A stretch of 64,000 nucleotides of DNA from Citrus sinensis (taxonomy: Eukaryota > Streptophyta > Magnoliopsida > Sapindales > Rutaceae), in contig NC_068563.1 of NCBI RefSeq assembly GCF_022201045.2, positions 1,302,001-1,366,000 of the forward strand. The letters are read 5' to 3'. The notes under the pieces were generated by a model, which was not told where the DNA came from, did not search any database, and saw only the letters and a program-made list of their open reading frames with translations. Of this stretch, positions 1-64,000 are shown piece after piece. The translations under genes were made by a program, and so were the position numbers. The stretch's first letter is position 1; every line of letters starts with the position of its first letter.

Positions 1-1430
1 TTAGACAATGAAATTATAAATATTTTGAGATGCACAAGTATTGAATTTGAATGCGTTTTATATTACAGTTGAAACCCCAATTGTGATTCAGCATTTTGAA
101 TGTTTATTCCCGTTTGCTTACTGTCATTTTAACATTAATATTACAAGCATGCATGGCCATGGAAGTGTAATTCAATCTAAAGTTTATTAAATATTTGATC
201 CTCACTTGATTACCAATCGTTTTTGGCTTTTGTTGAATTTCGTGTGCTAATCTTGTCCTCAGATTCGCCGTTGCTGACACTTAATTAAAATAATTATACT
301 GTAGAGTTGACTTTGACTATCACTTCAGTTATTTGTTGAAATAATGCTATTGGTTTCTGATTCTAACGAAACCATTTCAAATTAAGTGAAATGATTAAAT
401 TATTACCATTTGGGATGCAAAATGATGTTTTTTACTCTTAATTATTCAAACCCATAATTATTCCAAATGTTTATTACCATTTGGAATGTTATTTCACTAT
501 TCTTTATGGGGCATAATATGGCAATGAAATAATTTGATCCTCACTTAATAGTCTAAAGTCTAAACATGGTAACCACACCATTGCCCTTTTTCGAATTTCA
601 TGTACTAATCATCTTATCTATAAATTGATAAACAAGTAAGTTTATATTTTTATTCAATTGTTTCTGTAATTGAATAAAAATAGAGTAGATCTTTTATCAC
701 CCTTTGAATTTATTTTCAGAAATAACCCCCGGTTTAATTTATAAAATGCAAAGCAATATTTTAAAATTAACAATTTTTCTATAAAATTTTCACCATAAAA
801 AATATTTTTTTTTTAAAGTTTCTATGAATGAAATACATATAAATCTTAAAATCTTAAATTATTTTCTTCTTATTAGATATTTCTACCTCCATATCTCTTC
901 AACTTTTATAATTTCCTCAGTAAAATATATATTCTCAATTTAAATTTACAATATAAATATAAATTAAGAAATAACTTGAATGAAAAAACTCATTTAAAGA
1001 ACAATTTATTTAAGCATTTAATTAAATCCCTATTCAAAATAAGAAATAAATTAATTAATCTTTTCATTGTTTAGATAATTTTAATTGAACAAGAGGAATT
1101 TTGAGGGCTGTCAAAAGAGATGCTCATAAAAGCATTGGGCAAACCCATTTATACAAAGTCCAACTATTGCATCTGCGATTTTGGATTAAGAAGCCCCAAA
1201 GATATAATTGAGCCCACTTGCCTCAAGTCTCCCTTTTTTTTTTTTTTGAATCACTTCCCTCCAGTCTTAACCTAAGATTGGGTCCTGCATTTACAAGTCA
1301 ATCACAAGAGAGAAATTTGAGTAGGTCAACTGCCCACCAGAATTTAATATAAAAAATAATAGATCTCACGGAGCCCACTTACTCTACGGATTGCAAAATA
1401 TATGTAGTTTCTTCTACCATCTTAAATGAT

Positions 1431-1457
1431 GAAAAATTCCATAATACATTTAGTGTA

Positions 1458-1491
<34 letters not shown>

Positions 1492-1591
1492 AAAAAATTA
1501 TTATGTAAATGGTGATTATTTTAAATGTATTTACACATTTCATACATGTATTAATTGATTGTATTACTTTTGATATTTTGTAGAGTTTCTC
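1431..1591. mobile_element. Decayed MITE related to the young copy in the TBL intron
   Basis: The left end (gaaaaattccataatacat) and right end (tgtagagtttctc) resemble the ends of the complete MITE at 51209-51387. An inner stretch near 1531-1567 (acacatttcatacatg, then attaattgattgtattac) matches the inner right part of that element with few changes. The copy contains a (TA)n run absent from the young copy. No target-site duplication is recognisable, which fits an old insertion. The assignment is from eye alignment only. Confidence 0.5.
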
Positions 1592-1848
1592 TTCAATTAA
1601 AGTGGGACCTCCGATAATTTGTAGAACTCATCCTCAACTAAAGTGGTAAGATTATTTCCTCCACTACAATATGCTTCTAATAAGATAAAATTATGTCACA
1701 TATTTCATTTCAAAATAACATTAAACATAAAACTTAAAGTTCTTAGGTCATGACTTTAATTTAACGTCCCATGATGTGCCAATTTTTTTTTAAAGAAAAA
1801 ATGCTAGTTACTTTTTTTTGTTTTATTGTTATTATTATTATTATTATT

Positions 1849-2006
1849 AGGCTATGATTATGTTAGAGTTCACTTATGGTGGAGTACACACGTGAAGTGA
1901 TAAATAATAAAAAATATATTATAATTAATTATTTATTATTTATCATTTTACGTGCATGGTTAAGATTCGTGCTCCACCGTACGTGAACTCTTATGTAGCC
2001 GAACCC
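1849..2006. mobile_element. MITE-like short inverted-repeat element
   Basis: The left arm starts near 1850 (ggctatgattatgttagagt) and the right arm, read on the minus strand, runs ggctacataagagttcacg. Both arms share the inner blocks agagttcac and ggtggag. The arms enclose an AT-rich centre (ataaataataa). Both flanks are (ATT)n, so the target duplication cannot be defined; a TTA duplication of the PIF/Harbinger type is possible but unproven. No coding capacity. Confidence 0.5.
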
Positions 2007-3071
2007 TTTTATTATTATTATTATTAATAAAAGAATATAAGTGACTACCCTATCATTTTTTTAACATTTTAGCTACTATCCCAATCAAAACAGAATCCAA
2101 CCATACTTTGCAGTTTCAACACAAGATTGCTGGCAACATCGTAGCCGAAGTAAAAGACATATATAGAAAAGATTTCTATTTGTATCCCATTTTTGTTTCA
2201 CCAATCACCATTCAAAATCCCTTCGTTTTACGTAAGCTTCTTTTACCTTCTTATCTGGATTAGATTTCATTAGAATGCAACAAATTCTAATAAAAAAAAA
2301 GTTCACGGGTACCAAAACTTATTCCTGATTTCACTCTTTCACCTCAAATTATTCTCATTTGAATGCTGTAATTTACGTGATTATAATATTGTAGTAGTTA
2401 AAGTTAATAATAAAAAATAAATAAATTATTTTATTTTTCGTCCAGAAACTTTTGGTGTGGAGAAGGAAGATTCAAAGAAACTGCTGGGCCATAACAGCAC
2501 ATTTTCTTTATTTGTTAAACTTTCTTTGTTTTCTCCGAAGTTTTATTTACATATTTGTTGAATGTTCAACTCAGAACGAATGCTAGATACCATTTGATAT
2601 TTTGAAGGCGTTCTTAGCTAAATTTTCTTTTGAACAAGGCAACCACTGACCTTTGGTTCTGTCTTGTGTCTCTTGGTGATAATAATTATATGTATATTGA
2701 ATTGCTTTGATTCTGATCTGGGTTTCGCTTTTTAGGCCTTTTTGAGCTGGTTTTGAAGCTTTTTTAATAAGGTAATATATTCATGTATTCAAGTTTTCTT
2801 TTTTATTTATTTATTTGGATTGTTATTGTGTCTGTTTGAGTATTAAATGAGCTTTGTGTAGCTTGTGAAATGATGGCATATATTGTTTCTTAGGATTTGA
2901 TCCGGGTTTGAGTAATTTTGATCTTTAGTTTGGATAGTGAAGGGTTTTCCGCAACCAGAATCCGATAGGTTTTTGAATGAAGTAGTTTTGAGTTTTGAGA
3001 TTGGATCAATTTGGTTACGATGGTTGTTGGTTGCTAATTGGGTTTATCAAAAGAGCTAGTTGATTGAAATC

Positions 3072-5398
3072 ATGGAGCTAGCTCATGAAGGGTCAAATGT
3101 GGATGGAGAAATAGAGGAAAGGGAGAGATTAAACCTGGGAGAACCTTCTTTCCGGGAGTCCCATGGGTACCGCCACCATTTTCCTGGAATGGTGAGAAAA
3201 AAAGCCTACATATTTGATGGGTATGGGAAATATTATATTAAAGAATGGAATCTTACCGAAGGTACTGGCAATGAGTTTTCTTGGTACCATGTAGAGCTGC
3301 CAAAGGGAAGCCAAAAACTCGCTCAATCTGCACAATACCTTATAGACGTCCTTTGCCCGCCTTTGAAGCTTCAAGACATTTTATCCCTTGTCAGTAATGG
3401 GCCTTTTTGTGGGTATGTTGATGGAGCACTTGTATTTAGAGTTAATTCACCTGGTCCGGCCTCAAGCAATTTCACATTTAGAATTGCAGCTAGGATTACT
3501 GATAATTCTGTCATTACTGTGTCTCTGGGTCGTGTTCCAAGGTTGGGTTTCTCACCCATTGGTCAATCACTTCTTTCGGAGATTCCTAGTGTGGAGAACC
3601 ATAGAGGTGAGCCGAAGGAAGGGAGTGGGATTGTAATAAGGGAGCATGTCCTTGAATTCTTGTTGACGATGAATCATTCTGAGGAAGCTGATAATCCCGT
3701 TCCAAAATCTCTCTCCAATCTTGTTGTTCACATTGTTGACACGCACGTGGATCACCTTCAAGATGTTGTGACTAAACTGGAGATTGAGCTAGATTCTGTG
3801 GAGCTTGAACTGGATAAAGGTAATTTCATTTAGCAATGTACACGCGCGCGCACACACAGAGACACACACACACATATATAGTTTTTGTGCTGAACAATCT
3901 TCCTAGAGAAACTTATTTGCATGTCTGGTCATGAAATTTAATTTCATGCTTTCCTCTTAGTTGTAATGTGGTTGGAATTTCTAGGGCAATAATAAGGTGG
4001 CCACCAATGTGATTATTTAAACTGAGCCTTTTTTTTTTAATTCTTTTTGTTCTTTACTCTCAATTCATACAGTAGATTTTTGCACCTACTATTATTGACA
4101 GATCTTGTTATGATATTCTGATGCCAACACTGTAAACGTAATATGGTTTCGATTTTAAAAAAAATGATAAATACTGAATCAATTCAAAGTCATATTGTTG
4201 TGCGATTTTAAAAAAAATGATAAATACTGAATCAATTCAAAGTCATATTGTTGTGCATTGATGTTTGATAATTTCGATGATCTTAATGTATCTGATAGGC
4301 AAAGCCAACCATTTTATTCATGACTTGCTACTGCAAGTTATTCTTTATAAATGGATAGATGAAAGAGAAAAATGGAAGGAACACCATATTATGGTTGGTA
4401 ATGATGTAAACAATAATTGGATTTCTAATTTTTTTTTTTTGGTTAAATAAGCACAGTATCTCCTAATTTGTATCTGCATTCTGCATATATTATCACTCGA
4501 GTTTCTTTCAGGCTTGTTTCTGTTCTCTGTTTGAATTGGCATTAGTTGCTCTTAGACAAATTTCTATAACTATTGAGCTCCACTACAGGTGGTTTTGCCT
4601 TAAAGAAACAAATGTTGGAGGAGAGAAGATTTCCCAAAATGCATCTTAACTTGCAACGCCTCCTACAGGTACTGTTTCCATTCATTTTTATTTGTTCCCT
4701 AATGAATTCATATTAAAGCGATGGGCACTCATGGACTCTTACATTTATTTTCCCTAACCTCAGGTGATTTCATATGGGGAACAAGTATTTCCGCGAGTGA
4801 AAGAAAGGTGTTCTTCTAAACATTGGTTTTCTAGTGATGATATTAATGCCTTAGAGGAGTTAACTGGCCGTCTAAGGAGATTAAAAGAGAATGTGGGATT
4901 TATAACAAACCGTGTAACGGCAATTCAGGCTGGTCTTGATAGCTGGCAGGCTGAACAAATAAATAGAAAACTCTATTATCTCTCGTTCCTTTCAATAGCA
5001 TTGCTTCCTTTATCCATCATCACTGGAGGTAACTTATCTCTTCAGTCTAAACTTCTACTATTATAAAGTTTCGAGTCATTTCTATTCTCTAAGTCGGCAT
5101 CATTAAGCACTAATCGATCTTTCATGGATTCGTATCAGTTTTTGGAATGAATGTGGGAGGAGTCCCATGGACATTGCAGGAGGAACCAAAAGATGGTTTC
5201 CGAAACGTTGTATTTCTCTGTGTGGCAATGCTACTACTGGTGCTGCTATGCTTCCTTTGCCCAGCTGCTTATAGCCGAATAGCTGCTTGGCAGCGGAGGA
5301 GGGCTATGAGAAGAAGCTGGTCGCTCAACAGAAAATCATTCCTCAAGAGATCCGTTGGAGTTCAAGTTCAAGGAAGAGGAGGTTACCTTAGACTTTGA
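3072..5398 (+). CDS. CorA-like magnesium transporter family protein
   Basis: Four exons: 3072-3819, 4589-4668, 4764-5028 and 5139-5398, together 450 codons, all GT-AG. The protein has the CorA plan. A large soluble N-terminal part (about 1-340) is expected on the inner side and ends in a long helical segment. Transmembrane helix 1 (about 346-366) runs into the Gly-Met-Asn signature at residues 367-369, and helix 2 lies at about 387-408 before a basic tail. In CorA channels GMN forms the pore-mouth ion filter. Here the context is VFGMNVGG rather than YGMNF, as in the plant CorA-like group that includes At1g29820 and At2g42950 (recalled, not searched). The start was chosen at 3072 because the upstream in-frame extension has only TTG. 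The specific ion and the membrane are not shown by the sequence. Confidence 0.9.
4151..4256. repeat. Perfect 53-bp tandem duplication in intron 1 of the CorA-like gene
   Basis: Positions 4151-4203 and 4204-4256 are identical by eye, beginning gattttaaaaaaaatgataa. The perfect match in a neutral intron suggests a recent event or an assembly artefact. Confidence 0.85.
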
Positions 5399-5449
5399 TA
5401 GCAAAACATAATCTAAACACAATCATCACTGGTACATGTCCCCATAATT

Positions 5450-7200
5450 TTTCCTACTTAGTGACACGGCCTTCTTAGTGCATAATTCTTGTACACACCC
5501 CTTTTTCCTTTTTCTGCATTAAACTTCAAACTTTGCTTACCTTCTGGTTTTTGGGTTGGTATTTTCTTGACTTATCATAGAGAGGGCCATTTTCTGCAGA
5601 TGCAAAACTGTGAATAATGCAATGTGCACTTATTTTTTGCCCGCATCTGTTCCTTTTTCTAACTGTGTTGTTATAGATCTGACATGGATTTTTGGAAAGC
5701 TTTTGACACGTTGTACAGATATTATGAATTTCACTATTCGATCAAATTTCATTTGAATGTGGTACTTTTAATTTATATCAGCAGTAATTGTCACTGTAGT
5801 GACACCAACATATTGAATTGTACTTTTAAATTATCATTATCATTATCATTTTATTTTTCTTGGAAGTTAGCTCTCCTGTACATGAAGTGGGAATTTGTAT
5901 AAAGCCGTCAAATATCCTTTGGATGGTAAAAGAGGAAGATTTGACCATAGCACCTAACAAACATTACTTGGCAACCTAAGGTTTCATTGAGCTTATTGGC
6001 CTTTCCTCCTCTTTCTTTTCACTTTAGATGCACCGAAAATGTCTTTTTCAAATAAGCCATTACAAATCTGTTAGTATTTATAATCACCATTTTTTTCAGA
6101 ATTAAAAATATTGTTATGTAATAATAGAACTTGATTGAATATGAAAGGTGCTTAGTAAAAGAAATTGGATTGAATATTTCCAACTTTAGAAAATTCATTG
6201 CTAATGGAGGGTCAAGATTGAAACACATCAATATGTACGCTCACATAAATGTAATGAATAAAATGCAGTTTAAAGTTCAAAGTCTGGAATCTATAACCCC
6301 TTTCCCAAGAAAGGAAATATATTGATTTGCCCATTGCATTAAGGGACGCATCGCGCATCTAGAATTAGAAGGATCGGACTCTTTCGACAACGTGGCATCA
6401 CATGAACAATTAATTAAAAGGTATCTACGACGGCGTTTCACGCTCACACAATAAATTGGAGAGCGAATGGTTCGCCGCAAGACGGCTGGGTTTACAACTA
6501 ACTGATTAAACTACACCGCGGGCCCGCGGCCTTACATATTTGATTTAATTTCATTTAAATAGAAAAAAGCTAAAAAAAACAAATTCTAAGAAATATACAT
6601 CAATAGTAAAAAAATTGTTGGTTAGTTAAATTATAAGTAGAATAGTTAGAAAATGTTTTTTTTTTAGAAGGTAAAGAAGTGAATGACCTTTTAAAATTAG
6701 AGTTTAGATAGTCAGTTAAGTATAATTATTTAAAAATCACTCGATTAATTAGTTTTAAAATTAGAATTTAGATAGTCAATTAAATATAATTGTTTAAAAA
6801 TTATTCGATTAAATAGCTTTAAGAACAGTTAAAGAATATTAATTATCATACAAAAGAGAATGATCATTAACTAATTAAATTGTTTTATTTAAAAAATTGA
6901 GTTAAAGTACAATAATTGTAAGCAAAATTTTATATTGGGTACGATAATTATAAGCAAAACTTTGTATTGATTAGTATTATTATTATTTTTTAAATACAAT
7001 AGAATGTAACAATCTATTCCAATGTATGAAAAATCTTAAAAGTACAAACCGAATCGAGCGACTTCTTGTATGGAATAGATGGAGTTACACTTACACATCA
7101 TATTTTTTTTCTTGAGTCCATTAATTGAAAATATGATATGTGCATTAATTATAGTTTTCTGAAAGAATAGGGACCTACAAATAATTTTGCCTGGCAATTG
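5450..7200. other. Spacer between the CorA-like and mtHsp70 genes
   Basis: Begins with the probable 3' untranslated region of the CorA-like gene. There is no convincing gene. Short open frames such as 5684-5902 and 6131-6325 are low-complexity and unsupported. It holds a 64-bp tandem repeat (6689-6816), a relatively GC-richer patch at about 6340-6530 and a perfect 14-bp GC palindrome at 6516-6529. Confidence 0.6.
6689..6816. repeat. 64-bp tandem duplication, two diverged units
   Basis: Units start at 6689 and 6753 with ttttaaaattag. Both continue through a block close to tttagatagtca and one close to cgattaa. They differ at several positions. Confidence 0.7.
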
Positions 7201-7204
7201 CAAT

Positions 7205-7310
7205 CGGCTCTAGAACGTTCCACCTCTCGCTAGAGTTATATTGACCAGACCCGTCAGGCATCAGCAGCCTCATATAAAAATAAAAACCCTAAAACCCTTA
7301 TAAACCCTAA
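7205..7310 (+). promoter_or_regulatory. mtHsp70 promoter: heat-shock-type element, TATA box, two telo-boxes
   Basis: About 170 bp upstream of the start codon lies CTAGAACGTTCC (7210-7221), which contains GAAnnTTC, the core of a heat-shock factor site. Half-matches to a third unit lie on either side. A TATA box (TATAAAAA, 7273-7280) follows. Two copies of the telo-box AAACCCTAA lie at 7284-7292 and 7302-7310; this motif is frequent in the 5' leaders of plant translation, ribosome and organelle-biogenesis genes. The function is inferred from motifs and position only. Confidence 0.55.
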
Positions 7311-7389
7311 TTCATTAAAACCCCGTCGAACTAAATCTCTGTTTCTCCTCACACGCAGCTGAAACAGATCGATTCAGCGACCTTTAGCT

Positions 7390-10300
7390 ATGGCCACCTC
7401 CGTTCTGCTTCGACAATTACGGCGCCGTGAAGTTGCCTCCGCCCCCATCTCCGCCTACAAATGCGTACGTCAATTTTTAAACTTAATCTAACCAATCGAT
7501 TTTTGGGAATTTCTCGTATTTTTATGTTTTGGAGTGATCTGTATCGTGGGTATTTGTTTGCATATGATTTTTTTTTTGTAAAGTCTGTTACTTTCTCGAT
7601 TTTAGATTCTGATTCTTGCTAAACTTTGGATATCTGGAGCTTGCTGCTCTTGTGGTATTGGTTTTCAGCTTATAATTTCATCTAGGCTCTGCTGTTCTGG
7701 GTTTTATTTGAAATATAAAGCAATCGATTTCACTTTTTATTTCACCATGGTACTCGAATAAATTGACGGTCTCTCTAGTATCTGCCTATGCAATGAATAA
7801 ATTTTTTTTTGAAACGTTGTTTCCAGGTTTGTTTAACGTATGGGTTTCTTTTTTAAGGATTGATTGATGTCGTGATACTTGTTATTGTTAATTTTTTTTT
7901 TTTTTGGGGCCATGATTCACGTTGTATTTTTTGTGGCACCTGTGTTAAATTTTAGGATCTTATAAAATAAATTGTTAGTGGATATGTGATTCTTAATATT
8001 TGTAATGGTGGTTGTTGCAGTTTACTAGCAATGTTAAGCCCTCATGGGCCCCTTCTAATCTGGGTAAAAGTTGGGCGAGTTTGACTAGACCTTTCAGGTA
8101 CTCATGTTTTTGCCTGCTGTTTTTATCTTGGATGTTTAAGTGGATTTCTTATGATTATTGTTTGTAACTCTTTGAATTTGTTTGTGCAGTTCAAAACCTG
8201 CTGGTAATGACATTATTGGAATTGATCTCGGAACTACCAACTCATGTGTTGCACTTATGGAGGGAAAGGTAAGAATGCCTTGCGTTTTCAATATATTTTT
8301 CTACATGGTCATGTTCATAGATTTTGACAGTTCAGGGATTGTTTCTGATTTATTTTTATGTTATGCATAGAACCCCAAAGTTATTGAGAACTCCGAAGGA
8401 TCTAGGACTACACCATCAGTTGTAGCTTTCAATCAGAAGGGAGAGCTACTTGTGGGTACACCAGCAAAGCGTCAGGCTGTGACCAACCCGACTAACACGC
8501 TCTTTGGCACCAAGCGTTTAATTGGTAGAAAATTTGATGATCCCCAGACGCAAAAAGAAATGCAGATGGTTTCATATAAGATAGTAAGGGCCCCCAATGG
8601 GGATGCTTGGGTTGAAGCCAATGGGCAGCAGTACTCGCCAAGTCAGATTGGGGCCTTTGTTCTGACCAAGATGAAAGAAACTGCAGAATCCTACCTTGGA
8701 AAGTCAGTTTCAAAAGCAGTAATCACAGTTCCAGCTTATTTCAACGATGCTCAAAGGCAAGCTACTAAGGATGCTGGTAGAATTGCTGGCCTTGATGTTC
8801 AGAGAATCATTAATGAGCCTACAGCTGCTTCACTTTCTTATGGCATGAACAACAAGGAGGGTCTCATTGCAGTATTTGATCTTGGTGGCGGAACATTTGA
8901 TGTCTCAATCCTTGAAATTTCTAATGGAGTATTTGAGGTACTAATTGTTTGATAATTTGAAATGTTATGTTACTGATTGTTTAAAAAAGTGATACTAATA
9001 ACCATATCATGCAGGTGAAAGCAACAAATGGTGACACGTTCTTGGGGGGAGAGGATTTTGACAACACTTTGTTGGAGTTTTTAGTGAGTGAATTTAAGAG
9101 GACCGAAGGAATTGATCTGTCAAAGGATAGGCTTGCATTGCAGAGGCTTCGTGAGGCTGCCGAGAAGGCGAAGATTGAACTTTCATCAACAACCCAGACT
9201 GACATTAATCTTCCATTCATCACAGCTGATGCGTCAGGTGCAAAGCATTTGAATATCACACTTACTAGATCCAAATTTGAGACTTTGGTGAATAACCTGA
9301 TTGAGAGGACCAGAGCCCCTTGTAAGAACTGTTTGAAGGATGCCAACATTACCACAAAGGATGTGGATGAGGTGCTTTTGGTTGGAGGAATGACCCGTGT
9401 GCCAAAGGTGCAGGAAGTGGTCTCAGAAATCTTTGGTAAGAGTCCAAGCAAGGGAGTAAATCCTGATGAGGCAGTTGCCCTTGGTGCTGCTATTCAAGGT
9501 GGTATTCTTCGTGGCGACGTCAAAGAGTTGCTTCTCTTGGATGTTACACCTCTGTCACTGGGTATTGAGACACTAGGTGGTATCTTCACCAGGTTGATCA
9601 ATCGCAACACAACTATTCCAACAAAGAAGAGTCAGGTGAGTAACCTTCAAGTGCTTTACATCAACACGTGTGAATAATTTTGAAGTGACCCATTTCTGCA
9701 GAAACATATGTGAATATTTAATTTTTTGTTTTAGAATAATCTGACATGGCCATATGAATTTTGAGTATGCAGTTGTAGAGACACAACATAGAGTGGACAG
9801 ATGTTTCCTGATTTATTAAGCCACTTGTTTTCATATTCCATGGTGCTGGTTGTGGCATTGTGCCCAAGGATCTGACTAGTAGTTTTTGCTTTTTTTTTTT
9901 TGGCCTCTGGTCCAATGGATACATATACTGTCACAAAGCATCTTTATGATTGTTTTTTTCTTTGTTCTCCATGACATGATGGTCAGACTGATTGGTGTTC
10001 CTTTGTCTACAGGTCTTCTCAACAGCAGCTGATAACCAGACTCAGGTGGGGATTAAGGTGCTTCAAGGTGAGCGCGAAATGGCATCTGACAACAAGTCCC
10101 TAGGAGAGTTTGAACTTGTGGGCATTCCACCAGCTCCTAGAGGCATGCCTCAGATTGAGGTCACATTTGACATTGATGCCAATGGTATTGTCACTGTTTC
10201 TGCAAAGGACAAGGCCACTGGCAAGGAACAGCAAATTACCATCCGCTCATCTGGAGGTCTATCAGAGGATGAAATTGAGAAGATGGTTAAGGAAGCAGAA

Positions 10301-10636
10301 TTGCATGCCCAGAGGGATAATGAAAGAAAAGCTCTGATTGATATCAGAAACCAGGCGGATACCACCATCTACAGCATTGAGAAGAGCTTGGGTGAGTACA
10401 GAGAAAAGATTCCCAGTGAGGTTGCAAAAGAGATTGAGGATGCTGTTGCAGATTTGAGAAAGGCCATGGGAGCTGACAATGTTGATGATATCAAGTCCAA
10501 GCTTGATGCAGCTAACAAAGCTGTCTCTAAGATTGGACAACACATGGCTGGTGGTTCTGGTGGTGGTGCTGGTTCTGGAGGTTCCCAGGGTGGTGAACAG
10601 ACTCCCGAGGCTGAGTATGAGGAGGTGAAAAAGTGA
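7390..10636 (+). CDS. mtHSC70: Mitochondrial heat shock 70 kDa protein (matrix Hsp70/mortalin type)
   Basis: Six exons: 7390-7464, 8021-8097, 8190-8268, 8371-8937, 9015-9635 and 10013-10636, together 680 codons, close to the usual ~680 of plant mitochondrial Hsp70. Residues 1 to about 50 form an Arg-, Ser- and Ala-rich presequence without acidic start, typical of matrix import. The ATPase domain shows the three Hsp70 signatures: [10 protein letters not shown] after the presequence, [12 protein letters not shown] in exon 4 and [13 protein letters not shown] in exon 5. The substrate-binding domain and helical lid follow, then a Gly/Ser-rich linker and the tail [10 protein letters not shown], which is characteristic of plant mitochondrial members. 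The protein is an ATP-driven chaperone for matrix protein import and folding. A heat-shock-type element and telo-boxes lie upstream. No defect is visible. Confidence 0.97.
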
Positions 10637-11074
10637 GCACAGAGGTAGTAAATTTCGTTCGTTGATGCTTCAAAAGGAGTCGGACATTCAGGGATGAGTC
10701 TTGTTTTGATTTGTAGTTTTAGGATATATGGCGGTTTTGTATCTAAATTTTTATTTATTCAAGTTGTTAGGATAACGTTTTACTTTATTTTGAGAAACTG
10801 CACGAGCAAGTTAAAACCCTTTCCGGTGTATGGTTTAACATGAATTTTTCATGAAATAATTCCATTGTTTACTTCCTGTGCTGTTGCGCTGCTTCTGGGA
10901 CTCTCCACGATATCTTAGTGTTGACACTTAGCGTTTGGTGTTTCTCGATGATCCTAAATTTCTTTTAGGTTCAAAAGCTTATTTAAGCCAAGAAATTGTA
11001 AGTATTGATTAAAATTTCATTTTCATCCTTTTAATTATTTTATCTAAAATTTGAATGGATTTGAATTTTTTTTA

Positions 11075-11858
11075 ATATTTAAATATTAAAAAGAATTATG
11101 ATATTTGTCTCGGGTCAAATTTCAAAACAAAACAAAACAGCGTTGTTTTATTTTGTTTTATTTTTTACTTCTCCAAAATGTTGGAGTTTCACTTACCATT
11201 TTCAATACCCAGAAGAAGATACCAAGTACGATTTGATGTCACCCCCAATACTATTGCAGCAAACTTGGCTCCTTCCCCGTTACCAGCTCCAAGTTCGTTT
11301 GCAACTCTCACTCTGCAGTACATATTTCATACATAACAAACACTGGCCGATCTATATATCTCTCAGACACATGCAAATCATTGATAGTCAGACCTTTGAT
11401 GGCAATAGTGATTTGCTATTAATCTCTTGTGACTGAAACTTATTTGAGATCTGAGAGATATTATAGTCAGGCATTTGATTTAGGAAAGAAGAACTGAAAA
11501 AAAATTATAAAAGGGCAGCGAGAGTGTTACCCAGTTGAAGCAAAGAATGGAGAGGAATCATCATTTCTCAGCAAATTATTTTAACTAATAAGCATTTGAA
11601 GAAACGAAGAGATTTACGGTGAAATGAATTGCGAATGACTAGCTCTCTTCTATCTGTCTCGTTCCCAGGTGAAACGAAGAAACGAAGAGGAAGAGATTTA
11701 CGGTGCAGCTCTTCATTTTGCAAATAGTAAGTGAAACGACAACATTTTGGAGAAGCAAAAAAGAAAAAACAAAACGACGCCATTTTGTTTAGTTTCGGGG
11801 TTTGACCCGGAGTTTGACCCAGGGCAAACATCATTTTCCTATTAGAAATATTTTGTTA
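11075..11858. mobile_element. Element with ~120-bp imperfect terminal inverted repeats
   Basis: About 11075-11200 matches the reverse complement of about 11715-11858. Shared blocks include the start atgat.tttg, the block gggtcaaa, the block cttctccaaaatgtt and the block gtttcactta. Open frames on the two strands (11098-11436 and 11568-11834) start with similar peptides only because they read the two arms. The ~500-bp middle has no coding character. It has a second internal duplication (gaaacgaagag and gagatttacggtg blocks at about 11598-11620 and 11679-11704). Long inverted repeats without coding content fit a non-autonomous Mutator-like element, but I could not define a target duplication. 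Confidence 0.5.
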
Positions 11859-12535
11859 TTTTTATATACAATGGTATTGCGAATGGAAATTGTCTGTACA
11901 GGCATATGGAGACATGCAAGGAGTTGAGGGATATTTAAGAAATTTTAAAGCAATGTGCAGGGCGTTTACACATAAAGATGTTGCCTGATATCCTACGCAA
12001 ATCAAATCGTGGTGATGATGAATTCAAAGAAATGTTTCTGAACTATCCAAATTTTTGTGTTATACAAATTTGTGTTAATATGAACAAATAGATAGAGATA
12101 GATATGGCTGTCAACCTAAACTTGGTAACAAATTTGTGTTAATATGAACAAATTTTTGTGTTACACAAAAATAACATATACAAATTCCACACTAGCTGTA
12201 GCCCATTTAGGAGTGGTTAATATGAGACAAGGGAAAAGTTATCCATAATCAACTCTATGATATTAATCATCTTTTACTCCCTCTTCACCTAATTTGGGGT
12301 ATCTAGTTTGATGACGAAAAACGCGCATTGACTTACACATATGTTATATGTAACACTTTAATATTATTAAAAGAAATTCAATAGAAACAAATAAATTATA
12401 TTTTTTTCCGCGGATTTCATTAAAAGTTTCATGTCACTAGTTTTTCATATTTACAGCAGCTAGTAAAGAGCAAAGCTACACTAGCTGTGGTCATGAATAT
12501 GCTATAAAGAGCAGATAAAGGGAAACAAGTTAATT

Positions 12536-13400
12536 AGAACATAATACTTCAGCAAAAAATGATTATAAGTTGGTGACTATCGATGGCCGGGAAGTGGCCA
12601 ACTAGCCAAGCAGCAAGCAGAAGAAGAATCACTGACGGCGACAACTTGCAGAGGAAGATGTAGGGGCTTCGTAGCCAGACAACTAGCTGATTATGTTTTA
12701 GTAATTTTGTTTAGGGATACATTTTGCAAAATATAACTTAGTAATTGGCATAAAAAAAAAAAAAAGTGGTCCTCAACAGTCAACACCTCGCCCTCCATTT
12801 CAGCAAATTAACATCACTCCTCCCTCAGTTTACCTTATCTCCAAACCTCGTTCATAATAATGATTGTGAAATTATTGGTATGTTATGAATCCTTTCCAAA
12901 AATATCAATGACAAACACAATATAACAGCAGTGGATTGATTATAGACCTGTTAAGACAAAGAGAGAAATAACTTACGGCTATAATCCTCTGAGCTGCAGC
13001 CATGGGTGATGTTTTCAAACAGGTTTTTGGGAGTAGAAGTTTCCTCCTTTATCAAGCAAATCCTGCAAACTTGGGAGAAGAATGGAAATTAAAAAAAAAA
13101 AAAAAAAGACATTACCAAACTAACTTCTTTACCATCGAAAATTCATAAATATTATTTCCAAATTAGAATTAGTTTTTTTAAAAAAAATTCAAATCAATAT
13201 TATCCATCAACAATCAACGACATAGATCAAAGAACATACTTCAGCAAAAATGCAATAAAAGTGGGTGACTATCGACGGCAATTAATCGGCGAAACCACGA
13301 GAAATCTTGATGGCGGCATTCAACCGACCAGCCAAGCCGTAGGTGGAAGAAGAAGCACCGACGGCAACGACTTGTAGACGAATCGATTAGGATTTGATTA
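12536..13400 (-). pseudogene. Duplicated segment with degenerate coding-like fragments
   Basis: About 12536-12700 and 13228-13400 are diverged direct copies sharing tacttcagcaaaaa, gtgactatcga, agccaagc and gaagaagaa blocks. On the minus strand the right copy has an open stretch reading VVAVGASSSTYGLAGRLN and ending GFAD before a stop. The left copy has only a degraded equivalent. Between them (13003 downward, minus) lies a potential first exon MAAAQRIIA ending at a good donor (GCC then GTAAGT). This looks like the remains of a small, perhaps organelle-targeted, gene family member, but I do not recognise the family. It could also be a transposon-captured fragment. Confidence 0.3.
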
Positions 13401-14053
13401 TTATGTTTCAATTTGGCACCGTCTCTTTTTACCCTTCACAATCCCTTAATCTGACTATTCCCTCTTCGATTTTTTATTTTTTTTACATTTTGAAACGATG
13501 TTCAAAGTTCAAACCATTTGGTTCGGTTGCCCATCATCATTTAAAGCTAAACAATTCAGTTGGTTTCCTTTTTGTTAGAGCGGGAAAAATTTAACTAATA
13601 CCATTATTTCATGCGAACACGACACGAATATATAAATATGGATCGTTAAATTTGATATGATTATTAAATAGTCTAGGTCTAAATTGACATGATTTTTTTT
13701 CATGTTAAATTAAGATTAAATTTCTCAACCCATATAGCCGACCAATTATACGATTATATTTTTTATTTTTAAATTAATTTTTAAGTTCTTATCATTAAAA
13801 CTCAAATACTAGACATGATCTTCTATTTTTATTTTTTCTTGAATGATAGACATATACACAATGTTTAATTTATAAAATTTTATATATATTTAGAATTTTA
13901 ATAGTGTAAGGGTGTCAAATATTGGCACACATGTATATTTTATAATATTGATATATAATATTATTTACATATATATAATTAAAACTTTAATAATGTAAAT
14001 ATGTAATATTTTAGTGTGCATACAGATAACATTTGTTAAATATATAAATATTA

Positions 14054-16099
14054 GAAAAATTCTATAGTGCCGTAATAAAAATTACGGCATCAATACCGTG
14101 ATAGACATAAATATTGTAAATTACACATAAAATTAGTAAATGTAAAGTAAAACTAGTAAATTTATACAAGATTATTAATTATTTAAAAATATTAACATTG
14201 TTTCTACATCATTTTAGTAAAAAATATTTTATTCATTTACAAAAAAATATTTTCTTTAAATAAACAAAAAATTACTCATTAATTAAACAAAAAATTTATA
14301 TTAAAAAAGTGGAATAAATTTTATTGAATTAGTTACCACAAATTCTATATTTATTCTAGGACATTTGTATACTTTTTTTTCTCCATTTTCTATAACGATA
14401 TCTATTTATTACACATGTTAGTTAAGCACAATTATTTATCTTGATGCGGATCAAGTAAAAATAAATTAAAAAAAAATTCTTATATTACTAGACATATATG
14501 ATATATCAATAAAATTAAATATAATTTTGAGTATTATGCATACTTTATGTAGTTTCAAACTTTTTACTAGTATTTGGAGAACATTTAGGGCTGTTGTTGA
14601 GGAAGTGGAAATATGCAAAATAACCTCATCTCACAACAACTATAAAAGATATTAAAATAATTTTTTTTTTCAAAATTTGATTTTGAGCATAAATTTCATC
14701 CTTAATAAAACATCACATGTATCACATAAAAACTAATGTTATTCAATTTAAATAAATAATAATAATTAATATATAAGGTAATACACATTATAACGAGTTT
14801 TTATTTTACAATTGTAAACTTTTTTTATAATAACTCTTATATTAATTTACTTATTTTACCTTTTATTCATAAGTTTTAGGCATAATTTACAAACTTTATG
14901 TTTATTTTGTATTTAATATTGATTTACTTATTTTATGTTATATTATAAGTTTTCATTTTATATTTTATATACCAGTAATACATTAATTTACCAGTTTTAT
15001 AGTAATTTACTTATCTTACCTTCATTTTACAAGTCTTATGTTTCATTTTCGAAATTTATGTTTTATTTTATAGTTAGTGTTGATTTACTAGTTTTGTATT
15101 TTATTTGCAAGTTTTTGTTTTGTTTACCAATCATACATTAATTTACTAGTTTATATTAATTTACTTGTTTTACATTACATTTACAAGTCTTATGTTCTAC
15201 TTCCAAAATTTATGTTTTATTTTGTACTTAATGTTGATTTACTTATTTTATGTTATATTCATAAGTTTTTATTTTATTTACCAGTAATACATCAATTTAC
15301 CAATTTTATAGTAAGTTACTTATTTTATCTTCCTTTTACAAGTCTTATATTTTATTTCCAAAATTTATATTTTATTTTACAATTAGTGTTGATTTACTAA
15401 TTTTTTTTTATATTTGTAAGCTTTTATTTTATTTACTAGTAATACATTAATTTACTAGTTTATATTAATTTACTTGTTTTACCTTCCATTTACAAGTTTG
15501 ATGTTCTACTTTCAAAATTTATGTTTTATTTTGCGCTTAATGTTGATTTATTATTTTTATGTTATATTTGTAAAATTTTGTTTTATTTACTAGTAATACA
15601 AGAATTTATCAGTTTTATAATAATTTACTTGTTTTATCTTCTATTTACAATTCTTTTGTTTCATTTTCAAAATTTATGTTTTATTTTATAGTTAATGTTA
15701 ATTTACTAATTTTAAGTTATATTTGCAGGTTTTAGTTTTGTTTACTAGTAATACATCAATTTACTATTTTTATATTGATTTACCTTTTTATTTTTCATTT
15801 ACAAATTTTATGTTTAATTTCTAAAATTTTTGTTTTATTATGCACTAAATGTTGATTTATGAGTTTTAAGTTATATTTGTAAGTTTTTGTTTTATTTACT
15901 AATGATACATTAATTTACTGATTTTACCTTCTATTTACAAGTCTTATGTTTAATTTCTAAAATTTATATTATATTTTATTGTTAATGTTAATTTATAAAT
16001 TTTATATTAAATTTATAAATTTTATGTTTCATTTACACAATTTATATTTAATTACGGTATTGATGCTGTAATTTTAATTGCGACATCATAAAATAACCT
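14054..16099. mobile_element. 2.05-kb non-autonomous element with inverted repeats and an internal satellite
   Basis: The ends are imperfect inverted repeats of about 45 bp: left 14054-14100, right 16053-16099. They share the core attacggcatcaataccgt with one or two differences. The flanks are aaatatta (14046-14053) and aagtatta (16100-16107), a 7-of-8 match compatible with an 8-bp target duplication such as hAT elements make, although AT-rich matches arise easily. No transposase is encoded. Most of the interior is the ~154-bp tandem array annotated separately. Confidence 0.5.
14880..16070. repeat. ~154-bp tandem repeat, about seven diverged units
   Basis: The motif gttgatttac or a near variant recurs at about 14916, 15078, 15232, 15388, 15541, 15695, 15849 and 15987, a spacing of 138-162 bp and mostly near 154. 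Each unit carries the same order of blocks: tttatgttttattt, gttgatttact, ttatatttgtaag, agtaatacattaatttac, acttgttttacc and ttacaagtcttatg. Units differ by substitutions and small indels. Open frames here (for example 14935-15141 and 15212-15400) are products of the repeat. Confidence 0.8.
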
Positions 16100-16444
16100 A
16101 AGTATTAAATAGATTATTGAGTAACTCATTTATTTTTTATGTCATATTTAAATTTTGATATTTTAATATAATTATTAAATAAGTTATATTTGAATCGAGT
16201 TAAATTTAACACGACACAAATTTAATACGATACGAATACCACTCCATAACCTGTTTCGACAGCTTTACCTTTTGTTCCTATTGCATAAATTAAAAATCAT
16301 CCGTTGGATTAAAATTGAAGATATCTAACGGTTTCAGATTAGCCACTATATAAGACTCTATGCAAACTCTCTCTCCCCCTTCTTGCTTCCTTACGCGCCG
16401 GCCACTGTCCTGAGCTTAAAGTAAATTAAACAAAAATTTTTATA

Positions 16445-16806
16445 TAATAAAACCCTAAAACTAAAACCCTCAAAATCCCAATTCCTTTAGTCTCTATTAA
16501 AACAGTAAGCCGGGTTTGTTCGCTCTTTTATCTCATAATTTTTCTCTTTTTTTTTTTCCCAAAAACATTTTCAGCTTTGGTTTATTTGCTCTGAAAATTA
16601 CAGAGCTGTAACAGGAGCAAAAGCTTGTATCTTTATGTATTTCGGAATTTTTTATGTCCTTTCAATGAATAGATGTTAATAATTTCTTTAATATGTTGCT
16701 TTTTATTATTTATATTGTTATTTTTTGAAAGTTGAAGTGGGTTGGTTTATTTGATTGTTATATTTGATGCATTGTTGATGTAGGGTAAGTTTGAAGCTTT
16801 GGTATA
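16445..16806 (+). promoter_or_regulatory. POL5 5' region: telo-box and probable leader intron
   Basis: A telo-box AAACCCTAA lies at 16450-16458, consistent with a gene of ribosome biogenesis. A donor-like ACA then GTAAGC (intron from 16505) and an acceptor gatgtag ending at 16783 suggest a 5'-leader intron. Splicing is inferred from motifs only. Confidence 0.45.
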
Positions 16807-19800
16807 ATGGGGGGCAAGAAAAGAAACTCTAATGTTGTAGAGGAAGGAGAGGGCGTAGTTGATACGGCTACTGAAAATACAATTGCCGGTAATCTGGATA
16901 ATGGCAATGTGGGGGATAACAATGTTATTTTGAGTCCTTTGAAGAAGAAAGTGAAAAAGGATAAGCAAAAAGGAGGAAAGGGAGATGGCGATGGGAAGAA
17001 AGTTTCTAGTTCTATCAAACCAATGGAGAGAAGGAAGAAAAGGAAATTGATGGACAAGCAGAGGCAGCGGTCTGCTTTGGAAAACAAAGAAGTTCATCCA
17101 AAAGAAGTTGGTGGAGCATTGAGAGGAGAAGAAACTAAGGCATCAGTGGCATCGTCATCATCTAGTAGTGGGATGCCGGACTTGCGACTTAGTGTTTTTA
17201 ATGACTTGGCGTCTGGTGATGTTTCTGTGAGACAAGCAGCGGCTGAAACGTTGGTGAAAGAGTTGCAGGAAGTTCAGAAGGCGTATGATAGACTTGCGGA
17301 TCAGTCAGTTAAAGGTCATGGATTAAAGTTGGAAGCCAACAAAGATGATGGGTTAAATGACTGTGCGCCTTCTCTGAGATATGCTATTCGTAGGCTTATC
17401 CGTGGTGTTTCTTCGTCAAGAGAGGTATGCTTTGTTAGCTTGGTCCTGAATCTTCTCAATGGTGATATTGCTGTAATAAAACTTTTGTTATAATTTCGAG
17501 AGTTATTTTGTAGCCTGCTTGTTTTCTTTGGAGACCTTTGCATGGCATTTCTTGTTATTGGTACAAGCAGTGGGCCATCTATTGGGTAGATGACTCTTTC
17601 TTTCTAGCTTTTTGCTAATTTATGATCTGAAATTGCTTTTGCAGTGTGCAAGACAAGGGTTTGCATTAGGTCTGACTCTTTCAGTCAGTACAATTCCAAG
17701 TATCAAAGTGGACTCATTGCTGAAACTAATTGTTGATTTGTTGGAGGTCTCGTCATCGATGAAGGGCCAGGTAGGAAATTTAATATCATATACCGTACAT
17801 TTGATACGGTTTTCATGGACTTAAAAAGAAAAATCTGAGTTGTGCAATTGCAGGAAGTGAGGGACTGCCTTTTGGGTCGCTTATTTGCCTATGGTGCTCT
17901 TGCTCGGTCAGGAAGACTAACTAAAGAATGGATATCTGATAAAAACACACCATACATCAAGGAATTCACCAGTGTCCTTATCTCCCTTGCAGCAAAGAAA
18001 CGATACTTGCAAGAGCCTGCTGTCTCGATTATTTTAGAATTGGTTGAAAAGGTACGGTCTAAGAAATGGAACTCATTCATTCAGTTAAAATATATGCACT
18101 TGCTTTTGATGCATGGTTGGGGAGGATTTAATTTTGCTGTTAATGGTGCATGTCCAATTTATATATGGCTTTTACCTGTTATTTTAGATCTGGATTTGGT
18201 AAATAGTATGTAAGCATAGTGATTTTTTTAATTATGCTGGCCATTGTGATTAATCAATATTTTTAATAGCTCATAGCAGCCTGAACTCCTTTGAAGTCAT
18301 TTTCTGGATTTCCTTTTTTTTTTTTTTTGGTTTGTTTCCCTTGACGCGGGGGGCGCATTACTCTGTTCAATTTCTTGGATGTGTATCATGTGTTTATGTT
18401 AGGACTAGAACTATGTAATTGATTTTTATACTTGGATAGTAGGTTTACAGTTTGGCATTCTGTTGTACTGGAACGTCTTGCTCTGAGTTTTATACCTGTT
18501 GAATTGTTTACATTCCTTGTACATATGTTTATAACTTTCAAATACCTTTCAGGTGCTAGAAGGAGTAGCTCTCTGATTTATGCACCACTTTAGCAGTTTT
18601 TATTTACTTAAGAAAAAGAAAAGAGAAATTGTTCTATGTTCTGATGTGTGGGTGTCAGTTGGAATTGCTTACTCGTGCCTTAATCCTTTTATGTCTTTTA
18701 TGTTTTTGTAGGTGCCCACTGATGCTGTGGTAAGTCATGTCCTCGAAGCTCCTGGTCTTCATGAGTGGTTTGAAGGAGCCAATGAAGTTGGAAATCCTGA
18801 TGCTTTGCTTTTAGCTCTTAGAATTCGAGAAAAAATTTCTGATGACAGCAAGAAGTTCGGCAAACTTTTGCCAACTCCTTTCAGCCCTAGTAAACTTTTT
18901 GCTGCTGACCATTTGTCCTCTCTTGTTAATTGCTTGAAGGTGGTATTCAGATATATTTGTACACTGCTACTTTAAGATGGATGAATGAAATCAGAAAATT
19001 TTCTGAAAATGTTTTTGTTTCTGTAATGTGGCAGGAATCTACCTTCTGTCAGCCCCGAATTCACAGTGTGTGGCCTGTTCTGGTAAATATTCTTTTACCT
19101 GATACAGTCTTGCAAGATGAAGATGCAGCATCAGTTTCATCTTCGATAAAGAAACACAAAAAGAGTCGTAAGTCTAGCTCAACTGAAGAAGAGGTTGCCA
19201 AGAGTTTTTGGTCTTTCTGTGAGATTATTATTGAAGGATCCCTTCTTCTCTCATCTCATGATCGCAAACACTTGGCATTTGACATTCTGCTGCTTCTCCT
19301 ACCAAGGCTACCTGCATCTTTTGTCTCGATTGTTCTTTCTTACAAACTTGTGCAGTGCCTGATGGATATACTTTCCACAAAAGATTCTTGGTTGTATAAA
19401 GTTGCTCAGTATTTCCTTAAAGAATTGATAGATTGGGTTGGAAATGATGATGTCAGAAGAATTGCTGTGATTGTGGCTCTACAAAAGCACAGTAATGGAA
19501 AATTTGACTGCATCACACGGACAAAAGTAGTTAAAGATTTGATGGCAGATTTCAAAACAGAATCAGGTTGCATGTTTTTTGTTCAGGACCTAGTCAACAT
19601 GTTTGTGGACGAAGGTCAAGCTTCTGAGGAACCTTCAGATCAGAGTCAAACTACTGATGACAATTCAGAGATGGGTTCAATTGGTGAGAAGGATGCAATG
19701 GGGACATTGGGAAATGCTGATTATCTGAAAAGTTGGGTTATAGAATCCCTCCCCAGTATTTTGAAATACTTGAAGCTGGATCCTGAAGCAAAGTTTCGAG

Positions 19801-22581
19801 TGCAAAAGGAAATTTTGAAGTTTCTGGCTGTTCAGGGTTTGTTCTCTGCATCTCTTGGCACTGAAGTGACATCTTTTGAGTTACAGGAGAAATTTCGCTG
19901 GCCTAAAGCAGCGACCTCGAGTGCTCTTTGCAGGATGTGCATTGAGCAGCTTCAGCAATTGCTGGCAAATGCTCAGAAGGTTGATGGGTCACATTCCTTG
20001 GCAAATGGACTGGAGCCAAGTGATCTTGGATCTTACTTCATGAGGTTTCTGAGCACATTACGCAACATTCCCTCAGTTTCTCTCTTTCGATCTTTAAGTG
20101 ATGAGGACGAACAGGCATTCAAAAAATTGCAAGAAATGGAAACTAGGATTTCTAGAGAGGTAGATGAATTTACCTTTCTGTTTTCTGCACCACCAATATA
20201 CTGCAGTTGCTTTTAATTTTGGAGTGGGTTTATTCTTGGGGAGCTGATTCTGAGTACAGTAGCATCTCGGACTTCCCTAAGAAATATGCTTATTTAAATG
20301 TGTCAGAAGTTTCCAAATTTTATTGCGTATTATGTAGTTTAATCTCTGAAATGATATTTAGAAGTTTGCTTGTTCTTAATGTTATAGGAAAGGAATAGTG
20401 GGCTCAGCGCGGATGCAGATAAATTGCATGCACTTAGATACTTGCTTATCCAGTTGCTGCTCCAAGTGCTCCTTCGACCAGGGGAATTCTCCGAAGCTGC
20501 CTCTGATCTTGTCATGTGTTGTAAGAAAGCTTTTGCAACTTCTGATCTTCTTAACTCCTCTGGTGAAGATGAGTCGGATGGTGATTCTACACCGGAGTTG
20601 ATGGATGTCTTGGTGGATACATTGATGTCATTGCTGCCGCAGTCATCAGCTCCTGTGCGGTCTGCAATCGAGCAGGTGTGTGTTACAGCAAGTGTACATT
20701 CTTTCCTTTTTGTGTACTTGCGATTCTTTTTTTTAGATCGGACTCAAAGATTTGTTATGCTCTAAGAAAGAACATTTTTCCTTGCTATGAGTTCCCAGTA
20801 CAAATGTATGATTTATATGGCTTCTGCTTGTGTGCTCAGGTTTTCAAATATTTCTGTGATAATGTAACGGACGATGGACTCATGCGGATGTTACGAGTTA
20901 TTAAGAAAGATTTGAAACCAGCTAGACATCGCCATGCCGAGAGTGAAGAAGAAGAAGAAGATGATGACGAAGAAGATTTTCTGGGTATTGAAGAAGAGGA
21001 GGATATTGATGAGGCTGAGACTGGTGAAACAGCAGAGAGTGATGAGCATTCTGATTACTCCGAGGCTGTGGCTGGAATAGAAGGACCTGGCAAAGAACTT
21101 CCTGAACATTCTGATGATTCTGATGGAGTGGATGATGAGGCAATGTTCCGGATGGATACTTATCTTGCCCATATTGTCAAAGAGAAAAAGAATCAGTCTG
21201 GGGGTGAAACTGCTCAATCCCAGCTTGTTCTGTTCAAACTTCGGGTTCTTTCACTGCTGGAAATTTACCTGCATGAAAATCCAGGCAAGTACTACTATGT
21301 GTTAAGCTAAGATTGAGCTAAGATTAGATTAACACTGTTTGAGATATAAAATTGTTCCTCAAGCAGTTTTTAGATTGTGTTTATTTAAAATAAGGCTCGT
21401 TGGGAGTAACATTGTTCTTTATTGAGGCTCTCTAGTATTGGGATTATTTTGGATTAACAGAGTGAGGATTTAGCAATGATATCGCTTAAGATTCTAACCG
21501 GTTTCAGAACTGACAATTTCAACTTAGAGCTTGGTTTGGATTAGCCACCTTTTACCAGTAATATATTAATTTTATGATAATTTATTTGATTTGAATGTTA
21601 AATTGGTAATTTAGGAAGGATTGAGAAACAGTTCGCTGCATACTGCTAATACTTGACTATTAATTTCAAAAAAAAATTCTCTTTTCCTGCATCCTGATAA
21701 GTGCTTATGGTTTTCCTTGCACAGGTAAGCCCCAAGTTCTGATGGTGTACTCAAACTTGGCTCAGGCATTTGTTAACCCACATACTATTGAAGGCAGTGA
21801 GCAGCTTGGACAACGTATATGGGGAATTCTGCAGAAGAAAATATTCAAAGCTAAAGACTTTCCGAAGAGTGACTCAGTGCAACTTTCTACTCTTGAATCT
21901 TTGTTGGAGAAAAATTTAAAATTGGCATCAAAACCGTTCAAGAGAAAGAAATCGGTTGCCAGTCTATCTAAGAAGAAGCAGTCAGCCTCCTTGAATCGGC
22001 ACAAAATGATTGGATCTTTAGCGCAGAATTCAACCTTCTGGATTTTAAAGATCATTGATGCAAGAAATTTTTCAGAGTCTGAACTACAAAGGGTTTTTGA
22101 TATCTTCCGGGATGTGTTGGTTGGTTATTTTGATAGTAAAAAATCTCAAGTTAAATCTGAATTTCTGAAGGAAATATTTCGAAGAAGGCCATGGATTGGG
22201 CATCATCTCTTTGGATTCATTCTTGAAAAATGTGGCAGTGCAAAATCAGTGTTTCGTCGAGTTGAATCTCTGGATCTGGTGATGGAGATTTTAAAGTCAC
22301 TGGTTCCTTTAAGCTCTGATGAAGCTACTCGGGATGCATCAAAGAGAAAGTTGAAGAGCCATCTCCGAAATCTCAGCCATGTGATAAAGCAGTTGGTGAC
22401 AAATATGCCTGAGAAGCAGTCTAGACGGGCTGAAGTACGCAAGTTCTGTGCTAAGATGTTCCAGATGTTATCAACTCTTAACCTGACCAAGCCTTTTCTT
22501 AAAGATTTGCCCTCTGATGCTCATGCTGCTTGCGAATCTCAACTTGGTGACATGTTCCTTAATTTGAAGAAGCTGGAATGA
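16807..22581 (+). CDS. POL5: POL5 / MYBBP1A-like protein (DNA polymerase phi family)
   Basis: Eight exons: 16807-17424, 17645-17770, 17854-18051, 18712-18939, 19035-20159, 20388-20675, 20840-21284 and 21725-22581, together 1294 codons, close to the length of the Arabidopsis relative as I recall it. The N-terminus is Lys-rich with likely nuclear/nucleolar signals. An ARM/HEAT-like helical body starts near residue 120 (LSVFNDLASGDVSVRQAAAE). A long acidic stretch of Glu and Asp is encoded at about 20937-21060, and the C-terminal part is basic. Despite its name the family is not thought to be a working polymerase. Yeast Pol5 and animal MYBBP1A act in the nucleolus in rRNA transcription and ribosome assembly. 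Intron 7 appears to use a GC donor (21285-21286), since only the join CCAG to GTAAGCCC keeps the frame. Confidence 0.92.
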
Positions 22582-22639
22582 CAGCAGTAAGGATATACCG
22601 TTGGAGAAAAGTCATGATGAATGTAATTCGTTCTTATTC

Positions 22640-24034
22640 ATATGACATCCTCATGCAAGTCCCCATCACTGCCTGCCCAGTTCTGGGGGCAATATTGATA
22701 AATTGATGTGCAATTTTGCTAGCACCATGTCATGAAACTTTTATATTGGTAAAATTCTTGAAAATTGTTTGTTTTGATTTCTAAGTTGTTTTTCTAATAT
22801 TATATCTAATGAATGCTCGTAGAGGAAGAGATTGATCATAGTCAGCTAAATTTTCAACCTCGGGCTCAGGTTTATTTTCCAAGTGAATGAAGTCGTGCTA
22901 TCGTTTTCAAGGTTCAGCTGTTTCTCATTTGCAACGTGCATCAAACATTCAGCATTGTTTTATGAGCTGAAGTGAGTGCTCATTCGGTCTCTAATGGGAT
23001 TAGATGTTGTTGCTGTCTTGCAATACGTTGATATGTTGTAATATACAAAGTAGTCTCTGTCAAGTAATAGCCCTTAAGCCGGCCAGCCGTGCTTACATGT
23101 GGTATTTACCTGTCCTTGGACTTTGTTGGACCAGTACTATAATCTATAATATTTTCTTTACTTTGCCCTTTTCTCACGGATTTATCGGCTTGCACTTCTT
23201 TTAAAATAATAAACAAAAAACACATGTATCCGGTTAAGCATTGGCATATTGTTTTCCCAAACAACTCAGAGTCAATAATCAAATTCAAAGCCTGGCACTG
23301 GCAGGCCCTTTCTTTCACATGCTTACAGCATCCATTCCCTTCTCGTCTGCGTAAAACCTTTACAGATAATATATCACTAAATTTTAACTAATCTTCTGAA
23401 TCTTCTCAAACATGCACCAAGATCCATTTCCATTATCCATCTCACTTGCCAAATAAAAGAATGTACTGGCAGACCTGTGTGCTGAGTCTCTTAATCATAA
23501 CCAATTAAATGCAAAAACGAAAACACAGTTGCAAATTTGGTCAATGATTAGCTAAAATTATGTATTTAGTGTTAAAAATGTTTACAAAGTATTCAACCCT
23601 CTAAATTTCTCACTAACACATCTAACAAATCTCTCTAGCTCCTTGCCTACATCATTTCTCTACCGTCACTAGCCAGCCTACACAATTTTCTCCTACATTT
23701 TTTCTTTTTCAAATTGTTCCCCAATCCTTGATCCTCTTTACAATCCAGCCAAATGCTACCAAGCCAAATTTCCAAAGTCCTCGGGATCCTCCAAAATGCA
23801 ACCACAACAACCAAAAGTCCACAACACAACTTGCAATCAAACCCTGCAACAAGAGAGTTCCATAAGTTCAGCACACGACGGCCGCGTAAAAGAAGACAAA
23901 GAAATGAGCCCAACGGCACAACCAAAATGATTTCTACCTCGTTCATCCATAGTAATCACACTTCAGGGCTCCCCTCCTGCACGAAAGCTTTGGACCAATT
24001 CCTCAAACCTCAATATTTTCAATGACCGTGCATT
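22640..24034. other. Convergent spacer between POL5 and the GTE gene
   Basis: Contains the two 3' untranslated regions. No coding sequence, RNA gene or clear repeat is seen. Open frames at 23106-23318 and 23647-24025 lack family resemblance and overlap the probable GTE 3' region. Confidence 0.6.
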
Positions 24035-25841
24035 CTATGACCGTGCATCATCAGCATCCGAGTCGCTTCCTGAAGAAGAGCCTGAATCCGAATCTGCACA
24101 AAACATTAACACAACTAAGCATTTCTCCCACACATTTCCCATCTGCACAACACTCAAAAACACTTCAAAGATCAGATTGTGAGGAGTGTTGTACCACTCG
24201 AAGACGATGAATCACTACTTGAGCTACTAGAGCTGCTAGAGCTACTACTCGCGGCATTGTTATTATGAGCATTATCCTTCTCAATCTCCACCGGTGGGAA
24301 ACTGCTCATTGGTATCTCATCACCAATGTCCACATCTTCATCCCCAGCTTCCCCCTTCTTCGCCTTCTTTGCATCTGTCGCCACTTCAATTTTCTCAGCC
24401 ATAGGCACCTCCTACACAAAAATCACTCGTATAAGAATACCACTAAATCAATAAACAAAATCATAACAATGTAACTACAAAAATCACAACAGCTAATAAT
24501 TCCGCTCACCCTATTGGCATCTGCTGAAGACACATTGTTGATGCCCATCAAAGCTTGCCTTTTAATCTTGCTAACCATCTTCTTATAGTTAGTCACAAAC
24601 CGATCAAGCTCCCAAAGAGTCTCTGTGTCAAGTGCCTCAATATCAAGCTCGATCTCATCCTCATCTTGCCTAAGATTCCCATTCCTTTTCTTCAGAATAT
24701 GAATCACTTGCTCCATCTTCTCTTGTGGCAAGCTCTGCAACCCTATCCCCAACTTGTGCTTCTCTTCCATACTCATCTCTCTCTTATTCGGATCCTTTGC
24801 CTTCGGCTTAGGCTGCTTCAGTGGCTTTACTGCCGGTGTAACCCTCACTGGCGAGGGTGTTCTCACCGGCATCTGTGGAGCCGCTGCCGCTGGTGGGGGG
24901 TTCGGCTTAGGGTTATGGTTTGACCCAGTTGCTAAAACTCGCTGCATTGGCTCAGGTTTTGGCAAAGGTTGTTGCTTTACAACCTCTTTCTCTTTCACCT
25001 CGTGAAAATTCCAGGAATGTGCCGGAAATTCATCATCAAGAACTCGCTCCTGGACATCTTCTTGCATCAATTTCTCATTAATTGGCCGAAACAATTCCTC
25101 AAATCTCGCTAGAAATTGCTCCGCTATGATATGCACTTCGTGGTCTTTCGGATTGTAAGTCATCGCATTGTTGAAAGTCAACCGAACATCAGCTGCAAAG
25201 CTCGCCGGCGAATCGTACAAATTCTTGGACAATTTTGATTTAACGGTGCCAAGATCCATCGGATTTTTGATGATATCGTAATAATCATGCAAGGCCATAC
25301 CAACAACATCAACCGGGGAATTGAAGATGTACCCAAGTTTGTGTTTCATCAACTTCGTCAAGATTTGCCCACAATTCTTCATCAACTTCCCATTATCTTG
25401 TTGATTCAGTTTCTTCAACTCGTTCGACACAAACGGCCGCTTGTTGCCGGAAATTGACGATTTTTTAGAGCCGGATCTGAACTGCGGCGATTCGATACGG
25501 TTCTTTAGCTGCCGAATCTGTTCCAGCTCCGAAATTAGACGATTCTTGAGCTCAAAAAGCTCTTTTTTTGAATACGAAGCAACGTTGAAGCTGACGTAAT
25601 TACCCACGAGAAGGTGATCGTTGTTGGGTCTTCGGTTGATGGACGACGCGTCGTCTGAGGCGGCTGATTGCGTTACTGCCGGCGACACGTCGTCAATTTG
25701 ACAGCCGTTGTTGATTTCAGGGTGAAAATTTCTTTTTTTAGGGTTAGGGTTTGGAGCTTTTCCCATGAATTTAGGACCACTGCCTTTAGTTTGCATCGGC
25801 CAGTTGCCTTCTCCGCGATTGGCTAACACCGCCGATGCCAT
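24035..25841 (-). CDS. GTE7: GTE-type bromodomain/NET transcription regulator (BET family)
   Basis: Three exons on the minus strand: 25841-24510, 24411-24195 and 24093-24035, together 535 codons. A bromodomain lies at about residues 155-253, with the acetyl-lysine-binding Asn in TYNP (N230). Before it (about 90-115) is a short leucine-rich helix. A Pro-rich linker and a NET (extraterminal) domain at about 351-427 follow. The C-terminus is a long Ser run, finished by the third exon with a Ser/Asp-rich tail ending SDSDADDARS. That tail matches my memory of GTE proteins and is the reason for adding exon 3 rather than stopping in exon 2. BET proteins read acetylated histones and recruit transcription machinery in the nucleus. 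The GTE2/GTE7 subgroup is likely; the number is from memory. Confidence 0.9.
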
Positions 25842-25899
25842 CCGCTGCCGAAATTTACCATTAATCGCCCAGATCGTGCACCAGACGCGCCACCGCCAC

Positions 25900-28800
25900 T
25901 AACGGATAATTTTTATTATTATTTTAGGGTTTGGGAATTCCCCTATTCAGAGCGAGGAACTAGAGGGGGCTAGCCTCCCTTCTTAAAGACCATCAGATCT
26001 GCCCGTTTAGATATCGGGCAACATCTCACCCGTTGGTTCCTTTTTGTTCGTTCATCTTACGGTTTGTATAGTTCTAGAAGTACCCGAGATTCTACCCGGA
26101 TGATCTGTCATGGACGGTGGGGATTCTGTGGTTCACTTACGTGTCTGCACGCGAGTCCGTTGGATTGGAGAGATGTGTTTCTCTGATTCGGGGATCTTCA
26201 TTTGGGGTGAATTTGGGTTGCATGTGCCGTGAATTTAGGGTTTTTCACGTACGTGGGGCCCACATGAGATGACGTGGATGCAAACGGCCAAGTGGGTGGA
26301 CCGGCGTGAGCTAGAAGCTACGCGCATGTGGAGGTTGATGGTGAGATCGCCCTGCGGAAATACCTTGTCAATGCTAGGGGCATTTTAGTACATGGCTAAA
26401 AAACTTCAAAATCACGCACTTGCCCTCAGAGGAATACTTTTCTCTCACCCAATAAAACCTTGACACGTTTGATGTAATACTTTTCTCTCACCATGTGTCA
26501 AATTTTGATTGGATGAATCCACAAACGTTGTTGCTACTTGCTAAGAGTTTTTTCTCCAATTAATTGTTGAAAATTATTTTGAAAAAGATATGAACTTATC
26601 AATTAATTAATTTCACTATAGTTATTAATTAGGACAATTAAAATGTTGGTTTGAAGAGATTCATTGGATTTTAGTGGGTAATATATATATATATATATAA
26701 GAGAAGCATTATCCAATCAAAAATTGAGTTGGTTGAACATAATTGATGTCTCTTTCTTTTGTCCTTTTCTTTTTCACCAATAACCTGTTAAAATCTTATC
26801 CCTTTTTTTTTAATATATATATTTTTTTTCTTTAATGGGAGATCATCAATAAATGCAATTGCAAATTATTCCAAAATAAAATGCTCAATTATCTGGTACT
26901 CGCGCCAAATTTCCTAATAAATATTCAATTTCTGTGTCCTAAATTTATCAAAATGGGTCCAATAATGGTAGTATTAGTTTTTAATCATTAGTGAGGGTAT
27001 GAGGGATATAGAAACCCATTATTTTTGCTCCATAGTATCTCACTTAATATATAACATCAATATTATCACAATCAATTATAGCAAATTAGTTAAAAATTTT
27101 GAATATCCAACACACCGGAACTATATCTGAATACGTCTAATATCTTGAATAACTCAATTATCTGCCCTCGAAGACAACGTGTATATTCTTAATTTTTTCA
27201 ATAAAAAAATAAAAATAAAATAAAATTATTCTCATTTTTTTTATCTATTATTGTTTTGGATCCAACATTCTTGGCAATTCAGTAAAGCAGGCACTGGACT
27301 AAACCTAAGCCTACGCAAATAGTAAGCAAATGAGAATGGAAGAATTATGAAGGTCTTGGTCCACAACCACCACCACCACCACCACCGCCACCACCACCAC
27401 CACTGATATGATAATGTGAAAGTTAGAAAAAGGTGAAAATACATACATACATACACATAAAATATTATATTCAACTTTTTTTTTCTTTTTTTTATCAGGA
27501 TTCAGGACTCAAAGTAGTTCAACTTGCATGGGAAGGAAAAAGGGGATCATAGTATTTGTCGATAAAATGTGACAAAATTAGAATTGAGTCATATCAATTG
27601 TCATTTCTGGCAACTTTGTAATCAAATAACAACGTGAATTGAGAGGCACTACGATGGTAATGGGATATTTTTGAGGTTTTAGCCAATCTGCAATGTGGTT
27701 TTTGATATTACATATATGTTGCAATCTCTAATGTCTTTTTTTTTTTTTTTTTTTTTTTTTCTGCTACCATCAATGTAATTGTTCAATGAGTTATGCTATA
27801 AACATAACTTTTGTCCATGCAACTAGAGGCAGTCTTGTGACTGCTTCTAGATTCGAAAAATAAAAATTTCAGGAGAGATAAAGAATCCTATGTGAAATTT
27901 ATATTTCTCTAAAGGTTTAACAGTTTGGCTTCTTAATTTTTTTATTACTCTTTTGAGTTTTGACCTTCTCAAAATTGGAGTTCCTTCGGTCTAAGTTCTG
28001 ACCTCACATCACCGAAACAAAATCTTGGTTCCCCCACGGTATCTATATTTCTACTAATTGTGTCCGCTGCAAAATGCAAATTGATCATGTCAAATATGTG
28101 ATTTCCTATTATTAGTCCCAAAATACTTCTCAAAGTGCAAAATATTCTCACATCCCATAATACAAACATGAGGGTTGGGTCTATTTTGGTAATGTTATAA
28201 TTTAAAAATAATAATAATTATTGTTAGCCATGCTGTGGAAACAATTAGTTGTAAAGAGAATCAATTACTTTGTTAAAATTTATTTTTTAAAAGTACGGTG
28301 AGTTTTTAAGGCAGTCCAATGTATTCGAGAAATTTAACTATTAAACCGCTATAAGAATGTAAATTAGATATAATATTGAATCAAATTTATTTAAATTTTT
28401 ATAAACATGTATGTAAAATATTTTTATTGTGTGTATAAAATAATTGATAACTAAAATAAGTATTTTATATTTTTTAATTTCAATTTTATTTTTTAATCTC
28501 AATATAATTGGTACTAATGATAATCTCTTTGCAATTAGTGATTTTATTTTCTAACTAATAAAGATAATTTTGAATTTTTATAATATATATACGTATAAAG
28601 ATATATATGAAATTGTACCAAGTATAAAACTAATTTTCAAAATTAGACTTTGAAAAGTATTCATTTCTTACTTTTCAAAATTTGCCGTAAGATTGAGAAT
28701 CTGCCGATTAACCACTGATTCAGTGAGATCATGTGACTTCTTCTTTCGACCCTAATTCCGGTGATTTTGCGAAAAAGCGATTTCTAAAAAAATTTAAGAC

Positions 28801-30620
28801 AATCCAAAATCAGCTTTTAGTTTTTCAAAATCGTCACTTTTAAATCTCCTAAAAACAATCTCAAACGGGCCCTTGATCACAAATCTACAAGACAGTGTAA
28901 GATTGTTTAAATAAATATTATTTAACCACGACGAGTTAATTTTTAGTTATATTCTGTAATTATTTTTTAATTACAGAATTATATTTTGTAAACAAAATTA
29001 AAGGCAATGATTCACGAATCTCTTAAAAAGTTTTCTCTAAGTGCATTTGTTATAACATGCAATCCAACAAAACATGTACAAGTGAGCAATATAAGAGGTG
29101 GGTCAAATAGGCTAGTGTATCATTTTTAACACTATTTTAGTTGAACTGCAAATTACAATAAATATAATTGAAAGAGACCAACCCTCTTTAAAGCGAAAAT
29201 TTTACAGAAATTAACCACAAAACTTTTAAGGATTTGCTTTGTCATCACTCGTTCATATTGTACAATCTTAAAAAAGTGGGGATCGCTTGATGAGACGAGC
29301 CATGCAATTAGATTATTATTATTATTATAACTTGTTCCCAAACTTGTTCAAGCTGACAATAATAATTGTGGGTTTAGTCGCCGTCACGGGTGAAAAATTT
29401 GCCGCTCAAAACAGTCGGCACAATTTTGGCTTCTTTCTCTTTTTGATGAAAATGTACGTTGACGTTCGCAGTTTCCTAAAAGAAGATCTTTTTTGTAGAA
29501 AAGAAAAAAAAAAAATTGCCATCTTCAAGTGATTCGATTCATACTACAATTTAACTATTATTTAAATAAAACATTTGGTACTAATCTTATCTAAATAAAT
29601 ACTATGAGACTTGAATCTCAGAGAAACGAGAGACGCTTATCACTTGATGAATGATTGGGCTCATGCAATTTTCAAAAGTTCAGCAAAACTATCATTTTAA
29701 CAATTATTTACTGTAAATTACAGTTTTTGTAAAAAAAAAAAATTATAATTATAAATTGAGTTTGTTATTACACGTCAGATCACGAGTCAACGTTAATATT
29801 AATTATAAAAAAAATTTACAATTACAATTAACAATTATAAACTCAATAAGTTAAATTTTTTTAAAAAATTTATAGTTTTTTTTTTCCTTTTGATAAAGAC
29901 CTACAATTTTGAGTCTGTTAATGTTAGCCGGATAATCTTGCTTAGTTAATTGTTGGAATTAATCTTCAAATTTATAAATAAATTATTTTCAATAAAATAG
30001 TTAAAAAATATTAAAATAAATAAAAAAAAGAGAAAAAAAAATATTTTGAAAGCCACCAACTACAATTCAATACATTTGTGTTGAATATCCCTCGTTCTCA
30101 ATGAATCCTAAATTTAGAACTTCATTATAAGTTAAGTTCTACAACATAAACGAAATTTTCTGAAAGCTACCAACTAAAACTTAGAAAACTTCAAATTTTT
30201 TTCCACGGAGAGTGAAGATGAAATGAAAAAGCGTTATATTAATAATTATATTATATTCCTTCTCAAGCTACTACTATTACACTATTATTTTATTTTGAAC
30301 GGGGAGAGGGAAGTTCTCATTAATAGAGGATTCAATGAAGAAGTTTCGAGCCAATTGTGCAGCGACATAATACAAACTCATTATAATATTACAAGTTGGA
30401 CAAAACAAAACAAAACAAAACAAACGAAATATAATTAATTAATGCCTAATTATGTATATATACACGTCTGATCTCAACAGATTAAACAAGTAATCAAAAG
30501 TATGAATTGGGCCATAACATAAAATTATTGAGCAACTTTGATTATACATTACAAAACAAAAACTATGCCAAACAGTCAGTTGATTATTATTAATTAACGA
30601 ACAAAAAAATTGTGGTATTA
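25900..30620. other. Spacer between the GTE gene and the CYSTM pair
   Basis: The first 400 bp probably hold the GTE promoter. Beyond it I see no gene. The stretch holds a 17-bp direct repeat (26433-26449 and 26477-26493) interleaved with an imperfect inverted repeat (26449-26467 and 26493-26512), a (TA)n run near 26682, a (CAC)n run at about 27362-27403 and a poly-T run near 27737-27759. The rest is very AT-rich. Short open frames at 27241, 27969, 29153 and 30223 are not supported. Confidence 0.55.
27362..27403. repeat. (CAC)n microsatellite
   Basis: Runs of CAC/CCA with one CCG interruption. They generate a Trp-rich artefact frame on the minus strand. Confidence 0.85.
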
Positions 30621-30628
30621 AATATTAA

Positions 30629-30940
30629 TTAGCCCACAAAAAAGAAAAAAAGGGGGTCGCGGCAGCACTCATCAATGAGACAGCAGCAACACAAAGCAGC
30701 AAGGCTGCAAACAGACTGTTTAACACGATTCACAGTTCTTAATTGCAAACGTCCGCATGTTTTAAGAGGCGAATTCAAACAAATCTAATAACGTGTACAA
30801 AACGACAAACAACAATATATAGATTAAATTTTGTATTTTACAATATTCAAACGACCGAGTATTTTTTTTGTTAATTTTAATTTTGATAGTTAGTACGTAC
30901 CTTGAGGATGGTATGGATACGCATACTTGGGTTCATACAT
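30629..30940 (-). pseudogene. Broken tandem copy of the CYSTM gene
   Basis: An exon-1 equivalent (30940-30901, 40 bp) reads MYEPKYAYPYHPQ and ends in the same phase as exon 1 of the intact neighbour. An exon-3 equivalent (30704-30629) reads LAALCCCCLIDECC followed by a Phe-rich end and TAA. The middle Pro-rich exon of the intact gene has no counterpart in the 196 bp between them. Joining the two visible exons directly would break the frame (1 + 1 bases). Exon 1 is otherwise close to the intact copy, so loss of the middle exon after tandem duplication is the simplest reading. An unrecognised exon or a read-through product cannot be excluded. Confidence 0.7.
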
Positions 30941-31012
30941 AATTAATTTGATGAAGAGGAGGAGGCCGGCACCCAGCAAGAATCGATGGTGAGCGAGCTG
31001 TTGATTAAAATT

Positions 31013-31013
<1 letters not shown>

Positions 31014-31060
<47 letters not shown>
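31014..31060. repeat. (CA)n microsatellite
   Basis: About 23 CA units, followed by tatacacagatatatac. The open frames here on both strands (30890-31240) are artefacts of the repeat apart from the CYSTM exon-1 copy. Confidence 0.9.
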
Positions 31061-31066
<6 letters not shown>

Positions 31067-31718
31067 GATATATACGTACACGTGTCCAAAAGCATGTTAA
31101 CGTGTTCCCTCTTAATAGTTAATACCACGGCGGCAACTGTTTCGTTACGATTCAAGCGGTTGGGTTGGAATAAAAGTGCATTTTCAAATACTGGCTTCCG
31201 CATTTTATTAACGTGTCTGTCAGATGGATCGTCGTATTAGTGTAAAAAAACGTTTACAATATTATAAATTGCTTCACAATATCGTAAAATCCTTTTATGA
31301 CGCTTTGAAATTTGTGAAAATAGTTCTCACACTCTAATAAAATTAAAAATCCTTACTTGATAAAAATAATTCTCAATCACGAATCTCTGATTCTATTAAA
31401 ATTGGGCATAAATATATAAATATAATTTATTTTAATCTATAATATATTAATATTTATGCATAAAAATATGTGATTTTTTTTTTTATGTATGGGAATGTTG
31501 CCATATAAGACTTGCATAAAAAATTAAAAAGAAGAAGAGGAAGAAGAAGAAAAGAATAATTTTATTGGAGAAATTAACGAACTCATACATATGGTACATA
31601 ATCAGATAATCTGGATGAACTCTTTACTTAATCGGTGTAAATTAATAAGATAAACAAAAGTAAAATTTGTTTTTCTTTATCTTGACCTAACGTTTCGATC
31701 ATAATAAATGTGACATGA

Positions 31719-32233
31719 TCAGTCCACGACGACGACAAAGGGATCACAGCAACACTCATCCAAGAGACAACAGCAACACAAAGCTGCAAGGCTGCAAAAA
31801 TATCAAGCACAAATTTTAACAACAAATATTAAAAAAAAAAAAAAACAAATAAATTATTGCTATGAATTTATATATATATATACACGTACACACACGCATA
31901 CAGTAAGTTAAAAAGGAGAAAAAAAAAACTTAAAAAATTAAAGATTGAGAATGGGAATCAGCAATTACCATCCTTCAAGAAAAGTTGGTTCTTGTTTTGG
32001 TGGTGGAGCCGGTGCATAATACTGCGGTGGCGCCATCACCGGCGGCTGCGGCGGCGGCCCTTGATAACTGCCTGAACCACCATATCACAAATCATTGGAC
32101 CCAACGTTTAATATTTGCCCAAAATAATCCTAAAAGTACTTCCAAAAAATTATAAAGAAATTAATAAGAAATTATTTTCACTAATATAGTTACCTGGAGC
32201 AGGATACGGGTACGCATATTTGGGTTCGCTCAT
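31719..32233 (-). CDS. Small cysteine-rich transmembrane (CYSTM) protein
   Basis: Three exons on the minus strand: 32233-32194, 32071-31969 and 31791-31719, giving 71 residues. The N-terminus is MSEPKYAYPYPAPG. A Pro/Gln/Tyr-rich middle (SYQGPPPQPPVMAPPQYY) follows. The C-terminal module EGCLAALCCCCLLDECCCDP is the defining CYSTM motif, followed by four Val and a final Asp. CYSTM proteins are tail-anchored, membrane-associated peptides linked in plants to stress tolerance and pathogen responses. The gene is too short and too split to appear as a single open frame. Intron phases (1 and 2) fit only with these exons. A broken tandem copy lies 0.8 kb downstream on the same strand. Confidence 0.88.
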
Positions 32234-32322
32234 TCTTTTGCCAAACAGAGAATTGACAAAATTCACTGATTGATCACAGAATAATAAAACTCCTGGTCCT
32301 GGATTTTGTGTTCCAAGGCATT

Positions 32323-32373
32323 TCTATTATATATATATATATAGAGAGAGAGAGAGTGTGTGTGTGTGTGTGT
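32323..32373. repeat. Compound microsatellite (TA)n(GA)n(GT)n
   Basis: Successive dinucleotide runs about 90-140 bp upstream of the CYSTM start codon, so probably in its promoter or 5' leader. Confidence 0.85.
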
Positions 32374-33912
32374 GAATATGAAGTCAGATCAAAGAGAAGA
32401 ACATTATTGTAGCTTGTGGAGGCATAAAGAAACTTCCATTCAAAAAAATATTTTTGTAAGCTGATTAATATTATTGTAAATATCAGTGTAATATATCTGC
32501 TATAATAGCAGTTGTAACTATTTGTGTAATGCAGTAATATGATGATTAATCAGTATTAAAAAAAAAAACATAAGACTTTCCTTTTTCCTTTTTTCTTTTT
32601 TCTTTACCATTAATGGTTAATAACGAGACATTTAATATTACTTATCAAATAATTTGATATGATAATTCGATTCTAGAAAGAGATACCGAACGCGGCTGAA
32701 AGCAAGTCGTTACTGTTAATTTTGTTTTTGGTTTGGTTTCTAGATTCCATGTTTCTTTGTAAAGTTATAAGATTTCTCTTTTCACATTTGGTCTTTTGTT
32801 AAATTAATATTCCTTGCACACAATGTAAGACTTCGGTTTTTTAGCTTCCTTGGAGGCCTGCATTGACTTTTAACGGTCTAGAAAAAAAATTAGATTAAAC
32901 CGGCAAGACCTGCTCTCTATCTGAATCAAACTGTATTTATTTATTTATTTATTTTTTGGTTATAAATGCTTATCTTTATTTCTTTTCTTTTTTTTTTCTA
33001 GATTTAGTAGTGTTGCTAATCTTTATTTTACTAATTTTTTTAATAATATTCTGTGACTCGTGTTTTTATAAGCACAAAAATTATATCAGCACTGAAGTCA
33101 AATCCTTCGCAACAGTACAAACACTGTCTTAGTTTCTAATAAGTGTTTCATTTTCTCTTGTCCAAAAGTGGGAGCATCGGCACCAACAGCCTACTAATTA
33201 AATAGAATTATGCATGCAAGCGATTGAGACCGTCACTAATAAATGTTCTTCCTCAAAGTGGAAGCAATCCCATCCAATTACTTTACATCAGTTCTCATTT
33301 GGTTTATTAATGATTCTGTTGCGTGACGTGATCCGGGTCATCTGGACATAAGCTCAATTAATTTATTAATGCAGTTTTCATGTGCATTATACATCTTCTT
33401 ATTGAGTTCTTTGTACAATTTAATACTATTCTTAGATATGAAGTGAGTATATTTATCAGAATAAAATATTAGGAGTTATCGTAACAATTAAGGTATTGTT
33501 TGAGAGATTGAGGTTGAGCAATTTTAACTTTGAAAGGTATAACACTAAAGTGATTGATAAATAATAACTGTTGTAATTTAAAAGATAAGTCGATTTGATT
33601 TTATACTCGTATAATAAAAAAAAATTATTATATTTCTACTAATTTTGAAAAATCTTTTAAGGTACAATGTCTCAATACCAAACATGGATGCATGCTTACG
33701 TAGGCTCATAATTCAATGGACGCATACTTACGTAGGCTCATAATTCAGCCCACTATCATATTGGGCCGTAGTTTCCCAACTGGGCTAATAATATTTTGCA
33801 TTCTGCTTGAGCCTTTGGCCCAGTTAATGGGCATTTTGGGTGCCACGGATGCGGAACAATTTGAGTTTTACTGCCGAGTGCCCATTCCTTTCTTTTTCTT
33901 TTACTTTTCTTT

Positions 33913-33916
<4 letters not shown>

Positions 33917-33968
<52 letters not shown>
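33917..33968. repeat. (CT)n(AT)n microsatellite
   Basis: About 22 CT units followed by tatatatat. It encodes artefact Ser-Leu or Arg-Glu repeats in open frames on the two strands. Confidence 0.9.
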
Positions 33969-33970
<2 letters not shown>

Positions 33971-33972
33971 CA

Positions 33973-34242
33973 AAGATCAAGTGGTTTTCAAATAGTATTT
34001 TTTTTTCTTTTTTGGGCCACCGAACTCGAGTTATGGGAAAAATAAAAATTAAAAAAATTAATTTGAATCTTGTCTACCTACCCTTTTTCTCTTCTATAAG
34101 ATCAAAATTGGCACTCTATTTGCTCCCTATAGAAAGATCAAGTAGTTTTCAAATAGTATTTTTTCTTTTTTGGGCCACGAATTCGAGTTATGGGAAAAAT
34201 AGAAATTAGAAAAATTAATTTGAATCTTGTCTACCTACCTTT
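33973..34242. repeat. ~111-bp direct duplication
   Basis: 33973-34083 and 34132-34242 share agatcaagtggttttcaaat (one change), tcttttttgggccac, cgagttatgggaaaaata and aatttgaatcttgtctac. They differ by a few substitutions and small indels. Period is about 159 bp. Confidence 0.8.
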
Positions 34243-36816
34243 TGAAAATATATACACACACACAAATAGATGATAAATCATATTTACTATTGTTCTTATA
34301 ATAAATAAATTTTTATTGACAGATATTTCTCCTTGTGTCGGAGAAAATCTTTTGATTGTGCTAATCATTTCATTCATTAAACCTCGTTCCGACGAATTTT
34401 TAATTATACCCTTTTAGATTTGACATGATTAATTCATTTAACTCTCCTTGGTTATTACTTATTACTTCTATTGCACGCGAATGGGGCTATGCTTGTCAAT
34501 TTTGGGTTTATACAGTAAAAAATAAAATAAAAAATTATATTAAGTGTTTAATGCCATGTTGTTGTTTAAGGCATATAATGATTGCTTTGCAATTTTAATC
34601 AACTTTTGTGAACGCATAATAAATGATTGCGCGTAATTTTATTATAAACTTGAAAAAGAAGTTTTCAACTTTAGGGGTAAAAAAAAAAAAAAAAAAGAAA
34701 TAGAAGAAAATGACTGTTATTTGATCCATGACAAAGATCTTGTGATAATAATAGTGTCATTTTGAAAGCTTTAAAATGTCATCTCTCGAATTTTCCTTTA
34801 TTAATTAATTTTGGAAGAAAAAAACAAACTTGCTCTTCTAATCATATTGAAGAGAACTCAATTGCGTATTGAACTTAAAATCAAACCAAATCCAATTTTG
34901 TCGAACCCAAATCCAGTCCTGGGGCCTGCAATTAATTATTTGGATGTGACGCATGTGAAAGATGGAAAACTCAAATTAAATCATTGAGATAAATAGATGG
35001 ACATATACATTATACACATAAAATGAACCAATAAATGGAAATGTAAATGTAAACAAAGCACATTTGCTAGCAATGATGAAGGCCAAACTAGTGAATTTGA
35101 GATTATACTTTCTTTTTTTTTTTAAATGAGAATGAATTTGAGATTATACTTGATTCATGAATATATACGTTGAGATAAATTTTGTGACTATTAACATTAT
35201 TTATTCATAGTAGAAGTTTTGTTTTTTTGGGCCCCTTTCTCCACATATAAAGAAACTTATATATATATAAAATAAAAATGATATCATAGTTAGTTGTATC
35301 AGTCATTTTACTATGAATAACTTCACATATAGTCATATATGATGGTTGTTATGTTGCATAATTGTGTAACGTTCACTAACCCAAAAGTCGTTACTAGTAA
35401 CACAAAAGTATAACCAATAAAAACTAATTGTGTGTTAATGATAGTATTATTAATTCAATTGCTCACGTCATGATGTGTTATTAGTAGTACTTGTTGGGTT
35501 GATGTATGTTACATAATTATTTAACTTAACAAGGTCTGTCATATATTTATAACGGCTCATAAATAAAATAAAAATTACTGATTAACATATTTGTATTATT
35601 TATATCGTGTCATTCATCATGACGTGAGCAATCTCGATCACTAAATTATTAGGAAAAATGATATTCCCTCGAGTAGAACCCCAAAACTGAACCATTTTTC
35701 AAGTTCTAGCTTTGTTGAGTTAAAAAAGAAAAGTGGAATTTTGGGTTTGAGTAGGAAGAATATCGTTTGTCAATTGTTACTATTTGTGTGGATATGTGAT
35801 TTTAATAACCCAAAATATGGAGACATACAAGAGTAGATAAGTCTATGATTATATAAAGTTTGCAAAACGAAAAGACTAATAAGTCTATGATTTAAAAATA
35901 TCAAATTCTCTTGTCATAAATAAATAAATCCCAGATATTTAAATTGCGCAATTGACCATCAAGGTTTCATTAATCAATACATGCAATAAAGTCAAAGACC
36001 AAAACAATTTTCCCATCCAAGCAGGCGCAATGTCGCCCTCAAACCATGACATCAACCAATGATATTTTCCTGTAGTCAGTAAACTTTCCGGGAAAAATCG
36101 TGATGAAGGAAACCACCCACAATGAATCAATGACAAATTGCTATTTGTAATTAACGACGTGCCTAAATAGCATTGCTCTTAATATTTGAGTTCAAATGCA
36201 TTATATTAAATGCAAAGGACAATAAAACTTCTATATATTAAATGTGAAAAAGAAGGCCATTATCTTTTATATACATATTTATTTGATATATATTATTTTA
36301 TTTACTGAACTGTACCCATCTCTTTGAATTCAAGTATCAACTAAGTGGTGGTGGGGTTCACCATTTGATATTGTTGTTTGTTTTGATCAATGAGAAAAAG
36401 GCACACCTGTTTCTTTTGCTTTCATTTCCAGGCTTTGAATGTAATTGGGTGAGTGCAACAGCTAACTAACCCTTCACACTCGTCAACATGAAACAATATC
36501 AATGGAGAAAATATATTATCTTCTGATAAAAATATCGGGGCTTGATTGCGAATATATTTGTTTTTATTCTGCGGGCATTTTGAAAGGGACGCTGCCCCCT
36601 TCATTATTTTTTTATTTTATTACATGATATTATTGTTCAGACTACAACTCATATTATATGCGAATATAACTGATATTTACAAATCAGATTATGACTGAAA
36701 CTAACTTACATCAATACTAATAAAACTCTGTCTAAATTTTAACCCTCTCAAATATTCAAGAAATGTCTACTCCTTATTTTTGACTGCCTTCACTCAAATT
36801 TAATTAAAAAAAAAAT

Positions 36817-36892
36817 ATTCCCACATTACATTGTGGGGATTCGAACTGCTGCCCTCCAACTCTAGCCCTGACCACTCAGCCCCTTTCGTTAT
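36817..36892 (-). repeat. tRNA-like sequence, probably a SINE head
   Basis: Read on the minus strand, a box-A-like block ggggctgagtggtcagggc is followed by a box-B-like block agttcgaatccc. Spacing and order are those of an internal RNA polymerase III promoter. The sequence then runs to a T-rich stretch. A full tRNA cloverleaf cannot be folded from it with confidence, so a tRNA-derived SINE fragment or degenerate tRNA-Ser-like copy is more likely than a working tRNA. Confidence 0.45.
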
Positions 36893-38394
36893 TTTGGTTC
36901 TCACTTTATGTTGCTTGGATTCCCCAAGGCCTCAAGAAATTTTAATGTTATTTAAATTTCTATTAGCCAAATAAATTTGAAAGTCAAATCCAATCGACCG
37001 GGTGGCTAGGGGGGATGAAAGTGATTTTCGAGGAGCTAAAGCCTAAAAGCCACTCACTGGGGCTAACCTTGAATAATGAATTCTCACTTTACAAAATCAT
37101 TAATTTATGTTCCACCAAATAGCTAGCAGAAAGATGAATACCACATACAGTATAAAGAACATCGACTTGAGGGAGACGGTGAATAAAATTTAATTATGCC
37201 TCAACAAATTAAGAAAAATGTCAAGAGTAAAATGGGTAAATGGGTCTTTTGCATCATCTATTCAATCATTCAATAAAATTGTTTTCCTGTGCTAAAAGAT
37301 ACTCTCTTCCATCAATTCTAACTATTATAACATTAATTTGTAAACAATATTTTAAATTAAATAGTAAAAAATTGGACACAAACGTTCACATATACTCACC
37401 GACTGCCCTCATGCAATACATCTCTAAACATTCGAAGTCAAAAAATAACTAAAATATTAACTCATTCAACCTCAATGTAGGAGGCTGATACCGGTCAAAA
37501 GAGGCAATATTTAAAACCTATTATCTATTCTTATTCAAAAAGAATTGAGTCTAATGACACCCAAAATCATTTTATGAATATTAAAAATTTTAATATTTAA
37601 TAAATAAATGATATATAATAATTGAAACTTAATTAGGTCTTAATTACATAAAAAATTCTAAAATATATAAGAGATATTATGTCAGTCGGACGATAAACAA
37701 ATAATACTAAGATATATATATATTTATTTTGAAAAATTATCATACAAATAAAAATAATGATATAACCACAAACTCTTATATAAACTGATGTGACATGATA
37801 AAATTAATTAAATTAAATATCTCTTGACCCACAAAATTTATTTTCATTATTTTATATTTTCATTCAACTAATGAATTAATGTCATTAGTTTGTACAAAAT
37901 AAATTTATACAAGAGTTTGTGACTGTATCATCACTCTACAAATAATTATTATATTAAATTTAATTACATACATTTCATGCACACACACATACACACACAT
38001 GCGAATATTAATAAGATGTATTACCTCTAATTTATTTCTAAAAACTCCCCCAATTATTGAGATCCGATTATCATTCCAAACTCATTCCGTCGACCCACAA
38101 GCCAAGAAGCATTCCCATTATATCTTTTATAATCTATTCCCATTGAGTGTTTAACTTCACATTTTAAATTTAAATACTGCAAAATTATATTAAATTAACA
38201 CTAAGAGAGTATTCAAATGATAATCACAAACTCAGGCCAACTCCAACATTGTATGTATACAAAAACCATGTAAAGTAATCTAAAAATTAACATGACACCA
38301 AAACATGAAAATTTACTTGAAAACTAACTCTCAAATTAGAAATGATAACCATATTTATAGTAAGTAATGAGATGCATGATTCATGATCACACCG

Positions 38395-39114
38395 TCAAAC
38401 CGAAGTTTGAGAAACCTTATTAACCTTCCCCTCTTGGCTCAACCCGCCACCACTACCAGCATGCCTCATTTCTCCGCCACCACTCACTGCCACGCCGACG
38501 CCGACACCCTGGTACTGCGGCGGCACCACCATGCCTCCGCCCGGTGCAGTGTAGTACACTTGTCTCCCAACCCCGCTATCATACGCCACCTGCGTGTAAC
38601 CCGTATCCGTCACCGCCACCCCGCCTCCTCCACCGGGACGCACCACTCCCATTTGCGGCAAACTAGGCGGTGGCGCCGACATGGGCGGCGGAGCTTGTGT
38701 TTGTTGTGGTGGTACAACCATGTTGTACACCGGTTGTTCCCGGTAAACATCGGGGCCGGGACCGGGCCCCGGAGCCATTCTTTGCATGTTTTGGTAGTAC
38801 TGTTGACCAGATTGACCGGCAACCTGTCGAATCATTTGCGGCTGTGCTGAGCCTGGTTGTACGTGATGGTGGTAAACAGTTGTTGTACCTGGAGCCGCTG
38901 TAGGGGCAGAGATCATGTAAACCGGCTGTTCCGGTTGTACGTGTGTGGTAGTTACATTACCCGCGTAATTCGGGGCGGGAATTTGCTTCTCAGGCACAAA
39001 CGACGTCGTTTGCTGTACCGGTAACGATGCAGGCGGCATGTAGACTCCTCCAGTTAAATTATCGTCACTCTTTCTAAAATAAATCGCTTCTTGCATATGT
39101 GGCTGCTCGTGATG

Positions 39115-39145
<31 letters not shown>

Positions 39146-39915
39146 TGGTGGTGCTGCTGCTGCTGCTCTCTAATTTGTAACCTTTGTAGTTGCCTCTGTA
39201 TTTCGACCGGGTTCAATCCATGATCCGAATAAACGACCCGATCCGATCCGATAGCACGGTCGTCGGCTACGTGATAATCGGGCGGAGGCGGGGGTGGCAC
39301 TGCAACCGATTCCGGAATCTTCTGCGGCGGAATTGGAACTCCTTTCTCTAAACCGAACAAGAAATCGACGTTGTTAGGGATCTTTTTCGAGTCAGTTACG
39401 TGACTCGGACCGGAATTCAAAGCATCGACGAACCGGTCCCGATCGGACTTGGATCCTTCGGATCCGAAGCTGGAAGTCGTGCCAGCCGGAAACAAGAACA
39501 GCCGCATCCGAGCTGGCTTCGCCGAGGCCCGATAAAGCCGGTCGTATTCATTCATCATGTGCTCGAGATCGTCGTCGTTGGTCACGGAGATCAAGGCGTC
39601 GAGATCTTCTCCCGGAAGCTGGTACTTGAACGACACGTCGTTGTCGCCGCAGAGAGCCGCTAGCTTGCTGATCATGGAGGCGAACTTGATGGTGCGATCG
39701 GCGGCGAGTATTTTGGTCTCGCCGCCGATGTAGGCGAGCTGGTTGTCGTGAGGGCGCGGATGGATCTTGCCGCCGTAGCTGCACATGAACTTGGCTTTGT
39801 AGGCTTGGGGATTCTGGTTGTCCTCCCATGGCGGAGGATTCTCGAAATCGATCTCGCGTGATCGTGGAGACGAGTCGCCGGAGTCGGGATACGAATTGTA
39901 AGAATAATTTTCCAT
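38395..39915 (-). CDS. PB1 (Octicosapeptide/Phox/Bem1p) domain protein
   Basis: A single exon of 506 codons on the minus strand. The start at 39915 was chosen because the frame upstream has no ATG. The PB1 domain spans about residues 41-142, with a basic Lys near its start (K42) and the acidic OPCA-type stretch DLDALISVTNDDDLEHM at about 104-120, so it could bind other PB1 surfaces by either face. The rest is low-complexity: Pro-rich blocks, a His/Gln-rich run encoded near 39112-39170 and a Gly/Val-rich end. The architecture matches the plant-specific group of which At5g64430 is, as I recall, a member. Its cellular role is not established from sequence; a scaffold or signalling role is likely. 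Confidence 0.9.
39112..39170. repeat. Coding CAG/CTG repeat (polyglutamine) in the PB1 gene
   Basis: The plus strand reads runs of CTG with a few TTG and GTG units. On the coding strand this gives two Gln runs broken by His. Likely to be length-polymorphic. Confidence 0.85.
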
Positions 39916-39989
39916 ATTTTGTTGATAAATTTTTTTATTAGAAATATTAGAGGGAGCTAAACACAAGCAGACAGATATATTGTTGTTGC

Positions 39990-41310
39990 TAGTCCATGAA
40001 ACTGAATAAAGGGGGAAATGAATAGAAACGGTAGAGACTTGGGAGAGGCTCTTTTAAATTGGTGGGGTTCGGGGTGTGATCATGCCTCCCGCGGGTGCAT
40101 AGAGTTTGGGACAGGTGGAGGTGTTTGAGGGAGAGAGGACGGAAACGAGGGTGATACGGGCGGTGTTGGGAGAGTGTTTATGCGGGATAGATGGACTTTT
40201 GAGGCTGGGATTCTGGGGTCCACTACTGTGTACTGATTGAGTAAGAAGGGATAAGGGTTCGATGCATTGACTTAACATGAACTATCAATGCTGGCCGGCA
40301 TTAGCAACTCGCATATGTACATGGTTTTTATTATGCCGTGTGTGGCTTACAGTGTCACTCATGATAGTGCTCTTGGCTCATTTTTCAGATTTTTTTTTTC
40401 TTTTTTCTTTTGGCTCAAGAATATATTTTTATTAAATTATAGTAATAGTTATAAGCACGTAATAAATAATAAATAATGGATGAAAAAGATATCATACTTT
40501 TGAGGCACCAAAGATGAGCAACAGATTAAAATAAGAATTATTTTATAAAATAAGTCATTTTTTTTTTCAATTCTTGTTTTAGTATTAAAAGCTAAGCATT
40601 TTGATTAAAATATGAATAATTAGTAAGCTGCTTTTTAGATCATCTTATGAAGTTTGAACTTCGCAATCAAAAATTATTATTGGCACTTGGTGATGTTAAA
40701 TAACTGTCAAGTGGTAGTAATTTAGTAGCGAAGTTCTGGGTGGGGTTGGGTATTGAGAGAGTACAAGCAAAAAAGTTGAGCGGCTAAAAGGATCGTGATC
40801 ATCAATTTTCAATCATGGCATGAGGATGGGATGCGGGTACAGGGGCGCAAACGATGACGTGCTTTATGCGTCGCGCATATGTCGCGTGGTAAAAAGGGCA
40901 AGAGCGCATCACTATCACAGGATGCTGAGATTGCAAACCAAAACACCTGCTGCCACGTACGTTCCATAGTGATGAAAGCATCTTTAATTTATTGCGTTTT
41001 TGCCTTTGGACAGCATCTGCATCTGCCTCATCCTGTTATTAGATAGATTCATTTCATTGACGTTCGGCTGCTCAAAATGCCCAAGAATCACATTCACACA
41101 GTATCATAACAATGCACACATGTCATAATGTCATTAGTAGTCGGTCATAACAAAGCTTAGGTTACTCATAATTCATCCAGATCTTTAACGTGAAGATAAA
41201 TCTTAAAAGTAATCTGGCAGCAGAATCAACTGTATCTAGAGAAAAGGAGCTTGAGTTTCCAATTTGATGGAATTAAAAATATACGTATATAAAGAATACC
41301 TTGAATACCT
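39990..41310. other. Spacer upstream of the PB1 gene
   Basis: Holds the presumed PB1 promoter on the minus strand and the 3' untranslated region of the phosphoglycerate-mutase-like gene. A GC-richer patch with several CpG-containing words lies near 40830-40910. No gene or clear repeat seen. Confidence 0.5.
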
Positions 41311-41317
41311 TCAAGAG

Positions 41318-43779
41318 TTATCGGTCTACTGAATTTGTATCGGCGTCCTCTTTCTCATGGCTTCTCTCTGCAATGTCAGCAGGGAGATCCAGTGCTGAAG
41401 GAATCTTTCCCGGATAATTAGTTGATGAGGAGTCCGATCCTGTCATACTGGAGAATGAAAAGAAGACAAGTTGGTAAGACTCTGAAATAAGCAAAGGAAG
41501 GGAAAATCTTTCAGTTGTGAATACAATTGCACGTACCTTCTGTCAATGATAACCATGGAACGGAGCTCACAATTTGCAAAACTGCAAGTAAATTTCAAAA
41601 AGTCATTTCTTGCCAGAGAGTCTAAAAAAGAAACTTACAAGATTGCATAGCAGCAAGAAGTAAACCAGGTATGTGGTTGTGGACACGCAATGATGACATG
41701 GTTGATGCAATTTATTGCATAAACCAATGGTTAAAGTGAACGAATAGACACCATAAACCAATGGTTAAAATGAATGAACGGGCACCATAGAGCTTACTGT
41801 TTGCATATTTCTTTCTTTACAAAAGGGTGACAGTCATTTCCAAAAGCATTTAATGTGTGGTTCAAAAATCCTCTATGCGTAACAATGGCTATCTCCTTCT
41901 CTTTACGTGTCCACAACCTGTGAAGTAAATAGCAAAATATTAAGAGCACGGACAAATTTACTTCAAATGAACAATCTAAAAATGTATAGAGTAACTTTCA
42001 TGTGAAATCAACAGGTAAAAAGTTATATGGCAGAATAAACTACACATACTGGAGTGAAAATGAGGTCTTCAAATAGCTACTGTGAGCATATTCATGTCAT
42101 AATAAAGACTACAACCAGTAATGCAACAGAGGATGAGATCTATGAAAATGGTCTTCTTGCTTCAAAAGTTTATAGTAAATGATTTAAGAATTGGGGGAAG
42201 GAATGCTAAAGCACTGAGTTTAATGCTCGAAGTTTTCATGTAGTTCACCCACTTTCAGTCTCAGTAAGAAATTAGTAAACACAGCATTTACCAGTTCATG
42301 AACTTCAATCCCCTAGCAGCAACTTCTTCATTTGTCTCTCTAACATTTGCCTTCCACAACACATCCTCATCACTTTCAATCTGCACAGTAACTCAAATTA
42401 TCCAACAACGAACCTCTTGACACCAACTAAGTTTTCAAAGTAAATCCTAGGAACTGAGAACTTGCCAGTGAAAAATCAACAGCAGGAAAAAGAAATTGAT
42501 AGTCACTGATGCTTCGCCTCTTATCACAAGGATGAACTCCCTGCAATGAGAAATAAGAAGAGAAATGTGAGAGGCAAACTAGGTGAATTCGGTAGACAGA
42601 AACCAGATTCATAACTCCGGATGGTTGAAAATAAATGTATCTTTCCCAATCCTAAGACTAGGCTTACAAGCTCTAAATCATCAAGAAGCACTTATGGTCA
42701 TATGACATATAGTTACAAGTTACTCCAAGATGTTACTTTAATATTAGAGGAAATACTCAAGTTACATGATAAGAAACTGTAGCCAGTTATGATGAACATC
42801 TACGGCATGACGCAATCAACACTAGTATAGCCAGAAATTGATAACCACAATAGAAACATAACTGTGCAAGACATACCAAATGTTCTCGACAAAGTTCAAC
42901 AGCAATGATTGGCGGGCTGTTGAGACTAGAAATTGCACCACGCCCACTATTTCCAGCATTTGCTACCATTAGTGGTACTATATCCATCCTGTCAACATAG
43001 TCCCCACCACCAAAAACTCCAACAGCTGTTTGCAATGTCCTAAGAGTCACAGCAACCATAACTTAAAGAATAGAAAATCAGCTCTCAAAATATTAATGCA
43101 ATTAATCAGAGAACAAACAAATACAACAATATCCTTTTGAGTTTCCTACGATGCTTTGTTCATCATCAAGGGATTCAAAATAGATAGAAACACCTTAAGA
43201 CAAGGACATGACAAGATATCCACAAAAGACTGTCAGCAGAGCATGTGCAGCAATACCTCAGCAAAGGAGACGCAATGACTAAATCAATCCTCTTGAAGAG
43301 TCCGGAATTATGGACATGCTTACGCAGATTCTCAATCTGTAGCAAGGAAGTTCAAGATTCTGCTCAGGAGTGCAAGAACGTAATGAACGGAACTTCTTTT
43401 TTCATTATTATTTTCTTGAAAAGCACTTGATATGAAAACGTGAATGATCTGCTTCTTACCTGCTGCCAGCCTAGTTGAGTAACGGGTGCATCAAAATATT
43501 CGGGAGACAAGTATGCTTTGTAGTTCTTGTCTCCGTCAACATTGTGAAGCCCTTGCGCATGCCTCACCTGGATGTATGGTTGGTTTTATAAGACCACAAT
43601 GCCTTCGAGCAAAAGCCAAGAAAGAAGGCAATCTTGAACATCCTTCAGACCAGATGTATAACAGCTTCACATCCACGACGAACATCATACATAAAATGAA
43701 AAACAAGACTGATACCAACCAGGTGAATAGTCTTGCAGCGATTCAATGGATACAAACTTGGAACAGCAACACCATCCAT
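41318..43779 (-). CDS. Phosphoglycerate mutase-like (histidine phosphatase) protein
   Basis: Nine exons on the minus strand: 43779-43720, 43567-43460, 43336-43257, 43039-42877, 42540-42466, 42380-42292, 41917-41798, 41581-41537 and 41447-41318, together 289 codons. The catalytic phospho-acceptor lies in LVRHAQG (H23) and the second active-site His in VTHRGF (H206), as in the histidine phosphatase superfamily. The middle part reads RTLQTAVGVFGG and VELCREHLGVHPCD, as in the plant group with At5g64460. Relatives have unclear substrates, so glycolytic mutase activity should not be assumed. There is no plastid or mitochondrial signal. A leader exon ending at 44272 (donor CTG then GTATGA) probably precedes the coding exons. 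Intron 5 appears to use a GC donor (minus strand, 42465-42464). Confidence 0.9.
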
Positions 43780-44439
43780 ATCTGCAACTGAACCACATGA
43801 ACATTAGCTTTCTGATCAAAGGAGAAAAAACAAAAAAGCATGTCATCTGCAAATCAAACCATTTGCGTCTCAGCCATCCTAAATTCTTGACCACCAGCAA
43901 CCATGGTGAGTGAATATAAAATCTAATATACCAAAATCAAAACAAATCAAATCAAACAAAATCACCGCCCAAAAACCATCTATCTGCCTCTTAACAGCCT
44001 CTCAAACTGCATCATAAACAACACAAACTACACCAACCCCGACTAGGGATATGTTTGAAACGGTTGTGCATCTACTAAATTTTGAATGCAATAGCTAAAA
44101 TCTTTAATAACCAAACATTCTCTCTGACAGCTGGTGATTTTATTTCAGACCATCAATGCATTAAAGATACAGTACCTCAATCTGTAAGATAAGAAAAATA
44201 TAAAATGGTAGAAAAGTAAACAAGATCCCATCAAGTGAGCATCAAACACTACAACTGAAAAGAAATCATACCAGAGAGAGAGGAAGAGGAACAGCAACAG
44301 GAGCGCAGAGATAGATGGGATCGAGCAGTTGACAGTCGAGACCTACTCCTGCCAGAAATGAAACCACAAGAACAGGACAGTAGTGTTAGTAGACAAATGC
44401 TGCTATTTTTATTATAATTCGTTGGATTCAAAATAATTG

Positions 44440-46240
44440 TCGTGGATTGGATAAGCCTGTACTGTCACTGTCTGTCTTTCCGACTTATTGGGCTCTTCAG
44501 AATCTTTTGACTCTATTACCCTCGTAGTGATCACGGCTTACTTTTTTCTGAACGGTTCAGTTCTGATGTTTAGTAGAGAATTTTCTGAAGACAACAGCCA
44601 CGCACAAGGGTATATATGTCTTTCTGTCTTTCCAATTGTCGTATTAATTGTGTGGAGTATATGTCTTGGGTAATGCATATGAATCAACATGTTCAAAACT
44701 ACATTCATTGCACATTTGACCACAAGACTCATAGGCATGGCCATAGATTAGATTTTACTCAAGATTCATGTGAGTTAAATTGAATCGGATCAGATTTGGT
44801 TCTGTTTAAAATAAATTTAAATCGAATTTAGATATTGATATATAAATTTAAGACGGATCTAGAGTATATTTAAATTTATCTTAATATTTAAATTTATATT
44901 TATATTCACTTATTTTTTAATTTTATTTTATTTTAAAATTTCTTAATAATTGTATAATTATACTGATAATAAATTTTATTCATAACATATTAATAGTATT
45001 TACAATACATTTAAACTCTTAAAACTTAAAGGTTAGTTTTATAAATATAAAGGTCAGTCAGTCCCAAAATAGGTACATGCAATATTCAAATTGCAAGCCA
45101 ATTAATAAAGCCTGACAATTTATTTTATTATATTGGCCAAATAATTTTTAAAGAATATAATTATTCTTATATTTAGTCAAATATGATCATAATAAAAATA
45201 ATAAAACTTGAATATAAATCATATTTAATTTATATGTCATTATCTAATATTGTAGGATCGAGGGTGCGTGTGCCATGGATATTAGAATGATGAAAGAGAT
45301 AATAAAATATTAGATTAATCTTACTTTTATAATTATTTTTTAATGATATTTTATTATCTTTCTTATTTGTTGTTTTGATGTAAAAGTATAAACTACAATA
45401 TTTATTATATTTTGAGAAAAAATATATAATTTATTTGTTATCAATATATTTTAACCTTTAATATTAACTCTAAAAAATTATTGTTTTTTTATTGTTGAGT
45501 TTTAAAATTCATGACGAATTTAGAACAGATTTGAATTTTAATTTTTTTTTGAATTCGGAACAGATAGATATTTATTTCTTCTTTAGATCTGGCTATGAAA
45601 CAAATATTAATTCATGACAAATTTAGAATAGATACATATTTTTTATTTTTATTATAGATCTAGATGACTAGATTTGAAACAGAGTAGAAACACATATCTA
45701 CCCAGTTGCCATCCCTATCACAAGTTCACATGATTCTTTATAAATTCTTAATAATCCAGAATGTTATTGTAGCATATACAAACACTGTTTGAACAGAAAC
45801 GCCTGCAACTTCAATATTATGTGCGCAAACCATACATGTACAACAATGCTTCAAAAACACCCAAATCTATTAAGACGTCCGATAATTTCAGAACCAATCC
45901 GATTCGACCTGACTCCTTTGGTTCAGTTCGGAAAATGGGCTAAAGACTGGTTCATAAACCAACTGATTCTTGGCTTGGTTCGCCAAAAAAGCGATTGAAA
46001 AAAATGCACCAAGCCAGTCGTTCAGTTCGGTGCACTATAATTGTTCGAATCAAGATTGGTTCAAATTTTCTTAAGTCAAATGCGATTGTGCCCACCTATA
46101 GTCTGCATTAGACCCCATTTCTAACTCCCAACTCCTAAGGATAATAGTTGAAGTAAACACGTTAGCTATTTCCAAAACCTTTACCTATCATCCACACCAA
46201 TGATTTTTCATTTTTACATCAGCTGTAGATTAAAAGCCTC
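44440..46240. other. Spacer between the PGM-like and APO4 genes
   Basis: Starts with the PGM-like promoter, then a possible hAT-like element (44732-45717), then sequence rich in ggttc/gaacc words (about 45880-46070) that does not form a gene. Open frames at 44488-44673 and 45789-45998 lack family resemblance. Confidence 0.5.
44732..45717. mobile_element. Possible hAT-like non-autonomous element
   Basis: The right end read on the minus strand begins TAGGGATGGCAACTGGGTAG, and the left end reads taggcatggccatagattag. The resemblance of the first ~12 bases, and the TAGGGATG start typical of Ac-like hAT termini, suggest a pair of ends about 986 bp apart. The interior is AT-rich, non-coding and has a diverged internal repeat (about 45506-45555 and 45609-45660, both with aattcatgac.aatttagaa). 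No clean 8-bp target duplication is found, so the call is weak. Confidence 0.3.
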
Positions 46241-46250
46241 GTGACCTCAA

Positions 46251-48206
46251 TTACACAACCCACTTTTCTTCATCCAACTCTGGGAGTGCAACATCTTCCC
46301 TCATTAGACCGGTGTAATCACAACTCACTTTGGCACCAGCCTGAGCAAATAGTTCAACAACTGCAGGCAACATCCCATAGTATCTCTTTAATTCATTTAC
46401 CAGCGGTTTGCCACTCTTCGGATCTTGTACATGCCATACATACACGGGAGGAACCAAATCATCAACTGTTGCCTCCTGCCATGCATGTTGCCCATCCCTC
46501 ATTTGGTGCTTGTAAGCTTGGCAGTTCCTCACCCTGTGACCTTTAGGTCCTACTTGGACCTCTGGACAGTACCCACACGTCTGTACAGCATACTTCTGCA
46601 TGAGTTTGGATATTCCTGATCGCATTTTCCCCCATGTCTCCATACCTCTAACAGCAACAGCTACATGGATGTTGGAAAATCAGGAATTCAGGATGTATTT
46701 AGTAAATAATAAGCCCAAACTTTAGGGATTTAACTTTGGATGATAAGGGCATATGAATAAGTGGGACTAGGGAAAAAGACAAAATCAAATGAAGGAGAAA
46801 AAACCTTGTGCTTCATCAGCATTTACATCTATAGACTTGTTCTCTTCACTTGATTTCTTTCTATTCCCCCAAAATCCAAATGTTTCTATGCCTTCACTAG
46901 ATCTATCTTCTTTTGGGAACCTCTTCTCGAAATCTATAACTTTACCAGCAAGATTGTAAGCTGGGAAAACTCTTCTCCTTGTTGGGTATTGGGGGATGTC
47001 AATGCCTGCTTGGATGCACAATTCATTGACAGCTGGAATTTGGTCCACTTCAAGCCGCTCATTATGAGAAACAGCTCTCCCTATCCTGTCATATAGATGA
47101 AAGGATTCCACATGAGGCAAAATGTGTTCCACATTCCCAAGTTTCCAACTGTGTTCTTTGCTTGCCAGGCTACCAGCAACATTACATGTTCTAATCTTGT
47201 GTGGCGGATGACCAACATGAACTTCTCCACACAAGCTGCAAGGGCACATAAACAATTTTATAGAAGAAAGTTTCTGATAAACTTCCAATAAGATGAGAAA
47301 TAACAAACCCGATTTTCACGGACTCTAAATCTTTATCACTTTTTTATTCATCCACTGTATTTAAGATAAAGAGTTTAGTTGTCATCTTGGGATCCTAGTT
47401 TTGAACTTCATTAAACAAGGTTCACAAGAAAAATATGACAGTTCCACATCAGCCAATGTCCCTTCTCCTTTTTGGTTTATAAATATACATGTGACTCCCT
47501 GATTTTTCTAAAATGTTGGCATGTATTTCCAGATATCTAGTCATAGAACTTCAACAACCGAGTACATACAAAATAATTGACTATTTAAAAATTATGTTAC
47601 TACTACCTATACAGTAGCAAAATTCTTATACCTGGCCCTTTGGGGACCTTCAAAACAACAGTTGACCCACCAAAGAATGATATGAATCTATACTTTAAAT
47701 TTTTGTTTCTTTTGCTGCTAGTGCATGGCCATGATTCAAGTGACAGAGATCTCTACATAACAAGGTTTTAGAGAATACAACTATTTGCTTTCACCTCTAG
47801 GACAATGATAAAGAAAACTCATCATTTACCTGCATGTATATATGGCAATGCTTTTGGCAACCCTCGTAACACAAGCAAGCAATTCTGTTCTGGCAGCAAA
47901 AACATCATGAGCAACTGGTATTAATTCCTTAACCAGTAATCCATTTTCAGGAGGCCCTAGAATCTTTTCTTTAACCATCTGCCTCTCTTTTCTTTCCCGT
48001 CTAGCCATACGCTTAAGCTCATTAATATGCGTCACCCATGGCTTCCGCTCACATTTCTTACACTTTCTTGGAAGCTCTGTGGAAATTGACCCAGCAGAGT
48101 ACATGCCAGAGTGATGTTTTAACCTTATACCAAAAAGATTTGCAGTAGAATAGTATGTAATCATATCATGCAAGTTCAAAATGCTTCGAACTCGTCTGGG
48201 CAACAT
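46251..48206 (-). CDS. APO4: APO protein 4-like, mitochondrial
   Basis: Three coding exons on the minus strand: 48206-47830, 47235-46805 (or 46850) and 46660-46251, giving 405 (or 390) codons. The N-terminus (MLPRRVRSILNLHD, then an intermittently basic stretch) resembles a mitochondrial presequence. There are two APO repeats, each with a C-x2-C and a downstream His...Cys: C125/C128 with HKIRTC, and C298/C301 with HRVRNC. These are the Cys/His sets that define this plant family. APO1 is needed for organelle group II intron splicing and photosystem I, and APO4 is the mitochondrial paralogue. The end of exon 2 is uncertain: the donor at 46804 (GTTTTT) is very weak, while AA then GTGAAG at 46849 keeps the same phase. 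An upstream ATG at 48952 could join in frame to 48226 and extend the start by ten residues (MYQNKFICEA). Confidence 0.85.
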
Positions 48207-49009
48207 TGCTTCACATATGAACTTGTTCTGGTGTTTCAGACAAAGAGTCTACTGTCAGAACAATAAAATGATATATTGTATTTGTATATAAATATAAGAC
48301 AAGTTAGTCATCAAGACGACCATGCAAGCAACTTCTAAAGAATATTAAAACAAATTAATAATGACAAAATTTGTTTCAAAATTTTTGAGTTACAAAGTCT
48401 AATGACTAACTGTAGAGCCAAACCCCTTCAGTCATGACAGAAGCATAAATTAAACCTTCCTCAATCCTGCATTATCACCAGAATACTCAAAAGTTAACAA
48501 TAAGGAAAATCATAATCACAGAAATCAAAACCCAATTTAGTCTTTTGTATGGTGATCAAAACCTGAAAACAAATACATTAGTATAAGATCTCATCACTTA
48601 CATCAAGATTTTTTTTTTTTTTCCATTTTTCAATCAGAATACAAATTGATCAAATCAAAAGTCAAGGTCAAAACACAAGTCAGATTACAATCTCACATAT
48701 AAGTAACACACAACGTCCGCCATTTTCAGCATGCACAGAAATAACCCACACAAAAAAATCCATAATGCCTAAGCAGTCCTAGCAGCCAAACTGATCCACT
48801 CTCATCGAAAGCAAGTCAAGCCCTAGAAACTGGACTTGAATTGATGGGATTGTATTAACTGAAATTAGCAAACTAAAGGAAACAAGAGTAACTGAAATGC
48901 AAACAAGAGTAGAAGATAGAAACTGGAAAAACGAAAAACAAACCTGATACATGGGCGGCGGCGCCCCAAGCAAAGGTTGGGAGTTTTAGACGTCGACGGG
49001 GATTTACCA

Positions 49010-49243
49010 TGACCAGTGGGCTAAGTGGCGGCGTGTATACGCCAGATGGGTTTGCTCGCTCTGCTCTCGACCGTGCGTTTTGGTATGAATTGGTATTTTT
49101 TTTTTGTTACTTATTTTGAAAAACTAAATGGTTTCCGAAATTTAAAAACCAAAATTTAGAAAGCCAAAAAAAGGAGCTTGTCAGTCTGGTGTTATGGTGG
49201 AGAAAGAGATTGTTAGTGATGGAATGAGGGGTCGTTGTAGTGC

Positions 49244-49282
<39 letters not shown>

Positions 49283-50190
49283 GAGATTTTAAATGAGAAA
49301 ATTTGTGGATTTGTAGATTTTCAGCGAGAGAATGAATTAGTTAACCGGTGTTCTAGTCAGAGGATGAGCTTGTTCTAGAGAGAGTCAGAGAGATCATAAT
49401 TTCTAGTGAGACAAGTACGAGCTTAGAGGGAGGTTTTAGGGAGCGAACGAGGGTTCTAGTGAGACTGTCAGGATCCTAGCTCGGCTAGGCGTGACACACT
49501 TTGTAGTTTACTAACCTCGATGCGCCCCCTTCTTATGAGTCCATTTTTAAGAGTGACTTTTATTTTGTGACTTTAGTACAAATTGGCATCACAATTGTTT
49601 GGTCCTTTCAAGTTGGCCTCTGTCGACTGTAGCTATGATCATGAGTTCGTAATGTTAGGGGTGTCGCCTAGTTGGAGGTGACAAAATACGGGGGCAGAGG
49701 GAGTATGAGAACCGATCGCTATAATGGGTTTAGAGGTCCTTGCTATAGTGAATATGATTTTATAATATTAGGATTATTACTTAATAAGGGGACGTGAGTT
49801 GTCATAAATTGATTAAATATAAGATTTATTGATAGTTTATTAGGTTGAAAATTTTTAACTACAATTGATACTATTGTATCAAAACAATTAAACAAGCATA
49901 CTCAAAAGATCAATTTTTTTTTCCATTAAAATTTTGAATTTGGAATTTTTAATTTAACCTCTGAATAGTTGATAATAAAGGGCAAAAGAAAGGAAATGAG
50001 GATCTATTTGATAAAATATGAAAAACTACATCTTTTATGAATTAAACATACAAATTTAGCACCTAATGACATAAAAGTAGAAATGTTAAACTGCCGACGT
50101 CGTGAAATTCCCGTCCTCCAAATCTCGACCGTCACTTTCTCTTTTCCAATTTTCACCATCAGCAGACGGATGATCAATCACTGATGTTGA
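49010..50190. other. Divergent spacer between APO4 and TBL genes
   Basis: Promoters of both genes should lie here. It contains a (GA)n run at about 49247-49287 and an unassigned moderately GC-rich stretch (49320-49720) without coding frames, perhaps an old repeat fragment. Nothing else recognised. Confidence 0.5.
49247..49287. repeat. (GA)n microsatellite
   Basis: GA run with one GACAGA interruption, close to the presumed APO4 transcription start. Such GA tracts are common in plant core promoters. Confidence 0.85.
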
Positions 50191-50196
50191 TTCATA

Positions 50197-52622
50197 ATGC
50201 CAGCAGCAGCAGCAAAGCCACCACCATCTTCACTCTTCCCTTACCTGATTCTCCTCTCCATCCTCCTCCTCTTTCTCTACTCCTCTCTCCTTTCACCACC
50301 CACCGCCAAAACCCTCTCTTTCCATTCTACCCCTTGCAATCTTTTTTCGGGCAAATGGGTCCTCCAACACCCGTCCACCCACAAATCCTTGTACAACGAG
50401 ACGTGCCCATTTCAGAGGAACGCTTGGAACTGTCTTAGGAACCAGAGACCCAACATGGGTACCATCAATTCTTACAAATGGGTGCCCGAAACTTGTGATT
50501 TGCCCCGGATCAATCCGGTTAAGTTTCTGAGCCTTATGAGGAATAAGAATATTGGGTTTGTTGGTGACTCTCTGAATGAAAATTTTATTGTTTCGTTTTT
50601 GTGTGTGCTTCGTGCGGCTGATTCTGGTGCCAAGAAGTGGAAGAGGAAAGGTGCTTGGAGAGGAGGGTATTTTCCTAAGTTTAATGTTACCGTTGCGTAT
50701 CATCGAGCCGTTTTGCTTGCTAACTATAGGTAAAGTTTGTATTTTTTGATTGAATTTGTTACTCTGAAAGTGGTTTTTGCTCTGGATTAATTCAATGCTT
50801 GACTGTGAAGTAGTATAAATGAGAAAGTGGATCCGGTTTAAGTTAATGTGTAGCATTTTGAATAAAAATTGAGGATGCTAAAATGAGAGGTTGGGGTAGC
50901 TTCTAGCTGGTAAAGGTATGGGAAAATGGGAGCTTTTCTAAAGGCTAACTCGATGTTTCAATCACCACTGTGAGTGATTTAGACAACAAACTACTATTGC
51001 TTCTTCGTGGATGTGCAGTTTTTTCTGTGGTAATAGATTGATGTTCTTATTGCCGAGTGTTGTTCCAAAATAGATACAATAGGTGCATAGTTTTAGTCCA
51101 AGTGGATCATTTTTATGTTTAAGCCATTTTACATTGGGGCTTATCTAGATTGAATCAAAATAGATTTTGAAAATGGCATTCTTCTTGCTGAGTGTTGTTC
51201 CGAAATAGGAGAAATTCTAGAATACATCTGTTGTACCATGTTAGCCATACAATAGCAAATAATGTCATGACATGTATGCATTTATTTTGTAAACTATCAT
51301 GCAAGTGGTGGTTGTATTAAACTCAATTACACATGTCATGCATGCATTAATTGGTTGTAATACAACAGATGTATTCTAGAATTTCTCCCGAAATAGATAC
51401 AATAGGTGCATAGTTTTAGTCCAAGTGGATCATTTTTATGTTTAAACCATTTTACATTGGGCCTTATCTAGATCGCATCAAAATAGATTTTGAAAATGGC
51501 AACCTCTCACGCTTATGACTGATTAAATAAAGGTGGCAGCCAAAACAGTCTTCAGTTGGTGAAGAAGAGGGAGTGGAAGGAGTATATCGAGTAGATGTTG
51601 ATATTCCTGCAGTTGATTGGGCAAATATCACCAAGTTCTATGATGTTCTTATATTCAACACTGGCCACTGGTAATTCTTTTTTTTTTCCCTCCCCATTGC
51701 TTATTTGTACAAAATCTTAATGTATTACTGACAATATTTTTATTGTTATTTATAAGTGGACCTTTATGTCTCAAATTCTGGTATTGATTGGTGCAGCGCT
51801 TTTTAGGTTCTCATCTATTTAAAAAAAGATTACATTTCCTTGTCTAGGTGGGGCTTCGATAAATTCCCGAAAGACAGACCGCTGGTATTTTACCGTGCAG
51901 GGAAACCGATAAATCCTCCGCTTGAGATGATGGATGGACTTAAAGTTGTTCTAGAAAATATGGTCTCACTCATAGAGAAAGAAGTTCCTAGCAAGACACT
52001 GAAGTTTTGGCGGTTGCAATCACCAAGGCATTTTTATGGTGGCGAGTGGAATCAAAACGGCAGTTGCTTGTTCGATAAACCACTTCAAGGAGAGCAGGTA
52101 TGAGTCGATCCTGGTACTGCACATATCTTCCTATATTTTGATGGTCAATCACAGCTGGTCTTCACCTATACCAAATTTAAATTCTAAAGTTTTGAAATTT
52201 GTTCTGAATTTATGCTGGTTGATGGTGTGACGATACAAAAGGATTTTCAAACTCAGAACATGACTTGAAGTGCATTAAAATATTTATCGAATTTTAGAAC
52301 CTTTCTTTTAGAGAATTAGATACTTATACCTGGACAGCTTGATTTGTGGTTTGATCCCAGCAACAATGGAGTAAACAAAGAAGCGAGGCAACTTAATCTT
52401 CTGATTCAAGAGGCATTGCAAGGCACAAGTATTCAAGTACTTGATCTGACTCATTTGAGTGAATTCAGAGCAGATGCCCATCCAGCTATCTGGTTGGGAA
52501 AGAAGGATGCTGTGGCAGTCTGGGGTCAGGACTGCATGCATTGGTGCCTACCGGGGGTTCCAGATACATGGGTTGATATATTGTCAGAACTGATACGTAA
52601 TAGCTTTGAAACACGGCAATGA
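50197..52622 (+). CDS. TRICHOME BIREFRINGENCE-LIKE (TBL) protein, TBL12/13 type
   Basis: Four exons: 50197-50729, 51533-51670, 51848-52097 and 52338-52622, together 401 codons. A signal-anchor helix lies at about residues 13-31. The TBL domain begins with CNLFSGKWV and has the conserved CPF...NAW block. The GDS esterase motif is at 123-125, in the variant VGDSLNENF rather than GDSxxR, as I recall for TBL12/TBL13. The second catalytic motif DCMH (D372, H375) stands before WCLPG. TBL proteins are Golgi type II membrane O-acetyltransferases acting on wall polysaccharides; the substrate of this subgroup is not shown by the sequence. Ser-His-Asp triad residues are all present. Intron 1 (803 bp) contains a tandem duplication with a MITE inside. 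Confidence 0.92.
51042..51502. repeat. Tandem duplication in TBL intron 1, second unit split by a MITE
   Basis: Unit 1 (about 51042-51177) and unit 2 (about 51182-51208 continuing at 51397-51502) share gagtgttgttcc, aaatagatacaataggtgca, agttttagtccaagtggatc and aaaatagattttgaaaatgg. Unit 2 is interrupted by the MITE at 51209-51387, so the duplication predates the insertion. Confidence 0.85.
51209..51387. mobile_element. MITE with perfect 27-bp inverted repeats and 9-bp target duplication
   Basis: 51209-51235 and 51361-51387 are exact reverse complements. The flanking ccgaaatag occurs at 51200-51208 and again at 51388-51396, a perfect 9-bp target duplication, which is the hallmark of Mutator-superfamily insertion. 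The element is 179 bp with no coding capacity. The perfect ends and duplication point to a recent insertion. A diverged relative lies at 1431-1591. Confidence 0.88.
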
Positions 52623-52699
52623 GCCAGTGAACAGTCACAATGATACTAAAAAGTTGGAAATTTGTGATTGAGGTTCATCTTTGAAGTAACTGGACTGAT

Positions 52700-53598
52700 T
52701 TCACCGGAAATGCTGTGCTTCTCCTTGTCATTTACACGAAAACTAGGCAGGAGAATTGATGACCAGAAAGCACAAGCTCGGTGACTTCAGGTCTTCCAAG
52801 AAATCTCAAATGAAAATAGGAGTCCTATATGAAAAATTGGAAGTACTCATTAGGTGACGCCAAATACTTGCAAATTGTAACAGATGAGTGAAATGTTAGA
52901 TTTTGGATCAAATTTTCTTTGTTGAAATTCTTTCATTTAAATTCTTTTGAAGGTGGTTGGAGGATACTGAAACACTGAATCATGTTTTTATTCCTAAATG
53001 ATTGAACCTTGAAATGTATACAATTAATCTTGTCTGTATTCATCTTGTTGCAACCTACTTCTTCTCTTGCTTGTCATGTTCACTGCTATTATCATTTTGT
53101 ATCAAGCCGAACAGTGATCACAATGACAAAAATGTTTGATGAAAGGACCATTTATACCCAAAAGTCAGATTAGGGTGCTTTATCTGAAGCCGCTATTTAT
53201 TGCGGATTCGGAAAACTGTAAAAAAATTGTGGATTCCATTCTCTTTTATTTGAAAATCTATATATATTCCAAAAATATCATTATAAGAATGCATCATAAA
53301 TAGTTACTGTAAACTATTTTTCTTTATAAAGTTCAAAACCCTCTAATATTTATGGGAAGGATCCCCTGACTTACATTTATGACATCGCAAGCGCGGTGGC
53401 ATCATAAATAGTTACTTTACATTCGCTCACATGACATTGCATGGGAACCACTTTTTTCTAATTACACGGAAGATATTATAACCTGTCAAATTTCAAGCAG
53501 ATGGTAATGAAAATTAAAAAAATAAAACTATGATGCAAAATTGAAAGCGTATGGACTTTGGACGCCTGCCACCTGGCAGAAAATGTTATGTTTTGTGC
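52700..53598. other. Spacer between TBL gene and the MULE
   Basis: TBL 3' untranslated region, then AT-rich sequence. A short direct repeat (gcatcataaatagttact near 53291 and 53399) is the only structure seen. Confidence 0.5.
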
Positions 53599-53607
53599 TG
53601 ATTGTTT

Positions 53608-53737
53608 GGGAAATTTACAAAAATAATCATAAAAGTTTTGTTATTTTCACAATTAACCCTCTCAATTTTTTTCTATCAACATTAACCACACACATGCTTT
53701 TCTCCCCAAATTACCCTTCTTTACAAACCAAAAGCAA
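53608..53737. repeat. Left terminal inverted repeat of the MULE
   Basis: Matches the reverse complement of 60618-60747, strongest over the first 83 bp: GGGAAATTTACA, then attttgnt and ctatcaacatta blocks. Moderate divergence between the arms. Confidence 0.85.
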
Positions 53738-53953
53738 CATTCTTTCTCCCCTTTCGTCAAACAAAGGCAGTTTCCACTCTTGAATCATCAACCAACGGCA
53801 ACGGCAAAAGGCAACGATAAAAAATGAAATCCGATCATAATTTATTCGGATCCAACACTAATCGACATCACATAGTGGTATGAGTTATTTTCTTGCTCGT
53901 GAGTTTGACTGAACTGCGGATGATTTCATGGGTGAATCTGGAGACAGGTTGAC

Positions 53954-54072
53954 TGTCGCACCAAGCCCTGTCGCACCAAACCTTGGAGCGACAGGCTGCC
54001 TGTCGCACCAAAACTTGGAGCGACATGCAACCTTTCACTCCAAGTTTCGTGCGACAGTCAACCTGTCGCACC
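53954..54072. promoter_or_regulatory. Left subterminal repeat cluster of the MULE
   Basis: TGTCGCACC occurs at 53954-53962, 53969-53977, 54001-54009 and 54064-54072. One inverted GTGCGACA lies at 54049-54056. Related ttggagcgaca variants lie between. The cluster sits about 350-465 bp inside the left end. The same word lies in the opposite orientation near the right end. The position suggests transposase-binding or promoter repeats. Confidence 0.6.
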
Positions 54073-54148
54073 AAAAGCCATATTCATTATAATTAACTAT
54101 TAATTTGATAGGGCTGAAATAATTTATTTTTTTATAATTTCAGGCTTA

Positions 54149-56782
54149 ATGGATTCAGTTGTACTTGAATTGTATTACGATGGTTGCTGGGAGACATTAG
54201 AGGATGGGCGTATGGAGTATGTCAATGGTAAAAATAGAGCTTTTTTGGTTGGAAAAAATTATCTTTTTGATCAGTTATTGGCAAGAGTATACGATGTGTT
54301 ATAAATTAATCCTAATGAATATAGTATCATAATGAAGATAACTTTGAGGTCTAGTAACACATTATATCGTGTATGTGCACTGCCCATGGATATATTTGAT
54401 GATGAAATGGTGAGGGTTGTGTTACATATGGCATCCGACGTAGTTAATTTTGGATGCATTCATATATTTGTTACCACATCACCTCGAGTTCCGAGTGGAG
54501 GTATTGAGCCACATGTCGATACAGAAACTTCGTTTAGAGCAAATATGTCTGGCCCCGATAATGAAGAAGAGGTATTGCCAAGGACAATATCACTGCAGCA
54601 ATATTACTTTCCAATCCACGACAATTATGACAACATTGATGATGACGGCGTTACGTTACAGGATGTTGGAGCAACGATATTTTCAATAACGATGTCGTTG
54701 GAGCAACGGTATTCTCCGTATCACAATAATAATTTTCGGGACAATGATGATTTTCATGATGAGACAGAGGGGGATAATGTTTGTGCAGAACCTTATAATA
54801 ATATGAGGGGCACTCATTTCAATAATGATAGTGATGATGGAGGAGCCAGTCCTTCGAATGTTCCGTCGTTTCAGCATGAGGATGAATGTGAAGACAATAC
54901 TCCTGTGAATAACAGAGGCAATAGACCTATTCCAACAATGGTTTGATTGAGAAGGAGAATTGACCCTCTCACAAGTCTTGCTCCAACTTTTCCTTCGAAC
55001 ATGGTTGCTCCAAGCTTTGTTAGCAGTTGTGACTCAGATGATATCAGTGTGGGTAAGCTATTTGCTGAGAAGAATGAGTTTATATTACAACTACGCAAGG
55101 TTGCCTTTCGGGATAAGTTTGATTTCAAGATTGCACGGTCTACTACGACACGTTTCGAGGCTCACTGTAGTTCAGAATCATGTAAATGGCGTATTCGAGC
55201 AACTAGATGTTCGAACGAGAAAAATGTTCCTTGGGTGGTGCGGAGAATTGATAATGTACACACTTGTCATAATGAGATATTGGTTGCTGGACGTCATCAA
55301 GTCAGGAGCCGGGTTGTCGGTCATATTATCGCAGATAAATATATTCAAGACAAGAGAATTTATACTCCGAATGACATAAGAGCAGATATGCAACAAGAAT
55401 ACGGTGTTCAGTTAACATACCAGCAGGCATATCGGGCGAGAGAAGTTGGTCTTGAAATAGTTCGAGGCAACCCTGCAGAGTCATACAACTTGCTCCCTAA
55501 ATACTCTCACGTACTAACTGCAGCGAATGAGGGTACAGTCACTCACATCGAGCAGGATGGAGATGGTAATTTTTTGTACTATTTTGTAGCACTCGGATCT
55601 TCCATCAAGGGTTTCATGCAGTACATTCAGCCTGTCATTGCTGTAGATGGTACTCATCTCAAGGGGCTATATCGTGGAAGCATGTTCGTGGCAACATGTC
55701 TTGATGGTAACAATCAATTGTATCTGTTAGCCATTGGGATCATGGATTCAGAAAACAATGATGCTTGGGAATGGTTTATGATGAAGTTACATGGAGTGAT
55801 TGGCGATAGATCTGAGTTGGTTATTATATCTGATCGATGCACTGTCATAAAGAGAGCCGTTCTTAAAGTATTTCAGAATGCAACTCATGGAGTTTATTTT
55901 TACCATGTGAAAGGTAACATTAAGTCACAATTTAGAATGTCAAAAGCTCTTTGGGATCAATTTGAGCCTGCCTTTATTAATGCAGCAAAAGCATATGGCC
56001 ACGAGGAATTTAAGAGACAACTTGAAGGGTTGTGGATGATCCACTCAGATGCGGCTGACTACCTAGAAAATAATGTCGGTACGTGTAATTGGGCAAGGTC
56101 TCAGTTTGAAGGTAGGAGGTACAGCATACTTACCACCAACATCGCGGAGAGTGTTAATTCTTTCATGAGGGAACCCCGAAAATTTCCTGTTACTCATCTT
56201 GTTGATCACTTTAGGAAAACGCTGCAACAATGGTTTTATGATAGAAAAATTATAGCTGAATCAATGAGTACTCGGCTAATAACATGGGCAGATGAAATAG
56301 TCACTGAGCGAAGAACTATAGCTAAAAGAATGATAGTTCGGTCGGTGTCTCCGCATCGATTTCAAGTTATAGGTGGTGGGCTTAAGGAAGGTTTGGTTGA
56401 CTTGCAAAAGAAAACTTGCTCCTGCAGAGTTTTTCAGCTTGATCAGCTTGTATGTTCTCATGCAATTGCGGCGTGTCTAGCAGACCGGGTGGATTATATT
56501 AATCTTTGCTCGGACTTTTACACTACAGAATGGTTGGCGATGGCTTATGCACAACCAGTGGAGTCAGTTGGCGATGTGGCTGATTGGGAAGTTCCAGATG
56601 AAATTCAGGAGATGGAAGTATACCCTCCAGTTGAGGCACCACCAGCTGGCCGTCGTAAAGAGCACAAAATACCCTCAGCTGGCGAGGACGTTAACCGGCG
56701 GACTGTAAGATGCGGGCGGTGTCATGAACTGGGCCATAATCGCAAGCGGTGTAAGAATCCCATTGCGTCGAATCGAAGTTAG
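54149..56782 (+). pseudogene. MULE transposase (mudrA type), two in-frame stops
   Basis: One frame of 878 codons from ATG 54149 to the stop ending at 56782, broken only by TAA at 54302-54304 and TGA at 54944-54946. The longest uninterrupted part is 54947-56782 (611 residues). Order of parts: an acidic, Asn/Asp-rich N-terminal third, the MuDR N-terminal domain (from about 55040), and the DDE transposase core. In the core the first Asp is in VIAVDGTHLKG (codon 55646) and the second in VIISDRC. A SWIM zinc finger of the C-x-C...C-x-H type follows (CSC...VCSH, about 56415-56463), then a CCHC knuckle CGRCHELGHNRKRC (about 56712-56753). An acceptor-like cag just before the ATG suggests a leader intron. 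Both stops could come from single C-to-T changes (CAA or CGA codons). Confidence 0.88.
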
Positions 56783-57034
56783 TTGTATTGTTTCAATAAT
56801 TCGTTGATTATAACTGTTATATTTTTTTAGTGTATTGTACACTTATATGTGAGTGTGATTTTTTTTTAATATTAAAATGTGAGCATTCAATTTATATAAA
56901 CTTAAGTGCGCAAATTAGAATAAAAATTTAAATTTCAACATTAAAATTACTACAACGGTTTACAATACAATATCGTCATTAAATATGTCAACCGCAATTT
57001 TCTTTCTAAAGTACTCGACATGACTAGCGGTAAA

Positions 57035-60000
57035 CTATAATGTAAGCCCGAACATTAAATACATCGTAACCATCAATACAAAAACACCGCAGTCGCCAGT
57101 TCCGCGCTCTTGTTGTGGCGCACTCTTAACAACGAGAACTTTCCAGGGGTCGGCACTCCGCAACTCAGGTCGGATGTTGTAGAACCCAACATATTCCAAC
57201 CATCGAGGGAAGATAACTTCAAGTGGCTTGAATTTCAACCTGTATGTTTTGTCGTCGCGGCATGTGAGTAATGAGTCATAAATCCAGACTTTGTTTTTCC
57301 GAAAGTCTACTCGTGCCAGTACCCAATGCTCGCCGTCCAAGTTAACAGGGATGAGTAACTGTATATAACAATTCAAAAACATCTTCGTTATATATGAAAT
57401 TGAAAAACAACTAAGAAAATACTCGTGAACTTGTATATGAAATGCAATAAACTACATACCATATCGACATCCGTCATCGATTTGGACATTGTGTGCTATC
57501 GCCCACAGAGATAGCTATTCAAGCGGTCGTTGAATTCTAATGAATCGACCGCACAATGCCCATTGTTCCATAACTGAGTCAAGAATACATAATACATAGA
57601 TAACAAAAAAAATGCATTAATTAACAAAACTTAAAGGCGATAATTAAAAAAAACATAAATAGTATTTATGTTCGTTATGTTGGCACGTTACCCAAAAAAA
57701 TGTGTCGGTATGTGTGACACGTTGAAGTAAGACATTCGGATACTGCCGTTGTTTCTCGCTAATCAAGCGAAAATACTCGTGAATATGCTGTAGAAAAACA
57801 TAAACATTACAATTTAAAAGAAAATATTTATATACAAATCCACATTACTCAAAGCACTTCGAAACTATAATTACCTCATCGCCTAGCCATCTCATCGAAG
57901 TTAAACCCAAAAGTATTTCAAAGAATGACCGCGAGTGCCGGACTCTCCGAACCACTGTCATATCACCAGTGAACCATCGATCAAACTCAGAAAACATACT
58001 AGAGTCCTTCAATCCTCTCAGTGGATTTATATCCACAGTCGTACTCATGTCAATCGCATGCTCCAAGATTTAGGGTCGAGGCAAAGGCCGGACGTTCTGT
58101 CTTCGCCTGACTGGAGGAATCATGTAAGGACTGTTATAAACATACGACGGTATGTACGCACGGCCGAACTTACTAACGCCGGGAGGCACCTCAGAGAACA
58201 CCTACACGCTCTCCCCACTAACATCCCCGTAGAAACTATACAATGACGTGGGCGTAGACAAATTTTCATTGCCCATGTTAGTATACACTCCATAGTCATC
58301 CGGGGCCTGTCCATTCGCCAAGAAGAACATATTAAACAACTATCAAATTAAAAGTTAAACGAACATAATTATTAAATAAAAATTTGCTCACCGCATATGA
58401 GCGTGCAGTGGGAGAATCCTTATTTGGACGTTTAGAAAATGTGTCGATGAAGCCAACAACAGTTTCTTTAAAATCTTTTAATTCTGACTTTATTTCGTAC
58501 ACGTTACGATCAATCTTATCCAGCCGTCGTCGTATGTAATCATTAAACTGCTTTGTCCTCAACTATTACAAAAGAATAAACAGAAAACTTTAGAATAACA
58601 ATAAAAAATTAATAATTTATAAAGGAAAAATATCGTATATTATTTATAACCTCAGAATCCCGTGCGTCATCAGAGTTGTCTGTTTGCTGCTGGTGGTCAT
58701 CAACAGGCACCTCATCCTCATAAGTGTCATGACGCTGCTCTGGTATTGGGTTTGGCAACATGTCTTGATCGTCATGCTCGTCTGATTGCCTTGTAACCGA
58801 CGTCATCGCATTGATTAAGGGTTGGTGCTGTATAAAGTATCATTTAAAATTAGTAAATGAAAAGTCATTAATTTCGATTAAAAAATTTTTAGTACTTAAA
58901 GTATACCAACCTTAAGAACCTAGCCTGGAATGCTTGGCAAGTAATCCTTCACAGAGAGCCAATATTTTCTGCTACTCTCCTTTGAATTTGGCTTAAGAGT
59001 TTGTAAAACGTCCCCCTGCCATAAATAAAATTGAAAATTTTAAGTAAGTATACATAACTTAAATTTAGTAAAATTAAAAAAATAAGTAATACATATTACT
59101 TACAAGACGAGATTCGTCGTTGAAGAACGAATAAACCTCTGCAAAATTGATTCTCGAAGACGCCATGGGCTTCAATTGCAAAATGCGGGGAATCTTATTC
59201 TTCGTTTTGACGACCCATATTGATGGCAACCCTCCGATTGCTTCGTAAATCCAAGCCTACAACAACCAAATTAAAAAATATATAAAACAACATATCAAAT
59301 ATTTAATACTATAAAACTTATTAATAAACATAAACAAAAACGCACCTGAACCCCAGAAGTAAAACCGTAAAGATTGTATTTTTCAATGTTATGATCTGGA
59401 TTTTTCAACCGAGTCTTCTTAAATTTCTCGTCTTTCTCGAACAGTGCATTGTCAAAACTCTCGTAAATCATTTCCCACGACAACAGATCCCATGAACGCT
59501 TTCGGAAGTACTGTATATCATCAACTTGGTCAAGCCAATCGAAATTGATTTGACAGTGATTTTTTCTTGCATTTAGTACTCGGTCCGCAAAATAAAACAG
59601 CGCAATCTTTAATGCGTCCATATCGTCCATATCGTCCATTTCCTCGAATTTCAACTCCTTAAATATTGCATCGAATTCCTTCACATTAATCTTACGATGC
59701 ACACCACCAAAATACGTATTCCGTAGCCTCTGCTCCATTTCATCATTTTTTTGATTGGTATCAACACCAAATGAAAGTCCAGTAACCAAGCACCATTCGA
59801 CAATTGACAAGCGAATCAAATGCTCACCAATTTGAAACCATAACTGATCCTCACGGCTATCTTCTTCATGGGCCACTTGCCTCAGTAAAAGATTGTGCAA
59901 AATTACCCCACTAAATGGAAAACTTCGACACTCCAAGAAATGCCCAAATATATCATTTTTGAACATAGTCAACTGCCGCTTTGTTAATTTTTCCTCGATG

Positions 60001-60113
60001 GCTTTTATGACCGAAGATAACTTACACATGCTCGAAATTCGACCAGGAAAGTGATCGGCATAACTAAAATACATTTTGCCTACTTCAATATCCGGTGATT
60101 CTGATTTCGCCAT
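57035..60113 (-). pseudogene. MULE-carried DUF1985/Ulp1-like protease gene, four in-frame stops
   Basis: Nine exons on the minus strand keep one frame of 780 codons: 60113-59346, 59256-59104, 59015-58911, 58827-58651, 58562-58392, 58306-57875, 57787-57692, 57573-57460 and 57358-57035. Exon 1 holds a DUF1985-like domain (FPFSGVILHNLLLRQ, WCLVTGLSFG) and exon 2 its end (AWIYEAIGGLPSIW). Exons 3-6 are low-complexity and coiled-coil-like. The last exon is a C48 protease core with His in GEHWVLARVD, Asp in VWIYDS and Cys in GTGDCGVFVL, so the catalytic triad is intact. Four codons are stops (TAG in exon 3, TAG and TAA in exon 6, TAG in exon 8). Ulp1 proteases process SUMO. Whether the MULE versions do, or serve transposition, is unknown. 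Confidence 0.82.
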
Positions 60114-60197
60114 GTATCTGTAATATTTATAAAATTATTACATTACGTTTATAGAAAAAAAAATGACTCGTTAAAAAAAAAAGACACTATAATTTTT

Positions 60198-60271
60198 GGT
60201 GCGACAGCGCGCGTTCTTGCACCAAAAAATTGGTGCGACAGCAAGCCTATCGCATCAGATTTGGTGCGACA
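60198..60271. promoter_or_regulatory. Right subterminal repeat cluster of the MULE
   Basis: GGTGCGACA occurs at 60198-60206, 60232-60240 and 60263-60271, the reverse complement of the word at the left end, so both clusters face the same way relative to their nearest terminus. Weaker variants (cttgcacc, atcgcatc) lie between. The cluster is about 475-550 bp from the right end and just upstream of the protease-like gene start (60113). Confidence 0.6.
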
Positions 60272-60617
60272 GTGGGGCACGCATGGGCGCGCGCTGCTGC
60301 CCAACGATGGGTGCGCGCGCGCGCCCTGCCCCCCTCCCTCTCCACCCCCAAAATTAAGCCACAACAAAATCGAAAAACAATACTCCTAAACACCACCAAC
60401 CACCAGAAACACCACCACCATTATTCTCAAACTATAACTATTATTATTCTAAAATCTCATTTTAAATTAATGAAAATAAGAAAAATGACTAACCTAGGTT
60501 TTGTTGAAGGTTGTAGATCGGATGCCGGTGAGAGATGGAGCCGCCGCCGACGAGGGTTGATGTCGCCGCCGATGATGGGAGTTGGATCGGTTTGTGAGAG
60601 ATGAGTGAAAGGGAGTG

Positions 60618-60747
60618 TTGGGGGAGAGATGAGGGAGGGGTGTTTTGGTCTCAAAAGTTGTTTAATGGCTAATGTTGATAGAAATATTTTTGGGGGGGTT
60701 AAGATGAAAAAAATCAAAATTTTTATAGGTATTATTGTAAATTTCCC
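60618..60747. repeat. Right terminal inverted repeat of the MULE
   Basis: Counterpart of 53608-53737. Ends in TGTAAATTTCCC immediately before the second copy of tgattgttt. Confidence 0.85.
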
Positions 60748-60865
60748 TGATTGTTTTGAGCGGTATTCCCCCTTTAACCCTAACAGGAAAGACTTATGAA
60801 TTGCTTTGCTTCGCATATAGATTCATTCCTCAATCTTAACAATCCCAGCTCTCGAAAACCTGAAA

Positions 60866-61351
60866 ATGGCATTCAGAATCCATTTATTCTCCCCCAAAAC
60901 CCTACTACAATCCCAAAACTTCCAAACCTATCCCAAAAGACCCAAAACCCAAATCCTCTGCGCCTCCAACAACAAGAAGAACAACAAGAAGCGCAGTGAT
61001 GCAGAGCTGGCATCAGATTTGGCAACAGAAGTGGGAAAAATAAACACCCATTTGGCCCAAAAAGAAGAAGCTATGAAGAAGAGCAAAGAATTGTTATTCA
61101 CTGAGTTTTGCCAGTACCTGGCTTTGGAACGAGATGAAGCGAAGAAGGAATGGAGGAAGATCGATGAGGATGAGAAGTGGGGTTTGGTTAAAAGGTTTGT
61201 TAATGAATGGAGCGACAATTTTCATCCATTGTCAGCTCGGTCTGTAAAGGATATGCTTGAAGAGTATTTGCATGATGAGAGGCAGCCTTCAAGTTCTGGG
61301 TTTGTTTTATTTCCTGGTTTAAAGAAAATTATGGGATTTTCACATGACTAA
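60866..61351 (+). CDS. Small conserved-looking, probably plastid-targeted protein of unknown function
   Basis: A single exon of 161 codons. The first ~35 residues lack acids and are rich in Ser, Thr, Lys, Arg, Gln and Pro, typical of a chloroplast transit peptide (possible cleavage after QILCAS). The mature part is highly charged and helical, with a coiled-coil-like stretch and an aromatic core (LFTEFCQYLAL, WRKIDEDEKWGLVKRFVNEW). It resembles a plant family of unknown function that I cannot name with certainty. The start ATG is at 60866. The MULE target duplication ends only 109 bp upstream, so the promoter or leader may have been altered. Codon use and an uninterrupted frame support a real gene. 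Confidence 0.75.
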   Translation: MAFRIHLFSPKTLLQSQNFQTYPKRPKTQILCASNNKKNNKKRSDAELASDLATEVGKINTHLAQKEEAMKKSKELLFTEFCQYLALERDEAKKEWRKIDEDEKWGLVKRFVNEWSDNFHPLSARSVKDMLEEYLHDERQPSSSGFVLFPGLKKIMGFSHD

Positions 61352-61359
61352 ATAGATTG

Positions 61360-62550
61360 ATTGGGTTGATTTTTGGGATGTTTTAGAAATTAGAACAATG
61401 AATTTCATGTAATTACAAGTTTATAATTTGTTATGGTGGTGAACAATTTGTATTTTATTTTATTTTTATTTTAACAATCCGTTTTCACAGTAATCTACAC
61501 ACATATATTTCTTTTTCCTTAAGAGTTCATTAAAACTGTGTTATCTAGTTGTCAGTGTAATTAGAATAATAACTTACAATAAATTTGATATTATTACAAT
61601 TGTGAATTTATTATTACTTTTAAGTTTTACATATTTTTTAAATCACCATTTCTTAAGACTATTGTGTACTCGATAACAATGTGCCATCTAAATTATCAGA
61701 TACATATAAATAGTTAGAAAAATTAGTGGATTCATATAATTACTAAAATTTTATTTTAAAATTTTAAATTAAAATATATTTGCTTATATATTAAAAATTG
61801 TATAGATTATCCTAATAATTTTATTTTATAAAAAAAATACAATAATTTTATATTTACTTCAAATTACATTATTTTCCCAAAAATATTCTAACAATTTTAA
61901 AATACATCTTTCCAATCTGCTCACTTAAATTGTTTAGGTTATTCGATACCTTTAATTCAAACTGTAAAAGGAATTGGTATTCTCCAATATCTTAAAGTAT
62001 ATGATTAGAGTATTACAATTGATTTTAGTACGTTGACAAAACCAAAATAAAAAAAAAAAAAAATCTACAAGTCATTATCTAATTTTAGAATGCTATTTTT
62101 TTTCATTTCTAACCATTGCTTGTATCAATCCATTCACTTAAATAACATGTGAGCGTTAATTAATATGCAAGTGTGAAACAACTTACAAATAGCATGCCCA
62201 AATTCCTTTGCATGCAAATTATGTTAGCATTCAAATGACATGTCACACCCCTTGCACAAAAATATTATTGTGCTTCCGATAAAGAGAACATCTTTGAAGA
62301 GACCTGATATTTGATTAATATCACCAGGGAGTGTAAAAAGAATCACAGCATTTTGATTCGGCCCTAAGCTAGAATAATAACTATATTGCAAGAAATTACT
62401 ATAACAGAAAAACCAGCTCGTTATATCTAATACAATTAGTCCTAAACTGAAGCATGGATTATAAAGAATTTCTATATACATGTAATCCACAAATGCAAAA
62501 TGCCCTTGTGATCGTTACCACCATAATTCAATTAAAAAAGAGAGATTATC
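61360..62550. other. Spacer between the small plastid-type gene and RMND5
   Basis: Convergent 3' regions and AT-rich sequence. No gene, RNA or clear repeat seen apart from a poly-A run near 62048. Confidence 0.55.
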
Positions 62551-62559
62551 TAAGGAATG

Positions 62560-63717
62560 TCAGAAATATAGCTGCCTGCACTGTGCAACCGAGGCATCGG
62601 CTGGACAATAAGGGCACTTGAATGATCTTGTGCTACTTTTTGACAGCTTCATTATCGATTGTTTGCAGAGAACATGCAGACATGGCATCAGCATTGGTGG
62701 ATTCTCCTCACTTGCTTGCTCTCTACTCACTGGACAAACAAATATCGAGTGGAACTGAAATTCCTTCCCTAGCTCCAGTGGCACCGGGAGCTGTTTCATT
62801 GCCTGCCACTCCTGCTTCTTGGCAGCCATTACATTTGCCAGCTTCAAGAGTGTGGGCAGTCCTTCCACTCCGGCTGCTATGGCAACAGTTAATGGACTCT
62901 GGTAGGACTGTCCCAAGAGACTGCAGAATTGCCGGGTCAGCTCCTCAGTCATGTTGTCCCAATGAGCAGGAATCAGTAACTCAGCATAAGGGGATTTTTC
63001 AAGTTTTCCAGCCCACAAGAGAGAACCCATAAGCTTCTGGATCTCATCCAAGTGGATGGAAGCAAAAGGTGCAAGGTGAGTTCTAGCATAAACGAGTGCA
63101 TCAGCACGACCTTTCTTTTGCAAGATCTCCACAAACTGTAGACGGTGCAGCTTCAGCTCCAGACTTGTAGAATTTTGCTTGAGAGCTTCACGGTTGGCAG
63201 AGATCCACTTAAGTGCAGGCTCGATGTTCTTAATCCTCACGGCCTCAAGTATCTGATACATCTCCAAGAACTGAGATCCTAGGGCAGATGCCTCTGGTTC
63301 TCCAGCCTCATTTACTAGGCAATCTCCTAAATCAAACAAGCCTTGCCTGTAAAGGTGACTTGCAATGATCTGATTCAGTATATGGTGGTCGAAATCAACA
63401 TTTCTATATGCCTTGGATATGTCAGGATTAAATACTTTCTCAAGCAGTTTCAAGTACTTGCTGAGATTTGAGTTTAATTCCTTCTGCGGACCTTCTAATT
63501 GGCTTTGCAGACCAATTGCATTCAGCTTGACTTTTAGCTCTGCAAGGATGGATTTCAGATCAATAGGGAAGCTGGTGTCATCAACCGACTGGATTTTTGT
63601 TAATGTCTGCTCAATTTCAAGTCCCACTTGATCAATTACTTCTTGGGATTTAGAGCAAGACAACTTTTGCTTCTTGGTGACACGATCAAATGCATCCTTT
63701 ACAGTACTTAGCTCCAT
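62560..63717 (-). CDS. RMND5: RMND5/GID2-like RING protein, CTLH E3 ubiquitin ligase subunit
   Basis: A single exon of 385 codons on the minus strand, start at 63717. A helical N-terminal part is followed by LisH/CTLH-type sequence (about 105-200, including HILNQIIASHLYRQGLFDLG) and a CRA region. A degenerate RING at the C-terminus (about 327-376) has metal-ligand candidates in FVCPVSREQ, MPCLHVLC and FKCPYCP. In yeast, Gid2/Rmd5 is the catalytic RING partner of Fyv10/Gid9 in the GID complex that degrades gluconeogenic enzymes. Plant relatives, for example At4g37880 as I recall, belong to the equivalent CTLH complex. The length and ending QCRQLYF fit the family. Its promoter and leader lie at the window edge. 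Confidence 0.93.
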   Translation of the reverse strand: MELSTVKDAFDRVTKKQKLSCSKSQEVIDQVGLEIEQTLTKIQSVDDTSFPIDLKSILAELKVKLNAIGLQSQLEGPQKELNSNLSKYLKLLEKVFNPDISKAYRNVDFDHHILNQIIASHLYRQGLFDLGDCLVNEAGEPEASALGSQFLEMYQILEAVRIKNIEPALKWISANREALKQNSTSLELKLHRLQFVEILQKKGRADALVYARTHLAPFASIHLDEIQKLMGSLLWAGKLEKSPYAELLIPAHWDNMTEELTRQFCSLLGQSYQSPLTVAIAAGVEGLPTLLKLANVMAAKKQEWQAMKQLPVPLELGKEFQFHSIFVCPVSREQASEENPPMLMPCLHVLCKQSIMKLSKSSTRSFKCPYCPADASVAQCRQLYF

Positions 63718-64000
63718 TTCTTATAAAAAATGAGAAGTTCCTGCAGAATGAAGAGGCATCATAATATGAGCCATGCCATGCATTATTCAAAATACACAGA
63801 AACACATGGCTATTATGTCAAGAATGTGAGAACCAAAGAGGATAAGAAAAGCACACTTCAAAATTACAATAAGCATGGTATAATTATCTATAATAAATAA
63901 ATAACAAAATCACATCTTCACTGGATATCTATCTTTTTCACAAGGTTGGGCTCATCTCAAGCTTTCTCGAGATCAGCGCTAAACTATTAAACACTTCTTC
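63718..64000. other. 5' region of the RMND5-like gene
   Basis: Presumed leader and promoter on the minus strand. It may include a leader intron. No further feature is seen before the window ends. Confidence 0.4.

Follow-up and report, generated by a model that had tools for sequence, protein, structure and literature searches.

A two-gene Mutator-like element of Citrus sinensis with a DUF1985/Ulp1 gene and noncoding motif arrays: a candidate VANC/KIU-type anti-silencing system

Why Mutator-like elements (MULEs) often carry Ulp1 genes is an unsettled question; passages in PMC2528002 and PMC13317346 treat the presence of Ulp1 in MULEs as repeated capture, or call the function of the Ulp1 domain unknown. 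Here we examined one such element in a 64,000-nucleotide stretch of the Citrus sinensis genome (the window, to which all coordinates refer) and asked what its protease gene might be doing there. We read the element as a two-gene MULE whose second gene probably (at roughly 0.7, judged from its anatomy) encodes a sequence-specific anti-silencing factor of the VANC/KIU type, which would act via arrays of the 12-mer CTGTCGCACCAA.

Anatomy of the element

The following features were located.

53599..53607, no strand: left copy of the 9-bp target site duplication TGATTGTTT, from sequence
53608..53688, plus: left inverted terminus, from alignment with the right terminus and recurrence of the 133-base end
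53943..54075, no strand: left array of motifs, CTGTCGCACCAA / TTGGTGCGACAG, present in both orientations and preceding the transposase ATG; 6 motifs when 1 mismatch is allowed; putative target of the DUF1985 protein
54149..56782, plus: mudrA-type transposase gene, single frame of 877 codons, from Pfam; two in-frame stops here
56960..60113, minus: DUF1985/Ulp1 (VANC/KIU-like) gene, 5 in-frame stops, intron 7 acceptor lost; exons projected from copy L035
60113-59346, 59256-59104, 59015-58911, 58827-58651, 58562-58392, minus: its exons 1-5
58306-57875, 57787-57692, 57588-57460, 57358-56960, minus: its exons 6-9
59460..59888, minus: DUF1985 domain in exon 1 (Pfam PF09331, E 1.2e-16)
58651..58827, minus: exon 4, acidic variable region, unexpanded in the window copy
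57047..57358, minus: Ulp1 (Peptidase_C48) catalytic part, from Pfam; His, Asp, Gln and Cys positions present
60193..60272, no strand: right array of motifs, preceding the DUF1985/Ulp1 gene; holds 3 motifs in the window copy and 28 in L035
60666..60747, minus: right inverted terminus, from alignment with the left terminus and recurrence in the genome
60748..60756, no strand: right copy of the 9-bp target site duplication TGATTGTTT, from sequence

The element at 53608-60747 is confirmed as a real, complete two-gene MULE. Its ends, GGGAAATTTAC...GTAAATTTCCC, are inverted relative to each other and are immediately flanked by the TGATTGTTT duplication, identical at 9/9 positions, so that the boundaries given in the preliminary description are correct, as is its account of a complete element with transposase domains, a DUF1985/Ulp1 gene, both ends and a duplication. 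The transposase gene matches MULE (PF10551, E 3.9e-17), DBD_Tnp_Mut (PF03108, E 5.2e-10) and SWIM (E 7.4e-8); these domains and the opposite strands of the two genes agree with the earlier view of a mudrA-type transposase converging on the second gene. Neither the transposase sequence nor the DUF1985 exon had a relative in PDB by sequence at E up to 1.

In the second gene, the Pfam matches above cut-off were DUF1985 and Peptidase_C48, and no DUF287 match was found in its protein. The Peptidase_C48 match has an E of 2.8e-17 in the window gene and 9e-30 in the protein of L035, which carries the Ulp1/C48 domain and DUF1985 together, as KIU proteins do. Alignment of the L035 protein with SENP1 brings the His, Asp, Gln and Cys positions into register, and we take these to be the catalytic residues. 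The nine exons previously proposed hold in the open copies, where every one is in phase 0. Exon 4 carries tandem peptide repeats, variable, in L035 and L037.

The window copy is dead and both of its genes are broken: the transposase has stops at codons 52 and 266, while the DUF1985/Ulp1 gene has one stop in exon 3, two in exon 6 and one each in exons 8 and 9, and its intron 7 lacks an AG acceptor. Its termini are 76% identical over 58 nt without gaps and 79.5% identical over 83 columns when 53608-53688 is aligned with 60666-60747 with gaps. The family is no different, since the termini of 9/9 copies, including two young ones, show 72-80% similarity over 81-115 columns. TIR-MULEs, as worded in PMC4334395, have long (100-200 bp) and highly similar (about 95%) TIRs, and such TIRs were seen in none of the nine copies. 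The long TIRs reported in the preliminary description are thus degenerate ends, and its proposal of the window copy as a long-TIR reference for the family is rejected, both for these ends and for the broken genes.

Family copies, selection and decay

The left 133-base end recurs in the genome, the best 40 of 657 candidates scored matching at 92-100% with the window included (39 others, 92-97%); the best 40 of 548 candidates scored for the right end, the window again included, likewise match at 92-100%. Each list also holds one extra row at 76%, lying next to a full match but on the other strand. Both ends occur together in all nine copies examined, the opposite end being present at 9/9 one-end matches, and this recurrence is not chance. 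Checks that had been suggested for the boundaries, co-occurrence of the ends and separate 9-bp duplications in other copies, were both borne out: the duplications are perfect in six of the nine copies, match at 8/9 positions in L036 and L039 and agree at 7/7 readable bases in L040. Two copies, L034 and L035, share 99.97% identity across 5998 aligned bases, and each has its own perfect duplication. Both genes are open in three of seven copies (L034, L035 and L037).

The DUF1985/Ulp1 gene is under purifying selection. Between L035 and L037, dN/dS is 0.30 for the whole gene, 0.13 for the catalytic exon and 0.16 for the transposase; it rises in comparisons that involve broken copies (up to 0.56 for the whole gene and 0.81 for the transposase). 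An excess of C>T changes is absent from the open, motif-rich L035 and present in the four broken copies in the order CG > CHG > CHH, a pattern that is a methylation-type mutation footprint, if an indirect one. Across six copies, those with more motifs tend to be less decayed: Spearman rho is -0.71 for CG (p 0.11) and -0.83 for C>T changes of all kinds (p 0.04). The trend is confounded by age, by the choice of copies and by shared ancestry, one set of three copies having served to polarise both the window copy and L036. Despite its 9 motifs, the window copy is decayed.

Motif arrays and the DUF1985 clades

The arrays, missing from the preliminary description, are the most informative part of the element. 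In family W, to which the window element belongs, CTGTCGCACCAA is repeated in the noncoding stretches that precede both genes; it has a CpG at its centre and is often arranged as inverted pairs. With at most 1 mismatch, 7/7 copies have no instance of it between the start codons of their two genes. The genome holds 1142 exact occurrences against 3 for the reversed control, which rules out a chance repeat as the origin of this count. On C1, an exact motif lies 231-1239 bp from each of the 16 family features listed (3 left ends, 4 right ends and 9 DUF1985 hits; the 76% row of the left-end list was omitted from this tally), whereas the sole clade-B DUF1985 hit there is 157 kb from one. Array length changes quickly: the right-hand motifs number 14 in L034 and 28 in L035 despite their nearly identical core.

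In the DUF1985 tree, A, B and W are each recovered as a single group, with support of only 66/43 for A. Clades A and B lack CTGTCGCACCAA and carry noncoding motifs of their own, partly common to both. Per 10 kb, TGTCGCACCA occurs 14.3 times in W, 0.1 in A and 0 in B; AGTCGTGTA 8.5 times in A and 0 in W and B; AGTCGAGTA 14.9 times in B, 4.1 in A and 0 in W; and AGTCGGGTA 3.8 times in A, 4.2 in B and 0 in W. AAGTCGAGTA is a clade-B motif. The motif changes along with the DUF1985 clade; no motif array was found at the DUF1985 loci L022, L024 and L030. Only 5/163 clade A motifs and 0/150 clade B motifs fall inside tblastn-aligned coding DNA, which makes up about 20% of the length. Because genome-wide counts of the clade A and B 10-mers do not clearly exceed those of their reversed controls (1036 against 977 and 610 against 795), the case for these motifs rests on their local density. 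Clade E, in the single copy examined, carries an array of its own 5' of DUF1985, as predicted beforehand; it is a near relative of W and so not an independent family. Motif spacings cluster at 30-35 on the same strand in W, at 22-24 and multiples in B and at 30, 64 and 86 in A; since spacing reflects the repeat units, we claim no 10.5-bp rule.

What the second gene may do

Might the arrays be subterminal repeats bound by the transposase, with the DUF1985/Ulp1 gene serving another role or aiding transposition? The TNPA sites of En/Spm are an example of such repeats, and the W arrays do occur close to both ends of the element, in either orientation. Moreover, because the transposase and the DUF1985 gene are linked to each other and to the motif, co-variation with the motif alone is compatible with either protein as its reader. 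However, the space between the 3' ends of the two genes holds 56/163 clade A motifs, with 10 more between the Ulp1 and DUF1985 matches, and 28/150 clade B motifs likewise fall between the genes, so that in these clades the motifs are mid-element too, and we set this explanation aside as the main reading. It also sits poorly with L038 and L041, which have one or two motifs in total and exact duplications (later motif loss is possible), and with the expectation that a transposase binds the inverted ends; overall we consider it unlikely. That the arrays are functionless GC-rich tandem repeats growing by slippage, the gene being a captured host-type protease riding along, seems to us quite improbable. 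The arrays are indeed repetitive with strong changes in copy number, and gene capture by MULEs is described as common in PMC2528002, but clade-specific arrays lie in noncoding DNA of several clades, and the gene is both under purifying selection and common to clades whose transposases, in full-length matches, share only about 38-39% identity. In the W motif, moreover, the CpG retains its C in 124/126 instances and its G in 125/126, many of these coming from the twins L034 and L035 and hence not independent. A mudrB-like insertion or transposition helper is very improbable indeed. The preliminary description had placed the gene where mudrB lies in maize MuDR, convergent with the transposase gene, and this likeness stands for position alone. 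To our knowledge MURB has no DUF1985 or Ulp1 domain, whereas the second gene matches DUF1985 and Peptidase_C48, which mark VANC/KIU genes in Arabidopsis, and DUF1985 together with the motif arrays points to VANC.

We favour the VANC/KIU-type factor because DUF1985 and the motif arrays match VANC anatomy. The transposase would bind the inverted ends and move the element, as in standard MULE biology. The DUF1985-containing part would recognise CTGTCGCACCAA, repeated in both orientations 5' of both genes, and binding at the arrays would counteract host DNA methylation, keeping both promoters active in cis; the same protection would extend to motif-bearing non-autonomous relatives. Selection has kept the Ulp1 domain, which is plausible as a catalytically competent cysteine protease of the deSUMOylase type; in the most speculative step, it may strip SUMO from silencing factors at arrays to which the protein is bound. 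A fuller version, which we regard as rather unlikely, is a motif-guided SUMO protease: the DUF1985 part would read the CpG-centred inverted-pair motif, possibly only with an unmethylated CpG, bringing Ulp1 to the element to strip SUMO from host silencing factors, with motif number setting the length of escape from methylation and several DUF1985-motif pairs (W, A, B and the W-like E) coexisting in one genome.

VANC co-evolution is reportedly the subject of a 2022 EMBO J paper. DUF1985 is a named domain of VANC proteins, whose targets evolve by gain and loss of tandem repeats and whose variable regions carry tandem peptide repeats, according to passages in PMC5735166. The Arabidopsis VANC/VANDAL systems (VANC21, VANC6) described in parts of PMC5735166 and PMC10398659 resemble the present one in a DUF1985 protein encoded by a MULE, in short family-specific motifs in tandem noncoding arrays with units gained or lost between relatives, and in variable protein regions with tandem peptide repeats, here in exon 4. 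Their motifs are YAGTATTAY and AGTTGTCC/AGTTGTAC, in contrast to CTGTCGCACCAA here, which is CpG-centred and often in inverted pairs; the Citrus protein also differs in having Ulp1 and no DUF287 match. KIU genes, described in PMC13317346 as VANC genes that carry Ulp1, are said there to hypomethylate KIU elements through motifs. The name is applied in PMC6117577 to the Ulp1 genes of Kaonashi (KI) MULEs of Arabidopsis, which, as outlined in PMC2528002, have the Ulp1 gene inside the MULE opposite to mudrA; they come from a different plant and are likened here by domains and layout. In MULEs of melon, rice and grapevine (Mutavine), Ulp1 sequence follows the transposase in one orientation or the other, an arrangement that the same source, unlike our reading here, treats as gene capture. 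The Kaonashi, melon and rice precedents cited earlier are genuine (PMC2528002, PMC13317346), the name CUMULE being the preliminary description's own. No description of the CTGTCGCACCAA motif or its MULE family was found in the portions of the open-licence literature searched.

The protease gene of this family, itself under purifying selection, has putative landing sites of its own, and its counterparts elsewhere in the genome go with different motifs. The Ulp1 question can therefore be put to the test with a single protein, a 12-bp probe and a methylome. For Citrus, the relevance lies in MULE-driven variation: three MULEs, unassigned as to membership of this family, gave 31/40 spontaneous structural variants in a sweet orange study (PMC9832951). 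CitMule, described in passages of PMC4334395, is likewise a Citrus MULE of about 7 kb with 9-bp duplications and degenerate ends, but it has one FAR1/SWIM/MULE transposase gene of five exons, and Ulp1 has 0 occurrences in that text. CitMule_1, with ends of 65 bp at 78%, is classified there as a non-TIR MULE, and the ends of the present family are similar.

Termini, duplications and coding capacity of the family

An end-to-end Mutator-like element (MULE) with inverted termini, a perfect 9-bp duplication and a nine-exon Ulp1-type gene had been proposed in the preliminary description, and all of these features were confirmed in our analysis.

53608-60747: MULE, window copy, with the duplication TGATTGTTT present on either side
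54149-56782, + strand: transposase gene, with MULE, DBD_Tnp_Mut and SWIM domains

The inverted ends of the window copy are degenerate, agreeing at 76% across 58 nt without gaps and at 79.5% across 83 columns with gaps. The same termini co-occur elsewhere, since both ends were found in 9/9 copies, namely the window copy and eight loci picked via the right end (L034, L035, L037, L038 and L039), the left end (L036 and L040) or both (L041). Duplications are exact in six of the nine (the window copy, L034 AAACTGTTT, L035 AAAAAAAAT, L037 AAATTAAAA, L038 AAACCCTTG and L041 CCTTTTTTT), match at 8/9 bases in L036 and in L039, and at 7/7 readable bases in L040. At L041 (G000:C4:26528200-26530500), the CCTTTTTTT duplication is immediately followed by another left end of this family, which would reflect either a double insertion at a single site or a pair in tandem.

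The second gene converges on the transposase gene and encodes DUF1985 and Peptidase_C48 domains. Its nine-exon model proved correct when checked on L034, L035 and L037, where 9/9 exons are in phase 0, every intron is GT..AG and the frame is open; the L035 product has 832 residues. Both genes are open in these three of the seven full-length copies and broken in the other four (window, L036, L038 and L039). In the window copy, which is dead, the transposase frame is interrupted by two in-frame stops, and the second gene carries five (one in exon 3, two in exon 6, one each in exons 8 and 9) and has lost the intron 7 acceptor. Comparing L035 with L037 puts dN/dS at 0.30 in the second gene as a whole, 0.13 in the catalytic exon of that gene and 0.16 in the transposase; across 10 pairs of five copies the ranges are 0.30-0.56 (second gene) and 0.16-0.81 (transposase), the highest coming from a pair of two broken copies.

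Motif arrays of family W and their likeness to VANC targets

Overlooked in the preliminary description were repeats of CTGTCGCACCAA, the motif of the window copy's family (family W), which occur in both orientations in noncoding DNA 5' of the transposase gene and of the second gene; none lies between the two start codons in 7/7 copies. The 300-Mb genome contains 1142 occurrences of this 12-mer, versus 3 of a reversed control. Among the matches listed for contig C1, 13 of 26 motif clusters lie near a family feature, an exact motif lies 231-1239 bp from 16/16 family features (3 left ends, 4 right ends and 9 DUF1985 hits, with one 76% left-end row omitted), and the single DUF1985 hit of another clade, B, is 157 kb from an exact motif. 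Two isolated dense arrays (G000, C1:5201815-5202067 and C1:21511786-21512116), with 11 and 13 exact motifs, have no family feature within 8 kb among the matches listed; they may be arrays existing on their own or short non-autonomous copies.

With at most one mismatch, motif counts over both flanking segments are at least 34 in L035 and at least 20 in L034 (lower bounds, their leftmost parts being left out of the count), 10 in L037, 9 in the window copy, 4 in L039, 2 in L036 and 1 in L038. L041, an internal-deletion derivative of 1928 bp, has 2 motifs, and L040, a non-autonomous relative of 2277 bp, has 17 at ≤1 mismatch. L034 and L035 lie on different contigs with different duplications, and the 5998 aligned bases of their cores show two base differences and a single gap; despite this near-identity, their right-hand motifs number 14 and 28. 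The tandem peptide repeats in exon 4 are unlike between L035 and L037.

Excerpts of one paper describe Arabidopsis VANC21 and VANC6 as targeting short motifs that lie in noncoding DNA, in tandem arrays whose make-up varies fast between copies, and VANC proteins as combining a DUF1985 domain with variable regions that contain tandem peptide repeats (PMC5735166). KIU genes, which are Ulp1-bearing VANC genes, reportedly act in the same mode on KIU elements, according to an excerpt of another (PMC13317346). Because all the sequence-level VANC hallmarks that we examined are present in family W, we consider the second gene to be probably a VANC/KIU-type anti-silencing factor (probability about 0.7). 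This kind of system is already known; we found no literature description of family W, its motif, CpG centre or inverted-pair layout, or of coexisting motif clades, in a search covering mainly open-licence literature.

Motifs of other DUF1985 clades

The W motif (≤1 mismatch) was absent from 19/20 further DUF1985 loci (L014-L033), L028 having one. In a DUF1985 tree of 26 rows, from which L039 is omitted as it gave no DUF1985 match row, B and W form single groups with good support and A forms one group with weak support. The clade A motif (10 loci) is AGTCG[T/A/G]GTA, and that of clade B is mostly AAGTCGAGTA, with some AGTCGGGTA, which is common to A. L033 (D) has four GGTCGTGTA-like words; no motif was found in L022 (C) or in clade B loci L024 and L030. 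Only 5/163 motifs in A and 0/150 in B (7/8 B loci, omitting L024, a DUF1985 tandem array) fall within tblastn-aligned coding DNA, versus ∼20% of length. They lie 5' of genes, between the genes' 3' ends, and between Ulp1 and DUF1985 matches.

Group E has a W-like terminus and a DUF1985 exon 57% identical to that of the window copy over 257 residues. An array predicted there was borne out in one copy, being dense, GC-rich and in the same place as in W, with four CTGTCGCAC and two W motifs (one exact, one with a mismatch). This copy, L044 (G000:C9:1147300-1154900), appears to be split by an LTR retrotransposon, to judge from a long gag-like minus-strand frame.

L024 (G000:C4:19389372-19399272) gave seven DUF1985 hits (C4:19391872-19401900) with exact 1607-bp spacing and identical scores, and is a satellite-like tandem array built from a piece of a clade B element. 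Some 18 of the 150 Ulp1 matches listed, at 59-62% identity, have exactly one internal TAG and one TAA (for example C5:21166015, C3:30287518 and C6:21780584), and the same group has many DUF1985 hits with an open 269-aa frame. This recently amplified group may have retained DUF1985 while losing the protease; alternatively, the stops could reflect a read-through intron.

Methylation-type mutation footprint

Counted separately for CG, CHG and CHH sites, lineage-specific C>T/G>A changes amount to 6.3, 4.1 and 3.4% for the window copy, 5.2, 3.4 and 2.4% in L038, an intermediate 2.9, 0.9 and 1.4% in L037, and 1.1, 0.4 and 0.7% in L035. Relative to A/T-site changes, all C>T changes stand at 0.40 (L035), 0.99 (L037), 1.65 (window), 1.62 (L036), 3.55 (L038) and 3.21 (L039); the trend with motif number is only suggestive (n = 6, copies picked non-randomly). 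The CpG of the W motif is intact, with C in 124/126 and G in 125/126 instances (≤2 mismatches; nine loci, many instances coming from L034, L035 and L040). The C reads T in 54/326 motif instances in A and 40/306 in B, where chance matches number 23 and 28, respectively, and about 2 in W.
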